A stretch of DNA of 64,000 bases from Oscillospiraceae bacterium. GTDB taxonomy: Bacteria > Bacillota > Clostridia > Oscillospirales > Acutalibacteraceae. The position numbers were made by a program, and so were the translations under genes. The DNA lies in contig SVOV01000009.1 of NCBI GenBank assembly GCA_015066205.1, positions 1-64,000 of the forward strand, written 5' to 3'. Within the stretch, counting starts at the first letter, position 1, and every line of letters begins with the position of its first letter. The notes under the pieces are model-generated. The model searched no databases, was not told the origin of the DNA, and worked only from the letters and a program-made list of their open reading frames with translations. This document shows positions 1 to 64,000 of the stretch, one piece after another.

Positions 1-130
1 TTAAGGGTAGCAAGTAACAATCTTACGCGGTTGGCAGTCGTAATTACGCGTTGACGCGTTCGGCGAGGAATAGAGGGCTATGCCCGTATGTGAAAAACCA
101 CCCGCTTGGCGGGTGGATGTTTATTTCCTT
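1..130 (+). mobile_element. possible right end of an IS200/IS605-type element
   Basis: The first 54 bases are open in frame 1 and end in TGA, which could be the last 17 codons of a gene cut by the window start. They are followed by a small GGGCTATGCCC hairpin (75-85) and by a perfect 8-bp hairpin, CCACCCGC/GCGGGTGG, at 98-116. A short GGGCTATGCCC stem followed by a strong CCACC stem resembles, from memory, the right ends of small IS200/IS605-family insertions in gut Clostridia. No transposase motif is visible because the element would lie outside the window. A plain terminator of an upstream gene or a structured RNA end are the alternatives. Confidence 0.3.
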
Positions 131-176
131 TAAGCTTCGGTTAAGAAAGCTTCCTTATTATGTAGTTAAAAAACTA

Positions 177-205
177 TTGAATTCCCGTATAAAAAATGAT
201 AAAAT
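177..205 (+). promoter_or_regulatory. sigma-A promoter of the 235 gene
   Basis: TTGAAT at 177-182 and TAAAAT at 200-205 are separated by exactly 17 bp, 30 bp ahead of the start codon at 235. The -35 box continues as TTGAATTCCC, close to the TTGAAATTCCC seen at the glgP and glgB promoters. Confidence 0.65.
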
Positions 206-234
206 ATAATTTATAAAATTTTCGGAGGAATATT

Positions 235-2499
235 ATGAACGACGAACTTAATAAGAATCTTTCCGGCGAAGGCTCAGATGAGAATACAAAGGCAGAGGAA
301 AATGCTGAGATCTCTTCCGTAAGCGAAGAAAATACAGCTGCTTCCGAAGAGGATTCTTCGGATGCTGCTCTTAATGAGGAGCTTGAGGCTCTCAGAGAGA
401 CCTTTCAGGAAAAGTATGATGAAACGGTAGAGGAAGCCCAAAACGGCCCTGTTATTCAGGAGCTTGAGGAGGGCGAGCCCGAGGACGAAGAGGACTCCGA
501 TGAGGAAGCCGATGAAGTGACTCCCGTTCAGGAAAAGAAACCCAAGAAGAAAAGAAAGATCGGTAAGATAATCGCAATTACAATTCCCGTGCTTATTCTG
601 GTTGTAATTATCGGAAGCCTCGGTGCTTATGTATTTGCTTCAATGACCAATCCCAATTTCAGCTCATTTATCAGCACATATGCTCAGGCTGCTGCCGCTT
701 CGACCTATGATGAGAAGATTTCGTATCTCGAAAAGGCTCTCGAATACTGCTCTGATGAGGAATCCGTTTTCCAGAAGGCAATGGCAGCTACCATCAATGA
801 GGAGATCGTTGTTGCAATGAGTAAGAATGAGGGCTACGGTGCAGCATATTCTTATATGATGTCAAATATGAGCGAGGATAATATCAAGAATCCCGTAAAT
901 GCCGAATTCAGAAAATTCGTGAATTCCGTAAGCGATATCAAAAAGCTTTCTCTTGAGGTGTTCAATAAGGTTTATGAAAACCTCGGCGATGCAAAAGAGG
1001 CTCCCGGCTATGAAACTCTTTCTGCAGGTCTTGATATCCCCGAAACAGTCGAGGATACAATGAAAGAGATCCTGAAGCTTGTTGCTGACGGCTTTATAAA
1101 GAACAGGGAGGCTGTTTCTCTCGATGAATCCGTTGTTGCGATGAACTATTATGCAAATGCCTATTCGGGACTTCTTTCTATCGGTGCAGATGAGACGGCT
1201 CTGGCAGAGAAAATAGTTATAGATCTTTACAACAAGGGCTTTGTTATTGAGGCCGCAACTCTTGCAAGTGTGGCTGTTGATCCCGAAAAAGAAACTGAAA
1301 ACAAGGAATATGCCGAAGTTTACGAAAAAATCACCGCTGTTTCGGATACAGGCGTAAATGTGCTTGAACTCGGCAAGAAGGCAAAGGCTGAGGAGAAGAC
1401 CTCATTTGAGGATATTCTCGCTTTTGTAAAGACAGAAGACGGCGTGAGTGAAGAAAATGCAAAGATATTTGCCGCCTTTACCGAATATGCCGTTAAGGCA
1501 CTTATTGCCGAAGAGGAAAAGAATCTCACAGAGGCTTCTTCCGCATATGCTACTCTTACATCCGTTCTTGAGGCATTCACAATGGCTGATGCTTCAATTC
1601 ACCTTAAGACCGCTCAGATAATCTTTGACAGCGGAAATCTCTCCGATGCAAGCACTCTTGTCACAACATACCTTAATGAAGATGCCGTAAAGGCACTTTC
1701 CGCAGAGGAAAAGGCTGTTTACGATAAGATGAGCTCCGTTTTTGATGCACTTGAGGCTACAAGTGAGATATTCTCTCCCTTCTATGCCGATTATTATCAG
1801 ACAGGCGCAGCAATGGACTATGATAAGGTCAAGGCTGCCTTTGATGAAAAGTTTGACGAAACTGCTTCCGATTATGAAAAAGGCTTCGTTTATTACTGTC
1901 TCTATTTTGCGGCAACAAGCTCCGAGGATGAAGAAAAGACAGCAGACGCCATAGACGGAATGAGCAGATACCTTTCCGATCTTCCCCTTGTATACCTTTA
2001 TTATTGTGTGGATTCTGCTGTTAAGGACAATGACATCAGGGAAGCAAAGGCATATGCCGAAAAGATACTTGAGGTAAATGTTGCAGACGGCTTTGCAAAC
2101 AGCATTATCGCTATGGAGCTTCGTGCTTCGGGCGATCTCGACGGTGCTGTTGAAAAGGGACTTGAGGGAATTGAACTTGCAGGCACATCTCCCGACTGTG
2201 AATTGCAGCTTGCCATAGCATATCTTCTTAAGGGTGATATGGAAAAGGCCTTCGGTTATATAACAAGCGTATATAACGAAAGCCAGTCCCTTGATGCCTT
2301 TGACCTTGTTCTTATCTTTGATAAGCTTTATGAGGGCGATAATGAGGATATCAATACAGAGCTTGAAACTCTTGTTGCTACCGTAAATCAGACCTATGCT
2401 TATTACGGACTCAGCTCTCAGGAGGATACAAAGGCAATTCTTGACGGTACAAAGACACTTGAAGATGTGTTTATGTCAGGAAACTACAGCCTGTCATAA
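235..2499 (+). CDS. membrane-anchored protein with acidic cytoplasmic head and helical extracellular repeat region
   Basis: The 754-residue product has three parts. Residues 1-100 are very rich in Glu, Asp and Ser and should be disordered in the cytoplasm. A lysine cluster (about 101-112) leads into one membrane segment (about 113-138, AITIPVLILVVIIGSLGAYV). The remaining 600 residues are Ala/Glu/Lys-rich helices of TPR-like character (for example the A-x-A-Y-A-E-K-I-L patterns near 600-680), predicted outside the cell. A ribosome site CGGAGG stands 7 bases before the ATG. I do not recognise a characterised family; a scaffold or stress/cell-envelope protein is possible but not shown. It is convergent with the small gene at 2506-2691. 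Confidence 0.85.
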   Translation: MNDELNKNLSGEGSDENTKAEENAEISSVSEENTAASEEDSSDAALNEELEALRETFQEKYDETVEEAQNGPVIQELEEGEPEDEEDSDEEADEVTPVQEKKPKKKRKIGKIIAITIPVLILVVIIGSLGAYVFASMTNPNFSSFISTYAQAAAASTYDEKISYLEKALEYCSDEESVFQKAMAATINEEIVVAMSKNEGYGAAYSYMMSNMSEDNIKNPVNAEFRKFVNSVSDIKKLSLEVFNKVYENLGDAKEAPGYETLSAGLDIPETVEDTMKEILKLVADGFIKNREAVSLDESVVAMNYYANAYSGLLSIGADETALAEKIVIDLYNKGFVIEAATLASVAVDPEKETENKEYAEVYEKITAVSDTGVNVLELGKKAKAEEKTSFEDILAFVKTEDGVSEENAKIFAAFTEYAVKALIAEEEKNLTEASSAYATLTSVLEAFTMADASIHLKTAQIIFDSGNLSDASTLVTTYLNEDAVKALSAEEKAVYDKMSSVFDALEATSEIFSPFYADYYQTGAAMDYDKVKAAFDEKFDETASDYEKGFVYYCLYFAATSSEDEEKTADAIDGMSRYLSDLPLVYLYYCVDSAVKDNDIREAKAYAEKILEVNVADGFANSIIAMELRASGDLDGAVEKGLEGIELAGTSPDCELQLAIAYLLKGDMEKAFGYITSVYNESQSLDAFDLVLIFDKLYEGDNEDINTELETLVATVNQTYAYYGLSSQEDTKAILDGTKTLEDVFMSGNYSLS

Positions 2500-2505
2500 A
2501 TTCTG

Positions 2506-2691
2506 TTACAGATCATCCGCATCCTGAACGGGGTGCGGATCTTCAGTATCAACAGGTATTCCGGTATAGCTTCCGTCCACATCGCTCCTGATTCTCATAT
2601 CGGCAGCGGAGAAATGATCGGGAAGACGGTTTTTTCGGAAGCTGATTACCTTTTTTCTTGCTCTTTTTCCTGAATTTTCTTTATTTGCCAT
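2506..2691 (-). CDS. small conserved hypothetical protein
   Basis: A 61-residue basic-then-acidic protein. The N-terminal third is Lys/Arg rich, and the C-terminal half carries the sequence DVDGSYTGIP and ends PVQDADDL. An AAAGGAGAG ribosome site lies 6-7 bases before the ATG, which supports translation. From memory, short proteins with a DVDGSYTG...PVQDADDL tail recur in Clostridia, usually without known function; I could not check this. There is no signal peptide or membrane segment. It ends 6 bases from the end of the convergent gene at 235-2499. Confidence 0.6.
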   Translation of the reverse strand: MANKENSGKRARKKVISFRKNRLPDHFSAADMRIRSDVDGSYTGIPVDTEDPHPVQDADDL

Positions 2692-2781
2692 ATGCTCTCT
2701 CCTTTATCGGAAGAAAATGTTTTTATTGCATAAATAATATTTACGAATTATTAAATTTTATGCATTTATTTAAAAATGATA

Positions 2782-2810
2782 TTGACACGGAACTTGATTT
2801 GTAGTATATT
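2782..2810 (+). promoter_or_regulatory. strong sigma-A promoter
   Basis: TTGACA at 2782-2787 and TATATT at 2805-2810 with a 17-bp spacer. It lies 56 bp before the start of the secreted Cys-rich protein gene and has no other gene to serve. Confidence 0.85.
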
Positions 2811-2865
2811 TTCATATGTATAGTAATACAAATATTGCTTAATCAATGGAAAGGGTGGTTCTTTT

Positions 2866-3510
2866 ATGAAAAAGATCATTGCTATTTCTGTAGCTCTTAT
2901 TCTTGCTTTATCCGTAACTCTTACAGTTTCTGCTACTGTTGCTGATGAAACTGCAGACCTTGATATCGGCGCAATGCTCGGCGGTATGGATCTCGGTTCC
3001 ATGGTAGGCGACCTCGGCGGTATGCTCGGCGATATGGATCTCGGCGGTATGTTCGAATCTCTCGGCGGCAGCCTTGACCTCGGCGGAATTATGGATATGG
3101 TTGGCGGTCTCGGCGATTCACTCGGCGGCGGAGATTCTCTCGGCGGTCTCGGTGATTCTCTCGGCAGCGGTGAAGATCCTACAGAACCTTCTGATGATGG
3201 TTGCGGTTGCGATGATGACTGTCCTTGCGACGGCAATTGTGATGAAGATTGCAACTGTGGCCCCGATTGCGATTGCACATATGATTGCGGTTGCGATAAG
3301 GATTGTCCCTGCGAAGGCGAATGTGACGACAACTGTGAAAATTGCGGCCCTGATTGTGATTGCAAGGATTCCTATGATTGCGGATGCGATTTAGATTGTC
3401 CCTGCAAGGGCGAATGCGATGACGATTGCACAGATTGCGGCCCCGACTGCACCTGCAAGGGTGAAGAGGACACAACTGTTGAAAATCCCAACACAGGCGA
3501 TCTCTATTAA
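2866..3510 (+). CDS. secreted Gly/Met-rich and Cys/Asp-rich repeat protein
   Basis: The 214-residue product begins with a signal peptide (about residues 1-25). Residues 30-105 are a low-complexity stretch of GGMDLG/SLGGLGDS units. Residues 110-205 hold three repeats of about 30 residues built on DCGCDxDCPCxGxCDxxC followed by CGPDCxC, with about ten Cys each in a strongly acidic background. Such a pattern suggests metal binding or disulphide packing outside the cell; this is inference. The protein stops at NPNTGDLY, where a sortase-type NPxTG signal would start, but no membrane helix or basic tail follows. A strong promoter, an AAAGGGTGG ribosome site and a terminator enclose it as a single-gene unit. 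I recognise no named family. Confidence 0.85.
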   Translation: MKKIIAISVALILALSVTLTVSATVADETADLDIGAMLGGMDLGSMVGDLGGMLGDMDLGGMFESLGGSLDLGGIMDMVGGLGDSLGGGDSLGGLGDSLGSGEDPTEPSDDGCGCDDDCPCDGNCDEDCNCGPDCDCTYDCGCDKDCPCEGECDDNCENCGPDCDCKDSYDCGCDLDCPCKGECDDDCTDCGPDCTCKGEEDTTVENPNTGDLY

Positions 3511-3525
3511 TCAGAAAACAAATAA

Positions 3526-3559
3526 GGGCAGGTTATGAACCTGCCCCTTTTGTTTTTTT
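3526..3559 (+). terminator. intrinsic terminator of the Cys-rich protein gene
   Basis: Perfect 9-bp stem GGGCAGGTT/AACCTGCCC with a 3-base loop, followed by a T-rich run at 3548-3559. Confidence 0.9.
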
Positions 3560-3607
3560 GTCCGAAAAGCGTTTGTCGTTTTTTTGAAAAAATTAATAAA
3601 AAAAGAA

Positions 3608-3649
3608 AAAGCCGGATTCCGCTAATTTACAGCGTCCGGCTTTATTTTT
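3608..3649. terminator. bidirectional terminator between convergent genes
   Basis: AAAGCCGGA (3608-3616) pairs with TCCGGCTTT (3635-3643), extended by CGCT/AGCG inside the loop. T-rich runs lie on both sides, so it can end both the rightward unit and the leftward uracil-DNA glycosylase gene. Confidence 0.7.
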
Positions 3650-3707
3650 CAGGGAAAAATATATTGAACACGGAGAAACCATAAAGGAAAAATCTGCAGA
3701 AAAAATA

Positions 3708-4277
3708 TCAGATCTCGATTCCAAGCTCCTTGATTTTGTCCTGAAGCTTGAGGAAATCCTCAAGACAGTCACCCTTTTTGCGAGGGTCTCTGAGAAGTGC
3801 CGCGGGATGGAAGGTGCCCATCATAAGAGTACCGTTTTTGTTGTAGAAGATGCCGTGATCCTTTGTGACACGGAAATCGGGGGAAATGAGCCTTTGAGCC
3901 GCAATTCTGCCGACGCAGACTATAATTTGAGGGCGCATAATGCGGACAAGCTCACGAAGCCAGTCTATACACATATCCATCTCCTCGGGCTTCGGGTCAC
4001 GGTTTTTAGGAGGTCTGCATTTCAGCATATTTGCTATGTATATATTTTCCTTTCTGTCAAGACCGATTCCGCCGAGATACAGGTCTAAAAGCTTACCGCC
4101 TCTACCGACAAAGGGCTCGCCCTGAAGATCCTCGTTTTCACCGGGTGCTTCACCGATAAAAAGAATTTTTGCATCGGGTTTTCCGACTCCGAAAACAACA
4201 TTAGTACGGGTTTCGTGAAGAGGGCATTTCTGACATTTAAGACACTCCTGTCTTAAGTCCTCCATTGTTGAAAACAT
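3708..4277 (-). CDS. uracil-DNA glycosylase, family 4 (Fe-S)
   Basis: Removes uracil from DNA as the first step of base excision repair. The 189 residues fit the short family-4 enzymes. Cys15 and Cys18 (KCQKCPL) with Cys residues near 87 (MLKCRPP) and 103-115 are the usual ligands of the 4Fe-4S cluster. Motif A is GEAPGENEDLQG (about 43-54) and motif B is the HPA of MMGTFHPAALLR (near 155). An AGGAGG site lies before the ATG at 4277; a second ATG four codons later is possible. It is a single-gene unit on the minus strand. The family is also annotated as a phage SPO1 polymerase-related protein in older databases. Confidence 0.93.
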   Translation of the reverse strand: MFSTMEDLRQECLKCQKCPLHETRTNVVFGVGKPDAKILFIGEAPGENEDLQGEPFVGRGGKLLDLYLGGIGLDRKENIYIANMLKCRPPKNRDPKPEEMDMCIDWLRELVRIMRPQIIVCVGRIAAQRLISPDFRVTKDHGIFYNKNGTLMMGTFHPAALLRDPRKKGDCLEDFLKLQDKIKELGIEI

Positions 4278-4362
4278 TCGGTATTCCTCCTGTAAATCCG
4301 TTTTTTAGGTATCCGTCAGAGATTATTTTTATACAAATTATATAATTACGGGTGGTAATTCT

Positions 4363-4378
4363 AATGTAAAATTACATT
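4363..4378. promoter_or_regulatory. palindrome in the 4278-4639 intergenic region
   Basis: The 362-bp gap between the divergent glycosylase and cohesin-like genes contains the palindrome AATGTAA-AA-TTACATT, with another AATGTAAAAT copy about 40 bp further on (4407). It may be an operator; no regulator can be named. The rest of the gap is AT-rich with the strong promoter at 4518-4546. Confidence 0.35.
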
Positions 4379-4517
4379 TTTTACAATTGACTTTAAAACA
4401 CCTATAATGTAAAATAAATAAGAAATAAATCTCCGTGTTTGGTTTATTTGATTATACACCGTAAGTTATTTTGTGTCAATAAATGAGTATTATTTGTTTA
4501 ATTTTAAAGATTTTCTA

Positions 4518-4546
4518 TTGACACAAAAAAAATACTGTAGTATAAT
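4518..4546 (+). promoter_or_regulatory. perfect consensus sigma-A promoter
   Basis: TTGACA (4518-4523), 17-bp spacer, TATAAT (4541-4546). It predicts a leader of about 85 bases before the surface protein gene at 4640 and should be among the strongest promoters in the window. Confidence 0.92.
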
Positions 4547-4639
4547 ACGCGTGTACTCTTATAAATAAGGGTTTGTTTGTGTATATTTTGAGTAGCAATG
4601 CTCATGATATAAAAATTTTATAAAGGAAGGTCCTTAAAA

Positions 4640-5356
4640 ATGAAAATTGCAAAAAAAGTGCTTGCAGTTGCTATGGCAGTTGCTATGATCGCTTGCTTCG
4701 CAGCAATGGCTTTCGCTGCTGAAGACAAGGTAGTTCTCAAGGCCGGCGAAGTTGTAGACGGTAAGTTCAATCTTGAAGTTATCGGTACAGATTATGCTGA
4801 TCTTAAGGCTGCTGACTGGGTTGTAACCTATGACGCTGCTGCTCTCAAGTGCACAGCTGCTGCAGCAGGTACAGGCGACTTCACAAAGATCGCTACTGAC
4901 CCCGTTCTTATGGCTCAGGCTTCCTCTCTCCTTATCACTGCTTTCAACACTGATGTTGCTGGCGAAGTTAAGGCTGGTTTCGCATTCACCAATGAACTTG
5001 GTACAGCTGCTGAAACAGTTATCTTCACATTAACATTTGAAGTTGTTGATGCTGATGCTAAGAATGTAGAGATCAAGCTCACAGGTTCTGACGAAGCTGT
5101 TCTCGTTTTCAACGAAGAAGCTGAAGAGCCCTCAACAGAAGAACCCACAACTGAAGAGCCCACAACAGAAGAACCCACCACAGAAGAACCCACAACTGAT
5201 GAAGCTCCCTCAACTCCCGTTGAAGATGAGAAGACAACAGCTGCAGGTGCTGATGACGGTGACAACAAGACCGGTGACACAGGCGTTCTCGCTCTCGCTG
5301 CTGGTGTAGTTGCTCTTGCTGGTGCTGCATTCGTAGTTTCCAAGAAGAGAAGATAA
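4640..5356 (+). CDS. cohesin-like surface protein with C-terminal membrane anchor
   Basis: The 238-residue product has a signal peptide (1-26), then about 135 residues with the look of a cohesin-type beta-sandwich (GKFNLEVIGTDYADLKAADW, VVTYDAAALKC, VIFTLTFEVVDADA), then a linker of repeated EEPTT units (about 157-185), and a C-terminal anchor: KTGDTG, a hydrophobic stretch of about 20 residues and KKRR. The TGD-hydrophobic-basic tail resembles NPxTGD sortase signals of gut Firmicutes. The cohesin assignment rests on pattern only; a generic carbohydrate-binding or adhesion domain is the alternative. Perfect promoter, AAGGAAGG ribosome site and own terminator point to a highly expressed single gene, with codon use rich in GCT/GTT. 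Confidence 0.85.
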   Translation: MKIAKKVLAVAMAVAMIACFAAMAFAAEDKVVLKAGEVVDGKFNLEVIGTDYADLKAADWVVTYDAAALKCTAAAAGTGDFTKIATDPVLMAQASSLLITAFNTDVAGEVKAGFAFTNELGTAAETVIFTLTFEVVDADAKNVEIKLTGSDEAVLVFNEEAEEPSTEEPTTEEPTTEEPTTEEPTTDEAPSTPVEDEKTTAAGADDGDNKTGDTGVLALAAGVVALAGAAFVVSKKRR

Positions 5357-5406
5357 TTAAACAATAAATAATTAAAGCATTATTTGCAGTTTTAATTAGG
5401 GTTTAT

Positions 5407-5440
5407 AGGAGTTGTTCCCCGGAACAGCTCCTTTTTCCTT
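5407..5440 (+). terminator. terminator of the cohesin-like gene
   Basis: AGGAGTTGTTCC (5407-5418) pairs with GGAACAGCTCCT (5421-5432) around a 2-base loop, followed by T-runs. Confidence 0.88.
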
Positions 5441-5661
5441 TTTGAAGCTGTATTTCTTGTATATTGAAAAAGCTTTTGTTTTTCTTATATAGAAAACTGC
5501 TTTATTGCTTCAATACAGAAAGAATTGCATTTTATCAACCTGCATATCCGTTCACGGTGGGGCAGGTATTTCTGATATTAAGAATATGGCTTACATCGAG
5601 AATGTCATTTAAATATGTAAAAACGGAAACAGCTTGTTCGAGTCGTACTCTAAAGGACAAA

Positions 5662-5695
5662 AAGAGTTAATGTAGCAAAAACTGCATTAACTCTT
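5662..5695. repeat. isolated 11-bp inverted repeat
   Basis: AAGAGTTAATG (5662-5672) is perfectly repeated inverted as CATTAACTCTT (5685-5695). It lies in the gene-free stretch 5441-5967, about 50 bp before the hairpin array, and has no adjoining gene to terminate. The sequence between 5441 and 5660 shows nothing I can support. Confidence 0.55.
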
Positions 5696-5746
5696 ACATT
5701 TTTGCACTGTCACTAAAAGTGGTGAGTAAGTGCGTTTTTAACTTTA

Positions 5747-5948
5747 AGTGGTATTCTTTCCTTCGGAAAGAGTGATATTATGCACTTTTCGGCATAGTGA
5801 TATTGAAATCTTCGATTTCAGTGTTATTTTTTTCGCATAAAACTGTCCGAAGGACAATATCACAATGCGTAGCATTATATAACTGCGAAGCAATATAACT
5901 CGCCGCAAGGCGAATAAAACTGCGTGAGTGTCCTGAGGACACCCACGC
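5747..5948. repeat. palindromic comb of short hairpins, array 1
   Basis: Non-coding array of hairpins with 3-8 base loops separated by a repeated word. Left half: AGTGGTATT (5747), AGTGATATT (5771), AGTGATATT (5796), AGTGTTATT (5820). Right half: ATAAAACT (5837), AATATCAC (5856), ATATAACT (5877), AATATAACT (5892), AATAAAACT (5913). The right words are the reverse complement of the left words, exactly or nearly. Hairpins between them include CTTTCC-TTC-GGAAAG (5756), GAAATC-TTC-GATTTC (5805), GTCC-GAA-GGAC (5845), AATGC-GTA-GCATT (5864) and CGCC-GCAA-GGCG (5901). The last and largest hairpin (5922-5948) probably also terminates the leftward GH13 gene. No reading frame with a ribosome site crosses it. 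Confidence 0.75.
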
Positions 5949-5967
5949 ATTGCTGCTTCCGTTTTTT

Positions 5968-7824
5968 TTAGTTATCTGTCAGTATTGCGAAGCTTTCACC
6001 GCGGATTATAACACCGCTGCCGAATCTCACACCTCCGAGAATGGCTTTCATTTCCGTCATATCGTGATTCAGATAATAGGTTATTGTTTCGGGATTCTTA
6101 TTTATTACAACGAAAATACGCTTTTCTCCCTCTTTGTAGCGCAGATATGCAACACAGCCGAGGGTCGCGGAAATGGGGTAAAAACCGCCGTTTTTGAGGA
6201 CACTGTAATTACCTCGTAATTCTGCAAGTTCTTTTGTAAAGTTCAGAATTTCTGTGTTTTCCGAGCCCCAAGGGAAGCATCCGCGGTTAAAGGGATCCTT
6301 ACAGCCTGTCATTCCTACCTCGTCACCGTAATATATACTCGGAACACCGGGAAGAGTAAAGCTCATAACAAGAGCTGATTTCAAGAGATTTACCCCTCTT
6401 TTGAGAGCGGAATCGGATATAACGGTTTCAGCCTGCGTTTCCCTGCTTTTGCCCTCACAGCTTACACCTGAAAGAAGAGTAAGTATTCTTTCGGTATCGT
6501 GAGTGCCGAGATGATTCATCATTGTATGAAGAGCCTCTTCGGGGTAGTTCTGAATAATACTGAAAACGCTGTTCATAAATCTTTCCGCATTTGAATTCAG
6601 GAGAAAATCAATTATTGCCTGACGGAAGGGATAGTTCATTACGGAATCAAGCTGTTTTCCCTGTAAAAACCGTCTTCTTCCGCCGTGGCTTATCTTATTT
6701 GTCGCATCCTCCCATACCTCACCGAGAAGATATTTATCGTCACCGTTTCTTTTTACGGCAGTCCTTATCTTATCCAAAAATGAATCGGGGAGCTCGTCGG
6801 CGACATCAAGTCTTATTCCGGAAGCCCCCGCCTTAAGCCAGAAATCGATTACACCGTTTTCTCCCGTAATAAATTCGGAAAAGCTTTCATCATCCTCTTT
6901 TGTTTCGGGCAGAGTGTCAATGCCCCACCAGCTTTCGTAGGCTTTTCCGTCTTTTTTAAATTTATACCATTTTCTGTAAGGGGAGGCGGGATCATTATAA
7001 GCTCCCGTTTCATTGTATCTTCCGTATTTATTGAAATATATGCTGTCGGCACCCGTGTGACTGAAAACACCGTCAATTATTATTCTGATTCCGAGCTTTT
7101 CAGCAGACTCACAAAGGGAAGAGAAATCCTCCATAGTGCCGAGAAGTGTATCGGGCTTTTTGTAATCTGCCGTATCATAGCGGTGGTTTGAATGGGCTTC
7201 GCAAACAGGATTAAGATATATGCAGTTTACTCCGAGCGATGCGATATAGGGGAGCTTGCTTTCAATTCCCTTAAAATCTCCGCAGAAATAATCGTTGTTT
7301 TTTATGATACCGTTTTTATCGGGTCTGAATTCGGGCATTTCTCCCCAGTCGGAACGAAGAATCCTGTCAGAGGGTACATTTTCTTTTTTTTCACCCGAAA
7401 AGCAGAAGCGGTCGGGAAAAATCTGATAAATTATTCCGCCCTTTATCCAGTCGGGAGTTTTGTATTCGGGAGAGTAGACCGTAAGCTGCCATTTTTCAGA
7501 GCTGCAGATTTCTCCGAGATGGGTCTCTTTACCTTTTCCGACAGTAGTTTTTCCCCAGGCATTTTCATACTGGAAATAGTAGAAAAGGAGCTTCGGCTCG
7601 GGAAGGTAAATTTCTGTCTGCCACCATTCCTCAATTCCGTCGGTATTATCCCAGGTCATCGGAATCCTGATATCGCTTTTTTTGTCCTCGCAGAGGATCA
7701 GAGTACAGGCAGTCACTCCGAAATCACGGGGCAAAACGACCCTGAGCCACAGGTGCTCTCCTGCGGCTACTGCTCCGTTTATTGATTTGTGCCAGACTTT
7801 TGACGGGTCAAAGGGAGTTTTCAA
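5968..7824 (-). CDS. GH13 alpha-amylase family glycosidase (neopullulanase/maltodextrin-type)
   Basis: Cytoplasmic alpha-glucan hydrolase expected to act on maltodextrins or glycogen branches. The first 150 or so residues resemble a CBM34-type N-domain, then GGIIYQIFPDRF opens the GH13 barrel. Conserved regions are DGVFSHTG (region I), GIRLDVADE with the nucleophile Asp, LLGEVWED with the general acid Glu, and LGTHDTERIL (region IV). I place the start at a TTG at 7824, 7 bases after a GGAGG site; the longer frame from ATG 7908 begins inside the terminator hairpin of glgP and is not credible. That gives 618 residues with no signal peptide. It lies directly downstream of glgP and probably helps glycogen breakdown. 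Exact specificity cannot be read from sequence. Confidence 0.88.
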   Translation of the reverse strand: MKTPFDPSKVWHKSINGAVAAGEHLWLRVVLPRDFGVTACTLILCEDKKSDIRIPMTWDNTDGIEEWWQTEIYLPEPKLLFYYFQYENAWGKTTVGKGKETHLGEICSSEKWQLTVYSPEYKTPDWIKGGIIYQIFPDRFCFSGEKKENVPSDRILRSDWGEMPEFRPDKNGIIKNNDYFCGDFKGIESKLPYIASLGVNCIYLNPVCEAHSNHRYDTADYKKPDTLLGTMEDFSSLCESAEKLGIRIIIDGVFSHTGADSIYFNKYGRYNETGAYNDPASPYRKWYKFKKDGKAYESWWGIDTLPETKEDDESFSEFITGENGVIDFWLKAGASGIRLDVADELPDSFLDKIRTAVKRNGDDKYLLGEVWEDATNKISHGGRRRFLQGKQLDSVMNYPFRQAIIDFLLNSNAERFMNSVFSIIQNYPEEALHTMMNHLGTHDTERILTLLSGVSCEGKSRETQAETVISDSALKRGVNLLKSALVMSFTLPGVPSIYYGDEVGMTGCKDPFNRGCFPWGSENTEILNFTKELAELRGNYSVLKNGGFYPISATLGCVAYLRYKEGEKRIFVVINKNPETITYYLNHDMTEMKAILGGVRFGSGVIIRGESFAILTDN

Positions 7825-7864
7825 GGGCTTGCCTCCGAATATTTTATATAATAATATAATAAGC

Positions 7865-7908
7865 CAAAAATAACCAAAATGCAATACGGAAAGAATTCCG
7901 TATTGCAT
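7865..7908 (-). terminator. terminator of glgP
   Basis: Perfect 13-bp stem ATGCAATACGGAA (7879-7891) with TTCCGTATTGCAT (7896-7908), followed on the minus strand by TTTTGGTTATTTTT. It separates glgP from the GH13 gene and contains the false upstream ATG of that gene. Confidence 0.85.
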
Positions 7909-7919
7909 CGTGTCAGCTT

Positions 7920-10334
7920 TTATTTCTGTTCAGCCTTTACTGTATGCCAGATGTCACGGGCATAATCGTTGATGGAACGGTCAGCCGCGAATACACCGGC
8001 ACCTGCAATATTATAAAGTGACATTCTGTTAAGTCTGTCCTTATCAAGGAATAATTCCTCTGCCTTTTTCTGTGCAAGAGCAAAATCAGCAAAGTCAGCA
8101 AGTGCCATATAGGGGTCGTGATGCTTGATGGTTTCACCGATTTCGGGGAAGGATTTGCCGTCAATAAGATGAGTGTTGATATAGTCGAGAGTCTTTCTGA
8201 GGGTGGGATTGTTCTGATAGAAATATGAGGGATTATATCCGCTCTTCTTGAGCTCGTTTACCTCGTTTGTCTTCATTCCGAAGATTATCATATTATCATC
8301 GCCCACTGCATCGTGGATCTCAACATTGGCACCGTCCATAGTTCCGAGAGTTACGGCACCGTTTATCATAAGCTTCATATTACCTGTGCCCGAGGCCTCT
8401 GTGCCGGCAAGAGAGATCTGCTCGCTGATGTCGGCTGCGGGCATAAGAAGCTCAGCCTTTGTTACATTGTAATCCTCAACATAAACTACCTTTAAGAAGC
8501 GGTTTACATCGGGATCGTTATTTATCATATTGGAAAGAGCAATAATGAAGCTGATTATCTTCTTTGCCATATAATATCCGGGAGCAGCCTTCGCACCGAA
8601 AATATATGTGTGGGGAACATAGCTTCCGTTGGGATTTTCCTTTATTTCAAGGTATTTACTGAGAATATGAAGAGCGTTCATTTCCTGACGCTTATACTCG
8701 TGGAGTCTTTTTACCTGAACATCAAAAAGGGAAGAGGTATCAAGCTTTACGCCTGTTGTTTTGTAAATGTAGTCGGCGAATCTCTTTTTGTTGTTCTCCT
8801 TTATTTTTCCGAGCTTGTCAAGAACCTCCTTGTCATCGGCAAAGGCCTTGAACTTTGTAAGCTCCTCACCGTTTACAATAAAGCCGCTTCCGATCTTCTT
8901 TGTAAGAAGCTCTGTAAGCTCGGGGTTTGCCTGACAAAGCCAGCGTCTGTGGGCAATACCGTTTGTAACATTGGTGAATTTCTCGGGAGTGAGTCTGTAG
9001 AAATCGTTGAAAACGGTTTCCTTGAGGATTTCGGAATGAAGAGCGGAAACGCCGTTGACACTGTGGCAGGCGGCAACACAGAGGTTTGCCATTCTGACAG
9101 CACCGCCTGAAATAACAGCAGTTCTTTCAACATAATCTGCATCGTGTGTGCATCCCCATACATAAGCGCGGAAACGGTTGTCTATCTCCTTGATTATCTG
9201 ATATATTCTCGGGATAAGGCGCTTTACGAGGTCCTCGCTCCAGCATTCGAGTGCTTCCGCCATAACTGTATGGTTTGTGTAAGCAACTGTGGATTTTACG
9301 ATATTCCATGCTTCGTCCCAGCCGTATCCGCATTCATCAAGAAGAATTCTCATAAGCTCGGGGATGACAAGGGTGGGATGGGTATCATTTACATGAATAG
9401 CCATTTTTTCGGGAATATTTTCCATGGTGTCGTGTTCTCTTACATGGCGGCGGACTATATCCTGAACGGAAGCGGAAACAAGGAAGTACTGCTGTCTTAA
9501 ACGAAGGCTCTTTCCCTCGGGATGGTTGTCGGCAGGGTAGAGGATCTTGCAGATGGTCTGTGCCATGGCATCTCTTTCAATAGCCTTGAGGTGCTTTCCT
9601 TCGTTGAAAAGGGACATATCGATACCCGTTCCCTCGCTTGACCACAGACGCAGCACGCTTACGCCTCTGCCGTCCTTACCTGCAACAAACATATCATAGG
9701 GAACAGCCTTTATGGTATAAGGATCAATGATTTCGACCTGATGGTGTCCGTTATCCCAATAATCCTTTATCTCGCCCTCGAAATTGACATAAACTGCACT
9801 CTCTTCTCTTCTTGTAAGCCAGACATCTCCTCCGGGAAGCCATTCATCAGCAAGCTCTGTCTGCCAGCCGTCAATAAGCTTCTGCTTGAAAATACCGAAC
9901 TGATATAAAAGAGAATAGCCTCTTGCAGGGTAGCCTGAGGTTGCAAGGCCGTCAAGATAGCAGGCTGCAAGTCTGCCGAGACCGCCGTTGCCGAGACCTG
10001 CATCGGGCTCACAGTCATAGAGCTTATCAAGCTTTATGTCGTAGTTTTTAAGAACTTTTTCAAAAACCTTTGTAAGATTAAGATTATAAAGGTTATTTTT
10101 GAGGGAACGGCCCATAAGGAATTCCATTGAGAGATAATAGATTCTCTTTGCGCCCGCCTTATCTCCTCTGATATTGAATTCAGCTCTCTCTTTTGCCATT
10201 ATATCAACAAGGATAAGAGCAACGGCTCTGTAAAACTGTTCATATGTGGCATCCTCGGGAGAAACACCGAAAAAATGAAGAAGCTTATTTTCAAGAATTG
10301 TTTTTGCTTGAGCTTCAGAAAGTGTATTTTTCAT
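7920..10334 (-). CDS. glgP: glycogen/maltodextrin phosphorylase
   Basis: Releases glucose-1-phosphate from the ends of glycogen or maltodextrins (GT35, PLP-dependent). The 804 residues match the family length. The PLP-binding lysine is Lys654 in EASGTGNMKLMINGAV, followed by the conserved GTMDGANVEI. Other signatures are YYLSMEFLMGRSLKNNL (about 67-83), GLGNGGLGRLAACYLDG (about 112-128) and VQVKRLHEYKRQ. A GGAGG site precedes the ATG. The promoter at 10389-10417 shares its -35 region with the glgB promoter, which suggests common control with the synthesis operon at 56-62 kb. Confidence 0.97.
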   Translation of the reverse strand: MKNTLSEAQAKTILENKLLHFFGVSPEDATYEQFYRAVALILVDIMAKERAEFNIRGDKAGAKRIYYLSMEFLMGRSLKNNLYNLNLTKVFEKVLKNYDIKLDKLYDCEPDAGLGNGGLGRLAACYLDGLATSGYPARGYSLLYQFGIFKQKLIDGWQTELADEWLPGGDVWLTRREESAVYVNFEGEIKDYWDNGHHQVEIIDPYTIKAVPYDMFVAGKDGRGVSVLRLWSSEGTGIDMSLFNEGKHLKAIERDAMAQTICKILYPADNHPEGKSLRLRQQYFLVSASVQDIVRRHVREHDTMENIPEKMAIHVNDTHPTLVIPELMRILLDECGYGWDEAWNIVKSTVAYTNHTVMAEALECWSEDLVKRLIPRIYQIIKEIDNRFRAYVWGCTHDADYVERTAVISGGAVRMANLCVAACHSVNGVSALHSEILKETVFNDFYRLTPEKFTNVTNGIAHRRWLCQANPELTELLTKKIGSGFIVNGEELTKFKAFADDKEVLDKLGKIKENNKKRFADYIYKTTGVKLDTSSLFDVQVKRLHEYKRQEMNALHILSKYLEIKENPNGSYVPHTYIFGAKAAPGYYMAKKIISFIIALSNMINNDPDVNRFLKVVYVEDYNVTKAELLMPAADISEQISLAGTEASGTGNMKLMINGAVTLGTMDGANVEIHDAVGDDNMIIFGMKTNEVNELKKSGYNPSYFYQNNPTLRKTLDYINTHLIDGKSFPEIGETIKHHDPYMALADFADFALAQKKAEELFLDKDRLNRMSLYNIAGAGVFAADRSINDYARDIWHTVKAEQK

Positions 10335-10388
10335 ACAAAACCTCCAAAAAAATTCAAAAAATAGGTTTTTTATTAACTCTTTTTGGTT

Positions 10389-10417
10389 ATTTTACACTAT
10401 TTTCAAGGGAATTTCAA
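10389..10417 (-). promoter_or_regulatory. glgP promoter
   Basis: On the minus strand TTGAAA (10412-10417), 17-bp spacer and TAAAAT (10389-10394). The -35 continues as TTGAAATTCCC, identical over 11 bases to the glgB promoter. The remaining gap (10440-10640) has an open frame of 64 codons on the minus strand without a ribosome site; I see no other feature in it. Confidence 0.7.
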
Positions 10418-10644
10418 TAGGTAATGAAATAATTGTTCATTATTACATAATAAAAAACTCAAAACTGTCATTTTGACAATAAAAAGCTGCAGAGGGTAAC
10501 ATAATAAACAATAAAGCACAGCTGTATTTATCTGTTTTTAAGTATGTGCAGAAAGAAGACAGAATAATCATTATGCCGTATGTCACAAGGTGCTTAAAAG
10601 TATTTGCTGCAGTCGGATTTTTCTCGTATATTTCCATTTATGGT

Positions 10645-10673
10645 TTGACTTATTATTTCTTTTATTGTATTAT
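10645..10673 (+). promoter_or_regulatory. alr promoter
   Basis: TTGACT (10645-10650), 17-bp spacer, TATTAT (10668-10673), 31 bp before the alr start codon. Confidence 0.75.
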
Positions 10674-10703
10674 TAATATATATTGCTCAAAGGAGGTGCG
10701 CCG

Positions 10704-11885
10704 ATGAAAGAATTTCTCAGAAGAACCTGGGCTCAGATAAATCTTGATGCCATAGAAAATAATATTCTTCAGATAAAAAGTATTCTGAAGCCCGGCACAC
10801 TGCTTTGTGCAACTGTAAAGGCTGACTGCTATGGCCACGGCTATGCATATACGGCAGCCGCAATGAGCGACGCGGGTGCAGACTGGTTTTCCGTTTCAAA
10901 TCTTGCAGAGGCTCTGCAGCTGAGAAGATCGGGAATAAAGAAGCCTGTTCTGATTTTAGGCTATACACCTCCATCATATGTGAGAGAGCTTGTATATAAC
11001 GACATATCTCAGGCCGTATATTCCTCCGACTATGCGAAGGCGTTATCCTTTGAAGCCGAAAGGGCGGATGTCACCGTCAATGCCCATATAAAGATAGATA
11101 CGGGAATGTCAAGAATCGGCTTTGTGTATCACGACAGCGTCGAGGACAGTGCCGTTATTGATGAGATTGCTGAAATATGCTCTTTGCCGGGAATTTCTCC
11201 CGAGGGAATATTTACTCATTTTTCCTGTGCAGATAATGCTGACGGAGAGCTTTTTACAAGACTTCAGTATGAGCTTTTTTGTACGGCAACGGATTCTCTC
11301 AAGCAGCTGGGAATTGATTTTTGTGTGCGTCACTGCAGTAATTCCGCGGCAATTCTTAATTTCCCTGAAATGAATTTCGATATGGTAAGAGCAGGTATCA
11401 TTCTTTACGGACATTACCCCTCTAAGGAGGTAAGACGACCCATCAAGCTTCTTCCCGTTATGGAGCTTAAAGCGGTGATCTCAATGGTAAAGGAGATTCC
11501 CGAGGGAACGCCCGTAAGCTACGGCGGAACCTATGTTTCATCAGAAAAAAGAACTGTTGCAACGGTTCCCATCGGATATGCCGACGGATATCCCAGACTT
11601 CTCTCGAATAAAATGTATATGCTTGTAAACGGAAGAAAAGCACCCGTTCTCGGAAATGTCTGTATGGATCAGACAGTTATTGATGTAACGGGAATCGAGG
11701 GAGTAAGCGAGGGAAAAACCATAACCGTTTTCGGACGGGACGGAACAGCCTTTCTTGATGTTTCCGAAATTGCCGAAAAGGCGGGGCTTCTCAATTATGA
11801 GATCCTTTGCTCTCTCAGCCGCCGAGTCCCGAGAGTTTATATAAGAGAAGATAAAATTATTGAAACTACAGACTATATGCTGTAA
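10704..11885 (+). CDS. alr: alanine racemase
   Basis: PLP enzyme that interconverts L- and D-alanine for peptidoglycan. Counting from the ATG at 10704 (393 residues), the PLP lysine is Lys39 in ATVKADCYGHG and the catalytic tyrosine is Tyr273 in VSYGGTY, 19 residues before the Tyr of PIGYADG, the spacing known for the family. MVRAGIILYGHYP and the C-terminal domain with LGNVCMDQTVIDVT are also present. An AAAGGAGGTG site lies just before this ATG; an earlier TTG at 10683 is upstream of that site and is not used. The next gene begins 12 bases after the stop. Confidence 0.97.
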   Translation: MKEFLRRTWAQINLDAIENNILQIKSILKPGTLLCATVKADCYGHGYAYTAAAMSDAGADWFSVSNLAEALQLRRSGIKKPVLILGYTPPSYVRELVYNDISQAVYSSDYAKALSFEAERADVTVNAHIKIDTGMSRIGFVYHDSVEDSAVIDEIAEICSLPGISPEGIFTHFSCADNADGELFTRLQYELFCTATDSLKQLGIDFCVRHCSNSAAILNFPEMNFDMVRAGIILYGHYPSKEVRRPIKLLPVMELKAVISMVKEIPEGTPVSYGGTYVSSEKRTVATVPIGYADGYPRLLSNKMYMLVNGRKAPVLGNVCMDQTVIDVTGIEGVSEGKTITVFGRDGTAFLDVSEIAEKAGLLNYEILCSLSRRVPRVYIREDKIIETTDYML

Positions 11886-11897
11886 AGGAGAATTTCT

Positions 11898-13247
11898 ATG
11901 ATAAAAAGATATAAGGCGCTTCTGACGGCTCTTCTTGCCGTGCTTCTTGTTTTTGCCGTAATTACGGTTACGGGTGTAGTTGATATCAATAAGATAATAA
12001 GAGAGAATCAGGAGGGTGAAACCTCTATTGATGTGCCCTCAAATTCATTTGAGGATGTTTTCTCAACCTTTACGGCTGTTGGTCTGCCTCTTCTGAAAAC
12101 CGATGTTGAGAATGTTTTTTACTCAATGTCAAAGGACGGCAAGGTTGATTTTTACAGAATCTCGGACGGTGTTGTCGAAAAGCTCACAGATGTAAAGGTT
12201 ATCAATGCCACCGTAGTAATGAGCGGACAGAAGATTCCCGTAACATTATATACAACTGTTGCAGACGGCAGAAATATCGGCTACGGCCTTTTTACAAATG
12301 AAAACCATCCCGATATTTTCCTTTATGAATATGCCTTCTTCAAGGTGACCGATCAGTTTGATGCATACGATTCAAGAAGCGACCTGCTTCTTCTTGCAGA
12401 TATTGAGAAGGAACGCTTCTATGATGAAAATAAGGTCTACAGCGAAAGCTTTTATCTTTATTCCGATTATACCTCCAAGGTATTCTTAAATGAGGATCAG
12501 AGAATTGTTGACCTCAATGCAAGACTCAGAACCGACTATAAGATGTTTACCGACAGTATTCTTCATCAGGATAATGATAAGATTCTTTTCTTCTCATCCC
12601 GTTTTTATAATGATTTCTCCTATTCCGATAAAACAGATATCTTTATAAGCGGCGGCTACGGTGAGAATGTTGATAACAACAGATATATCCTTGATGTGGC
12701 ATCCCTCGATTTCTTCAGAACAGAAAAGGGCGTATATTATTTCACAGATAAAAAGGCAGAAGGTGCTTCCGATGAGGAGGAGTCTGTTTCGGGCTTCAGC
12801 ATTATGCTTCATAACGGAAATGAAAGTGAAGAAATCATTTCCTTTGAGGGAAGTCTTGAAAATGACTTTATCTTGTCAGGAACAAAGCTTTTCAATAAGA
12901 AAACAGGTGAGATCTATGATGTTCTTACAGGTGACAGCGAAAAGCTTGATTATTCCGAATTTGAAACCAGCTTTTCTCCCGATATGTTCAAGGTAAGCGA
13001 AAACGGAAAATACTGTGTTGTCAGAGGTAAGAGCAATCTCGGCAAGCCCTCTCTCGGTATTATGGATTTTGATAATGATAAATTCCATACATTTACCGAT
13101 AATGTTTTCGGTCACATTGCTTCTATTCAGATTCTTAATGACGGCTCCGTTGTTTTAAGCCTTGCAGCAGGCGAAACAGCAGCATCCTATTATCAGCTTA
13201 TTGCAAATGTAAATACGGTAAGCGGCGACGAAAATACAGTCGGATAA
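11898..13247 (+). CDS. membrane-anchored protein of unknown function, cotranscribed with alr
   Basis: The 449-residue product has an N-terminal hydrophobic segment (about 8-28) that acts as a signal peptide or anchor, with no lipobox Cys. The rest is acidic and beta-rich, with repeated units of the type KDGKVDFYRISDG, DKILFFSSRFYND and GKYCVVRGKSNLGKPSLGI that would suit a beta-propeller-like fold outside the membrane. It starts 12 bases after alr behind an AAAGGAG site, so the two are an operon, and a good terminator follows. The pairing hints at a cell-envelope role, but nothing more specific is supported. Confidence 0.8.
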   Translation: MIKRYKALLTALLAVLLVFAVITVTGVVDINKIIRENQEGETSIDVPSNSFEDVFSTFTAVGLPLLKTDVENVFYSMSKDGKVDFYRISDGVVEKLTDVKVINATVVMSGQKIPVTLYTTVADGRNIGYGLFTNENHPDIFLYEYAFFKVTDQFDAYDSRSDLLLLADIEKERFYDENKVYSESFYLYSDYTSKVFLNEDQRIVDLNARLRTDYKMFTDSILHQDNDKILFFSSRFYNDFSYSDKTDIFISGGYGENVDNNRYILDVASLDFFRTEKGVYYFTDKKAEGASDEEESVSGFSIMLHNGNESEEIISFEGSLENDFILSGTKLFNKKTGEIYDVLTGDSEKLDYSEFETSFSPDMFKVSENGKYCVVRGKSNLGKPSLGIMDFDNDKFHTFTDNVFGHIASIQILNDGSVVLSLAAGETAASYYQLIANVNTVSGDENTVG

Positions 13248-13257
13248 ATTAAAATTA

Positions 13258-13290
13258 CAGGGCATCGGTTGACGATGCCCTGTGTTTTAT
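13258..13290. terminator. terminator of the alr operon
   Basis: CAGGGCATCG (13258-13267) pairs with CGATGCCCTG (13273-13282) around a 5-base loop, then TGTTTTAT. It lies between convergent genes. Confidence 0.85.
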
Positions 13291-13297
13291 GTGTAAG

Positions 13298-15634
13298 CTA
13301 CTGTACTGCCTTTTCCGTGATACGGATATTGCCGGTATCATTGCCGTTATTGTATTCCCCGTTTTCAAAATACAGCTCACCGTTTATTTTTACTTCGGAG
13401 TGTTCCGGAATATACAAAACGGCTTTTATATTTTCGGGAATGAAAAGGTCTATAACGAAGCTGTCGGCTGTCTTTTTATAATTAAGTGTGATCAGACCTT
13501 TTACGCTCGGTACGGTACAGCTCATTTCCTCCGAAAGACCATACTGCGGGTCGATCTTGACCTCTTCGTAGCCTGCTTCAAGAGGGGATATGCCTGCAAA
13601 ATGCTTGCTCATTATAACAAGAGGCCCTCCGCTCCAGGCGTGGTTCATAGTGCCTCTCCAGGAGTCCCAGAATTCCCAGAGTGTGGAGTAATCCTTATTT
13701 ACCATATCCTTGTATCTGTCCCTGATTCTGGCCGCTGCACCTTCGTATTCACCCATTTTACAAAGAGCCTCAAGAACATAGTATTCCATATAAGGACTCG
13801 AATTTTTTGTATTTTCAAGTACATTTTTAATGGTTTCGTATTGTTCTTTTGTTGCAAGACCCGATAAAACGGCAAGGGCATTGGCTCTGTCATCGGGCTT
13901 CTTTACATCTGTGCTTTTGAAGCCTTCTTCTGTCCAAAGCTTTCCGAAGCCCTGTGAAAGGGTTTTCTTTCTTTCTGTGAAAAATTCAGAATCCTCTGTT
14001 TCTTCTAAAAGCTCTGCCATTTTATCGACTGTGCAAAGCGCATAATAATACCAGGCATTTTCTATTGCTGTCATATCAGCCTTATTGCCCCAGTCCGGCC
14101 AGTCCCATGAACCGCCTCTGTGGACTACAAGATCATTTTCTCCCATTTCCCAAAGCTTCAGATAATTGAGAGAGGCTTCATATACCTTTTCGATGAAAGC
14201 CATATCACCCGTGTATTCATAATATGTAAGAAAGCCTACGATTCCTGCAAGCTGCTGAACGGGAATCTCGAAATAGTCACCGTTTATGGGTACTACCGTC
14301 TGAAGCACAGCTGTATCATCAATGTGCGAAAGCATGGCTTCCACACCCTTTTGGTACAGCAGATAAGAGCCGGAGTCAAGTGAATACATCGTCATTATCA
14401 TTTCACTTGTGACATCGCCCCACCACTGCGCTCTTTCTCTGTCGGGGCAGTCCATAAAATTATCTCTCATTGTGACATAAAGGGTACGAAGAGATTTCTG
14501 CCAGAGGGAATTCATAAATTCATCGTCACAGCTGAAATATCCGCTGAATGAGCTGTCATAGCCCGTTTCACGGTATTTCAGTGCGATAACTGTGACTCCC
14601 TTTGGTATCTTATAGGTTATATGCTCACCGTTGAACCAGCCCGGTGCTTCAAACTCCTGTTCACCCTCTTTGGTTATATAGGTGGTTGAAACTGCTCCTG
14701 ACAGAGTGTTTTCCGTTGTAATTCTGATCTTTTTCCCTGCGGGGGCTATTACCTTAAGATAAGGCGTTACCTGAGCATTATAAGGGATATCTACAGTTAT
14801 TTTTTCACCGAAAAGCTTCTTTACTGTGTAGTTCTCATATTTTTCGGAATTCTCATAGCTTTTAAGTCCGAAGTCCTTCAGCATCGGGATTCCTCTCGGA
14901 TAAAGCTTTCCGTAAACGCCTTCTCCGCCTTTTGCATATTCTGTTGCATTTTCCCAAAGAGCACAGTCAAAGTCTTCGTTTGTCCAATCGGGAGTATCGT
15001 TTCGGGCATCAAAATAAATGCTGTATTCGGGAAGACGGTAGTTCGGAGGGTATAGGGGGCTGTCAATAAAGGCAGAGTGCCTTCTGACCTTCCAGCTGCT
15101 GTCGGAAATAAGGGTCACAGCTTCATTTTTTGCTTCAAAAATAAAGCCGCCCTGACCGCTTGAGCTGTAGGAATAGCTTGTTTCATTGTCCCAGTACCAG
15201 ACAAGTGCAGATATTGTATTTTTACCCGCCTTAAGAAAAGGTGCAATTTCTATACTGTCATAATAGCCGCTGTTTTTCTCGGGGCCTCTTTTTACGCTTC
15301 CCTCAAAAACCACGGCTTCACCGTTTATATAAAGCCAGTACTTTGAATCGGCTGATATGTAAGCGGTAAGCTTATCGGGCTTTTTTTCGAGCTCAACTGT
15401 TTTATTGAAGCACATCCAGACATTTTTCTTCCCGAGATTTTCCTTGTCCCATATCCATTTTGCTGACCAATCGGTTTTTTCTTCAGTGGAAATAACGCTG
15501 TAGCCGGGAATATTTTCAGGAATTTCATAATCATTTGAAAAAGGAATCATTTCACTCTCTCCCCATGAAAAAAGCGAAGCAATAAAAGCACCCGCTATTG
15601 CAAGATAAGAAATAATAGTCTGTAAACTCTGCAT
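13298..15634 (-). CDS. GH78-like alpha-L-rhamnosidase
   Basis: Predicted to release L-rhamnose from plant or bacterial glycans. The 778 residues comprise an N-terminal hydrophobic segment (about 8-22, signal-like), beta-sandwich domains including the WSAKWIWDKEN type start and an YWLYINGE carbohydrate-binding module, and a six-hairpin (alpha/alpha)6 domain from about residue 365. Family landmarks are MRDNFMDCPDRERAQWWGD (the acidic residues of the active site), GGSWDWPDWGN and the C-terminal TLWEFWDSWRGTMNHAWSGG. An AGAGGTT site precedes the ATG at 15634. A fused Concanavalin-like domain is not evident. Activity on rhamnose rather than another deoxy sugar is inferred from the family. Confidence 0.85.
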   Translation of the reverse strand: MQSLQTIISYLAIAGAFIASLFSWGESEMIPFSNDYEIPENIPGYSVISTEEKTDWSAKWIWDKENLGKKNVWMCFNKTVELEKKPDKLTAYISADSKYWLYINGEAVVFEGSVKRGPEKNSGYYDSIEIAPFLKAGKNTISALVWYWDNETSYSYSSSGQGGFIFEAKNEAVTLISDSSWKVRRHSAFIDSPLYPPNYRLPEYSIYFDARNDTPDWTNEDFDCALWENATEYAKGGEGVYGKLYPRGIPMLKDFGLKSYENSEKYENYTVKKLFGEKITVDIPYNAQVTPYLKVIAPAGKKIRITTENTLSGAVSTTYITKEGEQEFEAPGWFNGEHITYKIPKGVTVIALKYRETGYDSSFSGYFSCDDEFMNSLWQKSLRTLYVTMRDNFMDCPDRERAQWWGDVTSEMIMTMYSLDSGSYLLYQKGVEAMLSHIDDTAVLQTVVPINGDYFEIPVQQLAGIVGFLTYYEYTGDMAFIEKVYEASLNYLKLWEMGENDLVVHRGGSWDWPDWGNKADMTAIENAWYYYALCTVDKMAELLEETEDSEFFTERKKTLSQGFGKLWTEEGFKSTDVKKPDDRANALAVLSGLATKEQYETIKNVLENTKNSSPYMEYYVLEALCKMGEYEGAAARIRDRYKDMVNKDYSTLWEFWDSWRGTMNHAWSGGPLVIMSKHFAGISPLEAGYEEVKIDPQYGLSEEMSCTVPSVKGLITLNYKKTADSFVIDLFIPENIKAVLYIPEHSEVKINGELYFENGEYNNGNDTGNIRITEKAVQ

Positions 15635-15782
15635 AGTAACCTCTCTGACTGCATATTTGTGATTATTATTTTTTTGAAAATACGGACATTAGCATTTTAT
15701 CATAAAAGGTATATAAATTCAACTTTTCTGTACTTATAAATAATGAAAAGAATGATGAAAAATAAACTAAAAATATACTTTG

Positions 15783-15811
15783 TTGACATAAAAAAACAAT
15801 TGTGATAGTAT
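15783..15811 (+). promoter_or_regulatory. promoter of the LCAT-like hydrolase gene
   Basis: TTGACA (15783-15788), 17-bp spacer, TAGTAT (15806-15811), 38 bp before the ATG at 15850. Confidence 0.78.
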
Positions 15812-15849
15812 TTATCCGTATTGTAATTCTTTATTAAGGAGGACATATT

Positions 15850-17487
15850 ATGAAAAAAGCCTTATCAGTTATTCTTGCTGCGCTTTTACTGTTTTCTCTT
15901 TTTGTTCCGGTATTTGCCGCAGAGGATGCAACAACAAGAAGCACGGTTCCTACAATTCTTATTGCAGGTGACGGTGATCCCCTGTATGATGCAAATAACA
16001 AGCGTCTTTTCAGACCCTCTGAAATTCTCAATTATTTCGGAGATAAGGCAGAAGAGGATGACGGTGATTCTGAAATTATAGATTCCGTTGTCAATGTGCT
16101 CAAGCCCTTTTTGTTTGAAGGCATTCTTCTTGATCAATGGGATAATTATTATGAAAAGCTTCAGGAGGAGCTTACAGAGCTGTTCTCCGATATAGTTCTT
16201 GATAATAACGGCGAAGCTGTTAACGGGACAGGCATTTCAAATGCAAGAAAATCCTATATGGCAAAGGCTGTAAAAACAAATAAAGCCGATAAGAACGGTA
16301 CTTACGGAATGTATGATTACCGCTTCTGGTATGACTGGCGACTTGACCCTGTAGCTGTTGCCGATGATTTCAACGATTATGTTGAAGCAGTTAAGAAGGT
16401 TACAGGTAAGGACAAGGTTGCTATCGTCGGAAGATGCCTCGGTACATCTGTTGTTCTCGCTTATGTTGCAAAATACGGCACTGACAGTATTCACGGTATT
16501 GCTTTTTACGGAAGTGTTGCCGCAGGTGCTGAAATTTTAAGTGAGCCCATCAGCGGAAAATTCGCGGTTGACGGAAATGCTATCAACAGAACTCTTGCAG
16601 ATTTTTCTGATACACTTGATATTCATCCCTTTATCAATGCTACTATAGATCTTATCGAAAAAAGCGGTGTTATTGACGGCGCTACCGATATTGTAAAGAG
16701 AACAATATATTATAAGGTCGTCAAGGGTGTTACCTCCGCACTTGCTCTTTCAACATTTTATACCTGGCCCAACTATTGGGCAGCAGTAAGCCCCGAGGAT
16801 TACGATAACGCAATGCTTTATGTTTTCGGTGATGAAGGCAGTGCGAAGAGAACAAAATATGCGGGACTCATTGAAAAGATAGAAGACTATGATACTCTCG
16901 TAAGAGATAATCTTACTGCTCTTATGAAGAGCTTCGGTGAAAAGGATATCAATGTTGCGATCCTTTCAAAATACGGTTATCAGCTTCTTCCCATCTGTAA
17001 ATCCTCCGAGCTTGTTGCTGATGAATTTACATCCGTTACAAGATCATCCTTCGGTGCTACCGCATCAACTATTTATACCTTCCTCAGTGATGAATATATC
17101 TCTTCTCTCGGTGAGAACGCAAAGTATGTTTCTCCCGATAAGAGAGTTGATGCATCAACATGTCTTTATCCCGATTCCACCTGGTTTGTAAAGGGCTCAA
17201 GCCATACCTTATGGAACAAATATGAGGATGAGATCGTGCATACTGTTGCTACTGCAGACAGTCAGCTCACAGTAAACGATCTTCCTTATACTCAGTATAT
17301 GGTATATGATGCTGAAAATGATACAATGGCTGTTATGACAGAAGAAAACTGCAACACCGAAAACTGGGTTGCCGATGAAAAGACAGATAAGCCCGATAAC
17401 GGTATCGGCAAAGTTTCAGCCTTCTTCAAGTCCTTCTTCAACTGGATCATAAATTTCTTTAAGCTCATAACTGAAAAGCTTGTCTGA
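15850..17487 (+). CDS. secreted alpha/beta-hydrolase, LCAT-like, with Cys nucleophile elbow
   Basis: The 545-residue product has a signal peptide (1-23, cut near VFA-AED). TVPTILIAGDGDPLYD looks like the first strand and oxyanion loop, YDYRFWYDWRLDP recalls the YDWRLSP segment of LCAT-type acyltransferases, and VAIVGRCLGTSVVLAY (about 190-205) is the nucleophile elbow. The elbow reads G-R-C-L-G, so Cys196 stands where Ser is usual; His in KGSSHTLW (about 457) is a candidate catalytic base. Residues 520-545 form an aromatic amphipathic helix (FFNWIINFFKLITEKL). The fold assignment is moderate; substrate is unknown. It has its own promoter and terminator. Confidence 0.72.
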   Translation: MKKALSVILAALLLFSLFVPVFAAEDATTRSTVPTILIAGDGDPLYDANNKRLFRPSEILNYFGDKAEEDDGDSEIIDSVVNVLKPFLFEGILLDQWDNYYEKLQEELTELFSDIVLDNNGEAVNGTGISNARKSYMAKAVKTNKADKNGTYGMYDYRFWYDWRLDPVAVADDFNDYVEAVKKVTGKDKVAIVGRCLGTSVVLAYVAKYGTDSIHGIAFYGSVAAGAEILSEPISGKFAVDGNAINRTLADFSDTLDIHPFINATIDLIEKSGVIDGATDIVKRTIYYKVVKGVTSALALSTFYTWPNYWAAVSPEDYDNAMLYVFGDEGSAKRTKYAGLIEKIEDYDTLVRDNLTALMKSFGEKDINVAILSKYGYQLLPICKSSELVADEFTSVTRSSFGATASTIYTFLSDEYISSLGENAKYVSPDKRVDASTCLYPDSTWFVKGSSHTLWNKYEDEIVHTVATADSQLTVNDLPYTQYMVYDAENDTMAVMTEENCNTENWVADEKTDKPDNGIGKVSAFFKSFFNWIINFFKLITEKLV

Positions 17488-17516
17488 AAGTATTAAATAA
17501 GTTTAATTTACTAATG

Positions 17517-17548
17517 AAAAAAAGCACTTCGGAAGAAGTGCTTTTTTT
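17517..17548 (+). terminator. terminator of the LCAT-like hydrolase gene
   Basis: Perfect 12-bp stem AAAAAGCACTTC/GAAGTGCTTTTT with a GGAA loop, followed by further T. Confidence 0.92.
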
Positions 17549-17579
17549 GTGAGAAGCTTTGATTGTTTGTGTGAAATTT

Positions 17580-18559
17580 TTATTGCTGTACTGTAATATA
17601 TCGTCCGTCTTCAGTTACAGTAACACAGAATTGCTCCGTTAACGGATAACCTTTATACTTTAAATAAAAATGGCAATTATCCCATGAATTTTCCGTAATG
17701 TAATTGTATAGCTCTTCTGTTAATTCCTGCACGGGAGCATTTTTCACGCAATCTGTAATTTTGTTGACTTTTATTTTATCTGTAATATTATCGCTGTCAT
17801 AAGGATTTATAGACATCCAGACTTCTTCTATTTCATTATTATATATATCGGGAAATCGGAAGCCTTTTTTTACATGCAGTTGATTTAATGAGGTGTCATC
17901 AGGCTGATGGAATATAAAATCATCACTTTCTCCGCAAAATGAAAAATAGGAATACGGCGGGAAAAAATCATGTATTGAATTATCCGAAATGTATACCTTT
18001 TCCCGTAATACGCTGTCTATAAGATAATAAGGATGCATTCCTGATATATTATTCCCGATAATTCCTGTTTCCCGATAAGTATCTTCTATGTCACTCCAAT
18101 CAACATAATATTGTTTTTATATAATATTCCGTTATGAAAGCCTTCATCATCATATAAAAAAGTTGCTTCATATATGGATGTGCTCATTAAATATATAGCT
18201 GTGGTCAGTGATGAAACTGATAAAATGAATACAGTTACGGTAACAATTAATAGCTTTTTTACGAAATTTCTTTGGGAAATAACCTTTTCAGTTTCTTGTA
18301 CTGCATCGAGCAGATTATCTTCCGACTTCTGAACAAAGGTTTCTTCAGATATTTTTTCGCCTAAAAGCAATTCATTTACCGTTATACCAAATATATCAGA
18401 TAGCGGAACTAAAAGAGAGGAGTCGGGCAGTCCTTTTCCTGTTTCCCATCGAGAAACGGCTTTATCCGTAACATTCAGCTTTTCTGCAAGCTGAGCTTGA
18501 GTCAATTCTATTTCTTTCCTGAGAGAGGAAATAAAAGCTCCTGTCTTGTTTTCATTCAT
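17580..18559 (-). pseudogene. frameshifted XRE-family regulator with membrane segment and extracellular domain
   Basis: The first 157 codons (18559 to 18086) encode an XRE helix-turn-helix domain (LTQAQLAEKLNVTDKAVSRW at about 19-38), a linker, a membrane segment near 103-125 (LLIVTVTVFILSVSSLTTAI) and the start of an outer domain, then hit TAG. Read one base back from the A5 run at 18114-18118, the frame continues without interruption (YYVDWSDIEDTYRETGII...) into the 152-codon frame ending at 17580. So a single gene of about 325 codons is broken by a one-base loss in a poly-A run. The site is not a canonical X-XXY-YYZ slippery heptamer. True mutation or a sequencing error are both possible. 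The HTH half may still be functional. An ATAGGAGG site precedes the ATG. Confidence 0.75.
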
Positions 18560-18612
18560 TGAAATCGCCTCCTATGACAATAATTATACAATATTCATTA
18601 TAATTTTGCACC

Positions 18613-18625
18613 CTATGAATCATAG
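18613..18625. promoter_or_regulatory. candidate autoregulatory operator
   Basis: The 13-bp palindrome CTATGA-A-TCATAG lies about 55 bp upstream of the HTH gene, just beyond a minus-strand -10-like TATAAT (18583-18588). A further half site CTATGA is at 18572-18577 beside the ribosome site. The arrangement suits self-repression by the XRE protein; this is inference. Confidence 0.45.
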
Positions 18626-18698
18626 AATCGGCATTTAGATGCAATATTCCACCCACTTGCAAGGATGGATTTGGTTGAGCAAAAAAAGAATCTCTCTT

Positions 18699-18876
18699 AA
18701 TGAAATATTTTCCTTTAGGAAAATATGAAATAATCCTGACGGATTATGAAATTTTCTGCTACGCAGAAAGTGAAATTAAATTCGTTCCTTAACATTTGCG
18801 AAGCAAATATTTCATAGCGAAGCTATTTCATATTACGAAGTAATATTTCACTCGTTCCGCAGGAACGAATTTCATT
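18699..18876. repeat. palindromic comb of short hairpins, array 2
   Basis: Left words: ATGAAAT (18700), ATGAAAT (18725), ATGAAAT (18746), GTGAAAT (18770). Right words: ATTTCAT (18809), ATTTCAT (18825), ATTTCAC (18845), ATTTCAT (18869). Each right word is the reverse complement of a left word (with G-T where GTGAAAT is used), so four nested rungs can form. Between rungs sit hairpins on both sides: ATTTTCC/GGAAAAT (18707-18724), AATCC/GGATT (18732-18745), TTTCTGC/GCAGAAA (18753-18769), AGC-GAA-GCT (18816), ATTAC-GAA-GTAAT (18832) and TCGTTCC/GGAACGA (18852-18868). It is non-coding and lies between the HTH gene and tRNA-Leu. The stretch 18626-18698 shows nothing else I can support. Confidence 0.8.
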
Positions 18877-18910
18877 GAAAAAGCGACTTGTATCATACAA
18901 GTCGCTTTTT
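18877..18910 (-). terminator. terminator of tRNA-Leu
   Basis: AAAAAGCGACTTGT pairs with ACAAGTCGCTTTTT around a 5-base loop, directly after the tRNA 3' end on the minus strand. It abuts the hairpin array. Confidence 0.88.
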
Positions 18911-18911
18911 C

Positions 18912-18998
18912 TGGTGCGGATGACGGGAGTCGAACCCACATGAACTTGCATTCACTAGGACCTGAACCTAGCGCGTCTGCCAATTCCGCCACATCCGC
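18912..18998 (-). tRNA. tRNA-Leu (anticodon CAG)
   Basis: On the minus strand the gene starts GCGGATGTGGCGGAATTGGC, has the anticodon loop TTCAGGT (CAG, reads CUG) on a CTAGG/CCTAG stem, a long class II variable arm, the T-arm GGTTCGACTCC, and ends with an acceptor strand matching GCGGATG plus an encoded CCA. The 87-base length fits a leucine tRNA. Confidence 0.96.
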
Positions 18999-19194
18999 TT
19001 ATTATGTCCTTAAATTTTACACGGCAGGACTTTCCGAGGCGGAGCGTATCGCTTTTTCCGCAGATGCACTTTTTAGTGCTCAATTATATTATCACACCCG
19101 TTAAAAAAAGTCAATCATTTTTAAGGATATATTAATTTGACAAGTTTATAAAAGTAATATAAAATAATAGCATAATATAAAAGGAGCTGCTGTG

Positions 19195-19809
19195 ATGAAA
19201 AAGTCATTGAAGACAACACTCGGTATTGTCGGTGCTGTCGGTACTGCGGTTTTTGCCGCAGAAAATATATTTCTTACTAAAATTATAAGCGAAGCGAAAA
19301 AGGATTATTCCGGGGAGCTCGATTATCTTTTTGTTTTGGGCGGTCTTATTATAGGTGAAGAAACACCAAGCGAGCATCTTATGAAAAGAATCGAAAAAGC
19401 CGCTTCCTATCTGTCTTCTCATCCCGAAACCGTTGCAGTAACCTGCGGCGGATGCTTCAGAAAGGGGCAGAAAAAGAGCGAAGCCCTTATTATAAAAGAG
19501 CATCTTGTTTCAATGGGAATAGAGGAAGAGAGAATTCTTCTTGAGGATAAATCCACAACAACTAATGAGAATTTCCGATTCGGTAAGGCTATAGTTGAAA
19601 ATCACAGTAAAAAGGAGTTTTATGAGCTTAATGTAGGCTTTCTTTCCAGTGATTATCATCTTTTCCGTGCGGGAATAATTGCAAAGATCAACGGTCTTCC
19701 GGGGCTTCGCAAAATAGGAGCCGAGAGCACTGTAAAGGATTTTACCAGGGGAGCTCTCAGAGAATTGATGGTAGCTCCCGATCTTATAAATAATTATCTG
19801 AAAAAATAA
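19195..19809 (+). CDS. DUF218/YdcF-like protein
   Basis: A 204-residue protein with a short N-terminal hydrophobic segment and a YdcF/SanA-type domain. Landmarks are LFVLGGLIIGEETPSEHLMKR, a VAVTCGG strand-turn, RILLEDKSTTTNENFRFG and FLSSDYHLFRAG, which match the conserved S-x-T-x-E-N and S-x-x-x-H-x-x-R positions of the family. The family is linked to envelope integrity (SanA) and S-adenosylmethionine binding (YdcF) in Enterobacteria; the role here is not known. AAGGAG lies 8 bases from ATG 19195; an adjacent GTG at 19192 is the alternative start. Confidence 0.85.
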   Translation: MKKSLKTTLGIVGAVGTAVFAAENIFLTKIISEAKKDYSGELDYLFVLGGLIIGEETPSEHLMKRIEKAASYLSSHPETVAVTCGGCFRKGQKKSEALIIKEHLVSMGIEEERILLEDKSTTTNENFRFGKAIVENHSKKEFYELNVGFLSSDYHLFRAGIIAKINGLPGLRKIGAESTVKDFTRGALRELMVAPDLINNYLKK

Positions 19810-19814
19810 ATCTC

Positions 19815-19852
19815 AAAAAAAGCGGAACTGCCTGAAACAGCTCCGCTTTTAA
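19815..19852. terminator. bidirectional terminator between the DUF218 gene and the feo operon
   Basis: AAAAGCGGAACTG (19818-19830) pairs with CAGCTCCGCTTTT (19838-19850) with one mismatch; A/T runs on both sides let it serve both convergent units. Confidence 0.88.
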
Positions 19853-20020
19853 TTATTCTGCTTTGTCCTTACAGGAGCTGCAGCTGCTGCAGTTGCCCGA
19901 ACAGCTTTTTGAATCGGGACAGCCTATGCATTTTTTACCGCTTTTTTTAGCCTTATATATGTAAAGTCCTGCAAGTCCTACGATTAAGAGAATTATAAGA
20001 ATTATGATGATATCTTCCAT
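19853..20020 (-). CDS. FeoB-associated Cys-rich membrane protein
   Basis: A 55-residue protein: MED, an Ile/Leu membrane helix of about 18 residues ending LAGLYIYKAKK, then a C-terminal tail with seven Cys (KKCIGCPDSKSCSGNCSSC and SSCK). This is the layout of the small FeoB-associated family of Gram-positive bacteria, thought to assist iron transport. It begins only 3 bases after the feoB stop codon and ends at the shared terminator, so it is the last gene of the feoB unit. Confidence 0.9.
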   Translation of the reverse strand: MEDIIIILIILLIVGLAGLYIYKAKKSGKKCIGCPDSKSCSGNCSSCSSCKDKAE

Positions 20021-20023
20021 ATT

Positions 20024-22063
20024 TTAAGCTTTAACCTTTTCTTTTTTCTTCTGCTTTTCAGCCTTGGCGATTTTGTCACCTCTGATGCAAAGAGCAGTGA
20101 TAATAACAGCAAAGAGAACTACTGCAATAAGACCGGGGATGAAGCCTGCACCGACAGTGCCGGTTGTGATAAGAGTGCCTGCCTGATAAACGATAAATCC
20201 GATGGAGAAGCCTGTCATAAGCTGAAGACCAATTGCTCCCCAGAGCCATTTTGCACTCTTCATTTCGGAATTCATAGCACCGATAGCGGCGAAGCAGGGG
20301 GGAGTGAAGAGATTGAACATAAGATATGCGAGAGCCGCGGCCTTTGAAATTGCCATAACGCCCGCAACCTCTGTTCCTGCACCTTCCATAAGAGCAAGCT
20401 CTTCGGTATCTATAAGGTTTTCAAGCCCTACAAAGCATACAGCAAGAGTGCCTACAACATTTTCTTTTGCAATGAAGCCTGTAACCGCCGCTGCGGCAAG
20501 CTGCCAGGAGAGAACACCGACAACGGGAACGAGAAGATAAGAGAAGGGGCCTGCTATTGATGCGAGGATAGATTCATCAGCAGTTTCTGCTACCGTGAAG
20601 CGCCAGGTGAAGGACTGCATGACCTGAACAGCTGTATTACATACGAGGATAATTGTTGCGGCCTTTACTATATAAGCCCATCCGCGGGAGCACATTGACT
20701 TTATTGCTCTCATAAGAGAGGGAGCCTTATATTCGGGGAGCTCCATAATGAAGAAGGTTCTCTTGCCTGAATTTCCCGTGATCTTATTGATTATAAGAGC
20801 ACCGAAGAAGATTACAACAATGCCGACGAAATACATAAGAGGGCCGACCCAGGATGCATCACCGAAGAATGCACCTGCAAAAAGAGCAATAACGGGAAGC
20901 TTTGCGCCGCAGGGCATAAAGGGTGCGAGCATTGCGGCAGCTCTTCGTTCTCTTTCGTTTCGGATGGTTCTGCAAGCCATAACACCGGGAATTGCACAGC
21001 CTGTTCCGATAACAAAGGGGATTACTGATTTTCCCGAAAGCCCTACCTTTTTGAAGATGGGGTCGAGTACAACGGAAACTCGTGCCATATAGCCGCAGTC
21101 CTCAAGAAGAGCTATGAGGAAATACATTACCATAACAAGAGGAAGGAAGCCTACAACTGCACCGACACCGCCGATAATACCGTCAACAAGAAGTGCAAGA
21201 AGAAGAGGATGAGCACCCTCAAGAAGTCCTGCTACCCATTCACCGAGCATTTCGATAAGAGTTACAAGACCGGGAACGGTTGTACCGTTGCTGAATTCAT
21301 AGCCTTCGGCTATCCATACACCGGGGCCTGCCTGAGATATCCAGAACACGAGGAACATAACGACGGCAAAAATCGGAATGCCGAACCATTTATTTGTAAG
21401 AACAGCGTCAATTTTATCCTGACTGTTCTTGTTTCTTGTGAGCACCTTTCTGCTTTCAACCTCTTTTACGGTTTTGTTTACAAAGGCGAATCTTCTCTTA
21501 TCGGCCTCCTTGACGGCTGCCTTGTCACTGTAATTGAGAATTCCCTCATTGTAGGGAGCGGTCTGTCCCTTGCCGATAACGGAAACTGCGGCAGATATGA
21601 GCTCTTTAAGACCGTCGCCCGAGGTAGAGGTTGTGCTGATAACGGGACAGCCCAGCTTTTCGCTTAAAAGCTTTTCGTCTATCTTTGTTTCCTTTTTCTT
21701 ATTTATGTCAGCCTTGTTGAGTGCCACAACCACGGGGATACCCAATTCAAGCAGCTGAGTTGTGAAGAAAAGGCTTCTGCTTAAATTTGTAGCATCAACA
21801 ATATTGATGATGGCATCGGGAGAGGCATTTTTTACATAGTCGCTTGTAATACTCTCTTCCGAGGTAAAAGGCGACATTGAATATGCACCGGGAAGGTCAA
21901 CTGCAACAAGCTCTCTGCCGTCACAGTATATTTTCTTTACGGGAGCTTCCTTTTTGTCTACCGTAACACCTGCCCAGTTGCCGACCTTTTCATTTTTGCC
22001 GGTAAGGGCATTATACATTGTTGTTTTTCCGCTGTTGGGATTGCCTGCCAATGCAATTCTCAT
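20024..22063 (-). CDS. feoB: ferrous iron transporter B
   Basis: GTP-dependent Fe(II) importer in the cytoplasmic membrane; 679 residues. The N-terminal G domain has GNPNSGKTTMYNALTG (G1, residues 7-22), DLPGAYSM (G3), ALNKAD (G4), with a VGNWAGVTVDKKE switch I typical of FeoB. The membrane part includes two Gate-type repeats (GAVVGFLPLVMVMYFLIALL with EDCGYMARV, and MPCGAKLPV) and about eight to ten helices, ending in a lysine-rich tail. A CGGAGG site precedes the ATG. An operator palindrome lies 37-52 bp upstream, between feoA and feoB, and a terminator follows feoA, so feoB probably has its own iron-controlled promoter. Confidence 0.96.
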   Translation of the reverse strand: MRIALAGNPNSGKTTMYNALTGKNEKVGNWAGVTVDKKEAPVKKIYCDGRELVAVDLPGAYSMSPFTSEESITSDYVKNASPDAIINIVDATNLSRSLFFTTQLLELGIPVVVALNKADINKKKETKIDEKLLSEKLGCPVISTTSTSGDGLKELISAAVSVIGKGQTAPYNEGILNYSDKAAVKEADKRRFAFVNKTVKEVESRKVLTRNKNSQDKIDAVLTNKWFGIPIFAVVMFLVFWISQAGPGVWIAEGYEFSNGTTVPGLVTLIEMLGEWVAGLLEGAHPLLLALLVDGIIGGVGAVVGFLPLVMVMYFLIALLEDCGYMARVSVVLDPIFKKVGLSGKSVIPFVIGTGCAIPGVMACRTIRNERERRAAAMLAPFMPCGAKLPVIALFAGAFFGDASWVGPLMYFVGIVVIFFGALIINKITGNSGKRTFFIMELPEYKAPSLMRAIKSMCSRGWAYIVKAATIILVCNTAVQVMQSFTWRFTVAETADESILASIAGPFSYLLVPVVGVLSWQLAAAAVTGFIAKENVVGTLAVCFVGLENLIDTEELALMEGAGTEVAGVMAISKAAALAYLMFNLFTPPCFAAIGAMNSEMKSAKWLWGAIGLQLMTGFSIGFIVYQAGTLITTGTVGAGFIPGLIAVVLFAVIITALCIRGDKIAKAEKQKKKEKVKA

Positions 22064-22099
22064 AAATTATCCTCCGATTTTTCTTTTATATACATATTG

Positions 22100-22115
22100 G
22101 TTAGCGGTTGCTAAC
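22100..22115. promoter_or_regulatory. feoB operator palindrome
   Basis: Perfect 16-bp palindrome GTTAGC-GGTT-GCTAAC in the feoA-feoB gap. The same GTTAGC/GCTAAC arms occur twice before feoA. A -10-like TATATA lies a few bases downstream on the minus strand. A DtxR/MntR-type metal regulator is the likely binder, by analogy. Confidence 0.75.
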
Positions 22116-22123
22116 TATCATCC

Positions 22124-22160
22124 GAAAAAAAAGCAATCAGTGATCGCTGATTTTTTTTAA
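22124..22160. terminator. terminator after feoA
   Basis: AATCAG (22135-22140) pairs with CTGATT (22147-22152), with T-runs on both strands. It overlaps the feoA stop codon and separates feoA from feoB. Confidence 0.7.
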
Positions 22161-22372
22161 CCTACTATTATAGCGTCTGCAAGAGCATTATCTATATTGT
22201 ATCTGCCGTCTTTTATTGAAACCACACAGGTGCCTCTGAGAAAAGAGATGACCGTTATAGGTTCACCTGCATAACAACCGAGAGAGAAGAGGAAATCATC
22301 AAGCTCTTCATCGTCTGTCACAATATCTTTAATTATATATTCCTTGCCCTCTTCACAAGAAAGTAATGTCAT
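22157..22372 (-). CDS. feoA: FeoA family protein
   Basis: A 71-residue SH3-like protein of the FeoA family: MTLLSCEEGKEYIIKDI, then the LFSLGCYAGEPITVIS turn and RYNIDNALADAIIV end. FeoA proteins are thought to modulate FeoB. A GCAGGTG site lies before the ATG. It is read from the promoter at 22453-22481 whose start point falls on an operator palindrome, and it is followed by a terminator, unlike many feo operons where A and B are contiguous. Confidence 0.93.
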   Translation of the reverse strand: MTLLSCEEGKEYIIKDIVTDDEELDDFLFSLGCYAGEPITVISFLRGTCVVSIKDGRYNIDNALADAIIVG

Positions 22373-22394
22373 TTTTTACACCTGCTGTCAATTG

Positions 22395-22445
22395 ATTAGC
22401 CAAAGCTAACTTGTAATTACAAAAAACCGATTAGCATATGCTAAC
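22395..22445. promoter_or_regulatory. two feoA operator palindromes
   Basis: ATTAGC-CAAA-GCTAAC (22395-22410) and ATTAGC-ATAT-GCTAAC (22430-22445), spaced 35 bp start to start. The second lies at the predicted transcription start of the feoA promoter, the position expected of a repressor site. Confidence 0.8.
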
Positions 22446-22452
22446 CATAGAA

Positions 22453-22481
22453 ATAATATCACCGACAAAGTAAAAAGTCAA
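22453..22481 (-). promoter_or_regulatory. feoA promoter
   Basis: On the minus strand TTGACT (22476-22481), 17-bp spacer, TATTAT (22453-22458); the predicted start is at the edge of the palindrome 22430-22445. Confidence 0.75.
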
Positions 22482-22622
22482 GTCAAATTTTAATATTTTT
22501 TCAGTTAAAAACTATTTTTTTTGCTTATACTGTTTATTATGATTTTTTATGCGGCGGTATTCCGTTTTTCTTTACATTATGAATTAATTGTGATAAAATA
22601 AGTTATTAAGAGGTGATTCGAC

Positions 22623-23876
22623 ATAGAATTTTTTGAAAATAAAAGCTATGCGGAAAAAGTGCTTCTGATCTCTGTTGATACAGGCGAATTTGATGCCGAG
22701 GTTTCGGTCAATGAATTGAAGGAGCTTGTGAAAACTGCCGAGGGAGAAACTGTGGCAGTTATTATCCAGAAGCGACCGAAGCCGGACAGCGTGACCTTTA
22801 TCGGTACGGGAAAGCTTGAAGAAGCAAAGGAGATCTGCGAAAACAGTGAAATAGATGTTGTTATCTGCGACGGTGAGCTTACTCCCACTCAGGGAAGAGT
22901 TCTTGAAAAGCTTCTTAAAACAAGAGTTATTGACAGAACCGTTCTTATTCTCGATATTTTTGCAAAAAACGCAAGAAGCGGAGAGGGTAAGCTTCAGGTT
23001 GAGCTTGCACAGCTGAAGTATTCTCTTCCGAGGCTCTCGGGGCAGGGTACTGCTTTGTCAAGACTCGGCGGCGGTATCGGAACAAGAGGCCCCGGCGAAA
23101 CAAAGCTTGAAAGTGATAAGCGCCATATCAGAAGAAGGATACACACTCTTGAAGAGCAGCTGAAGGAGCTTTCCAAAAGAAGAAGGCTTCACAGGGAAAG
23201 AAGAAAAAAAGACGGAATTATCACGGCTGCAATAGTAGGCTATACTAATGCGGGAAAGTCCACTCTTCTGAATACCCTTGCAGATGCCGAGGTGCTTGCC
23301 GAAAACAAGCTTTTCGCAACCCTTGACCCCACGGCCCGTTCAATTAAGCTTCCCGACGGAAATGAGATCATGCTTATTGATACGGTAGGCTTTATCTCCC
23401 GTCTTCCGCACTTTCTTGTCGAAGCATTCAAGTCGACCCTTGAAGAGGCAACTAATGCGGATATTCTTATAATCCTTACGGATGCATCTGACCCCGAATG
23501 TGAGAATCAGCTTGAAGTAACAAAGGAGATACTGAAAGAATTATCCGAAGAAGAAAAGCCGATGATAACGGTTTATAATAAATGTGATATCGCGGATTCT
23601 TATCTTTTACCCGTCACAAAAAATACCGTTAAGATTTCTGCACTCAGGGGGATCGGAATAGACTCTCTTCTTGAATGTATAGCGGAGAATATGCCTCAGA
23701 CTAAAAAGAGAGTTCTTCTTCTTATTCCCTTTTCAGAGGGAAGACTCGCCAATGAAATACGCACCTCTTCAAGAATACTTAAAGAGGAATACCGTGACAG
23801 CGGTGTATTTCTTGATGCTGTAGTCGATGTGAATATAATGTATAAAATATTAGATTATATTGTAAAGGAAGAATGA
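22623..23876 (+). CDS. hflX: GTPase HflX
   Basis: Ribosome-binding GTPase that splits stalled or hibernating 70S ribosomes. The N-terminal HflX domain includes FIGTGKLEEAKE and the glycine-rich LSRLGGGIGTRGPGETKLE with the following basic helix; the G domain has GYTNAGKSTLL (G1), DTVGFISRLP (G3) and YNKCD (G4). Homology runs from about 22623 (IEFFENKSYAEKVLLISVDT), but that frame has a TGA at 22614 and no ATG, GTG or TTG before GTG 22659. An AGGTGA site stands 6 bases before an ATA at 22623, so I give that as the start (417 residues); GTG 22659 would cut 12 residues and has a poor ribosome site. It overlaps the next gene by 4 bp. Confidence 0.9.
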   Translation: MEFFENKSYAEKVLLISVDTGEFDAEVSVNELKELVKTAEGETVAVIIQKRPKPDSVTFIGTGKLEEAKEICENSEIDVVICDGELTPTQGRVLEKLLKTRVIDRTVLILDIFAKNARSGEGKLQVELAQLKYSLPRLSGQGTALSRLGGGIGTRGPGETKLESDKRHIRRRIHTLEEQLKELSKRRRLHRERRKKDGIITAAIVGYTNAGKSTLLNTLADAEVLAENKLFATLDPTARSIKLPDGNEIMLIDTVGFISRLPHFLVEAFKSTLEEATNADILIILTDASDPECENQLEVTKEILKELSEEEKPMITVYNKCDIADSYLLPVTKNTVKISALRGIGIDSLLECIAENMPQTKKRVLLLIPFSEGRLANEIRTSSRILKEEYRDSGVFLDAVVDVNIMYKILDYIVKEE

Positions 23877-24772
23877 AAATGAAAAGATATCTTATTATCA
23901 ATGCAGACGATTTCGGTATGTGCCGCAGTGCAAACCTTGCGGTTTATGACCTCTTCGAAAAGGGCGGAATTACCTCCGCTACCATTATGGCTCCCTGTCC
24001 CTGGGCAAAGGAAGCCGCCGTTTGGGCAGCAGCCCACCCCGAATATGCGGTAGGTCTTCATCTTACAACAACAGCCGAATGGGGAAATTACCGCTGGACA
24101 CCCGTAGCCGAAAATGTTCCCTCTCTTCGTGATGAGGAGGGCTTTATGTGGCACGAATCCGATCAGTTTGAACAGCACGCAGAGCTTGAGGATGTAAGAA
24201 AGGAAATCTGCGCTCAGTATGACAGACTTGCTCAGTATGGCTTCAAGCCCTCTCATTTTGATAATCATATGGGCTCTCTCTACGGTGTTGCAACAGGAAG
24301 ATTTGAGCTTCTTTCTCTTACTATTGAGGAATGTGCAAAGCACGGCGGTATGCCCTTCCGTTTTCCCTCAAAGTTTACGGATGAACAGTTCGGAAACAAG
24401 ATGCTTGACATAAATGTTCCGAAAGAGGCAGTCACAGCTCTTATTGAGCCTATGGTTCAGGGTGCAAATGCTGCGGGAGTTGCAATTCTTGACTACCTTA
24501 TGCCCGGTGACTGGAACGGACCGCAGAGCGAAAGCTATGAAAACTTCAGAGAATATATTTTTGAAAAATACCGTGCATTTCCCGAGGGAATCATTGAAAC
24601 ATATATTCATCCCGTTATTGAGACCGAAGAGATCAAAGGGATCTGCGGCTCCTGGCAGAGGAGAAACTGGGAATATAAGCTCTTCTCTGATCCCAAGACC
24701 CTTGAATTCATAAAGTCACAGAATATTGAGCTTATCAATTACCGTGATCTTAAGAAAATGAGATTCGGTTGA
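23873..24772 (+). CDS. YdjC/ChbG-family carbohydrate deacetylase
   Basis: A 299-residue metal-dependent deacetylase of the type that acts on chitooligosaccharides or other N-acetylated sugars. Metal and catalytic motifs are INADDFGMC (Asp pair at about 11-12), HLTTTAEW, and PSHFDNHMGSLYG with the second metal His. The C-terminal half has ETYIHPVIET and GSWQRRNWEYKLF. The start ATG overlaps the hflX stop by 4 bp. It is a clear paralogue of the gene at 46911-47789, sharing the ADDFG, HMG-LYG and TWQRR/SWQRR blocks. Substrate is unknown. Confidence 0.9.
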   Translation: MKMKRYLIINADDFGMCRSANLAVYDLFEKGGITSATIMAPCPWAKEAAVWAAAHPEYAVGLHLTTTAEWGNYRWTPVAENVPSLRDEEGFMWHESDQFEQHAELEDVRKEICAQYDRLAQYGFKPSHFDNHMGSLYGVATGRFELLSLTIEECAKHGGMPFRFPSKFTDEQFGNKMLDINVPKEAVTALIEPMVQGANAAGVAILDYLMPGDWNGPQSESYENFREYIFEKYRAFPEGIIETYIHPVIETEEIKGICGSWQRRNWEYKLFSDPKTLEFIKSQNIELINYRDLKKMRFG

Positions 24773-24773
24773 T

Positions 24774-25484
24774 ATGCAGATTCTGATGAGCCGTATGAGA
24801 GCGGCTATGGAAAAGTATAATATGATAGAAGACGGTGACAGAATTGCAGTCGGCGTTTCGGGCGGAAAGGATTCTCTTGCTCTTTTGTATGCACTTTCCG
24901 AAATGCGCCGTTTCTATCCGAAAAAATATGAGCTGACGGCTGTTACCGCCGATATGAAGTTTTTCGGGGAAAAAACAGACTTTTCGGAGATATCGGCTCT
25001 ATGCGAAAGAATCGGAGTTTCTTATACCGTAAAGGAAACAGAGCTTTATCATATTATTTTTGAAACAAGAAAAGAAAAGAATCCCTGCTCTCTTTGTGCC
25101 AGAATGAGAAGAGGAATTCTTCACGATGTAACACGGGAGCTTGGCTGTAATAAGCTCGCTCTCGGTCATCATATGGATGATGCGGCAGAAACATTTATGA
25201 TGAATCTTCTGTCGGGAGGAAGAATTGAGAGCTTCCGCCCCGTGACCTATCTTTCCCGCAAGGATATCACGATGATAAGACCTATGATATTTGCGACGGA
25301 AAAAGAGGTCTTATCCGCGGCAAGAAAAATGTCGCTTCCCACAGTTGAAAGTCCCTGTCCTATGGACAAAACAAGTAACCGTAATGAAATGAAAGAGCTG
25401 CTGAAGAGTCTTGAAAAGGATTTTCCCGCCCTTAAAGAAAAAATAATAGGCGGAATGCAGAAGGGCGAAATCAGCGGCTGGTAA
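24774..25484 (+). CDS. TtcA-type tRNA thiolation ATPase
   Basis: A 236-residue PP-loop ATPase. The pyrophosphate loop is VSGGKDSLALL (Ser29-Ser34). The CSLCARMRRG pair (CxxC near 103) and ALGHHMDDAAETFMMNLL match TtcA, which makes 2-thiocytidine at tRNA position 32, often with an Fe-S cluster; a third Cys is in ESPCPMD. It starts one base after the previous stop codon, so it is cotranscribed with hflX and the deacetylase gene. Another PP-loop sulfur-transfer role cannot be excluded. Confidence 0.85.
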   Translation: MQILMSRMRAAMEKYNMIEDGDRIAVGVSGGKDSLALLYALSEMRRFYPKKYELTAVTADMKFFGEKTDFSEISALCERIGVSYTVKETELYHIIFETRKEKNPCSLCARMRRGILHDVTRELGCNKLALGHHMDDAAETFMMNLLSGGRIESFRPVTYLSRKDITMIRPMIFATEKEVLSAARKMSLPTVESPCPMDKTSNRNEMKELLKSLEKDFPALKEKIIGGMQKGEISGW

Positions 25485-25502
25485 GAAAAGAGGAAATATA
25501 TA

Positions 25503-26711
25503 ATGAAATACGCAGTTGTTCTTTATGACGGTATGGCAGACTATCCCGTTGATGCCCTTAACGGCAAAACACCTATGGAGGTTGCAAAAAAGCCTTTGTT
25601 TGACAAAATGGGTGCACGCGGTGAGGTAGGTCTTGTCAAAACCGTTGCCGATTCTCTCAAGCCCGGCTCTGATGTGGCAAATCTCAGCGTTTTAGGCTAT
25701 GATCCCACAAAGAGCTATACGGGAAGAAGCCCTCTTGAGGCTGTAAGCATCGGCGTAAAGCTTCTTGACAGTGATGTAACTCTCAGATGTAACCTTGTAA
25801 CTCTTTCGGATGAGGAGAATTATGAGGATAAAACAATGGTGGATTATTCGGCAGGCGATATCTCGACGGCTGATGCCGCTGTTCTTATAAAAGCGGTCGA
25901 AGAGCATTTCGGAAATGATATATTCACCTTCTATGCAGGTGTTGCGTACCGTCATTGTCTTACCTGGCACGGCGGCACGACAGATCTCGGAAATATGACT
26001 CCTCCCCACGATATTTCGGGAAAGGTCGTAGGTCCTTATCTTTCTGACAGTCCCAATGCCGAAAGGCTTATAGCTATGATGAAGGAAAGCTATGCTGTTC
26101 TTTCAGCTCATCCTCTTAATAAGGAAAGAGTCAGCAAGGGTCTTCGTCCCGCAAACTCAATATGGCTCTGGGGCGAGGGAACAAAGCCTATGCTTTCTGA
26201 TTTCTATGAGAAGAACGGTCTTCGCGGCAGTATTATTTCTGCTGTTGATCTTCTCAAGGGTATCGGCATATGTGCGGGTATGAATACTCCCGAGGTTGAG
26301 GGCGCAACAGGTTATATCGATACTAATTTCAAGGGCAAGGCTGAATGTGCCGTTAAGGAATGGGAAAACGGTGCGGATTTCGTTTATCTTCATTTTGAAG
26401 CTCCCGATGAATGCGGACACAGAAACGAGCCTGAAAATAAAGTCCGTTCTATAGAGATCATCGATGAACAGGTTCTCCCCGTGCTTCTTGAGGCTCTCGA
26501 AAAATATGACGATTATAAGGTAATGATATTACCCGACCATCCCACTCCCATTAAAACAAATACTCATGCAAGAGATCCCGTTCCCTTTATGATCTATCAT
26601 AAGAAAAAGGAAATTGAGGGTGTCAGCAATGTTAATGAGAATTCCGCCAAGAAAACGGGAATTTTCTATGAAAGCGGCACTCTTCTTATGGATCACTTTA
26701 TAAAAGACTGA
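25503..26711 (+). CDS. ApgM-type cofactor-independent phosphoglycerate mutase (or homoserine kinase-like)
   Basis: A 402-residue member of the alkaline-phosphatase-like ApgM family. MKYAVVLYDGMADYP gives the metal-binding Asp, followed by LNGKTPMEVAKKP, KPGSDVANLSVLGYDP with the catalytic Ser, and late metal sites VYLHFEAPDECGH and MILPDHPTPI. Family members serve as archaeal-type phosphoglycerate mutase; the subfamily with this GSDVANLSV pattern in bacteria is also annotated as a proposed homoserine kinase. The sequence alone does not decide. It follows the TtcA gene by 18 bp with an AGAGGAAA site and ends the operon. Confidence 0.85.
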   Translation: MKYAVVLYDGMADYPVDALNGKTPMEVAKKPLFDKMGARGEVGLVKTVADSLKPGSDVANLSVLGYDPTKSYTGRSPLEAVSIGVKLLDSDVTLRCNLVTLSDEENYEDKTMVDYSAGDISTADAAVLIKAVEEHFGNDIFTFYAGVAYRHCLTWHGGTTDLGNMTPPHDISGKVVGPYLSDSPNAERLIAMMKESYAVLSAHPLNKERVSKGLRPANSIWLWGEGTKPMLSDFYEKNGLRGSIISAVDLLKGIGICAGMNTPEVEGATGYIDTNFKGKAECAVKEWENGADFVYLHFEAPDECGHRNEPENKVRSIEIIDEQVLPVLLEALEKYDDYKVMILPDHPTPIKTNTHARDPVPFMIYHKKKEIEGVSNVNENSAKKTGIFYESGTLLMDHFIKD

Positions 26712-26712
26712 T

Positions 26713-26751
26713 AAAAAAGCTTCCGTTCATAAGAAAACGGAAGCTTTTTTT
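26713..26751. terminator. bidirectional terminator
   Basis: Perfect 15-bp stem: AAAAAAGCTTCCGTT (26713-26727) with AACGGAAGCTTTTTT (26736-26750). It sits between the ends of two convergent genes and can serve both. Confidence 0.93.
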
Positions 26752-27537
26752 CTAAAGCATAAATTTGTGTGATTCTTTGAGGTCAAGAAGAGTTATGATC
26801 CTCTCAAAGTTATCCTTTGCTCCGAGAAGTGCTGATGTCTTATGGGAATCACTTCCGAGATAGAATTTACAGCCTGAATCCTTTGCAATAAAATAGGGTC
26901 TTAAAAGAATTTCCTTTTCTTCCTCGGAGCTGAAGATCGTTTTTGTGTTAAGCTCGATTCCGAGGCCCTTTGAGGCGCAAAGGGAAAATATATCGTAAAG
27001 CTCATTATCCTTAAGAAGCTTTATTACGGCGGGGGTGTCTTCTTTTAAGATGTGCCCCGTTGTCATATGGGCAAGGCCCATTTTGTAAAAGGGGAGCTCC
27101 ATGGAAAGAAGTCTTCTTATTTTTTCGAGCCATATGGCGGCAGCTTCCTCGGGCGAGCTGATCTTTTCTCTTACCGTATTTCCCGCAAGGTGCATATGAG
27201 TTGTTGCAACCGTTACAAAATCAAGCATATCCAGTCTTTCGGGGCTGATTCCGAGTACTCCGTTATAATCCATATCAAGTTCAGCACCGAAAAGAAAGCT
27301 GACAGTATCACTCTTCGGAAGCGGAAGTACTGATATAAGATATGAAAAACCGTGCTCATCTATCCACTGAGCCTCGCTTTTTACATTTTCGTCCCAGAAA
27401 TGATTTGTAAGGCATATTTTATTAAAGCCGTTTTCCTCGGCATAGCGTAAGATCCTTGAGGGAGTCTGTTCGGGGTCCTTGCAGCAGCGTGAAACTGTTG
27501 AATGAATATGAAAATCGTGATCTGCAATATATCTCAT
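26752..27537 (-). CDS. PHP-domain phosphoesterase, histidinol-phosphatase-like
   Basis: A 261-residue PHP-superfamily metal enzyme. Metal ligands are in DHDFHIHSTVS (near residue 8), CLTNHFW, GAELDMDYNG, TTHMHLAG and the terminal LGSDSHKTSALLG. I start it at ATG 27537, which follows TGAGGT by 7 bases; the upstream ATG at 27579 lies inside the terminator hairpin of the preceding gene. No histidine biosynthesis genes are near, so histidinol phosphate may not be the substrate; other sugar or nucleotide phosphates are possible. Confidence 0.82.
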   Translation of the reverse strand: MRYIADHDFHIHSTVSRCCKDPEQTPSRILRYAEENGFNKICLTNHFWDENVKSEAQWIDEHGFSYLISVLPLPKSDTVSFLFGAELDMDYNGVLGISPERLDMLDFVTVATTHMHLAGNTVREKISSPEEAAAIWLEKIRRLLSMELPFYKMGLAHMTTGHILKEDTPAVIKLLKDNELYDIFSLCASKGLGIELNTKTIFSSEEEKEILLRPYFIAKDSGCKFYLGSDSHKTSALLGAKDNFERIITLLDLKESHKFML

Positions 27538-27551
27538 TTTTCTGACCTCAC

Positions 27552-27588
27552 AAAATAAGCCGGTATGGAAAAACACCATACCGGCACT
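27552..27588 (-). terminator. terminator of the Gfo/Idh gene
   Basis: GCCGGTATGG (27559-27568) pairs with CCATACCGGC (27576-27585); TTATTTTG follows on the minus strand. It contains the false upstream ATG of the PHP gene. Confidence 0.85.
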
Positions 27589-27592
27589 GTAA

Positions 27593-28732
27593 TTAAAGCT
27601 TTATCTTCTTTTCGTCAAGGGGCATACCGGGTCTGAAATTGGGAACCTCCATAGTCTTTCCGCCGTTTGTTACGGAAAGATTTGAAAGAAGACCAACAGC
27701 TGTCCATTCGCAAGCCTTATAAACATCGAGCTCGGGCTGAGTGTTAGTTTTTATTGCATCGATAAAGTCATCAACAATAAAGAAGTCACCGCCGCCGTGT
27801 CCGGCTGCGATCTGTTCGGGAGTTGCATTTCTGTATTTCTCGGGAAGAAGCTCCTTATAATTCATAAGTGCCTCCCAGTCCATTTCGCCCTTTTCATTTC
27901 GGTTCTTTGTAAGAGATACTCTGTCAATATCGCCTGCAAGATTTCCTTTTCCGTATTGTGCAGACTGATAAATACCCTCAGTGCCCTGTAAAAGATAATT
28001 TGTCATACAATGGGGACGGGGTGACATACAGTCAGTTCTTATTTCAAAAAGACTGCCCTTGTCGGTACGGCACATTGTTGTTGTACCGCTGTCCTGCTTT
28101 ACGCCGTAGGCGTGGCGGGGACCTGCAGAGAAGCAGGATATCTCGGTGATCCTGTCATTGGGGAACCACTGCATAACGGGGCCGATGCTGTGAGTGGGGT
28201 AGAAATTACCTCTTGTTCCGCACTGCCAGAAGCTTCTCCATGAGGTTTTGCCGTCGGGGTAGGTGAGAAGGTCGCCTATGTTATGAAGATACATACCCTC
28301 TGCATAATAGGGAGTGCCGAAGATTCCCTTCTTTACCATCTCTTTGACAAGCTGTACCTCGGGTGTATAAATGTAGTTTTCTGCATACATATAGATCTTT
28401 TTATACTTTTCAACTGTTTCACAGAGCCAGAAAAGCTCATCCATTGAAACGCCTGCGGTAACCTCGCTCATAACATGCTTTCCCGCTTCCATAGCGGTTA
28501 TTGCCTGAGGTACATGGCACTGCATGGGGGTTGAAATAATAACAGCGTCGATGTCGCTTTCGAGCATATCCTCATATACTCTGAAGGTTTTTACATCGCC
28601 GATTCGGTCTGCAGCTTTTTTGAGGTGCTCCTCATTTATGTCGCACATAGCTGAAATTTTTACATCTTCGGACATCTGAAGTCCCTTGAGAAATGAAAGA
28701 CCTCTTGTTCCTACGATTCCTATTTTTATCAT
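27593..28732 (-). CDS. Gfo/Idh/MocA-family oxidoreductase
   Basis: A 379-residue NAD(P)-dependent dehydrogenase, probably of a sugar or cyclitol. The Rossmann N-domain begins IKIGIVGTRGLSFLKGL and includes CDINEEHL, DAVIISTPMQCHVPQA and AGKHVMSEVTAGVS, where many members have an E-K-P. The C-domain has GTPYYAEGMYLHNIGD and an HGGGDFFIVDDFIDA motif typical of the glycosidase-associated branch. An AAAGGAG site precedes the ATG. It neighbours a GH28-like gene in the same direction, which suggests joint use in glycan breakdown. Confidence 0.9.
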   Translation of the reverse strand: MIKIGIVGTRGLSFLKGLQMSEDVKISAMCDINEEHLKKAADRIGDVKTFRVYEDMLESDIDAVIISTPMQCHVPQAITAMEAGKHVMSEVTAGVSMDELFWLCETVEKYKKIYMYAENYIYTPEVQLVKEMVKKGIFGTPYYAEGMYLHNIGDLLTYPDGKTSWRSFWQCGTRGNFYPTHSIGPVMQWFPNDRITEISCFSAGPRHAYGVKQDSGTTTMCRTDKGSLFEIRTDCMSPRPHCMTNYLLQGTEGIYQSAQYGKGNLAGDIDRVSLTKNRNEKGEMDWEALMNYKELLPEKYRNATPEQIAAGHGGGDFFIVDDFIDAIKTNTQPELDVYKACEWTAVGLLSNLSVTNGGKTMEVPNFRPGMPLDEKKIKL

Positions 28733-28845
28733 TTGATTCTGCTCCTTTCAGGGGATTTTTTTCAAACAGGATTTTATCATAAATGAAATCCGTATGCAAT
28801 ATATTTATCAGAATACGAAAAAAAATTGAGAATTGATATCAATTG

Positions 28846-30066
28846 TTATTGCTTTTCAATAATGATTTCGCTTTCCGGATACGGGGACATCTGGAGATTT
28901 TGTTCCTGTGATATTTTATTGTTTCCGAGATAACAGTTTCTGAAAACAATAGGGTCGGTTTTGGTTACAATATTCACTGCTTTTTTACAATCACTCAGTA
29001 TCTGAATATTTTCAAATACTATATTGCTGACCTCCGGAACAGGATATCCTCTGTGATAGCTTCTCACATATTCGTCATAAGAGGAATAGATGAGCACCTG
29101 AGTGTTTCTCGGACGGCAAAGTACAGTATTTCTGATAATTATATTCCTGCAGGATGCAGTAAACGGCAGCTCGTCGCCCTTATAACCCTTGTGTGTTCTG
29201 ACCCATCTTATTCCGTCAAGCTCACAGAATCCGTCTTCGTGTGTAGGCGGAGTGACAGATGTGTACGCTTCGTTATCGGGTCGCATTACTACTCTGTAAA
29301 GCCTGCCGTCGTGCACAACGGCATCGGAATGATATACGGTCATTCCCTTTGACCACTGAGTCCAGCCGCCGAGAAGGATCCTTATGAAGAAAGGCTCGGC
29401 ATATTCGCCGTTCAGGTCAATGCAGTTTTCTATGATTCCGTCTTCAATATCACCGCAATTGGGGTTTGATACGGAATAATCAAAACAATTGAGAGCAATT
29501 GCATCGTCATCGGTTCTGAATGTACAGCCGCTGACCCTGAAGCCTCTTCCCGGACCGAAGTGTACTCCGTCCTTTTGTCCTTCAATATGGCAGTTTTCGA
29601 CGACGGCATCGGTGAAATCGGAGATCTGTATTGCATAATCCTTAAGGGAAAGATCAAGTATTTTTATTTCTGAAAGCTTTACTTTATTTACATACTGTAA
29701 GGCTATGTGACCTCTCAGTCCGGTTATTGTCTTTTTACCGCCGATTTCAGCAGGGGTGCTCTGTACACCGTTTGTAATAAGATGAAGTCCCGATATGCAG
29801 ATGTCATTGTCGTAGCTTCCCGTGAACGCGCCCTCATTTATAAACAGATTGCCGTTATCTCCGTCTTCTGCTTCTGTTCTTCTGAGAGTAACTCCTTCGG
29901 AGAAATGCAGATGTGTTCCGCTTTTAAGATATACGGTGTCGGCGACATCATAGATTCCGGGAACGGTTATGTTGATTATTTTTTCTTCCTGTATTGCTTT
30001 GTTCAGAGCAATTGCATTTTCTTTTCCGCTGCCTGCAGGTGAAAAACCGTAATTTTTTGCATCCAT
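28846..30066 (-). CDS. GH28-like right-handed beta-helix glycosidase
   Basis: A 406-residue cytoplasmic beta-helix protein resembling GH28 polygalacturonases. Opening MDAKNYGFSPAGSGKENAIA is the usual start of such proteins. The active-site turn reads CTFRTDDDAIALNC with adjacent Asp residues, after GQKDGVHFGPGRGF; repeated I-x-N-x-x-I-x coils run through the protein. There is no signal peptide, so it would act on imported oligosaccharides. It faces two TetR genes across a 187-bp region with mirrored promoters. GH28 versus a related pectin or rhamnogalacturonan family is not certain. Confidence 0.8.
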   Translation of the reverse strand: MDAKNYGFSPAGSGKENAIALNKAIQEEKIINITVPGIYDVADTVYLKSGTHLHFSEGVTLRRTEAEDGDNGNLFINEGAFTGSYDNDICISGLHLITNGVQSTPAEIGGKKTITGLRGHIALQYVNKVKLSEIKILDLSLKDYAIQISDFTDAVVENCHIEGQKDGVHFGPGRGFRVSGCTFRTDDDAIALNCFDYSVSNPNCGDIEDGIIENCIDLNGEYAEPFFIRILLGGWTQWSKGMTVYHSDAVVHDGRLYRVVMRPDNEAYTSVTPPTHEDGFCELDGIRWVRTHKGYKGDELPFTASCRNIIIRNTVLCRPRNTQVLIYSSYDEYVRSYHRGYPVPEVSNIVFENIQILSDCKKAVNIVTKTDPIVFRNCYLGNNKISQEQNLQMSPYPESEIIIEKQ

Positions 30067-30103
30067 TTTTTAGTCTCTTTTCTGTTATTATTCAGTTTAC
30101 TTA

Positions 30104-30132
30104 AATATAGCACTAAATACGGCACCCTGTAA
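30104..30132 (-). promoter_or_regulatory. promoter of the GH28-like gene
   Basis: On the minus strand the extended -10 GTGCTATATT (TATATT at 30104-30109) with a weak -35 TTACAG (30127-30132), 17-bp spacer. The same GTGCTATATT occurs in the divergent promoter at 30193-30221. Confidence 0.55.
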
Positions 30133-30192
30133 AGGGAAAAGCTGTATTATGAAAAAAATAAGCAATGAATTTTTATTTTCCGAAAAAGAAAC

Positions 30193-30221
30193 TTGAGAAA
30201 AGCATAAATATGTGCTATATT
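30193..30221 (+). promoter_or_regulatory. promoter of the TetR pair
   Basis: TTGAGA (30193-30198), 17-bp spacer, TATATT (30216-30221) with the extended GTGC. Together with 30104-30113 it forms a 10-bp inverted repeat that a regulator could recognise. Confidence 0.72.
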
Positions 30222-30253
30222 AACTGATGATCAAGTTATAAGGATGATGGCTT

Positions 30254-30832
30254 ACGCAGGAAAACAGTGCAAAAAGCAGAATAACCGATGCCTTGGTATT
30301 TCTTTTGAGAAAAAAGCAGCTCGAGGATATTACCGTTTCGGAGCTTATAAAAATTGCTGATGTGGGAAAAAGCACATTTTACAGACACTATCACGATATC
30401 TATGATGTGTTTGATGAGATCACCGAAGGTTTTGCTTCAAGGGTTCTCGGAGTAATGCTCCGTCTCGTGTTTTCCGATTCTCCCTTTGAAAACAGCGGTG
30501 AGGAGAGTGTAATTCCGGGCGGAGAGGTAATGGAGCTTTTCGGTCTCGAACAGTCAGATATGGTGCTTGTAAATTACCTTTTCGATGTCAAAAGCATGAA
30601 GACCTTTCATCTTGTTGTTGAAAGATTCAGAGCCATTGTAAAGGAATATGCTCTTAAGATGAATATTGACGGAGAACAGGCAGATTATTATACCAAGTTT
30701 GTTATGAACGGGCTTTTATACAGTACTCTTAATGACTATAAGCATAACGGTACATTGAATCTGGAGCTTGTGAGGCTCCTGAAAAATTTCAGTATTGATG
30801 ATTGGGTCAGAGGGGGAGAAAAAAATGGATAA
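30254..30832 (+). CDS. TetR-family transcription regulator
   Basis: About 192 residues. The N-terminal HTH reads SRITDALVFLL, then LEDITVSELIKIADVGKSTF and YRHYHDIYDVF, the standard TetR recognition helix and Y-x-H-F motif. The homologous N-terminus (TQENSAKSRITDAL) extends upstream of the first conventional start, a TTG at 30293, which would remove helix 1. The frame is open back to a TGA at 30245, and an AAGGATGA site ends about 7 bases before an ACG at 30254, so I use ACG as the start with reservation. It overlaps the following TetR gene by 8 bp and is divergent from the GH28-like gene, a likely target. Confidence 0.8.
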   Translation, partial: TQENSAKSRITDALVFLLRKKQLEDITVSELIKIADVGKSTFYRHYHDIYDVFDEITEGFASRVLGVMLRLVFSDSPFENSGEESVIPGGEVMELFGLEQSDMVLVNYLFDVKSMKTFHLVVERFRAIVKEYALKMNIDGEQADYYTKFVMNGLLYSTLNDYKHNGTLNLELVRLLKNFSIDDWVRGGEKNG

Positions 30833-31397
30833 TCAGAGCAACAGTATTCTCCGTACCCAACGAAGACTGAGAAAGGCATATGCCGTTCTTCTTGAAACAA
30901 AGAATTATAAATCAATAAGCGTCAAAGAGCTTGCTGAGTATGCTGAGATGTCAAGAGCTGCCTTTTATCTGCATTTTGACAGTATTGATGATTTCAGCTT
31001 TGAATGCAGTCAGTATCTTATCAGGAAAATGTCTTCTCAGATGGTATTCTGGCTTTCCGACGGCAGAGAAAATATAGAAAAAAACTGCAAAAAAAAGAAT
31101 CTTCTTATAGATGAAAATGACAGAAAGCTGTTCTGTCAGTATTTAAATCAGGAAATATATTTTACGGGAAAAAGCTCCTTTGATGTGGTCGCTCCCATAT
31201 TTTATGATTTTGTTGCCGAGCGTTTCGGTGTATCCCGTGAAGAATGCCGCACCGACAGCAAGCTGAACTTTTTTATCAGAGCCTATGCTGCAAGCATTAT
31301 GGATTCTGTCGCCAAATATGACAGCAAGAGAATGAGTAAGGAAATTTCTTATGTATATACGATATGGGAGAAGCTTTTTCCGGAATATAAGCTGTAA
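30825..31397 (+). CDS. second TetR-family regulator
   Basis: A 190-residue protein with an HTH of the same type: RRLRKAYAVLLETKNYKSIS, VKELAEYAEMSRAAFYLHF and a C-terminal ligand or dimer domain ending WEKLFPEYKL. The ATG at 30825 follows GGGGGAGA and lies before the stop of the first TetR gene, so translation is probably coupled. Two different TetR proteins in one transcript suggest a heterodimer or a cascade; neither has a known ligand. Confidence 0.87.
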   Translation: MDNQSNSILRTQRRLRKAYAVLLETKNYKSISVKELAEYAEMSRAAFYLHFDSIDDFSFECSQYLIRKMSSQMVFWLSDGRENIEKNCKKKNLLIDENDRKLFCQYLNQEIYFTGKSSFDVVAPIFYDFVAERFGVSREECRTDSKLNFFIRAYAASIMDSVAKYDSKRMSKEISYVYTIWEKLFPEYKL

Positions 31398-31408
31398 AAG
31401 ATGGGACA

Positions 31409-31456
31409 AAAGCCTGTAAAGTGTCAAGTTTTTGACATTTTGCAGGCTTTGTTTCT
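31409..31456 (+). terminator. terminator of the TetR pair
   Basis: Nested stems AAAGCCTG/CAGGCTTT (31409-31416, 31443-31450) and TGTCAA/TTGACA inside, then GTTTCTT. Confidence 0.8.
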
Positions 31457-31597
31457 TGCTTAAACAGTATTTTCCCCATAGAATAATTTATGAACATTCC
31501 GATAATTTATGTTGGATAAATTGTTAACAAAAGTTTAACAATTCCCTGTAAATCCGGAAACACAGCTTTTGCTGAAAATCAAAAGGAGGTAACTCAA

Positions 31598-34500
31598 ATG
31601 AAAAAAACATTGGCAATCATCCTTTCGGCAATTATGATCTTCTGTCTTGTTCCTTTCTCTGCATTTGCCCAAGATGCGGCTTACGACAGAGCTTCAGTTG
31701 CTTCAGATGACAAAAGCTATATTGCTTCTCTTAAAGAAGAGCAGATGGCTGCAGTCATTCTTGATTGGGTTGACAGACAGATTGCTGCTGTAACAGAAGA
31801 CTTTGAAAACTTTGAAATCGATGTTATGGGCACGACCATTGCATTGGAGATCCCCGAGATCAAGGGCGTTGACGATATTGTCAAATATGCAGATCATCTT
31901 GCAAAGCTTGAGGGTGATTTCGCAAATCTTGATGTGACAAATCTTAAGACTCTTACAAGAGAAAACGGAAATCTCGAATTCATTTACGGCGTGATTCAGT
32001 TTATGTCAGATAACTCCGAGGTTTTCGGTAAGGTTTTCCATTGGGAAGAGGGTAAGGTTTTTGACTACGGCAAGGTAGGAGAATATATTCTCGGCCTTGA
32101 TACGACAGTTGAAGAGAATAAGAAGATCGTTGATTTCTATAATAACTATCTTATCGGAAACGACATTCAGGAAAAGTTTATTGCAGAAATCGCAAAGGAA
32201 ATGAACTACACTGTTCCCACCGATGAAAACGGAGAAAGAGCTGAAACCTTTGATGAGATAATTTCAAACGGTATTCTCGAATGGTTCTCGGGTATTTGTG
32301 AAAAAGCAGGTATTCTTTCCGTGGATGGTATTGCCGCTCTTAAGGCATATGACCTTCGCACAACAGATATCTATACTCTCGTTGAAAACTTTGTAGGCCT
32401 TGTTCAGAGTGACAATCAGATCAAGATCGATACATATTATAACTATATTCTTGATACAGTTGTAAGAACAATGCTCAAGGCAATGCTCGGCTACACAGCT
32501 GAACTCGGTGAGGTTGCAGAGGTTCCCGCAGCTTTCACAGAGGTTTATAAGGATCTCACTCTTCTTGAAGAAATTTCAGGCGGCACCGTAAACTTCAAGG
32601 ACGGCGACAATTACTATCAGATCACTGTAGCAGGCGGTGCTGTTACGGCAAAGACACTTACCTGGAAGAATACACTTGAAGTAAACTTTGAGCCTCCCGT
32701 TGTAGGCGTTTACACAGGTGCAACGGATGAAGCTGATGCTGTCATCGGCGGATATGACTGTGACCTTGTTCAGAACTATAATCCCAATCAGGATTATGCA
32801 ATGACAATTTATTCTTCATATGCAGATCAGATAAACTCTCAGCTCGGCGAAATGCCCGAGGGACTTACAGCTACAGTAACAGCAGAAGCCATTCCCGAAG
32901 CAATCACTGCTCTTATGACAGCTGATAATGCCAAGGCAATGAAGGAGCTTTTTGCTGTTAAGGTCGATATGGGTGAAAAGAATCTTCTTTCACAGGTTAT
33001 CACTTTCAGCCAGATAGCTGAGCTTGCAGAAAAGAAGGCCCTTGAAGAAGCTCAGAAAATGGGCAAAGCTATGATAGGCACACAGGTTTCCGGTATTACA
33101 GTCAAGGAGCTTCAGATAAATGGTATTTCTATAGACCTTGCTTATAACGGCTATGCAACAGAAGATGAATTTATCTGTCAGATAACATCAAAGGCTTCTG
33201 CCGATGTAAAGCTTGTAGGCTCTATGGAAGTTATGGGTACAATAATGGATGTTCCCGTAGATCTTCCCGGCTTTGATGTTTCATCTTATATCAATAATCC
33301 CGTTGCTACCATCGTTCTCGATAACCTCAGCGGCTTTGACGGCATTGAGATCGCAGCTCAGCTTCCCGATTTCCTCGATACGGATTTCGTTATTGATGAA
33401 GGCTTACTTGACATCGCAGGTAACTACGATGCATATAACGGTGCTGTAGGTCAGGTCAACAGAATCCTTGTTGCACTTACCGATATGCTTCTTTCGGATG
33501 CAGGCGAAGAAAAGCTCGCTCTTACAGAAGGCGGAAACGAATATCTTACAGACAATATGCAGAAGATCTGTGACACAGTCAATGAAATGATGGCTATGGC
33601 AGAAAAGGTTATGAACGATGCAGGTCTTCAGGAAATGCTCAAAAATGTGGGCGTTGATGCAGAAGCTCTTCTCAGCGGTATCGATCTCGGTATTCTCTAT
33701 AAGATCGATTTCTCATCAGTTGAAGCTCTCTACACCTCAGCTATCAACCTCGTTCTCGATGTGATCGATAACGGTGAAAACGAAATCATCAAAGCTGTAC
33801 ACACTGCAGTTGACGGTCTCGGAACTCTTGACGCTATGGCAGTTGCTGTAACAGACTATGCACTCGGCGAATGTATCCCCGTTCTTAATGAAAAGCTCGG
33901 CTGTACTCTTACAGTTCCCGCAAAGACAGACGCAAAGGTTGTTTCTGACGGTGAGGCAAAGGATATTATAATGACAAAGCTTGTTGACACAGCTTATGAG
34001 GCTGTCACCTGGGGCGTTGACGAATTCCTTAACGATACCGTAAACGGACTTCTCGCAAAGGTTGAGCTTGAGCTTCCCGAGGTCAACTTCGTATTCGGTG
34101 TTGAAAAGGGCAATACATGGGCAGAAACTCTTACTGCTATGGTAAACCGTGTATACCAGCTTGCTGACGGTATCGTTATCGCCTGTGACAATGAATACAC
34201 AGATACCTTCGACAAGATATCTGCTGTTGCAAATGCTCTTCTTCCTCTCGGCTCTCTCGCTTCAAACTGCAAGAGTGAAAGCTTTGCATTTGATGTAAAT
34301 ACAGTTCTCGGCTTTATGTTTGACGATGCCCTTGCAGGAGATTTCGAAGGCTTCCTTCGTCTTTTTGAAACAGCTGAAAAGACAGAAGATGTTGCAGCAG
34401 GCGTTCCCGTAACAAAGGCTCTTATCAATGCTTCCGAGCATATCGTTGATGCAATATTCCCCGGTACTGTTGTTGCCGATAATTATGAAGCTTCACTTAC

Positions 34501-35155
34501 GGTAAAGGAAGACTTTACATCAGGCGACAATGATGTTGTTATCGCTTCCAATAATATGGACAGCATCAATGAAAGAAAGGCTGAGCTTGTTCCCGCCGCT
34601 CTCCGTCTTGTAAGAGAAGCAGGAATTCTTCCCTTCTTTGCAAAGTGTGATAAGGATCATACGGCTGCTGACCTTGAAACAGTTGTTATCTCCGGTACGG
34701 CAGCTACCTGTACCGAAGGCGGTAAGGAAGATGCATATGCTTGTGCTGACTGCGGTTATGTTGTTTCGGGCGGTGCAGAAACCGGTGCTCTCGGACATGA
34801 CTATATAGTTGATATAGTTGAAGCTACCTGCTCAAAGACAGGAACTAAGACAACAACCTGCTCAAGATGTGATTATGAAGCAACAGAAACACTTCCTCTT
34901 AAGAATCATTCCTTCGGTTCATGGACAGTAGCTGTTGCAGCCGGCTGTGATTCGGACGGTATTGAAAAGCGTGTCTGCAGCTGCGGTGCTTCCGAAGAAA
35001 GAGCAATTCCCGCAACAGGTCATAAGGATGCTGACGGAAATTATGTATGCGATACCTGCGGTACTGAGCTTCCTCAGCCCGAAAAGAGCTTCTTCGATAA
35101 GATAATTGACTTCTTTATGAGCATTATTGAATGGTTTAAGAATCTTTTCTCATAA
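31598..35155 (+). CDS. very large secreted protein with C-terminal Cys-pair repeats and amphipathic tail
   Basis: The 1185-residue product has a signal peptide (about 1-24, FSAFA-QDA). Residues 30-1010 are acidic and helical, with recurring units such as NDAGLQEMLKNVGVDAEALL and AVTDYALGECIPVLNEKLGC and no motif I recognise. Residues about 1020-1160 contain CxxC-type repeats of the kind ATCTEGGKEDAYACADCGY...GALGHDY, common in surface proteins of gut Firmicutes. The last 22 residues are an aromatic amphipathic helix (IIDFFMSIIEWFKNLF). An AAAAGGAGG site precedes the ATG. Function unknown; surface attachment or adhesion is inference. Codons are biased to those of highly expressed genes. Confidence 0.85.
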   Translation: MKKTLAIILSAIMIFCLVPFSAFAQDAAYDRASVASDDKSYIASLKEEQMAAVILDWVDRQIAAVTEDFENFEIDVMGTTIALEIPEIKGVDDIVKYADHLAKLEGDFANLDVTNLKTLTRENGNLEFIYGVIQFMSDNSEVFGKVFHWEEGKVFDYGKVGEYILGLDTTVEENKKIVDFYNNYLIGNDIQEKFIAEIAKEMNYTVPTDENGERAETFDEIISNGILEWFSGICEKAGILSVDGIAALKAYDLRTTDIYTLVENFVGLVQSDNQIKIDTYYNYILDTVVRTMLKAMLGYTAELGEVAEVPAAFTEVYKDLTLLEEISGGTVNFKDGDNYYQITVAGGAVTAKTLTWKNTLEVNFEPPVVGVYTGATDEADAVIGGYDCDLVQNYNPNQDYAMTIYSSYADQINSQLGEMPEGLTATVTAEAIPEAITALMTADNAKAMKELFAVKVDMGEKNLLSQVITFSQIAELAEKKALEEAQKMGKAMIGTQVSGITVKELQINGISIDLAYNGYATEDEFICQITSKASADVKLVGSMEVMGTIMDVPVDLPGFDVSSYINNPVATIVLDNLSGFDGIEIAAQLPDFLDTDFVIDEGLLDIAGNYDAYNGAVGQVNRILVALTDMLLSDAGEEKLALTEGGNEYLTDNMQKICDTVNEMMAMAEKVMNDAGLQEMLKNVGVDAEALLSGIDLGILYKIDFSSVEALYTSAINLVLDVIDNGENEIIKAVHTAVDGLGTLDAMAVAVTDYALGECIPVLNEKLGCTLTVPAKTDAKVVSDGEAKDIIMTKLVDTAYEAVTWGVDEFLNDTVNGLLAKVELELPEVNFVFGVEKGNTWAETLTAMVNRVYQLADGIVIACDNEYTDTFDKISAVANALLPLGSLASNCKSESFAFDVNTVLGFMFDDALAGDFEGFLRLFETAEKTEDVAAGVPVTKALINASEHIVDAIFPGTVVADNYEASLTVKEDFTSGDNDVVIASNNMDSINERKAELVPAALRLVREAGILPFFAKCDKDHTAADLETVVISGTAATCTEGGKEDAYACADCGYVVSGGAETGALGHDYIVDIVEATCSKTGTKTTTCSRCDYEATETLPLKNHSFGSWTVAVAAGCDSDGIEKRVCSCGASEERAIPATGHKDADGNYVCDTCGTELPQPEKSFFDKIIDFFMSIIEWFKNLFS

Positions 35156-35179
35156 ATCTACTTCCTATCGTATCCCATT

Positions 35180-35220
35180 AAGCATAAGACCGCTCCGAAA
35201 GGGGCGGCCTTATGCTTTTA
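35180..35220 (+). terminator. terminator of the large secreted protein gene
   Basis: AAGCATAAG (35180-35188) pairs with CTTATGCTT (35209-35217), with CCGC/GCGG and a GAAA loop inside, followed by T residues. Confidence 0.85.
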
Positions 35221-35313
35221 TACTCGTCTTGTGAGAGATTTCACTTATATCAAAAAAACACCGTTTTGCCCCAATACCCGGTGTCGGGGGGGGGAAAGCA
35301 GAATGCTTTTTTG

Positions 35314-35350
35314 CAAAAAAATCCGCTTCCCGATAAAAGGGAAGCGGAAA
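35314..35350 (-). terminator. terminator of the patatin gene
   Basis: CCGCTTCCC (35323-35331) pairs with GGGAAGCGG (35339-35347); seven T follow on the minus strand (35315-35321). A run of nine G lies nearby at 35286-35294. Confidence 0.88.
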
Positions 35351-35361
35351 GCTATATGGGG

Positions 35362-36198
35362 CTATCCCATAAAATCAATTATTGCCTCGGCCTTGGAATA
35401 GCCGTTTTTGTATAGATTTTCTATTTTTTCGGTGTCCTTTGTGAGAGTCTTAAGACCTGAACAATCGTCGGGAGCTATTATAAGAGCCTTGCCCTCTTTT
35501 TCCATATGCTTTGCAATTTCAACTCCCACATTATATCTCTGATAACGGGTTTCAAGAGCAGAAGCAAGAAGAGGGTAGCGGTGTCTTAAAAGGGCGGCAG
35601 CCTTTTTATCCACCCCTGCTTCTCTTATTTCATCTGCGGGACGGGTGAGTATCAGTATGATTCTTTCACAGCCGTCAAAAAGCGCTTTTCTCACGGGAAC
35701 GGGATCGGATGCACCGCCGTCAAAGCAGGGAATACCGTCCATATATACGGGCTTGCAAACTGCGGGAAGACAGGACGATGCCATAAGGACTGTATAATCA
35801 TCCTTCTTATAGGCTTCCTTCGGGAAATAAATAGGCTTTCCCGTTTCGGCATCCGTAGCAACCGTAAGAAATGTTCCGTCAAAGCTTTGCATTTTTTCAA
35901 AGTTCAGAGGGTTCTCACCGTCGGAATTTGATAAAACACCGTAAACATACCTGAGATCAAGATATGAGCCTCCGTGAAGCACATTTGAAAAGCTCATATA
36001 TTCGGGACGAAGAGCATATTCGGTATAGAACAGAAGATTTCTGCCTTTCTGACCTCCGAGAAATGATGCGACATTTGCCGCGCCTGCCGAAACTCCGATT
36101 ATATATCTGAAGCTTATTTTTTCATCAAGGAGTCTGTCAAAAACGCCTGTGCCGAAAGCACCGCGAAGTCCGCCTCCGATATCAATTATTCCGGTCAT
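35362..36198 (-). CDS. patatin-like phospholipase
   Basis: A 278-residue cytoplasmic lipid acyl hydrolase. The oxyanion-hole loop is DIGGGLRGAFGTG (6-18), the nucleophile elbow GVSAGA contains Ser37, and the catalytic Asp is in CFDGGASDP (about 172). This is the Ser-Asp dyad of the RssA/YjjU group. Its ATG overlaps the stop of the upstream transporter gene by 4 bp, so they form an operon; the functional link is not obvious. Confidence 0.92.
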   Translation of the reverse strand: MTGIIDIGGGLRGAFGTGVFDRLLDEKISFRYIIGVSAGAANVASFLGGQKGRNLLFYTEYALRPEYMSFSNVLHGGSYLDLRYVYGVLSNSDGENPLNFEKMQSFDGTFLTVATDAETGKPIYFPKEAYKKDDYTVLMASSCLPAVCKPVYMDGIPCFDGGASDPVPVRKALFDGCERIILILTRPADEIREAGVDKKAAALLRHRYPLLASALETRYQRYNVGVEIAKHMEKEGKALIIAPDDCSGLKTLTKDTEKIENLYKNGYSKAEAIIDFMG

Positions 36199-37802
36199 CT
36201 TTCAAAAGTGTATCTTTCTTTATCGGGTGTGATTATGGGAGAATACTGACCTATCCACATTTCGTCCCATTTCATTCCTGCGATTTTTTCAAGGCGCTTC
36301 TTGTTTTCTTCTGTTATTGTGACAGAGCCTTTTTCGTGCTTTTCCCTGATTACTCTCTGAATCTCCTCGTGGTCATTCTTTGTCATAGAGAAGCTCTTGA
36401 TAAGAATGAGAGTGATAAGACCGAAAACTATAGGCATAATTGAGAAATTAAGACGGAGTCCGAAAATAGTTCTTGCTGTCTGCTCAAAGGGCTTTTTCTT
36501 GTTTACATCATAACCGAAGAACTTAAGCGAGAAGCCAAGTATTCCCGTCATAAAGGAGCTTATGGTCTTTGACACAAAGCTCTTGAAGGTGCCGATAACG
36601 CCCTCTCTTCGTCTTCCCGTGATAAGCTCGTCCACATCCGTTATGTCAGGCTGGATGGTCTCAAGCACGAAGCCGGGGCCCGAGAAGCCGAAATTATAGA
36701 GAATTGCGGCAAGATAAAGGAAGAATACGGGAGTCTTTTCCGTTATGAATGCATTGATTCCCAGTCCCAGAAGCATTATGGGAGTAAGCATAAGTCCCGA
36801 TCTTCTCTTATCGAAGAAGCGGGTAAGGAAATAAATAAAGGGAGAGCCCGCAAATTCAGCCGCACCCGCAATGGTGGTAAGAAGATTGAAATGGCTGTAT
36901 TTGTCTGCAATGCTTATGATAAAATACTGATCCGAATAGCTGTAGAAGCTTGCACGGAAAGAATTGAATATGCTTATGAGAAAATACTGTCTGAAGGAAC
37001 GGTTCCTGAAAACCATATAATATTCATTGAAAAGATATTTCCAATTTATGGGTTCATTTTTAAGGTTGAGGGATGAGGGCTCCGGACAGGTGAAAAATGA
37101 GAGCACTGGCGACCATACGAACCATACCGCAAGAACGATACCGCAGATAAGATATTTTCCTCTGTCAGCGGGGGAGGGGTCAGGAAGATCAAAGCCGCCC
37201 AGAGACAGTCCCATAAATACGAATGAGATTATCTGGCCCACGCTGTTGAACATATATTCCACCATTTTATACTGAGTTCTTCTGAAATAATCGGGCTCTA
37301 TGGTGGGAAGCATTGCAACATGGGGAACGCTCATCATTGTAAAGGATGTTGAATAAATGAATGAAGTTACAAGATAATATATGAAATTGAAGGTCATATT
37401 GCCCATTGATGAAATGCCGAATGAGCACCATTTCATTATATAAGCAAAGAAGAAGGGAATCGCACCGATAAGAACATAAAGTCTGTGCTTACCGTATTTT
37501 GAACGGGTGCGGTCGGTAATAAGCCCCATAGCAACATCGGATACGGCATCAATAATACCGTTTATCATGCTGATAGTACCGGTGATATGCGTCGGCATCT
37601 TTTCAACGAAGCTTAAATACTGCTGATGGTAAAGGTTGATGGGATACCACGCACCGCCGAGTGTGATATTGGCACAGGTATAGCTTGCCATAGGCTTTAT
37701 ATATTCTCCGAAATTACCCTCGATGCCCGCCGCATTTTTCAGCGAATCGATAACGGAGGACGGCTTTTTCTGCGGAATCTCCGTGTTAGCTTTTCTGCCC
37801 AT
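36195..37802 (-). CDS. GPH-family (MFS_2) sugar:cation symporter
   Basis: A 535-residue, 12-helix transporter of the glycoside-pentoside-hexuronide family. Family signs are the early AVSDVAMGLITDRTRSKYGK loop (D-x-x-x-G-x-x-x-D-R-T-x-S-K-G-K type) and the long central cytoplasmic loop before KYLFNEYYMVFRNRSFRQY. A cytoplasmic tail of about 55 charged residues follows helix 12. ATG 37802 has AGAGGT at the right distance; a TTG eight codons earlier does not. It probably imports an oligosaccharide or hexuronide; the substrate cannot be read. Confidence 0.87.
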   Translation of the reverse strand: MGRKANTEIPQKKPSSVIDSLKNAAGIEGNFGEYIKPMASYTCANITLGGAWYPINLYHQQYLSFVEKMPTHITGTISMINGIIDAVSDVAMGLITDRTRSKYGKHRLYVLIGAIPFFFAYIMKWCSFGISSMGNMTFNFIYYLVTSFIYSTSFTMMSVPHVAMLPTIEPDYFRRTQYKMVEYMFNSVGQIISFVFMGLSLGGFDLPDPSPADRGKYLICGIVLAVWFVWSPVLSFFTCPEPSSLNLKNEPINWKYLFNEYYMVFRNRSFRQYFLISIFNSFRASFYSYSDQYFIISIADKYSHFNLLTTIAGAAEFAGSPFIYFLTRFFDKRRSGLMLTPIMLLGLGINAFITEKTPVFFLYLAAILYNFGFSGPGFVLETIQPDITDVDELITGRRREGVIGTFKSFVSKTISSFMTGILGFSLKFFGYDVNKKKPFEQTARTIFGLRLNFSIMPIVFGLITLILIKSFSMTKNDHEEIQRVIREKHEKGSVTITEENKKRLEKIAGMKWDEMWIGQYSPIITPDKERYTFER

Positions 37803-37929
37803 AAATAATCTACCTCTTTTGTGCAAAATATTGTAACTTTCAAGAATTATACCATTATTATAGTAATAATGTCAAACAAATTATAATAATATTTGTTGAA
37901 AAATTCTGTTGAAAAAGACAAAAACCGTA

Positions 37930-37958
37930 TTGCAATAATTGGGTGGTTATGATATAAT
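37930..37958 (+). promoter_or_regulatory. promoter of the EF-G-like gene
   Basis: TTGCAA (37930-37935), 17-bp spacer, TATAAT (37953-37958). Confidence 0.8.
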
Positions 37959-38027
37959 TTCCCTTGTACTCTTTTGGGAATTTGTTGTTTTTCACCATAT
38001 TCCTCACATTTTTAGGAGGTAACTACT

Positions 38028-40097
38028 TTGAAACTTTATAATGCTAACGACATCAGAAACGTCTGTATCGCCGGTCACGGCGGCAGAGGTAAGACCACTC
38101 TTGCAGAGGCTATGCTTTACATTGCAGGTGCATCAGACCGCTTCGGTAAGGTAGCCGACGGTAACACCGTAATGGACTTCGACGCTGAAGAAAAGCGCCG
38201 TCATAATTCAGTATCTTCCGCTGTCTGCCCTCTCGAGTGGCGCGACAGAAAAATCAATATAATTGACACTCCCGGTCTTTTTGACTTTGCAACAGGCGTT
38301 ACAGAAGGTATAAGAGCTGCAGAAACAGTTCTTATCGTAACAAAATCAGGCTCAGGCGTAGGCGTAGGTGCTGAAAAGGCATATAAGGCTGCAACGCAGA
38401 GAAATATGTCCAAGTTCATAATCGTTTCCGGCTGTGATGCTGAAAACGCCAATTTCTACAAAACCGTAGATGCTTTCCAGGAAGCATTCGGAACTCAGGT
38501 TTGTCCTGTTGTTGTTCCTTATGTTGAGGGCGACAAGGTTGTAAGCTATGTGAATTTCCTTCAGAATAAGGCATTTGCATATAAGGACGGTAAGGCTACA
38601 GAGGTTGATATGCCTTCAACTGACAGAATTGAAGAGCTTCACGCTGCATTTACCGAATCAGTTGCATCCGCTGATGACGAGCTTATGATGAAATTCTTTG
38701 ACGGCGAAGAATTTACTCATGATGAGATAGTTTTCGGTCTTTCAAAGGGTGTTCTTGACGGTACTGTAATGCCTATGTATGCTTGTTCTGCATATACACT
38801 TGAAGCTATAGACCTTGTTCTTAACGGTATTACCAAGATGGCTCCCGCTCCCACACAGTTCAAGGAAACAGCAACTGATGCTGACGGTAATGAAATCGAG
38901 CTTGAATGTGACGAGAACGGACCTCTTGCCGCAATGTGCTTTAAGACAGTTGCCGACCCCTTTGTAGGTAAGATGACATATGTTAAGGTTGCTTCCGGTA
39001 AGATAGACGGAAACACACCCTGCTATACTCCCAGAACAGCTGCTTCTCAGAGAATGGGTAAGCTTATTATCCCCAAGGGCGGTAAGACAGAGGACACATC
39101 TGTAATTACAGCCGGTGACATCGCTGTTATCACAAAGCTTGACGGTATCAAAACAGGTGATACTATCTGTTCGGAAAAGACTCCTCTTTCTCTTAAAGCT
39201 CCCGAATTCCCCGCTCCCTGTCTTTCAATGGCAGTTATTGTTAAGAAGAAGGGTGAAGAAGAGAAGGTTGCCGCAGGTCTTAAGAAGCTTTCTCACGAGG
39301 ATCCCGCTATCAGATTCTATACAAATGAAGAAACAAGAGAGCAGATACTTGCAGGTCTCGGTGAACAGCATCTTGATCTTATCGTAACAAAGCTCAAGAC
39401 AAAGTTCGGCGTTGAGGTCGATCTTCAGATTCCCAGAGTTGCTTACAGAGAAACAATTTCAAAGAAAGTTGAAATCCACGGAAGACATAAGAAGCAGTCC
39501 GGCGGCCACGGTCAGTTCGGTGATGTATGGATTCGTTTTGAACCCTGTGATGAGCTTGATCTCGTATTTGGTGAAGAGGTTGTCGGCGGCTCTGTTCCCA
39601 AGAACTTCTTCCCCGCAGTTGAAAAGGGTCTTCGTGAAAGTGTTAAGCGCGGTATCGTTGCAGGCTATCCCGTAGTTAACATCAAGGCCACACTTTATGA
39701 CGGCTCTTACCATCCCGTTGACTCTTCCGAAATGGCATTCAAGACTGCTGCTTCTCTTGCATTCAAGCAGCTTAAGGATACAGCAGGTCCCGCAATTCTT
39801 GAGCCCATCGGTGCCCTCAAGGCTTATATGCCCGATGATAATCTCGGTGATATAATGGGTGACATCACAAAGCGTCGCGGCAGAGTGCTCGGTATGGGCC
39901 CCGCAGACGAACCCAAGATGCAGCTCCTTGAAGCAGAGGTTCCCATGGCTGAAATGGGCGATTTCTCAACAACTCTTCGTTCCGTAACAGCAGGCAGAGG
40001 CTATTTCTCACTTGAATTTGCAAGATATGAAAGAGCTCCTCAGGAAGTTGCTGCAAAGGTTATTTCAGAATCCACAATGGAAGACGACGACGAATAA
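38028..40097 (+). CDS. elongation factor G-like GTPase with altered G4 motif
   Basis: A 689-residue protein with the five-domain plan of EF-G. Domain I has GHGGRGKTTLAEAML (G1), a short switch I with RRHNSVSSAVCPLEW and IDTPGLFDF (G3). Where translational GTPases have N-K-x-D, this protein has IIVSGCDAENANF (Ser134-Gly135-Cys136-Asp137). Domains II-V are complete, with GGHGQFGDVWIRFEP (domain IV start), YPVVNIKATLYDGSYHPVDS and RRGRVLGM. Related EF-G2 proteins (FusB/tetracycline-protection-like or idle EF-G) are found beside canonical fusA; no rpsL/rpsG neighbours are here, so this is not the main EF-G. AGGAGG precedes the start; in the sequence the first codon is TTG-adjacent and read as ATG-equivalent at 38028. 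Confidence 0.87.
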   Translation: MKLYNANDIRNVCIAGHGGRGKTTLAEAMLYIAGASDRFGKVADGNTVMDFDAEEKRRHNSVSSAVCPLEWRDRKINIIDTPGLFDFATGVTEGIRAAETVLIVTKSGSGVGVGAEKAYKAATQRNMSKFIIVSGCDAENANFYKTVDAFQEAFGTQVCPVVVPYVEGDKVVSYVNFLQNKAFAYKDGKATEVDMPSTDRIEELHAAFTESVASADDELMMKFFDGEEFTHDEIVFGLSKGVLDGTVMPMYACSAYTLEAIDLVLNGITKMAPAPTQFKETATDADGNEIELECDENGPLAAMCFKTVADPFVGKMTYVKVASGKIDGNTPCYTPRTAASQRMGKLIIPKGGKTEDTSVITAGDIAVITKLDGIKTGDTICSEKTPLSLKAPEFPAPCLSMAVIVKKKGEEEKVAAGLKKLSHEDPAIRFYTNEETREQILAGLGEQHLDLIVTKLKTKFGVEVDLQIPRVAYRETISKKVEIHGRHKKQSGGHGQFGDVWIRFEPCDELDLVFGEEVVGGSVPKNFFPAVEKGLRESVKRGIVAGYPVVNIKATLYDGSYHPVDSSEMAFKTAASLAFKQLKDTAGPAILEPIGALKAYMPDDNLGDIMGDITKRRGRVLGMGPADEPKMQLLEAEVPMAEMGDFSTTLRSVTAGRGYFSLEFARYERAPQEVAAKVISESTMEDDDE

Positions 40098-40105
40098 GCT
40101 TTTTT

Positions 40106-40136
40106 ACCCGTTCCTGCAAAAGGAACGGGTATTTTT
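40106..40136 (+). terminator. terminator of the EF-G-like gene
   Basis: ACCCGTTCCT (40106-40115) pairs with AGGAACGGGT (40121-40130), followed by ATTTTT. Confidence 0.92.
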
Positions 40137-40237
40137 GCTTTTTGCAACAAGGCTCATTAAAATGAAATACTGAGAAAACTGTTATATATAGATAATATTT
40201 CAGTTTTTTTGCGGTTTATTTTCTATATGTTGTGTTG

Positions 40238-40266
40238 TTGACTTGTGCGAAATTTTATTGTATAAT
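40238..40266 (+). promoter_or_regulatory. pflB promoter
   Basis: TTGACT (40238-40243), 17-bp spacer, TATAAT (40261-40266). Transcription should start about 40273, just before the riboswitch. The stretch 40137-40235 shows nothing else. Confidence 0.9.
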
Positions 40267-40280
40267 ACATATAGATTTTT

Positions 40281-40349
40281 ACATGACTGACGGATTTCGC
40301 GGTGTACCGCGGTGGAGTGTAAAAATTTTATTGCCGACCGTCTGGGCAC
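40281..40349 (+). ncRNA. ZTP/ZMP riboswitch (pfl motif)
   Basis: The RNA senses ZMP/ZTP, which accumulate when 10-formyl-tetrahydrofolate is low. The sequence has the conserved 5' core ACATGACTGACGG (compare the family GACUGGCG), a CGCGG/CCGCG hairpin (40298-40312), a GGTGGAGTGT return strand, a 17-base A/T-rich linker, and the diagnostic 3' element CCGTCTGGGCA (40338-40348). GACGG at 40288-40292 can pair with CCGTC at 40338-40342 as the pseudoknot. The GGGCA of the 3' element is also the 5' arm of the terminator that follows, so ligand binding and termination exclude each other: ligand should switch pflB on. Confidence 0.92.
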
Positions 40350-40390
40350 AATCAGCTTGTGAAATCTGATTGTGTCCCTTTTTTCTTTTT
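40344..40390 (+). terminator. riboswitch-controlled terminator
   Basis: GGGCACAATCAG (40344-40355) pairs with CTGATTGTGTCCC (40366-40378) with one bulged base, followed by T-runs. It overlaps the riboswitch 3' element by five bases. Confidence 0.92.
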
Positions 40391-40449
40391 ATGGAAAAAG
40401 GGATAACCGTAAAAAACGGTGAGAATTCGATCAAAAGGAGAGAGCAAAA

Positions 40450-42681
40450 ATGAAACACGAAAACTGGCTCGGATTCAATGCGGGTAGCTGGCAGGATGAG
40501 ATCAATGTCAGGAATTTTATTCAGGTTAATTATAAAGAATATAAAGGCGACGACAGCTTTCTTTCGGGAGCCACTAAGAGAACCGATGAGCTTATGGCAA
40601 AGGTTCAGGAGCTTTTCAAGAAAGAAAGAAAAAACGGAGGTGTGCTTGATGTTGATACGGAAAAGGTATCATCACTTCTGAGCTATCTTCCGGGATATAT
40701 TGATAAGGATAAAGAGCTTATAGTCGGTATGCAGACAGACAGCCCGCTTAAAAGAGGGGTTAATCCCTTCGGCGGAATCAGAATGGCAAGACAGGCCTGC
40801 GCTGCTTACGGCTACAGGCTCAGTGACAGAGTTGAGGATGAATTCCGTTTCAGAACAACTCATAATGACGGTGTTTTCAGGGCTTATACCGATGAAATGC
40901 GTCTTGCGAGAAAAAGCCATATTATAACAGGTCTTCCCGATGCATACGGCAGAGGCAGAATTATAGGCGACTACAGAAGAGTTGCTCTTTACGGTATAAA
41001 TAAGCTTATGGAAGAAAAGGTAAAGGACAAAAAAGCCCTTGCGAATAAGCCCTTTACTCCCGAAAACATCCGTTTATCCGAAGAGCTTTTCCGTCAGATA
41101 ACCTTCCTCGGCTATCTTAAGGAAATGGCAGGTCTTTACGGCTTTGATATAAGTGAGCCCGCAAAGGATGCAAGGGAAGCAATTCAGTGGACATATTTTG
41201 CGTATCTCGGTGCCATCAAGGAGCAGAACGGAGCTGCAATGAGCCTCGGAAGAGTAAGCACCTTCTTTGATATCTATATTGAAAGAGATATGGAAAGAGG
41301 TATTCTTACGGAAGAGGGTGCACAGGAGCTTATGGACGATTTTGTTATGAAGCTCCGTATTGCAAGACATCTGAGAACTCCCGAATATAATGAGCTTTTC
41401 GGCGGAGATCCTATGTGGATAACCGAAAGCATCGGCGGAATGGGCTGTGACGGCAGAACTCTTGTCACAAAGAACTGCTTCAGAATGCTCAATACCCTTT
41501 ATACCCTCGGAAGCTCCTCCGAGCCTAATCTTACAATTCTCTGGTCAAATGACCTCCCCGAGAATTTCAAGAAATTCTGTGCAAAGGTATCCTGTGATAC
41601 AGATTCCATTCAGTATGAAAATGACGATATAATGCGTCCTCACCACGGTGATGACTATGCCATTGCCTGCTGTGTTTCCGCTATGGAGCTCGGCAAGGAA
41701 ATGCAGTTCTTCGGAGCCCGCTGTAATCTTGCAAAGCTTCTTCTTGTTGCCATAAACGGCGGCTTTGATACCACCAGCGGAATTCATATCGGACCTCAGA
41801 TGCCCGTTATGGACGCTGAGACCCTCGATTTCGACGAGGTAATGGAAAGATATAACATCTATATTGAATGGCTCAGTGCTCTTTATGTCAATACAATGAA
41901 TGTCATTCATTACATGCACGATAAATATGCCTATGAAAAAACACAGATGGCTCTTCACGATACCGAGGTCACACGCTTTATGGCTTTCGGTGTTGCAGGC
42001 TTTTCTGTTGTTGCAGATTCTCTCAGTGCAATAAAATATGCAAAGGTTCATCCCGTTAAGGATGAATTGGGATATATCACCGATTTTACTACCGAGGGCA
42101 GCTTCCCGAAATACGGAAACGATGATGACAGAGTTGATCTCATTGCCCGTGATATGGCACATAAGGTAATCACTCAGCTTCGTAAGACTCCCACCTACCG
42201 TAATGCCGTTCATACTCTTTCCGTGCTTACAATAACATCGAATGTTATGTACGGAAAACACACAGGAGCTACTCCTGACGGAAGAAAGGCGGGCACACCC
42301 TTTGCTCCCGGTGCAAACCCCATGCACAACCGTGAGGAAAACGGTGCCCTTGCTTCTCTTAATTCAGTTGCAAAGATAAGCTATGAGGACTGCCGTGACG
42401 GTATTTCAAATACCTTCTCTATCACTCCCGATGCACTCGGACACGACAGTGAGGACAGAATAAATAATCTTGTAAATATTCTTGACGGATACTTCAAGAA
42501 AAAGGCACATCATATAAATGTAAATGTTCTTAACCGTGAAACTCTTATAAAGGCTTATGAGGATCCCGAAGCCTACCCGAATCTTACAATAAGAGTATCA
42601 GGCTATGCCGTAAACTTCAATAAGCTTTCCCGCGAACAGCAGAGAGAGGTTATCAGCCGTACCTTCCATCACAGCTTATGA
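40450..42681 (+). CDS. pflB: formate C-acetyltransferase (pyruvate formate-lyase)
   Basis: Glycyl-radical enzyme that converts pyruvate and CoA to acetyl-CoA and formate in anaerobic fermentation. The 743 residues match PflB. The catalytic Cys pair is Cys407-Cys408 ([11 protein letters not shown]), and the radical glycine is Gly718 in RVSGYAVNF near the C-terminus. Other blocks are [19 protein letters not shown] and [11 protein letters not shown]. An AAAGGAG site precedes the ATG. It is controlled by the ZTP riboswitch and followed, with a 4-bp overlap, by its activase. Formate from this enzyme feeds formyl-folate synthesis, which explains the control. Confidence 0.98.
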
Positions 42682-43391
42682 TAATGGGCAGAATTCATTC
42701 ATTACAGAGCCTCGGCACGGTTGACGGCCCCGGTCTTCGCTTTGTGGTCTTTTTTCAGGGCTGCCCTCTCAGATGTAAATGCTGTCATAATCCCGACACC
42801 TGGAATATGTCGGGCGGAGAGGAATATTCGGCACAGGAAATTGTTCAAAAGGTCTTAAGATATAAGGATTATTTCGGAAAGGACGGAGGTATCACCCTTT
42901 CGGGCGGAGAACCTCTTATGCAGGCAGAATTTGCTCTTGAAATTTTTCGTCTTTGCCGTGAAAACGGAATTAACACCTGTCTTGATACCTCGGGCTGTGT
43001 CCTTGATGAAAAAGTAAAAGAGCTTCTGTCCTTTACTGACAGAGTGCTTCTTGATATCAAATACACCACTGAAGAGGAATACAGGGAAAATGTTGGCTGT
43101 TCAATGAAAAAGCCGATGGATTTTCTGGATTTTCTCGGAGAAAAGAATATCCCCGTAACTCTTCGGCAGGTTATCATCCCTACCGTCAATGACATTGCGG
43201 AAAATATTCAGAGATTAAGAGAAATTATAAGAAATAACCCCGTTATCGATAAGACGGAATTTCTCCCTTTCAGAAAAATATGTACGGTAAAATATGAGCA
43301 GATGGGAATTGAGTTTCCCTTTTCTCATATACCGGAAGCCGATATTGATGCGGTAAAAAAGCTTTATGAAATTATAGGAACAGCACCGTAA
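42678..43391 (+). CDS. pflA: pyruvate formate-lyase activating enzyme
   Basis: Radical SAM enzyme that installs the glycyl radical on PflB. The 237 residues contain [14 protein letters not shown] with the CX3CX2C cluster motif, then [14 protein letters not shown] and [21 protein letters not shown] and [11 protein letters not shown], as in PflA. Its ATG overlaps the pflB stop (ATGA). A second ATG two codons later is possible. Confidence 0.96.
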
Positions 43392-43413
43392 AGGGTGTTG
43401 TTCTCTTTTTCTG

Positions 43414-43442
43414 TTTACTTTTTTTTCTTGTTATATTATAAT
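43414..43442 (+). promoter_or_regulatory. promoter of the GH35 gene
   Basis: TTTACT (43414-43419), 17-bp spacer, TATAAT (43437-43442), 30 bp before the start. Confidence 0.72.
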
Positions 43443-43472
43443 TGTTTTATCAAGAGAAAAAGGGGAGCCTCT

Positions 43473-45209
43473 ATGACATTTGAAATTGTAAAAAATGAAT
43501 TTATTAAGGACGGGAAGCCGGTAAAGCTTATTTCCGGTGCGGTGCATTATTTCAGAAATATGCCCGATACCTGGGAGGATATTTTCAGAAAGCTTCTTGC
43601 TATGGGCTGTAACTGTGTTGAGACCTACTGTGCGTGGAATATGCACGAGAAAAAGCAGGGGGAATTTGATTTTACGGGGATTCTTGATATAGCGCAGTTT
43701 ATAAAGACAGCGGGAGAGCTCGGCCTTATGGCTATAGTCCGCCCCGGTCCTTATATCTGCTCTGAATGGGAATTCGGAGGTCTTCCCTGGTGGATTCAGA
43801 CGGATGATGATATGGAGATCCGCTGTATGAATGAAAAATACATAGCCTGCTTTGACCGTTATCTCGACCGTCTTTGCGATGAAATAAGACCGCTTCTTTG
43901 TACAAACGGCGGCAATATAATAATGGTTCAGTGTGAAAATGAGTACGGCTACTACGGTGACGATAAGGAATATCTCTCTTATCTTAAAGAAGGCTTTATA
44001 AGAAGAGGAATCGATGTTCCGCTGTTTACCTCCGACGGAACAAGTGAAAGCGATATTCTTGACGGCTGTATTGACGGCTGTCTTGCGACTCTTAATTTCG
44101 GTTCCCGTGTTGAAGAAAATTTCAGAGCTCACGATAAGATTTTCCCTGATAGTCCCAAAATGTGTATGGAAATGTGGAACGGCTGGTTTGATGCATGGGG
44201 AGATGATAAGCACCACACAACCGTTGCCGAGGATTATGCCAAGGTAGTTGACGATATGCTCTCCCGCGGACATCTCAATATGTATATGTTTATCGGCGGT
44301 ACAAATTTCGGCTTTACCTCGGGGGCTAACCACTATGAAAAATTCCTTCCCGATGTTACAAGCTATGATTATGATGCCTGTCTTTCCGAATGCGGTGATG
44401 TCACCCCGAAATATATGGCTGTAAGAGAGGTCATAAAGAAATATATTGACCATCCTCTTCCCGAGATACCCGCAGATCGCGAGAAAAAAGCCTACGGCAA
44501 GGTGGAGCTTACCGAAAAAACAGGCTTCTTCAGTTCTTTGGAGCGCCTTTCCTCTCCCGTTCATTCCGATGTCCCGAAATGTATGGAAAAATACGGCTTC
44601 GGCTTCGGCTATATTGCCTATAAGACAACTCTTCGCCGTGATTATGATAATGTTAAGCTCAGCTTTGAAACTCTCGGAGACAGAGCGCAGATATATATCA
44701 ATGACAGACTTATTGATATTCTCTATATAAATGATTTCCTTGAAACTGAATTTTCCGCAAAGGCGGGGGATACCCTTACCGTTCTCTGCGAGAATATGGG
44801 CAGAACAAATTTCGGCCCCAAGATGATGAGAAAAAAGGGAATTGCGGGCAGATGTCTTATTGATGACAGGATTCATTTCCATTGGGATGTTTATCCGCTT
44901 CCTATGGATGACCTCGGAAAGCTTGATTTTTCTGACAGTGAATTCAATGAAAGATCTGCCTTTTACAGAGGTTATCTTGATGTTGACGAGTGTAAGGATA
45001 CCTTCCTGAAGCTTGATAATTTTACCAAGGGCTTTGTTACCGTAAACGGCTTTAATCTTGGAAGATACTGGGAAATAGGACCGCAGAAAACTCTCTATGT
45101 CCCCGCATCCGTATTGAAGCAGGGCAGAAATGAGATAATAGTTTTTGAATCTGACGGAATCAAGGGTGAACAGGAAATAGAATTCCTTGATAAGCCCATT
45201 CTCGGATAA
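43473..45209 (+). CDS. GH35 beta-galactosidase
   Basis: Retaining beta-galactosidase of family GH35, 578 residues from ATG 43473. The catalytic acid/base is Glu157 in VQCENEYGYYG and the nucleophile is Glu233 in MCMEMWNGWFDAWG. The barrel opens with LISGAVHYFRNMP and ETYCAWNMHE, and C-terminal jelly-roll domains end with GFNLGRYWEIGPQKTLYVP. No signal peptide is present, so the enzyme is cytoplasmic and acts on imported galactosides. The frame extends 26 codons upstream, but that part overlaps the promoter and AAGGGGAG lies just before this ATG. Confidence 0.94.
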   Translation: MTFEIVKNEFIKDGKPVKLISGAVHYFRNMPDTWEDIFRKLLAMGCNCVETYCAWNMHEKKQGEFDFTGILDIAQFIKTAGELGLMAIVRPGPYICSEWEFGGLPWWIQTDDDMEIRCMNEKYIACFDRYLDRLCDEIRPLLCTNGGNIIMVQCENEYGYYGDDKEYLSYLKEGFIRRGIDVPLFTSDGTSESDILDGCIDGCLATLNFGSRVEENFRAHDKIFPDSPKMCMEMWNGWFDAWGDDKHHTTVAEDYAKVVDDMLSRGHLNMYMFIGGTNFGFTSGANHYEKFLPDVTSYDYDACLSECGDVTPKYMAVREVIKKYIDHPLPEIPADREKKAYGKVELTEKTGFFSSLERLSSPVHSDVPKCMEKYGFGFGYIAYKTTLRRDYDNVKLSFETLGDRAQIYINDRLIDILYINDFLETEFSAKAGDTLTVLCENMGRTNFGPKMMRKKGIAGRCLIDDRIHFHWDVYPLPMDDLGKLDFSDSEFNERSAFYRGYLDVDECKDTFLKLDNFTKGFVTVNGFNLGRYWEIGPQKTLYVPASVLKQGRNEIIVFESDGIKGEQEIEFLDKPILG

Positions 45210-45213
45210 AATA

Positions 45214-45254
45214 AAGGCATTATGCATTTTTATATGCATAATGCCCTTGTTTTA
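45214..45254 (+). terminator. terminator of the GH35 gene
   Basis: GGCATTATGCAT (45216-45227) pairs with ATGCATAATGCC (45234-45245), followed by CTTGTTTT. Confidence 0.88.
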
Positions 45255-45266
45255 TCCTTTAGTGTC

Positions 45267-45295
45267 TTGCAATTAAGAGAATATATATGTATAAT
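45267..45295 (+). promoter_or_regulatory. promoter of the YfcC-type transporter gene
   Basis: TTGCAA (45267-45272), 17-bp spacer, TATAAT (45290-45295). Confidence 0.8.
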
Positions 45296-45324
45296 TATTC
45301 TATATATTTCAGAGGAGAGCTAAT

Positions 45325-46806
45325 ATGAGCGAGATAGAAAAGAAGAAATCCGACGGGCTTCATATTGATAAAAAGACTATAATCAGTATAACTGCAATTC
45401 TGCTTGCGGTCTATATCTTTGCTGGTGTGCTGACACAGATACTGCCGAGAGGTGAGTATAATACCTTTATCGATGAAGATACGGGTAAGGCCTCCATAAC
45501 AACGGAGAGCACATACAGTCCTCTCGAGGATTATACTATGCCTTTGTGGAAAATTGCCGCCGCTCCCGTGATGGTCTTTATAGATGAGGGAACAAGAGAT
45601 ACGGGAATGACAGGTATTCTCATAATTGCATTTATTGTGCTTATGGGCGGAACTTTTCTTCTTTTGGACAGGTGCGGGGTGCTGAAATACCTCGTCGCTG
45701 TTGTTATAAAGAAATTTTCCGACAGAAAATATCTTCTTATGGCGGTGCTGATATTCTTCTGTATGGCTCTCGCATCAACAGCGGGAATACTTGAGGAAAG
45801 CGTGACCCTTGTGCCCTTTGCCGTGGCAATTTCTCTGGCTCTCGGCTGGGACTCAATGGTAGGGCTGGGAATGAGTCTTATTTCCGTAGCCTTCGGCTTT
45901 ACTGCCGCAACCTTTAATCCCTTTAATGTTATGACCGTGCAGAAGCTTGCGGGGGATGTTGAGATATTTTCGGGGCTGTGGCTTCGTCTTATTGTTTTTG
46001 CTCTTGTTTTTATCGGACTTTATGCGTTTTTATTCCTTTATGCAAAAAGAATTGAAAAGAATCCCGAAAAGAGCCTTTCTTATGAAAGCGACAAGAGCTT
46101 AAGAGAAAAATATACGGTTTCGGATGTTGATGCCGTATTCAATGATAAAACCACATCAAAGGCGGGAAAAGCCTTCTGTATATGTCTGCTTTTTGCTCTT
46201 ATCTGCATAATCACGGACTTTCTTACAGGTGCCGGCGGTGTTGTTTCAATGGGCGGAATTGCCGTGTTCTTTGTTGCGGGCGGAATTGCTGCCGCTATCA
46301 TAAAGGGACTTCGCGGAAAAGAGCTTCTTTTCGGTTTTACTGAGGGAATCAAGACCGTCGCTCCCGCAATTCCTCTTATTCTTATAGTAATTTCCGTAGC
46401 ATATATTCTCAATACGGGAAAAATTATGCACACGATTCTTTACTACATACATTCTCTTATTGAGGGAATGGATCCCTTTGCCGCAATTCTTCTTATTTTC
46501 CTCTTTATTGCGCTTCTTGAATTCTTTATAGGCTCGGGAACTGCAAAGGCTTTTCTTGTAATGCCCCTTGTGCTGCCTCTTGCACATCTTATCGGAATCA
46601 GCTCAAACAGTGTTGTGCTTTCCTTCTGTCTTGCTGACGGATTTACAAATCTTCTTTATCCCACAAGCGGAATTATGATAATTGCAATAGGACTTGTCGG
46701 TGTTTCATATACGAAATGGCTTAAATTCTCCTGGCCCCTTTTCGTAATTGAAGGCATAATTTCCGTTGCTGTTATGCTTTTCGCTGTAATGATAGGCTAT
46801 AATTAA
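45325..46806 (+). CDS. YfcC-family membrane transporter
   Basis: A 493-residue protein with about 12 membrane helices. Features of the YfcC/ArcD-like ion transporter superfamily are the first helix followed by LTQILPRGEYNTFIDEDTG, the GILEESVTLVPFAVAIS loop, GFTAATFNPFNVMTVQKLAG and, near the end, IGSGTAKAFLVMPLVLPLAH with FLYPTSG-type LLYPTSGIMI. Members are annotated as amino-acid or C4-dicarboxylate carriers; substrate here is unknown. A GAGGAG site lies before the ATG. Single-gene unit with its own promoter and terminator. Confidence 0.87.
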   Translation: MSEIEKKKSDGLHIDKKTIISITAILLAVYIFAGVLTQILPRGEYNTFIDEDTGKASITTESTYSPLEDYTMPLWKIAAAPVMVFIDEGTRDTGMTGILIIAFIVLMGGTFLLLDRCGVLKYLVAVVIKKFSDRKYLLMAVLIFFCMALASTAGILEESVTLVPFAVAISLALGWDSMVGLGMSLISVAFGFTAATFNPFNVMTVQKLAGDVEIFSGLWLRLIVFALVFIGLYAFLFLYAKRIEKNPEKSLSYESDKSLREKYTVSDVDAVFNDKTTSKAGKAFCICLLFALICIITDFLTGAGGVVSMGGIAVFFVAGGIAAAIIKGLRGKELLFGFTEGIKTVAPAIPLILIVISVAYILNTGKIMHTILYYIHSLIEGMDPFAAILLIFLFIALLEFFIGSGTAKAFLVMPLVLPLAHLIGISSNSVVLSFCLADGFTNLLYPTSGIMIIAIGLVGVSYTKWLKFSWPLFVIEGIISVAVMLFAVMIGYN

Positions 46807-46811
46807 ATTAA

Positions 46812-46845
46812 TGAGAGCCGTAGCTTAATTGCGGCTCTCTTTTTC
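46812..46845 (+). terminator. terminator of the YfcC-type gene
   Basis: AGAGCCG (46814-46820) pairs with CGGCTCT (46832-46838), then TCTTTTTC. Confidence 0.87.
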
Positions 46846-46874
46846 TTGACTTAATGTTAAGCTTTTGTTATTAT
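46846..46874 (+). promoter_or_regulatory. promoter of the second YdjC-type gene
   Basis: TTGACT (46846-46851), 17-bp spacer, TATTAT (46869-46874), directly after the preceding terminator. Confidence 0.75.
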
Positions 46875-46910
46875 TAAAATGATAACTCTTTAAGAGAAGG
46901 AGATTAATAA

Positions 46911-47789
46911 ATGGCTAAAAAGTTTCTTATAATCAATGCCGATGACTTCGGACTCTGCCACAGTGCAAATGAAGCTGTTATGGATCTGTTTTTGTCGGGC
47001 AGTATTTTTTCTTCAACAATTATGACTCCCTGTCCCGGTGCAGATGAAGCAATTCAGTTTTCCATCGATCATCCTGAATTTGCCATAGGTGTTCATCTTA
47101 CCCATACAAACGAGTGGCAGGAGAATTTCCCCTGGGGTGCTATGACAGGTCTTCCCTCGCTCCAGAATGAGCACGGCAGAATGTGGCCCGAAAGTGAGGA
47201 TTTTGAAGCTCACTGCGATTATGATGAGGCAGTCAAAGAAACTGTCGCACAGATCGAATACTGCGAAAACAAGGGTATGAAGCCCTCTCATGTTGACAGC
47301 CATATGGGTGCTCTTTACGGAATGAACGGCAAGCTTCTTATGCTTCCGAAAACTCTTGCTGTCTGCGGTAAAAAAGGCTACCCCTTCAGAATGTTCTCAA
47401 AGCCTCTTAAGGAGCAGTGTCCCGAGGGCACTCCTGTATGGCTTTTCTCTGTTGCAAGTATTCTTTCGGGAATGTTCGGTAAGAGCAATAATGTTCCTAT
47501 GCCCGATTATCTTATATTCCCCGAGAATATCGAAACGGGAAAGACCTATGAAGAATTCAAATATAACTTTATCGAATATCTTATAAAGATTCCCGACGGA
47601 ATCTGCGAAACCTATGTTCATCCCGCAATGCCCACGGATGAAATGAAATCAATTACAGGTACTTGGCAGAGAAGATACTGGGAATACCTTGTTATGAAGG
47701 ATCCCGAGACCCATGCTGCATTTAAGACTCACGGTATTAAGCTCATCAGCTACAGAGAACTTGCTGAAATGAGAAAGAATAAAAAATAA
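46911..47789 (+). CDS. YdjC/ChbG-family carbohydrate deacetylase, second copy
   Basis: A 292-residue paralogue of the gene at 23873. Motifs: INADDFGLCHSANEAV, HLTHTNEWQ, PSHVDSHMGALYG, ETYVHPAMPTDEM and GTWQRRYWEYLV. It is longer than its paralogue in the loop before LFSVASILSGMFGK. An AGAAGGAG site precedes the ATG. It is followed after 14 bp by a GH16 gene, so the two probably act on one glycan; deacetylation of amino sugars is the family role, substrate unknown. Confidence 0.9.
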   Translation: MAKKFLIINADDFGLCHSANEAVMDLFLSGSIFSSTIMTPCPGADEAIQFSIDHPEFAIGVHLTHTNEWQENFPWGAMTGLPSLQNEHGRMWPESEDFEAHCDYDEAVKETVAQIEYCENKGMKPSHVDSHMGALYGMNGKLLMLPKTLAVCGKKGYPFRMFSKPLKEQCPEGTPVWLFSVASILSGMFGKSNNVPMPDYLIFPENIETGKTYEEFKYNFIEYLIKIPDGICETYVHPAMPTDEMKSITGTWQRRYWEYLVMKDPETHAAFKTHGIKLISYRELAEMRKNKK

Positions 47790-47803
47790 AAGGAGAAAGC
47801 ACA

Positions 47804-48721
47804 ATGGTTGAATTGATTTCGCGTACCCTCGGACTTGTTTTCAGAGAGCAGTGGGCTCTTCAGAACTTCTTTGACGGACTTATGGATCTTTTCCGCGGAG
47901 GCGGTGCAAGAGGAATTGCGGCTACCTTTGTTATGATGATGCAGATGTTCAATATGCTTGTAACAGGCGAGGCTGTTGATGCCTGGGGACCTGAACTTGA
48001 CCTTACAGGCTATGAAATTGTTTTTGAGGATGAATTTGAAGGCGACAGCCTTAATATGGATTTATGGCAAACCCGCAGTGAAGGCCCCTCAAGAAGCGGT
48101 ATAGGTTCTCTTGAACAGATAAGTGTTTCCGACGGCGCTCTTAAGATCACAGGTGAATACCGTGAAGAAGGTCCTTACGGTGCCGGCTGGTATGCAGGCG
48201 GTATAGGTCTTAAGGAGTGGTATACAAGAGGCTATTTTGAAATAAAAATGATATGTGCTCCCTCTAAGGCTTTCTGGTCAGCCTTCTGGCTTCAGGGAAA
48301 CGGCTCATATAAACCCGAAACATCAAAGGGCGGTATAGGTGCGGTTGAAATTGATGTCTGCGAAGCCTTCTACGGAAGACCCGGACAGGATAATGCCTAT
48401 ACTCCCGCAATGCACCTTTCGGGACTTAACGGCTCCACAGAGGATACGATTTATTCAAGAAATCTCGGCTCTTTCAGAGGTAACAATATTTACAGCGAAT
48501 ATAATACCTACGGAATGATGTGGACAGAAGAAGAATACATCTTCTATGTAAACGGAGTTGAAACGGTAAGAACCGATTTCGGTGACGGTATCTGTGAAAA
48601 TCCCGAAGAGGTTATTATTTCACTTGAGATTCCTCACGCTGTAAATCTTGAAGGTGTAAGCAAGGATGAAGTCGTCGATATGTATGTTGACTATGTAAGG
48701 ATCTATCAGCTCGCAGAATAA
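47804..48721 (+). CDS. GH16-family glycosidase
   Basis: A 305-residue protein with a GH16 jelly roll. Catalytic motif E-I-D-x-x-E is present as EIDVCE: nucleophile Glu182 and acid/base Glu187. The domain starts YEIVFEDEFEGDSLNMDLW and has GYFEIKMICAPSKAFWSAFW. GH16 enzymes cut beta-1,3/1,4-glucans or galactans. The first 65 residues are unusual: no standard signal peptide but an amphipathic Phe-rich stretch (NFFDGLMDLFRGGG) and then a hydrophobic segment. Whether it is secreted or peripheral on the membrane is not clear. AAAGGAG precedes the ATG; it is in an operon with the deacetylase. Confidence 0.87.
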   Translation: MVELISRTLGLVFREQWALQNFFDGLMDLFRGGGARGIAATFVMMMQMFNMLVTGEAVDAWGPELDLTGYEIVFEDEFEGDSLNMDLWQTRSEGPSRSGIGSLEQISVSDGALKITGEYREEGPYGAGWYAGGIGLKEWYTRGYFEIKMICAPSKAFWSAFWLQGNGSYKPETSKGGIGAVEIDVCEAFYGRPGQDNAYTPAMHLSGLNGSTEDTIYSRNLGSFRGNNIYSEYNTYGMMWTEEEYIFYVNGVETVRTDFGDGICENPEEVIISLEIPHAVNLEGVSKDEVVDMYVDYVRIYQLAE

Positions 48722-48732
48722 TACAATAATAC

Positions 48733-48766
48733 ACAAAAAAATCCCCCGCTCAGTGAGCGGGGGATA
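48733..48766 (-). terminator. terminator of the TRAP transporter operon
   Basis: Perfect 11-bp stem ATCCCCCGCTC/GAGCGGGGGAT with a 3-base loop (48741-48765) and seven T on the minus strand. It may also stop the rightward GH16 unit, though no T-run follows on that side. Confidence 0.88.
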
Positions 48767-48790
48767 ATTCTGTTGATCGATGAATGAGAA

Positions 48791-50953
48791 TCAGGAAGCC
48801 TTTTCCTCGAGCTTCATTTCGGGGGGATGGTGTTTTTCTTTTCTCTCTGAAAGCTTTTGAATTACGATTACAAGTGCAACTAATGCTACGCCTACAATGT
48901 CTGTAATTGTTTCAGGAACTATAAGCATAAGTCCGCCTGCAAGAGTGAGAATTCTCTGCCACCAGGGAAGCTTTAAGAACATATGGCCTTCCATACCTGC
49001 CGAGACCGCATAAATGCCGATAAATGAGGTTATTATGATTGAAATAATATCAAAGACGCCCGCATCAATAAAGAGCATTTTGGGGTTATATGCGAACATA
49101 TAAGGAATGATGAATGCCGCAATGGCAAGTCTTGTCGCCGTAACGCCTGTTTTAAGGGGATTCGATTTTGCGATAGCTGAACCCGCATATGCAGCAAGAG
49201 CAACGGGAGGAGTGATATCTGCAACGATTCCGAAATAGAAAACAAACATATGAGCAGCGAGAGCGGGAATGCCCATCTTGATAAGAATGGGAGCCGTGAT
49301 TGTTGCCATGATAACATAGTTTGCTGTTGTGGGAACGCCCATTCCGAGAACAATACAGCATACCATTGTAAGGAAGAGTGCCAAGAACATACTGTTCTGT
49401 GCAACGGGAACAAGAGTATTGAGGAGAAGCTGACCGAGAGCGGTCATTGTAACAACACCTGAGATAAGTCCTGCCATACCGCAGGCAACTGCAACACCTA
49501 TTGTATTCTTTGCACCGTTATGAAGAGAATCAATAATAACAGCGGGGCTCAGTGTAGAGTCCTTCTTTGTTATGAATGAAAGTGCAAAGCAGCTTACCAT
49601 ACCTGTAAAAACAGCCTTTGTCATCATAGATGTTCCGAAGGGAAGCCATAATGCAAGTGTGATAACAACGGGAACAAAGGAGAGAAGAATTCTTCCGATG
49701 TCCTTACCGCTTGCCTGTCTTTTGATGAGCTTTATTATGAGCTCCTTGGGGAAAAGGCTTACGATGAGGGAAGCAAGTATTGCAAAGCAAGCGGAAACAC
49801 CTGCACTGAAGTAGTTCATGCATATAACAAGAATAACTATAGGCAGAAGGAGATAGCCGTTGCCTAAAACAAGCTTGAAGAAATTGGGAATTGCATCCTT
49901 GGGAAGTCCCTTGAGTCCCAGCTTCTTTGCTTCAAAGTGGATCATAAGGAAGATTCCCGTGAAATAAAGAGCAGCGGGGAGAATTGCGGTTACTGCAATT
50001 GTAGCATAGGGAACACCGGTGATCTCAGCCATAAGGAAGGCTGCTGCACCCATGATAGGAGGCATTATCTGTCCGCCGGTCGATGCGGCTGCTTCAACTG
50101 CGGCTGCAAAGTGAGGCTTATAGCCTGTCCTTTTCATAAGAGGAATGGTAATTGAACCGCTTCCTACGGTGTTTGCAACAGATGAGCCTGAATACATACC
50201 CTCAAGTGCACTTGAAATAACAGCAACCTTTGCGGGACCGCCGACTGAACCGCCGGCAATGGAGTTTGCAAGGTCAACAAAGAATGTTCCGATGCCTGTT
50301 TTTTCAAGAAGAGCGCCGAGAATAATAAAGAGAACTATAAAGGTTGTGCATACATAAACGGGAGTTGAGAAAAGTCCGTTTGCAACATCATAAAAAAGAC
50401 CGTAGGCGAGGTTTCTCAATGCCTTGTCAGGGTTTTCCGTAAATGCCTTTATTGCCGCATATACTATGAATGCGCCCGCAACAAAGATAATAGGAAGACC
50501 TACTGCTCGCCGAACAAGCTCTACAAGAAGAATTATTGCAATAAATGCAATTGCTATCTGAAGAGTTCCGATTCTTCTTGACATCATTACGATGTCTTCC
50601 TGCATTATTGTGTAATAGAGGAAAGCTGCCGCACCCGCAAGTCCGAGGAAGATGTCATAAAAAGGAACATAGTTGATCTTTTTAGTCTGAGCCTTATAAG
50701 CAGGGAAAATAAGATAACCCATAAAAAGAATAAATGCCATAAAGGTTGTAAGCTTTGTATACTTTGTGGCATTCGGAAAAAGCAGCGCCATTGATATCAT
50801 ATAAACGCTGAAGGAACAAAGAAGCCCTGTGATAACATGCTTTCTCCAGCCTGTGAAGATTCGCGTATTGCTTTCACGGTCAAATTCCTGCATTATCTTG
50901 TCGGAATCAACAACTTCTTCATTAATGTTGATACTTGCAGTATTGTCGTTCAC
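48791..50953 (-). CDS. TRAP transporter, fused 4TM/12TM permease
   Basis: A 720-residue membrane protein joining the small and large TRAP permease subunits, as in TAXI-type systems. Many helices are visible; landmarks of the large subunit are GGPAKVAVISSALEGMYSGSS, GGQIMPPIMGAAAFLMAE, GMGVPTTANYVIMATITAP and GIVADITPPVALAAYAGSAI. The transport is secondary, driven by an ion gradient, and the solute is delivered by the binding protein encoded at 51049. The start is a GTG at 50953 behind AAAGGGGA. A weak hairpin lies between the two genes. Confidence 0.93.
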   Translation of the reverse strand: MNDNTASININEEVVDSDKIMQEFDRESNTRIFTGWRKHVITGLLCSFSVYMISMALLFPNATKYTKLTTFMAFILFMGYLIFPAYKAQTKKINYVPFYDIFLGLAGAAAFLYYTIMQEDIVMMSRRIGTLQIAIAFIAIILLVELVRRAVGLPIIFVAGAFIVYAAIKAFTENPDKALRNLAYGLFYDVANGLFSTPVYVCTTFIVLFIILGALLEKTGIGTFFVDLANSIAGGSVGGPAKVAVISSALEGMYSGSSVANTVGSGSITIPLMKRTGYKPHFAAAVEAAASTGGQIMPPIMGAAAFLMAEITGVPYATIAVTAILPAALYFTGIFLMIHFEAKKLGLKGLPKDAIPNFFKLVLGNGYLLLPIVILVICMNYFSAGVSACFAILASLIVSLFPKELIIKLIKRQASGKDIGRILLSFVPVVITLALWLPFGTSMMTKAVFTGMVSCFALSFITKKDSTLSPAVIIDSLHNGAKNTIGVAVACGMAGLISGVVTMTALGQLLLNTLVPVAQNSMFLALFLTMVCCIVLGMGVPTTANYVIMATITAPILIKMGIPALAAHMFVFYFGIVADITPPVALAAYAGSAIAKSNPLKTGVTATRLAIAAFIIPYMFAYNPKMLFIDAGVFDIISIIITSFIGIYAVSAGMEGHMFLKLPWWQRILTLAGGLMLIVPETITDIVGVALVALVIVIQKLSERKEKHHPPEMKLEEKAS

Positions 50954-50987
50954 TGTTTTTTCCCCTTTCTTTGTGTATTTTATGTTA

Positions 50988-51020
50988 AAAGAATGTGCCG
51001 CAATTAAAAAACTGCGGCAC
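50988..51020 (-). terminator. weak intercistronic hairpin in the TRAP operon
   Basis: GTGCCGCA (50995-51002) pairs with TGCGGCAC (51013-51020) but only ATTCTTTT follows on the minus strand. It may allow more binding protein than permease to be made. Confidence 0.55.
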
Positions 51021-51048
51021 GGATATCAGAGATCAATATCTTGTGGAA

Positions 51049-52179
51049 TCAAGCAGCTGTTGTTTCTTCAAGAACTGTTGTTTCTTCAGCAGCTTCTGTT
51101 GTTTCGTCAGCTGCTGCTGTTGTATCCTCAACAGCCTCTGTTGTTTCTTCAACGGGAGCTTCAACGATACCTTTTTCTACATAATACTTAAGTGCACCGG
51201 GATGAAGGGGTACATCGCCGATACCGTTAACTGTTGTGTTGATATCCATCTGAGCAGCCTTAGCGTGGCAGGTAGCTACATCAGCATCTTCCCAGAGGTT
51301 CTTTGTGATCTCATAAACCTGATCTTCGCTCATTTCGTTTGTTACAACATAAGTTGCCATGATAGCAACAGTGTTAACAGTTTCTGTGATGAAGCCGTAG
51401 TCTGCGCTTGTCATTTCATACTTTGTGTAGAAGGGGAAGTCGTTCATAAGCTTTGCGATAACATCTTCGCCGAGGTCAACAGCAACAACATTTGTTGATG
51501 TTGCAAGCTCAGTGATAGCAGTTGTGGGAGTGCCTGCTGTGATGAAAGCAGCGTCGATAGCGCCGTCCTTAAGCTGAGTAGCACTGTCACCGAAGGATGC
51601 GAATGTTGCATTGATGTCCTTTTCGTAGTCAATGCCTGCAGCAGCAAGGATCTGAGTTGCGTTGTAGAAAACGCCTGAACCTGCATCGCCGATAGCTACA
51701 TTCTTGCCCTTAAGGTCAGCAACTGTCTTGATTCCTGATGCTTCTGTAGCGATAAGCTGGCAAACTTCGGGATAGATACAAGCAACAGCAGAGAAAGTCT
51801 TGATGGGAGCAGCGAAACCGTTTGTTCCGTTGTAAGCATAGTTCATAACGTCGTTCTGAACTGTAGCCATGTGATAGTCGCCGTCATCAATGCCTTCGAT
51901 GTTAGCCTGAGAACCGCCTGTGGATACAACCTCAAAGCCGTAGCCGTCAACAGTGATAGCCTGTGTTGAAGCACCTGCAAATGCATAGTAAGTACCGGTT
52001 GTTCCGCCTGTACCGACTTTGATTGTTTCGAAAGTCTTGTCGCCGTAAACTACATCTACGGGAGCAGCAGTTGTCTCTTCACCGCCGAGGGTTGTTTCTG
52101 TTGTGTCATTATCGCCGCAAGCAGCAAAGCAGCAAACACAGAGAGTGAGTGTGAGAAGAATTGCAATTAATTTCTTCAT
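51049..52179 (-). CDS. TAXI-family TRAP solute-binding lipoprotein
   Basis: A 376-residue extracytoplasmic binding protein. The signal peptide ends in a lipobox-like CCFAAC with the lipidated Cys near residue 21. The binding domain has the TAXI signs VGTGGTTGTYYAFAGAST and FEVVSTGGSQANIEGIDDGD. The ends are unusual: a Thr/Glu-rich linker after the Cys (about 25-40) and a tail of about 37 residues made almost wholly of E, T, A and D (for example EETTEAVEDTTAAADETTEA). The tail is not part of the family and may be a spacer or surface extension. An AGAGGTAAAG site precedes the ATG. Substrates of TAXI proteins include glutamate and other organic acids. Confidence 0.92.
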   Translation of the reverse strand: MKKLIAILLTLTLCVCCFAACGDNDTTETTLGGEETTAAPVDVVYGDKTFETIKVGTGGTTGTYYAFAGASTQAITVDGYGFEVVSTGGSQANIEGIDDGDYHMATVQNDVMNYAYNGTNGFAAPIKTFSAVACIYPEVCQLIATEASGIKTVADLKGKNVAIGDAGSGVFYNATQILAAAGIDYEKDINATFASFGDSATQLKDGAIDAAFITAGTPTTAITELATSTNVVAVDLGEDVIAKLMNDFPFYTKYEMTSADYGFITETVNTVAIMATYVVTNEMSEDQVYEITKNLWEDADVATCHAKAAQMDINTTVNGIGDVPLHPGALKYYVEKGIVEAPVEETTEAVEDTTAAADETTEAAEETTVLEETTAA

Positions 52180-52352
52180 TTTCTTTACCTCTTTCTTATT
52201 TTTTTACTAAAATATTAGTCCCGTACATAATACCATAACAGCAACATTGTAGCAAATACAAATAATTGTATAGCTCCTATAAATAAAATTTATAGTAAAC
52301 AGAAAGTTATAATTTTTTTCACATAACAGTTTATCTGTGTTTTATTAACCTC

Positions 52353-52381
52353 TTGTTTTTTTTTGCTTGAACCTTTATAAT
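52353..52381 (+). promoter_or_regulatory. promoter of the LysR gene
   Basis: TTGTTT (52353-52358), 17-bp spacer, TATAAT (52376-52381). The remaining gap to the divergent TRAP operon (52180-52350) is AT-rich; no clear operator could be picked out. Confidence 0.65.
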
Positions 52382-52413
52382 AAAGTCAGCTATACGGAAA
52401 TGAGGTGCAGCGT

Positions 52414-53361
52414 ATGTTTGACGGAATGGATTATGTATATGAGGTATATCTTGAAAGAAGCTTTTCGGGAGCTGCCAAAAAGCTTTTTGTTTCTCAGCCT
52501 GCACTGTCAGCTTCTGTAAAAAAAGTGGAAAAGCAGTTAGGAATAACTATTTTTGACAGAAGCACAAATCCTATTTCTCTTACTCAGGCGGGAAGAGTTT
52601 ATATTGAATCCATCGAACAGATGAGAGCACTTCAGCATAATATGCTGAATCAGCTCAACGACCTTTCCGATATGAAAAGCGGCAGTGTTATAGTCAGCGC
52701 CGAAAACTTTATATCATCATTTATACTTCCAGATATTATAATTGAATTTATGAATACCTACAGCGGTATTACGGTCGAGCTTGTTGAATCCCATTCTCAC
52801 GATCTGAAGAATCAGCTTCTTGAGGAAAAAGTGGATATTCTTGTGGCTCACGATTTTGACCCCGAGCTTTTTATTTCCTATCCTCTTGCAGACGAGACCC
52901 TGCTTCTTGCTGTTCCCGCGGCTTTTCCTATAAATGAAAAATTTTCAGAGAAAAGGCTTACGGATGAGGATGTTAAAAATAAAAAATATCTTGACAGGGA
53001 TTGTCCCACGGTTGAGCTCAGCGAGTTTTCGGATGAAGATTTTCTCGTTCTCAAAAAGGGAAACGATATGTATACGAGAACTATGCAGCTGTGTGAGAAT
53101 GCGGGTTTTTCTCCGAAGGTAAAAATTTATCCCGATCAGCTTCTTACTGCATATAATATGACAAGAGCAGGACTCGGTATCACTATTGTGACCGATAATC
53201 TCTTAAGAGCAGAAAGAGGTGCTTCAAAATGTGTATTCTACAAGCTCTCGGGCGACAATACCCGAAGAAAGCTTGCTATGGGATATAAAAAGAAAAGATA
53301 CCCTTCAAGGGCTATGGAGGCCTTTGTTCAGTGCGCAAGACAAGTCTATAACAGAAAGTGA
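52414..53361 (+). CDS. LysR-family transcription regulator
   Basis: A 315-residue regulator. The winged HTH (about 1-60) has FSGAAKKLFVSQPALSASVK and LGITIFDRSTNPISLTQAG; the effector domain follows, with FIS and a long periplasmic-binding-type fold ending in an AFVQCARQ helix. The start at ATG 52414 lies after ATGAGGTG; a GTG nine bases earlier overlaps that ribosome site. The gene is divergent from the TAXI TRAP operon, the classic layout for LysR control, and is followed after 9 bp by a PHP hydrolase gene. Confidence 0.92.
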   Translation: MFDGMDYVYEVYLERSFSGAAKKLFVSQPALSASVKKVEKQLGITIFDRSTNPISLTQAGRVYIESIEQMRALQHNMLNQLNDLSDMKSGSVIVSAENFISSFILPDIIIEFMNTYSGITVELVESHSHDLKNQLLEEKVDILVAHDFDPELFISYPLADETLLLAVPAAFPINEKFSEKRLTDEDVKNKKYLDRDCPTVELSEFSDEDFLVLKKGNDMYTRTMQLCENAGFSPKVKIYPDQLLTAYNMTRAGLGITIVTDNLLRAERGASKCVFYKLSGDNTRRKLAMGYKKKRYPSRAMEAFVQCARQVYNRK

Positions 53362-53370
53362 GTGTGCTTT

Positions 53371-54366
53371 ATGGTAAAAAAAAGACATTGGCTAAAAGGT
53401 GACTGTCACCTTCACACCTGTAATTCCGACGGACAGTATAAGCCTGAGGAGCTTTACGATATGCTGTATGAGCTGGGAATGGATTTTGCATTTATAACAG
53501 ATCATAATGTAAATACCCCCGGAATGAAGGCATTTAATCACCGCGGTGTTGCAATTTTCCCCGGAATGGAGATCTCGGGCGGCTTGGGACATGTAAACAT
53601 CTGGGGTGAGGGACTGCCCTTTGAAAGAATCAGCCGTCCCAATACTCAGGAGGAATATGCCGGACTTGTTGAAAAGGCAAGAGAAAGCGGTGCTCATATA
53701 AGTGTGAATCATCCTCTTGACAGGAAGCTTCCATGGAGAATTGACCTCGATAATTATAAGATGGATTCCGTTGAGCTTTGGAATTCTCCGATGCATACGG
53801 ATAATGTATATTGTATGGACTGGTGGACTAAAAAGCTTCTTAAGGGGGAATTTATCCCTGCGGTAGGCGGAAGTGACTATCACAGAGATTATGTCGTAAC
53901 AAGACTTCTTTGTGTTCCCACCACCTATGTTTATGCCGAATCCAATTCCATAGAGGATATTCTTGCCGCAATAAAAAGAGGTAATATTTTTGTTACCAAT
54001 TCTCCCAAGGCTCCGAGGATATTCCTTACGGTAGGAGATGCAGTGCCCGGCGACAGGGTAAAATTTGCGGAAGCTGCCGTTGCCGTTATTTCTCTTGATA
54101 AACTCAAAAAAGGACAGACTCTGAGAGTATATAACAATGAAAAGGTGATTTATGAAATAAAAGCAAAAAAGGATATCAAGGATTTTTCTGTTGATGTGCC
54201 TGTTCCCGAAAAAGGCTATGTCCGTGCGGATGTGCGTTTCTCATATCCCGCTCCCGCAAAGCTCGTTTATGTGAAGATAGCAGGTGAAATGATGGGTATG
54301 CACAGTAAGGGAGAAGAGATTCCGGATATGATCTACAGCTACACAAATCCTGTTTTTCTTGATTGA
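53371..54366 (+). CDS. CehA/McbA-type PHP metallohydrolase
   Basis: A 331-residue PHP-superfamily hydrolase. Metal ligands are GDCHLHTCNSDG, FITDHNVNT, FPGMEISGGLGHVNIWG, ISVNHPLD and VGGSDYHRDY, the set used by CehA/McbA proteins. A C-terminal beta domain of about 100 residues (from RIFLTVGDAVPGDRV) follows. I start at ATG 53371, 9 bases after the LysR stop; GTG 53362 is possible. Family members cut esters, carbamates or phosphates; the substrate may be the solute handled by the neighbouring TRAP transporter, which is inference. Confidence 0.83.
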   Translation: MVKKRHWLKGDCHLHTCNSDGQYKPEELYDMLYELGMDFAFITDHNVNTPGMKAFNHRGVAIFPGMEISGGLGHVNIWGEGLPFERISRPNTQEEYAGLVEKARESGAHISVNHPLDRKLPWRIDLDNYKMDSVELWNSPMHTDNVYCMDWWTKKLLKGEFIPAVGGSDYHRDYVVTRLLCVPTTYVYAESNSIEDILAAIKRGNIFVTNSPKAPRIFLTVGDAVPGDRVKFAEAAVAVISLDKLKKGQTLRVYNNEKVIYEIKAKKDIKDFSVDVPVPEKGYVRADVRFSYPAPAKLVYVKIAGEMMGMHSKGEEIPDMIYSYTNPVFLD

Positions 54367-54371
54367 TACAA

Positions 54372-54399
54372 AGGGCGGTGCCGCAGCACCGCCTTTTTG
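54372..54399 (+). terminator. terminator of the LysR-PHP operon
   Basis: GGCGGTGC (54374-54381) pairs with GCACCGCC (54386-54393) around CGCA, then TTTTTG. Confidence 0.92.
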
Positions 54400-54448
54400 C
54401 TTTGATATATGAAGAGAATTTCTCGTGCCGTGAACAGCTTCATAATAT

Positions 54449-54483
54449 AATAAAAAAAGCTGCCGTATTGTGCGGCAGCTTTC
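54449..54483 (-). terminator. terminator of the metallophosphatase gene
   Basis: AAAGCTGCCG (54456-54465) pairs with CGGCAGCTTT (54473-54482); seven T in total at the base of the stem on the minus strand. Confidence 0.9.
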
Positions 54484-54491
54484 AGCGTTTT

Positions 54492-55934
54492 TTATCTTGC
54501 AAGGTCAAAAAGCATATTGAGATATGTTGCTATCATTTCAATGATAGCTCCGAGAATTGCAAAGGGCTGAGTAAAGATGGTGGAGATGATAGAATCCTCA
54601 AGATCTGATTCTTCAGCCGTATTGCCGACAGTCTTCTTTATAGCATAAGTATCAACGAGCTCAATTTCCTGAGTTTCATCGTCAACTGTATAAGCCTTAT
54701 AAACGAGCTTTCCGCCGTCAATTTCCGTAACACAGAAAGTGCCGCCAAGATCACTTGTTGAGAAAGCCTTGTCTGCTACATCAAGGATAGGCTTCATTGC
54801 ATCCTCATTCACGCCGTATCTCTTTGTGCCTGCTGTTGAGGGAAGAGTATAAACAGTTCCTTCGGGATCAAGGGCAAATGTGAGCTCTTCGCCTTTGAAT
54901 GTTTCGGTGATGTACTCAACATTTTCAACAGCCTTGTCGCCGTAGACCTGAGTTGTTCTGAGATACATATGGTCATGACCGGCATATACCATATCGATTC
55001 CGAGCTCATCAATGATGGGGAGAAGCATATTTCTCATAATTACAGTGTCGGGCTTATTGATATTCTTACCTGCAGAGTAAAGAGAACGGTGCATCATAAG
55101 GATCTTCCACATCGCATCGGACTGCTTCATATCGTTTACGAGCCAGTTTCTCTGTGCCTGTGACATAGGATACATATCATTTGTGTTGAGAACAGCGATA
55201 TGAGCGTTGCCGTAATCAAATGAATAGTAAACGCCTTCAACGGACTGATTGTCGCTTTCGTCAAGAGCAAATGTGTTGCTGAAGCAGAAAGTGTTGAGCT
55301 TGTTTGTGATGTTACCGTCGTGGTTTCCTGCTACGGGAACATGGGTGTAATGATTATTCGCAAAAGCAAAGTTCTTGAAATACCAATCCCATTCATCGTT
55401 GGTGTTATCGTTTACATAGTCACCGAGATTTGCAATGAAATCAGCCTCGGGAGCAGTTTCAAGAGCACCCTTGAGGGTAAGAGCTGCGTGTGCAAAGTTC
55501 TCGTCGCTGCTTGCCTGAACATCTGCTATTGCAATAAAGGAGAACTTATCGTCACCGTTGTCGGTCCTGACGGTACATGCTTCACTCCAAAGCTTCTTTT
55601 CGGCATCGCCGACTCTGTATGTATAGGATGTGCCTGCCTCAAGATCATTTACATAAACCTTGTGAATATACTGATCTCTGTATTTTGCCACAGAGCCTGT
55701 GTATAAAGCGGCATTATCGAAATCACCGTCAAATTCAGAGGTTTTTACTATCTGAAGATCGGAATTTCCGTTTTCGTATGTATACCAGCTGAAGCCTCTT
55801 GCATTTTCGCCGTTTTCTACCATAGTACAGGAAATTCTCTTTACTTCATCCGCAGATGCACCGAAAGCAAAAGTGCCGAAAAGCATCATAACAGCAAGGA
55901 TCAAAGACAATGTTTTTTTGATATGTGTGTTCAT
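54492..55934 (-). CDS. secreted purple-acid-phosphatase-like metallophosphoesterase
   Basis: A 480-residue secreted enzyme with signal peptide (about 1-28, FAFGASA-DEV), an Fn3-like N-domain (to about 125, ending TSYTYRVGDAEKKLW) and a calcineurin-type domain. Metal motifs are AIADVQAS, NLGDYVND, VPVAGNHDGN, ILMMHRSLYSAG and YAGHDHMYLRTT. These fit the purple acid phosphatase group, though the first motif has Asp-x-Gln rather than Asp-x-Gly/His. The C-terminus is an amphipathic hydrophobic tail (IIEMIATYLNMLFDLAR) like those of two other secreted proteins here. ATG 55934 has GGGAGGAT before it; an in-frame ATG at 55973 does not. Confidence 0.9.
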   Translation of the reverse strand: MNTHIKKTLSLILAVMMLFGTFAFGASADEVKRISCTMVENGENARGFSWYTYENGNSDLQIVKTSEFDGDFDNAALYTGSVAKYRDQYIHKVYVNDLEAGTSYTYRVGDAEKKLWSEACTVRTDNGDDKFSFIAIADVQASSDENFAHAALTLKGALETAPEADFIANLGDYVNDNTNDEWDWYFKNFAFANNHYTHVPVAGNHDGNITNKLNTFCFSNTFALDESDNQSVEGVYYSFDYGNAHIAVLNTNDMYPMSQAQRNWLVNDMKQSDAMWKILMMHRSLYSAGKNINKPDTVIMRNMLLPIIDELGIDMVYAGHDHMYLRTTQVYGDKAVENVEYITETFKGEELTFALDPEGTVYTLPSTAGTKRYGVNEDAMKPILDVADKAFSTSDLGGTFCVTEIDGGKLVYKAYTVDDETQEIELVDTYAIKKTVGNTAEESDLEDSIISTIFTQPFAILGAIIEMIATYLNMLFDLAR

Positions 55935-56094
55935 AATATCCTCCCGCGTTTCTTTTTTATAAAAGTATAACACCGCAGTCCGAAAAAGTCAATTTTTAAT
56001 TTTTCTTGATGTAAAAAATATCCGTTTGGTTAAACTGCACAAAAATGCAAAAAATATTGTAACAGGGCTTCTAACAAAATAGTCAAATTTTTGC

Positions 56095-56123
56095 TTGAAA
56101 TTCCCATATTTATTTGTTAAAAT
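56095..56123 (+). promoter_or_regulatory. glg operon promoter
   Basis: TTGAAA (56095-56100), 17-bp spacer, TAAAAT (56118-56123). The first 11 bases, TTGAAATTCCC, are identical to the glgP promoter at 10407-10417. Confidence 0.78.
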
Positions 56124-56144
56124 TACATTTGGGGGTGTATAACC

Positions 56145-58043
56145 TTGACTAAGAAAAAAGAAAACATATCCGATATCCCGGTATATCTTTTCAGACAGGG
56201 CAGAAACTGCCGTGCCTATGAATTCTTCGGTTCGCACATTACTGAAAACGGTGCCGTGTTCAGAGTATGGGCACCTGAGGCTGTAAGCGTGGCTGTTGTC
56301 GGTGAGTTCAATTCCTGGGACGGCGAAGCCCATAAAATGGAAAAAATAGCCGACGGAATATGGGAAGCTGAAATTGCAGGAATAAAACAGTTTGATTCCT
56401 ATAAGTACAGCATTACCGGTAAGGACGGCAAGGTCAGAATGAAAGCAGACCCTTATGCCTTCCACAGTGAAACAAGACCCGCAAATGCTTCCAAGGTGTA
56501 TGATCTCGGAGGCTATGAATGGGGTGACGGCGATTATCTTCAGGGAGTTTACGGAAGAGATATATATGCTTCTCCCGTAAATATCTATGAGCTTCACGCA
56601 GGCTCGTGGAAAACATATCCTGACGGAGAGCCTTATTCCTACCGTAAGCTTGCCGATGAGCTTGTTCCGTATCTTAAGGAGATGTCCTATACTCATATTG
56701 AGCTTATGCCGGTGCTTGAGCATCCCTTTGACGGCTCATGGGGATATCAGGTTACGGGGTATTTTGCTGTTACCTCCCGATACGGCACACCTCACGATTT
56801 TATGTATTTTGTGGATACTCTCCATAAGGCGGGAATAGGTGTCATCCTTGACTGGGTCCCCGCTCATTTCCCGAAGGATGCCCACGGGCTTTATGAGTTT
56901 GACGGTTCATGCTGCTATGAATATGCTGATCCTCTTAAGAGAGAGCACGCTGACTGGGGAACAAGGATCTTTGACTTCGGGAAAAATGAAGTAATAAGCT
57001 TCCTCACATCAAGTGCCGCCTTTTTCTTCGATAAATACCATATAGACGGTCTTCGTGTTGATGCTGTAGCCTCAATGCTTTACCTTGATTACGGAAGACA
57101 GGACGGTCAGTGGCGTCCCAACAGCTTCGGCGGCAGAGAAAATCTTGAAGCAGTGGCATTTTTAAGATATCTGAACGAGAGTATTTTCAGAGATTATCCC
57201 CACGCGCTTATGATAGCAGAGGAAAGCACAGCCTGGCCTCTTGTAACAAAGCCTGTTTCCGTTGACGGACTCGGCTTCAATTTCAAGTGGAATATGGGCT
57301 GGATGAACGATATCTTAAGATATTCCGCTCTTGACGGTCTGTCAAGAAAATATAATCACGACCTTATAACATTTTCTATGTTCTATGCCTTTTCCGAGAA
57401 CTTTGTCCTTCCCATTTCTCACGATGAGGTGGTGCACGGAAAGAAATCGCTTCTCGATAAGATGCCCGGAACCTATGAAGAAAAATTTGCGGGAATGAAA
57501 GCGTTTCTCGGATATATGTATTCCCATCCCGGAAAAAAGCTTCTTTTTATGGGACAGGAGTTCGGTCAGTTTATAGAATGGGACGAAAAGAAGCAGCTTG
57601 ACTGGTTCCTTCTTGATTACGATGCCCATAAGGCTCTTCATTCTTATGTGAAGAAGCTCAATAAGACCTACCGCGACAATGCACCGCTCTGGGAAATTGA
57701 TTATTCCTGGGAAGGCTTCAGCTGGCTTGTAAGCGACGATAACTCCAATTCCGTGGCGGCATTTGAAAGGCGTGATAAAAACGGCGAAAGGGTAATTGCC
57801 GTATGCAATTTCACTCCCGTCACAAGAGAGAATTACCGTATAGGACTCGAAAGCCGCGGCAGTCTTACTTATATGCTCAATTCCGATGACATTCAGTTCG
57901 GAGGCAGCGGAGTATCGGAGAACAAGAGAATTTATACAAAGAAGATCCCGTGGCACGGCAAGGATCATTCCTTTGAAATAACCTTACCCGGATTTTCATG
58001 TATTTATCTGAAATATAGACCCTATAAAAGCAATAAAAATTAA
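56145..58043 (+). CDS. glgB: 1,4-alpha-glucan branching enzyme
   Basis: Makes alpha-1,6 branches in glycogen (GH13). The 632-residue protein has an N-terminal CBM48 ([21 protein letters not shown]), then the barrel with VYELHAG-type [20 protein letters not shown] (region I), [17 protein letters not shown] (nucleophile Asp), [10 protein letters not shown] (acid Glu) and [12 protein letters not shown] (region IV). The start is TTG 56145 with a GGGGGTG site; no ATG is near. First gene of the glycogen operon. Confidence 0.97.
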
Positions 58044-58068
58044 AGTATCAGGAAAGGAAGAAAAACAG

Positions 58069-59289
58069 ATGGCAAGAAAAACAGAATGTATTGCTATGCT
58101 GCTCGCAGGCGGACAGGGCAGCAGACTCGGTATTCTTACAAAGAATATAGCAAAGCCCGCCGTACCTTATGGCGGAAAGTACAGAATTATCGACTTTCCT
58201 CTTTCAAACTGCGTAAACTCAGGTATTTATACCGTAGGTGTTCTTACACAGTATCAGCCGCTTGAGCTTAATGACTATATAGGAAACGGTCAGGCATGGG
58301 ATCTTGACAGAAACGAAGGCGGCGTGCATATTCTTTCTCCCTATCAGCAGATAAAGGGAACAGAATGGTATAAGGGTACTGCCAATGCCATTTATCAGAA
58401 CATAAATTTCATAGACCGTTATGATCCCGAATATGTAGCAATTCTTTCCGGTGACCATATCTATAAGATGGACTATGCAAAGATGCTCGATTTCCACAAG
58501 GAAAAGGAAGCTGCCTGTACAATAGCAATGCTTGAGGTACCGTGGGAAGAGGCATCCCGCTTCGGACTTATGTTCGTAAACGATGACGGTGCCATCACAG
58601 CCTTTGAGGAAAAGCCCAAGGTACCGAAATCAAACAAGGCTTCGATGGGCGTTTATATCTTCACATGGAAAAAACTCAGAGAATATCTTATTGCTGACGA
58701 AAACACACCCGGCTCATCCAATGACTTCGGTAAGAATGTTATCCCCGCAATGCATGAGGCAGGGGAGAGAATGTTTGCCTATCAGTTTGACGGCTACTGG
58801 AAGGATGTAGGAACAATAGACAGCCTCTGGGAGGCAAATCTTGACCTTCTCAATCCCAAGGTAAATATTGACCTCAGCGATACCTCATGGCCCATCTACT
58901 GCAAGAACTCCTCTCTTGCTCCCCATTACTCCTCAAAGACCTCCGAAATTCAGAATTCTCTGGTATCAGGCGGCTGTATAATCGACGGTAAGGTCGATTA
59001 TTCCGTACTCTTCTCCAATGTTACGGTTGAAAAGGGTGCCAATGTTGAATATTCAATAGTTATGCCCGGCGCTACCATAAAATCAGGCGCTACGGTTAAA
59101 TATGCAATGATAGCCGAAAATGCGGTTATAGAAAAGGATGCCGTTGTAGGCGAAGATCCCGAGCAGGTAAAGGACCTCGAAAAATGGGGCGTTACCGTTA
59201 TCGGTGCTGATGTCACTATCGGCAAAAAGGCAAAGGTTTCGGCAAATCTTATGATAGACGAAGATGTTAAGGAGGGCGAAAACAAATGA
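58069..59289 (+). CDS. glgC: glucose-1-phosphate adenylyltransferase, catalytic subunit
   Basis: Makes ADP-glucose for glycogen. The 406 residues have the nucleotide motif [39 protein letters not shown], the catalytic Asp in [11 protein letters not shown], and a left-handed beta-helix C-domain ([25 protein letters not shown]). GKYRIIDF and the FEEKPK lysine that binds glucose-1-phosphate are intact. Its end overlaps the glgD start by 4 bp. Confidence 0.97.
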
Positions 59290-60404
59290 ACGGAAAAGAT
59301 GTTCTCGGTATAGTATTTGCAAACACCGATGATGATGTTATAAGTGAAGTTACGGGCGTGCGTTCAATGGCTTCCGTTCCTTTCGGCGGCGCATACCGTC
59401 TTGTCGATTTCACTCTTTCCAATATGGTGAATGCAGGTGTAACAAAGGTAGGTATTGTTACAAATAACAATTATCAGTCCCTTATGGACCATATAGGCTC
59501 AGGCAAGCACTGGGACCTTGCAAGAAAGAGCGAGGGTATTTATCTTCTTCCTCCCTTCAATGCTGAGGCAGTTGAAAACTATAATGCTTCAAGAATCGGT
59601 GCTCTTAAGAATATTCTTCATTTCCTTGAGAAATCTCACGAGGAATATGTATTTATGACAGACTGTACTTATGTTGCAAATCTCGATCTTGAAGAGATAT
59701 TTGATTACCACGAAAAAAGCGGCAACGATATGACTCAGCTTTATATGCACGGCAAAACTCCCGCCATAAAGGATAATCCCGTTATTGAAAAGATCGAAGA
59801 CGGCAGGATCACAAAGCTTTCTCTCGGAACGGGAGAGGGAAAGGTCACCGATTTTGCACTCAAGGCTGTTGTGATTAAAAAGTCTCTTCTTGAAAGCCTC
59901 GTTTCCGTTTCCTATGCAAAGGGGCTTGTTTCCTTTGAAAAGGATATCATCCTCAAGAATCTCAAAAAGCTTAAGGTAGGTGCTTTTGAGGTCAAGGGCT
60001 TCTGCAAGGTCATCGATTCTCTCGGCGGATATTTCGATGCAAACTTTGCTCTTCTTGATACAAAGAACTACAGAGAGCTTTTCTCACAGGAAAGACCCGT
60101 ATATACAAAGGTTTATGACGATATGCCCACAGTTTACGGACTCGGCTGCGATGTTGAAAATTCTCTTATTGCAGACGGCTGTATTATTGAGGGTGAGGTT
60201 GAAAACTGCATAATTTTCAGGGATTGCAGAGTTGAAAAGGATGCCGTTGTCAAAAATTCAATTCTTATGCCCCACGGCTTTATTGCTCAGGGGGCTGCCG
60301 TGAATTACTGTATTGCCGATAAAGCAGTTACAGTCAGAAGCGGAAAAACTCTTTCGGGTGCAGATTCTTATCCTGTTTATATAGGAAAGAATATTCACAT
60401 CTGA
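59286..60404 (+). CDS. glgD: glucose-1-phosphate adenylyltransferase, GlgD subunit
   Basis: A 372-residue GlgC paralogue that acts as regulatory partner in Gram-positive bacteria. The GGxGxRL nucleotide loop is lost ([20 protein letters not shown]), and the catalytic GDH is replaced by [11 protein letters not shown], consistent with an inactive or regulatory subunit. The sugar-binding [15 protein letters not shown] and the beta-helix end ([16 protein letters not shown]) are kept. Translationally coupled to glgC. Confidence 0.95.
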
Positions 60405-60420
60405 TAACAGGGAGGAAAAT

Positions 60421-61848
60421 ATGAAAGTATTATATGCTGTAAGCGAAGCTAAGCCTTTTATTGCTTCAGGCGGTCTCGGAGATGTTGCGGGAAGTCTTCC
60501 CGCCGCTCTCAGAAAAAGACTTATCGGCTGCAGAGTTGTAATGCCCTTATATGAGGGTATTCCCGAAAAATTCAAGGCTGATATGAAATTCATAACCCAC
60601 ATTACCGTTCCCGTTGCATGGAGAAGACAGTACTGCGGTATTTTTGAAGCAAAATACAACGGAGTTATTTATTATTTCCTTGATAACCAGTATTATTTCA
60701 AGCGTCAGGGTATATACGGACATTATGACGATGCCGAGAGATTTGCTTTCTTCTCCCGTGCAGTGCTTGAAATGATTCCTTATATCGATTTTAAGCCTGA
60801 TGTTATTAACTGTAATGACTGGCAGACAGCTCTTGTTCCCGTATATTATTCACTTTTCTACGGCACAAGACCGGGCTTTGAAAACATCAAAACCGCATTC
60901 ACTATTCATAACATTCAGTATCAGGGACAGTTCGGTGAAGAAATCCTTGAGGATGTTCTCGGAATTCCGAGAGAATATACCTCTCTTCTTCATAACGATG
61001 ACTGTATAAACCTTATGAAGGGCGCAATAGAATGTGCCAATGCGGTAACCACCGTCAGCCCCTCATATGCAAAGGAGATTCTCGATCCCTATTATTCTCA
61101 CGGACTTGATAATATTCTCCGTATGAGAAGCTGGAAGATACACGGAATCCTCAACGGTATCGATACCGTTTCCAACGACCCCGGGGCAGACCCTAATCTT
61201 ATAAAGAATTTCTCCGCAGAGGATGTCAGCGGTAAGGCTCTTTGTAAGGAAGACCTTCAGAAAACTATGGGACTTCCCGTAAGAGCTGATGTGCCTCTTA
61301 TCGGTATGGTGACCCGCCTTGTGTCCCATAAGGGACTTGACCTCGTTGAATGTGTTCTTGAGGAACTGCTTGCAACAAGCGATGTTCAGGTTGTTGTTCT
61401 GGGCTCCGGAGACTGGCAGTACGAAACTTTCTTTAATGAGCTCTCCTCAAAATATCCCGATAAGCTTGCTGTTAAGATAGCATTTGTGCCCTCGCTTGCA
61501 AGTAAGATCTACGGCGGAAGCGATATTTTCCTTATGCCCTCCCAGAGTGAGCCCTGCGGACTTTCGCAGATGTTTGCATTGAGATACGGATCAATTCCCG
61601 TTGTCCGTGCAACAGGCGGTCTTCGTGACTCCGTCAAGGATTCGGGCGACAATGAAGGAAACGGCTTCGTATTTGAGGACTATAACGCTCATGCAATGCT
61701 TCACACTATAAGACGCGCCCTTGAAGGCTTCAAGGACCGTGAGGGCTGGTCTATTCTCAGAAAGAGAGCTATGGAATGTGACTACAGCTGGGGCAGAAGT
61801 GCAAACGAATACATCAAGCTCTATAAAGCTCTTATCAAAGGAGAATAA
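60421..61848 (+). CDS. glgA: glycogen synthase (ADP-glucose)
   Basis: GT5 enzyme that extends alpha-1,4-glucan from ADP-glucose. The 475 residues start MKVLYAVSEAKPFIASGGLG with the KxGGL-type motif altered to ASGGLGDV, followed by NCNDWQTALVP, FTIHNIQYQGQF, HGILNGID, VTRLVSHKGLDL and the C-terminal PSQSEPCGLSQMFALRYGS. GGAGG precedes the ATG 16 bp after glgD. Confidence 0.96.
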   Translation: MKVLYAVSEAKPFIASGGLGDVAGSLPAALRKRLIGCRVVMPLYEGIPEKFKADMKFITHITVPVAWRRQYCGIFEAKYNGVIYYFLDNQYYFKRQGIYGHYDDAERFAFFSRAVLEMIPYIDFKPDVINCNDWQTALVPVYYSLFYGTRPGFENIKTAFTIHNIQYQGQFGEEILEDVLGIPREYTSLLHNDDCINLMKGAIECANAVTTVSPSYAKEILDPYYSHGLDNILRMRSWKIHGILNGIDTVSNDPGADPNLIKNFSAEDVSGKALCKEDLQKTMGLPVRADVPLIGMVTRLVSHKGLDLVECVLEELLATSDVQVVVLGSGDWQYETFFNELSSKYPDKLAVKIAFVPSLASKIYGGSDIFLMPSQSEPCGLSQMFALRYGSIPVVRATGGLRDSVKDSGDNEGNGFVFEDYNAHAMLHTIRRALEGFKDREGWSILRKRAMECDYSWGRSANEYIKLYKALIKGE

Positions 61849-61850
61849 TA

Positions 61851-62717
61851 ATGGCAGAATTTATTTTTTCCGCCTTTGCGGATGAAGCAGGCGGAGGTCT
61901 GTTAGCACAGATAGATGCCCTCAAGGCCAACGGAATAACTCATATTGAACCCAGAGGTCTTGATGAGGGTAATATCTCAAATTTTACGGCGTCACAGGTA
62001 AAAGAGGTAAAAAGAATACTTGATGAGCACGGTATAGGTGTTTCATCCGTAGGCTCACATTTCGGTAAAATAAATATCCGCGACCCGTTTGATGCACATT
62101 TTGATTCCTTTAAGCAGTGTGTTGAAAATGCCGCAATTCTCGGAACAGAAAATATCAGAATGTTCAGCTTCTATATTGATGAAAAAGAAGATTATGATTC
62201 TTTCCGTGACGAGGTCTTTGAACGCCTTGAAAAAATGGCGGACTATGCAAGAAGCGGAAATATCTGGTGCTGTCACGAAAACGAAAAGGGAATTTTCGGT
62301 GATAACGATGTAAGATGTCTTGACATTCTTACAACCTTTAAGGGAAAGATCAAGGGTATTTTTGACCCCGCAAACTTTATTCAGTGTAAGGTAGAGATCC
62401 TTCCCGCCTTTGAAAAGCTTAAGGAATATATCGAATATATGCACATCAAGGACTGCAGAATGAGTGACGGCTTCGTTGTCCCCTGCGGTAAGGGCGACGG
62501 TAATATTGAAGAGCTCATCAGACGCTTTAACAAGGCTGACGGAAAGCATTTTCTTACCCTCGAGCCCCATCTCAAGGTCTTTGAGGGCCTTAAGGATCTT
62601 GAGCTTACGGGCGGTGCCGAATCCGTTAAGGAAGAATATGAATATCCCTCAAACCGCGCAGCCTTCGATGCAGCCTGTAAGGCATTCAGAGAAGTATATG
62701 ACCGCGCAATGAAATAA
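61851..62717 (+). CDS. sugar phosphate isomerase/epimerase family protein
   Basis: A 288-residue TIM-barrel protein of the xylose isomerase-like/AP endonuclease 2 superfamily. Metal-site residues are seen in CCHENEKGIFGD, GIFDPANF, MHIKDCR and LTLEPHLKVF. It begins 2 bases after glgA behind AAAGGAG and is cotranscribed with the glycogen genes. Such enzymes isomerise keto- and aldo-sugars or inosose; the specific reaction is not readable. Confidence 0.87.
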   Translation: MAEFIFSAFADEAGGGLLAQIDALKANGITHIEPRGLDEGNISNFTASQVKEVKRILDEHGIGVSSVGSHFGKINIRDPFDAHFDSFKQCVENAAILGTENIRMFSFYIDEKEDYDSFRDEVFERLEKMADYARSGNIWCCHENEKGIFGDNDVRCLDILTTFKGKIKGIFDPANFIQCKVEILPAFEKLKEYIEYMHIKDCRMSDGFVVPCGKGDGNIEELIRRFNKADGKHFLTLEPHLKVFEGLKDLELTGGAESVKEEYEYPSNRAAFDAACKAFREVYDRAMK

Positions 62718-62730
62718 GAGGGATATTGCA

Positions 62731-64000
62731 ATGAAAAAAACAGTTTCTCTTATTCTTTCTCTGTTGATGATAATGTCGATGTTTTCAGCTGAAGCAGCTG
62801 CTCAGGACAGCGATCATATCAAAGATGAAACAATGCTTATTATTCCCGTTACCGGTACACGCAGTCCCACAGATGAGGAAATAACGGACATTTTTGAAAA
62901 AATGGGTGTTTCAACCTGGGGCAGCGGATATTTCGGCTGTCATATGATGAATCCCGAGGGTGATCCCGCTCCCGAAGGTGTTATTCATCAGTATATCCAG
63001 ACAGCAGGTCTTCTTGACGGCTACGAAGTCCAATGGGAAGAAACAAACGAATGGGGCACATTCCCTGTGTACGGATATGAGCTTCCTTATGAAAAATACA
63101 TTGAGATCATCGACTCAGTCTTCGTTAACCACAGTGATATGAAATCATTTCTCAATAATGAGTGGTCTCATATGTATGATGAAAGCACAGGTATGGTAAA
63201 ATGGGCTACAGGTGGCTTCGGCGGCCCTACGGCCTGGGTGGTAAATGAGATTTACCGTCAGACAGACAGCCTTATTTATGCGACGGGCCTTATGGTTGAA
63301 TACGGCTATGAGGACAGTGAATTCGACGGTCTTGAGGAAAACACAGACTATGTGTACATAACAAAGTACGGTGATACCTTTAAGGCGATGATAGCTCAAC
63401 CGATTCTTCTGACCCTGAAGAAAGAGGACGGGAAGTGGAAGATCCTTGAATACCGTGAGAATATGTATCATATCGCAGATGATAAGCTTTATGATCTTCT
63501 TGAGGGTACGGTCTTTAACCGCCTTACCGTTGAAAAGACGGGTGCAAATGTCTATGAGGACGAAAGCAGTAAGGATTTCACAACAGGCTTTTATGCCAAC
63601 GGCTCAAAATGGTATCTTGACGGACAGCGAATATCCTTTGTCATAACCGAAAAGGCAGGCTATGAAATATTAAAAGTTGTTCTTGAGGATAAAAACGGCA
63701 AAAAGGAAGTAGACGGCAAGGACGGTATTTATACTGTTTCTCCCGAGGGTACTGCGGTGCTTACCGTGGAAACCGAAAAGATTCCTGTTGAAATTGAAAT
63801 TGTAAAGCCCGAGGACAACGAAGAAATCAAGGTTTCGGAAGATAATACGGATATTTTTACAGTTGCCGGCAAAACCGTAGAGGAGCTGAATTCTGCTATC
63901 TCCGAGAATACAGAGATTCTTAATGCGGACGGCTCAAAGGCAGAGGCAGAGGATAAAATTGCCAGCGGTATGAAGTTAGTCATCAAGGATGAAGACGGTG
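62731..64000 (+). CDS. secreted protein, partial; possible dockerin-bearing protein
   Basis: From ATG 62731 the frame is open to the window end (423 codons). A signal peptide (about 1-24, MSMFSAEAAA-QDS) is followed by a domain of about 230 residues rich in Trp, Tyr and Gly (VSTWGSGYFGCHMM, KWATGGFGGPTAW) that I do not recognise, then an Ig/Fn-like part (YANGSKWYLDGQRISF) and at the cut edge TVAGKTVEELNSAISENTEI with ILNADGSKAEAEDKIASGMK. That last pattern resembles the module that often precedes a type I dockerin in Ruminococcaceae secreted proteins; the dockerin itself would lie beyond the window. It follows the isomerase gene by 13 bp. Confidence 0.8.
   Translation, partial: MKKTVSLILSLLMIMSMFSAEAAAQDSDHIKDETMLIIPVTGTRSPTDEEITDIFEKMGVSTWGSGYFGCHMMNPEGDPAPEGVIHQYIQTAGLLDGYEVQWEETNEWGTFPVYGYELPYEKYIEIIDSVFVNHSDMKSFLNNEWSHMYDESTGMVKWATGGFGGPTAWVVNEIYRQTDSLIYATGLMVEYGYEDSEFDGLEENTDYVYITKYGDTFKAMIAQPILLTLKKEDGKWKILEYRENMYHIADDKLYDLLEGTVFNRLTVEKTGANVYEDESSKDFTTGFYANGSKWYLDGQRISFVITEKAGYEILKVVLEDKNGKKEVDGKDGIYTVSPEGTAVLTVETEKIPVEIEIVKPEDNEEIKVSEDNTDIFTVAGKTVEELNSAISENTEILNADGSKAEAEDKIASGMKLVIKDEDG

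Follow-up and report, generated by a model that had tools for sequence, protein, structure and literature searches.

REPINs combine a short tag with a hairpin, pair as inverted copies and are dispersed through extragenic DNA. The hairpin elements of mitochondria, whether repetitive or double, contain one or two hairpins; they are described as short palindromic sequences spreading through intergenic regions, and we know of no separator word in them. In IS200/IS605 elements, single-strand hairpins at the ends serve as recognition sites. Gut-1 RNA (Rfam RF01706) is modeled as three hairpins that make up one sRNA and is listed as a noncoding RNA with the remark 'Human gut only' (Weinberg et al., 2010; PMC2864571). 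Within the open-licence literature, we found no other paper dealing with RF01706, no paper for the 'Gut-1 RNA' motif and, under most of the wordings used, none that treats palindromic intergenic repeats of Ruminococcaceae or Clostridia together with tRNA. The locus described here, which lies in a window of 64,000 nucleotides from an Oscillospiraceae bacterium (contig SVOV01000009.1, positions 1 to 64,000), matches the full Gut-1 model with its right half and scores just under the cut-off with its left half, and it has the same hairpins and UGAAAU linkers. It is unlike Gut-1 in having inverted halves, an outer hairpin (H0) and a closing arm, in being multicopy and often linked to tRNA genes, and in having sister families built on other words. 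Comparison of these sequences suggests that the seven-hairpin array is a DNA element which spreads and whose fold is retained as the sequence diverges.

In the left half of the array, 7-nt separators of sequence ATGAAAT start at 18700, 18725, and 18746, and GTGAAAT starts at 18770; in the right half, ATTTCAT starts at 18809, 18825, and 18869, and ATTTCAC at 18845. On re-reading the sequence, all eight words and positions proved to be exactly as given in a preliminary description of the locus, which had also placed a hairpin in every gap; all six gaps between neighboring separators of the same half are indeed filled. A further hairpin (18794-18808) lies just inside the center of the array, bringing the total to seven hairpins and eight separators. 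Folded as single-stranded DNA, positions 18690-18885 reach -33.6 kcal/mol, compared with -17.3 ± 2.96 kcal/mol for 200 dinucleotide shuffles, none of which was as stable (z = -5.51). A chance pattern was ruled out by this shuffle folding and by the counts of such arrays, which we call combs, behind tRNAs and in background sequence (see below).

The unit is asymmetric and larger than the stretch originally noted (18699-18876), as it takes in a perfect hairpin at 18877-18911. The whole element, from H0 to the last separator, spans about 18698-18911 on the minus strand, as delimited by alignment with seven elements elsewhere, and begins at the CCA end of the adjoining tRNA gene, whose presence had been noted before and which is tRNA-Leu(CAG) (18912-18998, minus strand). 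Read on the minus strand from this tRNA, H0 (18877-18911; GAAAAAG...CTTTTTC) comes directly after the CCA; it has 16 bp, a 3-nt loop, and a terminator-like appearance on both strands. It is followed by AATGAAAT, H1 (18852-18868; loop GCA on the plus strand), a word, H2 (18832-18844), a word, H3 (18816-18824), a word, and H4 (18794-18808). The loops of H2, H3, and H4 read GAA on the plus strand, and H3 has 3 bp, or 5 when the adjoining separator bases are included. The closing arm (18778-18788; AAATTCGTTCC on the plus strand) is the complement of 18862-18872 at 11 of 11 positions. Beyond it are ATTTCAC, H5 (18753-18769), ATTTCAT, H6 (18732-18745), ATTTCAT, H7 (18707-18724), and ATTTCATTA. Seven aligned elements at other loci of the same genome (G000) and of the related genomes G076 and G131 have the same plan, with H1 defective in the one at locus L445. 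Their resemblance to the window copy sets in behind the CCA and is lost at the last separator or shortly beyond it, and at L004 this separator already differs from that of the window element. At L445, all that stands ahead of the comb is a 3′ fragment similar to the end of a tRNA (ACACCCGCACCA), and no tRNA gene was found in that locus.

The covariance model of Gut-1 matches the right half on the minus strand (18804-18877) with 68.1 bits, above the gathering threshold of 50, and the inverted left half on the plus strand (18698-18781) with 49.1 bits, narrowly below it, so that Gut-1 covers only part of the unit. Another match in the window (5852-5922, 54 bits) was taken to be the array 1 of the preliminary description. 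A genome-wide search for further arrays had been proposed there, and the genome of origin (2.71 Mb in 83 contigs, 85% complete) does contain them: 79 Gut-1 matches at E <= 0.001 fall into 57 clusters, and 36 of these matches reach the cut-off. The motif known from the database forms one portion of a bigger repeat that is dispersed and has a conserved architecture. All 26 genomes of the genus, this one included, have a match, 23 of them above the cut-off; in a sample of the family, searched with stricter filters than the genus, 53 of 120 genomes have one (42 above the cut-off). Among 14 control genomes, only E. coli gave a match, and this was below the cut-off. Scans for the separator pattern returned at least 119 and at least 120 stretches, and a loose hairpin test was passed by 46 of the 160 loci screened, some with trivial 7-nt units. 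Among the matches listed, named records with hairpin units between separators were mostly MAGs of Clostridia, Oscillospiraceae, or Ruminococcaceae, and many MAG records came from animal guts by their titles; two were Akkermansiaceae MAGs. The latter (L156 and L159), from another phylum, have comb-like arrays with the word GTGAAAT, through either transfer or mis-binning. At E <= 0.001, a search of phages gave one 73-nt match and a search of plasmids no comb match; stem-bearing units are present in the viral-contig loci L279, L317, and L333, the last of which is situated behind tRNA-Ser.

The genome has 37 tRNA matches, 30 of which are final in their transcript unit with at least 60 nt of sequence behind them. 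By a fixed rule, a comb follows within 230 nt behind 15 of these 30 final tRNAs, whereas none of 543 background stretches taken from the window contains one, and the tRNA setting of the combs is therefore not due to chance. Reading by eye revealed at least three tRNA-linked combs that the rule had missed (C50:19951, C55:33941, and C16:18407). The proposal that architecture rather than sequence is conserved is borne out by at least five separator families of similar plan in this one genome (RTGAAAT, RTGATAT, GTTATAT-like, TATATCAT, and ATGAAGC). They occur behind tRNAs or other genes, and RTGAAAT, RTGATAT, TATATCAT, and ATGAAGC are found behind tRNAs. Other copies lie behind protein genes, and many copies in the genome, some of them behind protein genes, are one-sided and have no inverted half; the mirror layout is therefore not general. 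Among 65 two-sided elements, 2 carry different words in their two halves. A conserved tail (GAATTCATA[CT]GCAAAA...TCTTTTTT) stands behind combs of different families at five loci of G000 (L001, L002, L004, L028, and L057) and at L143 of genome G120, and no gene or function was found for it at these six loci. The combs of loci L014 and L446 belong to different families, yet their two halves enclose similar central modules (GAGC..AGCGAATAACAAGGTTC).

A long hairpin precedes 45 of the 46 tRNA-linked combs examined. Those tRNA ends that were classed as comb-free also have long hairpins that start from the CCA, with a median stem of 16 in both classes, the comb-free class including some combs overlooked by the fixed rule. 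H0 was consequently dropped as a diagnostic feature of the comb. One particular H0 sequence was nevertheless found four times in the genome, in every instance with a tRNA on one side and a comb on the other. H0 may travel with the comb or may be the native terminator. In three loci with ATGAAGC-type combs (L394, L417, and L420), the outer hairpin includes the tRNA CCA, and its far arm matches the discriminator base (GCCA/TGGC, TCCA/TGGA).

Three tRNA loci were compared across related species, and the combs differ at each of them. The tRNA-His/tRNA-Gln site carries a different comb in each of three genomes: one of the ATGAAGC type in G000, one resembling the window element in G076, and yet another in G131. 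Behind tRNA-Thr(CGT), the comb is of the RTGATAT family in G000 and of the RTGAAAT family in G076. The tRNA-Leu(TAA) locus of G000 continues with tRNA-Val, which an RTGATAT comb follows; in G076, an RTGAAAT comb directly adjoins tRNA-Leu. The window element itself is 81-87% identical to the combs behind tRNA-Gln, tRNA-Leu(TAA), and tRNA-Ser in G076; beyond the first of these, what appears to be the remnant of a TATATCAT-type comb was noted. The counterparts of tRNA-Leu(CAG) were located through the neighboring gene (identities 81%, 78%, and 76%), which we take to be YdcF-like. There is no comb behind the orthologous tRNA in G131 and G120, and no tRNA is visible at the locus in G076. A near-identical combination of H0 and comb occurs in three genera, following tRNA-Ser in L071 and tmRNA in L072 and L080. 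The genes located after a given tRNA vary among relatives. For the RTGAAAT family, the search gave no empty site that was clean and had both flanks; the window site can be compared on its tRNA side only, and no target duplication was seen.

According to the preliminary description, the separators pair as a ladder of four nested rungs with three stacked four-way junctions between them, a pairing to be checked by compensatory changes. Of the 65 two-sided elements, 32 were parsed with 4+4 separators. In these, the variable base agrees between rung partners in 91 of 128 cases (71%) and between non-partners of the same elements in 263 of 384 (68%); the rungs, and with them the junctions that rest on them, get no specific comparative support. 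In the window copy, two of the four rungs have a non-standard pair at the variable first base (18770/18809, G.T; 18725/18845, A.C). The closing arm behaves differently. It complements the end of the first word and the 5′ arm of H1, so that this arm can pair either locally or with the center of the element, in competition with H1. Of the 53 RTGAAAT-family elements that have a hairpin upstream, 29 contain an exact closing-arm match of at least 9 nt beyond the last separator, as against 7.5% when arms are swapped between elements, in a set that was picked by Gut-1 score and pattern and is thus non-random; the other 24 have no 9-nt closing arm. The corresponding values for the RTGATAT family are 6 of 20 and 4.3%. 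Among elements that have no upstream hairpin, the match occurs in 30 of 148 (3.0% swapped) for RTGAAAT and in 4 of 48 (0.5% swapped) for RTGATAT. Under a second rule, 77 of 269 half-elements have a closing-arm complement, with 21 distinct arms; second halves and one-sided combs are among the others. The arm of the first hairpin and the central closing arm co-vary.

The hairpin loops are strand-specific. Over 547 distinct units, the loops on the RTGAAAT strand are of the form T-N-C in 132 of 212 triloops with perfect stems and T-NN-C in 88 of 142 tetraloops, and are closed by C-G in 356 of 405. UNCG tetraloops on the sense strand were considered and dropped, as the stems are symmetric about a 3-nt T-N-C loop. 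On the opposite strand, the same loops read C-GNA-G and C-GNNA-G, which are unusually stable in DNA (d(GCGAAGC) type). In both inward-facing halves, opposite polarity is rare (5 of 255 for triloops, 1 of 156 for tetraloops; the three classes overlap, with 575 entries for 512 units). Because it holds both in runs that follow H0 and in the runs that face them, the polarity follows the separator word and not the direction of transcription, which favors a DNA-level element over a single sRNA. Non-standard pairs on the RTGAAAT strand comprise 58 A.C and 23 G.T (p = 1.3e-4), with 106 other mismatches counted, and the A.C excess amounts to G.T wobble on the ATTTCAY strand. The A.C:G.T ratio is 7:4 in the half next to H0, 27:6 in the facing half, and 24:13 in the rest; strand-specific mutation rather than selection could produce this bias. 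Thermodynamic tables assign equal energies to the two strands for 261 of 424 units and do not discriminate between DNA and RNA. GNRA tetraloops outnumber GNYA tetraloops 64 to 41 over all units, near the purine share at the free middle base of GNA (76 of 132). By class, the numbers are 15:4 in the H0 half, 25:19 in the facing half, and 24:18 in the rest; the H0 half alone does look GNRA-like and has only a slight excess of A.C mismatches, as an RNA reading of that half expects. On balance, the loop and mismatch signs over all units appear to favor DNA.

These signs bear on the Rfam view, under which the comb is a structured noncoding RNA gene that is transcribed and works as RNA. The Rfam match itself, the listing of Gut-1 as a noncoding RNA (Weinberg et al., 2010; PMC2864571), paired stems and co-varying arms such as RNA selection yields, the tolerance of wobble pairs on one strand, and the GNRA-type loops of the H0 half taken by itself (15 vs 4) would all suit such a gene. 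The comb, however, lies beyond the terminator-like hairpin of the tRNA, and because its halves are opposite in polarity, no single transcript has the preferred loops in both. Moreover, GNRA is not preferred over all units, and a single sRNA gene would not be expected to occupy some 57 dispersed places or to differ from comb to comb behind orthologous tRNAs. We consider an RNA gene unlikely.

Array 1 (5640-5949, minus strand) is a 310-bp comb of a sister family and apparently lies within the loop of a terminator-like hairpin, in whose flanks AAAAACGGAAACAGC faces GCTGCTTCCGTTTTT. The fetched loci contained four more full-length copies, of which G000 has three and G076 one, at 91-98% identity. 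The flanks of the full-length copies are unrelated and begin at the same base within a few nucleotides, which gives the copies sharp ends. More than a dozen other loci match only part of array 1, and seven other aligned sister copies have only its inner part in common and no clean ends. The flank stems of four of the five full-length copies lie above the 99th percentile of shuffled flanks, a limit that 2 of 20 swapped flank pairs pass as well, and three of the four copies with pairing flanks have a run of T on the right, as in terminators. Because the flanks pair in four of five copies, the sister family was probably inserted into hairpin loops, mostly those of terminators.

The combs could alternatively serve the host as a boundary, in the form of a fail-safe terminator, an insulator, or a site for a nucleoid protein or gyrase, and have spread because they are useful. 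Such a role would fit a comb behind half of the final tRNAs (15 of 30) and a long hairpin ahead of nearly every tRNA-linked comb (45 of 46), but it sits poorly with the many final tRNAs that have no comb, with orthologous sites at which combs are absent or swapped, and with sister copies at unrelated genes. We regard this explanation as distinctly improbable.

We lean, with some reserve, toward a mobile DNA element recognized by its shape, and the best reading of the comb is a non-autonomous, hairpin-recognized repeat that is REPIN-like but no proven REPIN. The array would then represent a single copy of a non-autonomous repeat that is dispersed through the DNA as combs of short hairpins and is placed, and replaced, at the ends of transcripts, either behind a tRNA or tmRNA and its terminator-like hairpin or, in the case of the sister family, in hairpin loops. 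In single-stranded DNA, each unit, consisting of a 7-nt word and a hairpin with a C-GNA-G or C-GNNA-G loop, would fold on the ATTTCAY strand. The folded unit might be read by a putative dedicated DNA-processing enzyme that moves the family, by analogy with the hairpins of REP/REPIN or IS200/IS605 elements. The closing arm would allow two alternative folds of the four-hairpin half, one a row of hairpins and the other a closed junction resembling a cloverleaf, between which it could switch, and the position behind a terminator may keep the cost to the host low.

The comb resembles REP/REPIN sequences in its combination of tag and hairpin, its inverted pairing, and its dispersed extragenic copies. 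It differs from them in its 7-nt words, in having 4+3 hairpins rather than 1+1, in its variable stems, and in its position at tRNAs and terminators. The tags of REPIN/RAYT systems are of the GTAG or CGTC type, and those of the combs are RTGAAAT, RTGATAT, and others. More tentatively, Gut-1 and its sister families may constitute a new superfamily of mobile elements recognized by folded DNA shape. Such a superfamily would possibly combine mini-hairpins that are unusually stable in single-stranded DNA, a bistable, cloverleaf-like half, insertion into or behind the hairpins that end transcripts (tRNA, tmRNA, terminators), an undescribed class of enzyme, and the swapping of whole hairpins as modules. 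On the reading as a DNA element, a database 'RNA gene' without a function would be refiled as a fragment of a DNA repeat dispersed in many uncultured gut Clostridia, and the combs would offer a testable case of DNA elements that are recognized by shape while their sequence changes freely, and of insertion into terminator loops. They would also serve as a warning that an element acting at the DNA level can give rise to co-variation, which by itself is usually taken to prove a functional RNA.

Candidate mobilizing enzymes were sought among the 26 genus genomes, 16 of which encode a Y1 transposase (PF01797) and 13 a RAYT-like gene (one a fragment). Three RAYT-like proteins score 62-76 bits against the NCBIfam model of the REP-associated transposase (cut-off 80). 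The median number of Gut-1 matches is 18 in genus genomes with RAYT and 19 in those without, and no RAYT-like gene was detected in G000 (85% complete) or G120 (95% complete, with 22 Gut-1 matches). A comb lies near a Y1 or RAYT gene in one of 15 fetched regions and is missing from the other 14 (at least 30 gene matches were listed), so that these regions do not show the flanking repeats of REPIN/RAYT systems. As the genes do not track copy counts and 14 of the 15 regions lack combs, RAYT and Y1 proteins were ruled out as mobilizer. The two IS200-like copies of the genome (L095 and L096), when read by eye, had no comb beside them and no separator words. Behind the transposase gene, each has a row of three hairpins, which recalls the hairpin ends of IS200/IS605 elements; these right ends do not contain the comb words, and by eye they are not common to the combs. 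No enzyme that moves combs was found in these searches.

In near-identical copies of the sister family, two adjacent hairpins and their separators have been exchanged as one block. This exchange of both arms together with the separators would also follow if no dedicated enzyme were involved, with template switching during replication making and repairing the palindromes and gene conversion spreading the copies, an account that leaves the fixed word, the 4+3 plan, the tRNA position, and the sharp ends of the sister copies unexplained and that we judge very unlikely. Integron-like cassette recombination sites caught behind tRNAs, which the tRNA-comb-cargo-comb order of L173 and L193 (combs 96-97% identical) and the different genes that follow the same tRNA in relatives would fit, are hardly credible and were rejected on a negative gene-orientation test, since the gene that comes next runs in the same direction in 31 of 43 cases with a comb and 36 of 51 without (p = 1; two further cases in each class had no ORF), and tandem duplication explains L070 and may explain the pairs.

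In L070 (reverse), three tandem combs with repeated spacers, the last of them incomplete, start at about position 917 behind tRNA-Leu. The paired combs that flank a short cargo behind a tRNA are located at 171-417 and 2910-3156 in L173 and at 4259-4476 and 4974-5189 in L193; the second comb of L193 has a CCA before it and a tRNA-like 3′ fragment after it. In the window, two adjacent minus-strand ORFs of 157 and 152 amino acids lie beyond the comb (17580-18559) and may represent one gene for a helix-turn-helix membrane protein that has been broken by a frameshift. A ZMP/ZTP riboswitch (63.8 bits) is located at 40273-40354.
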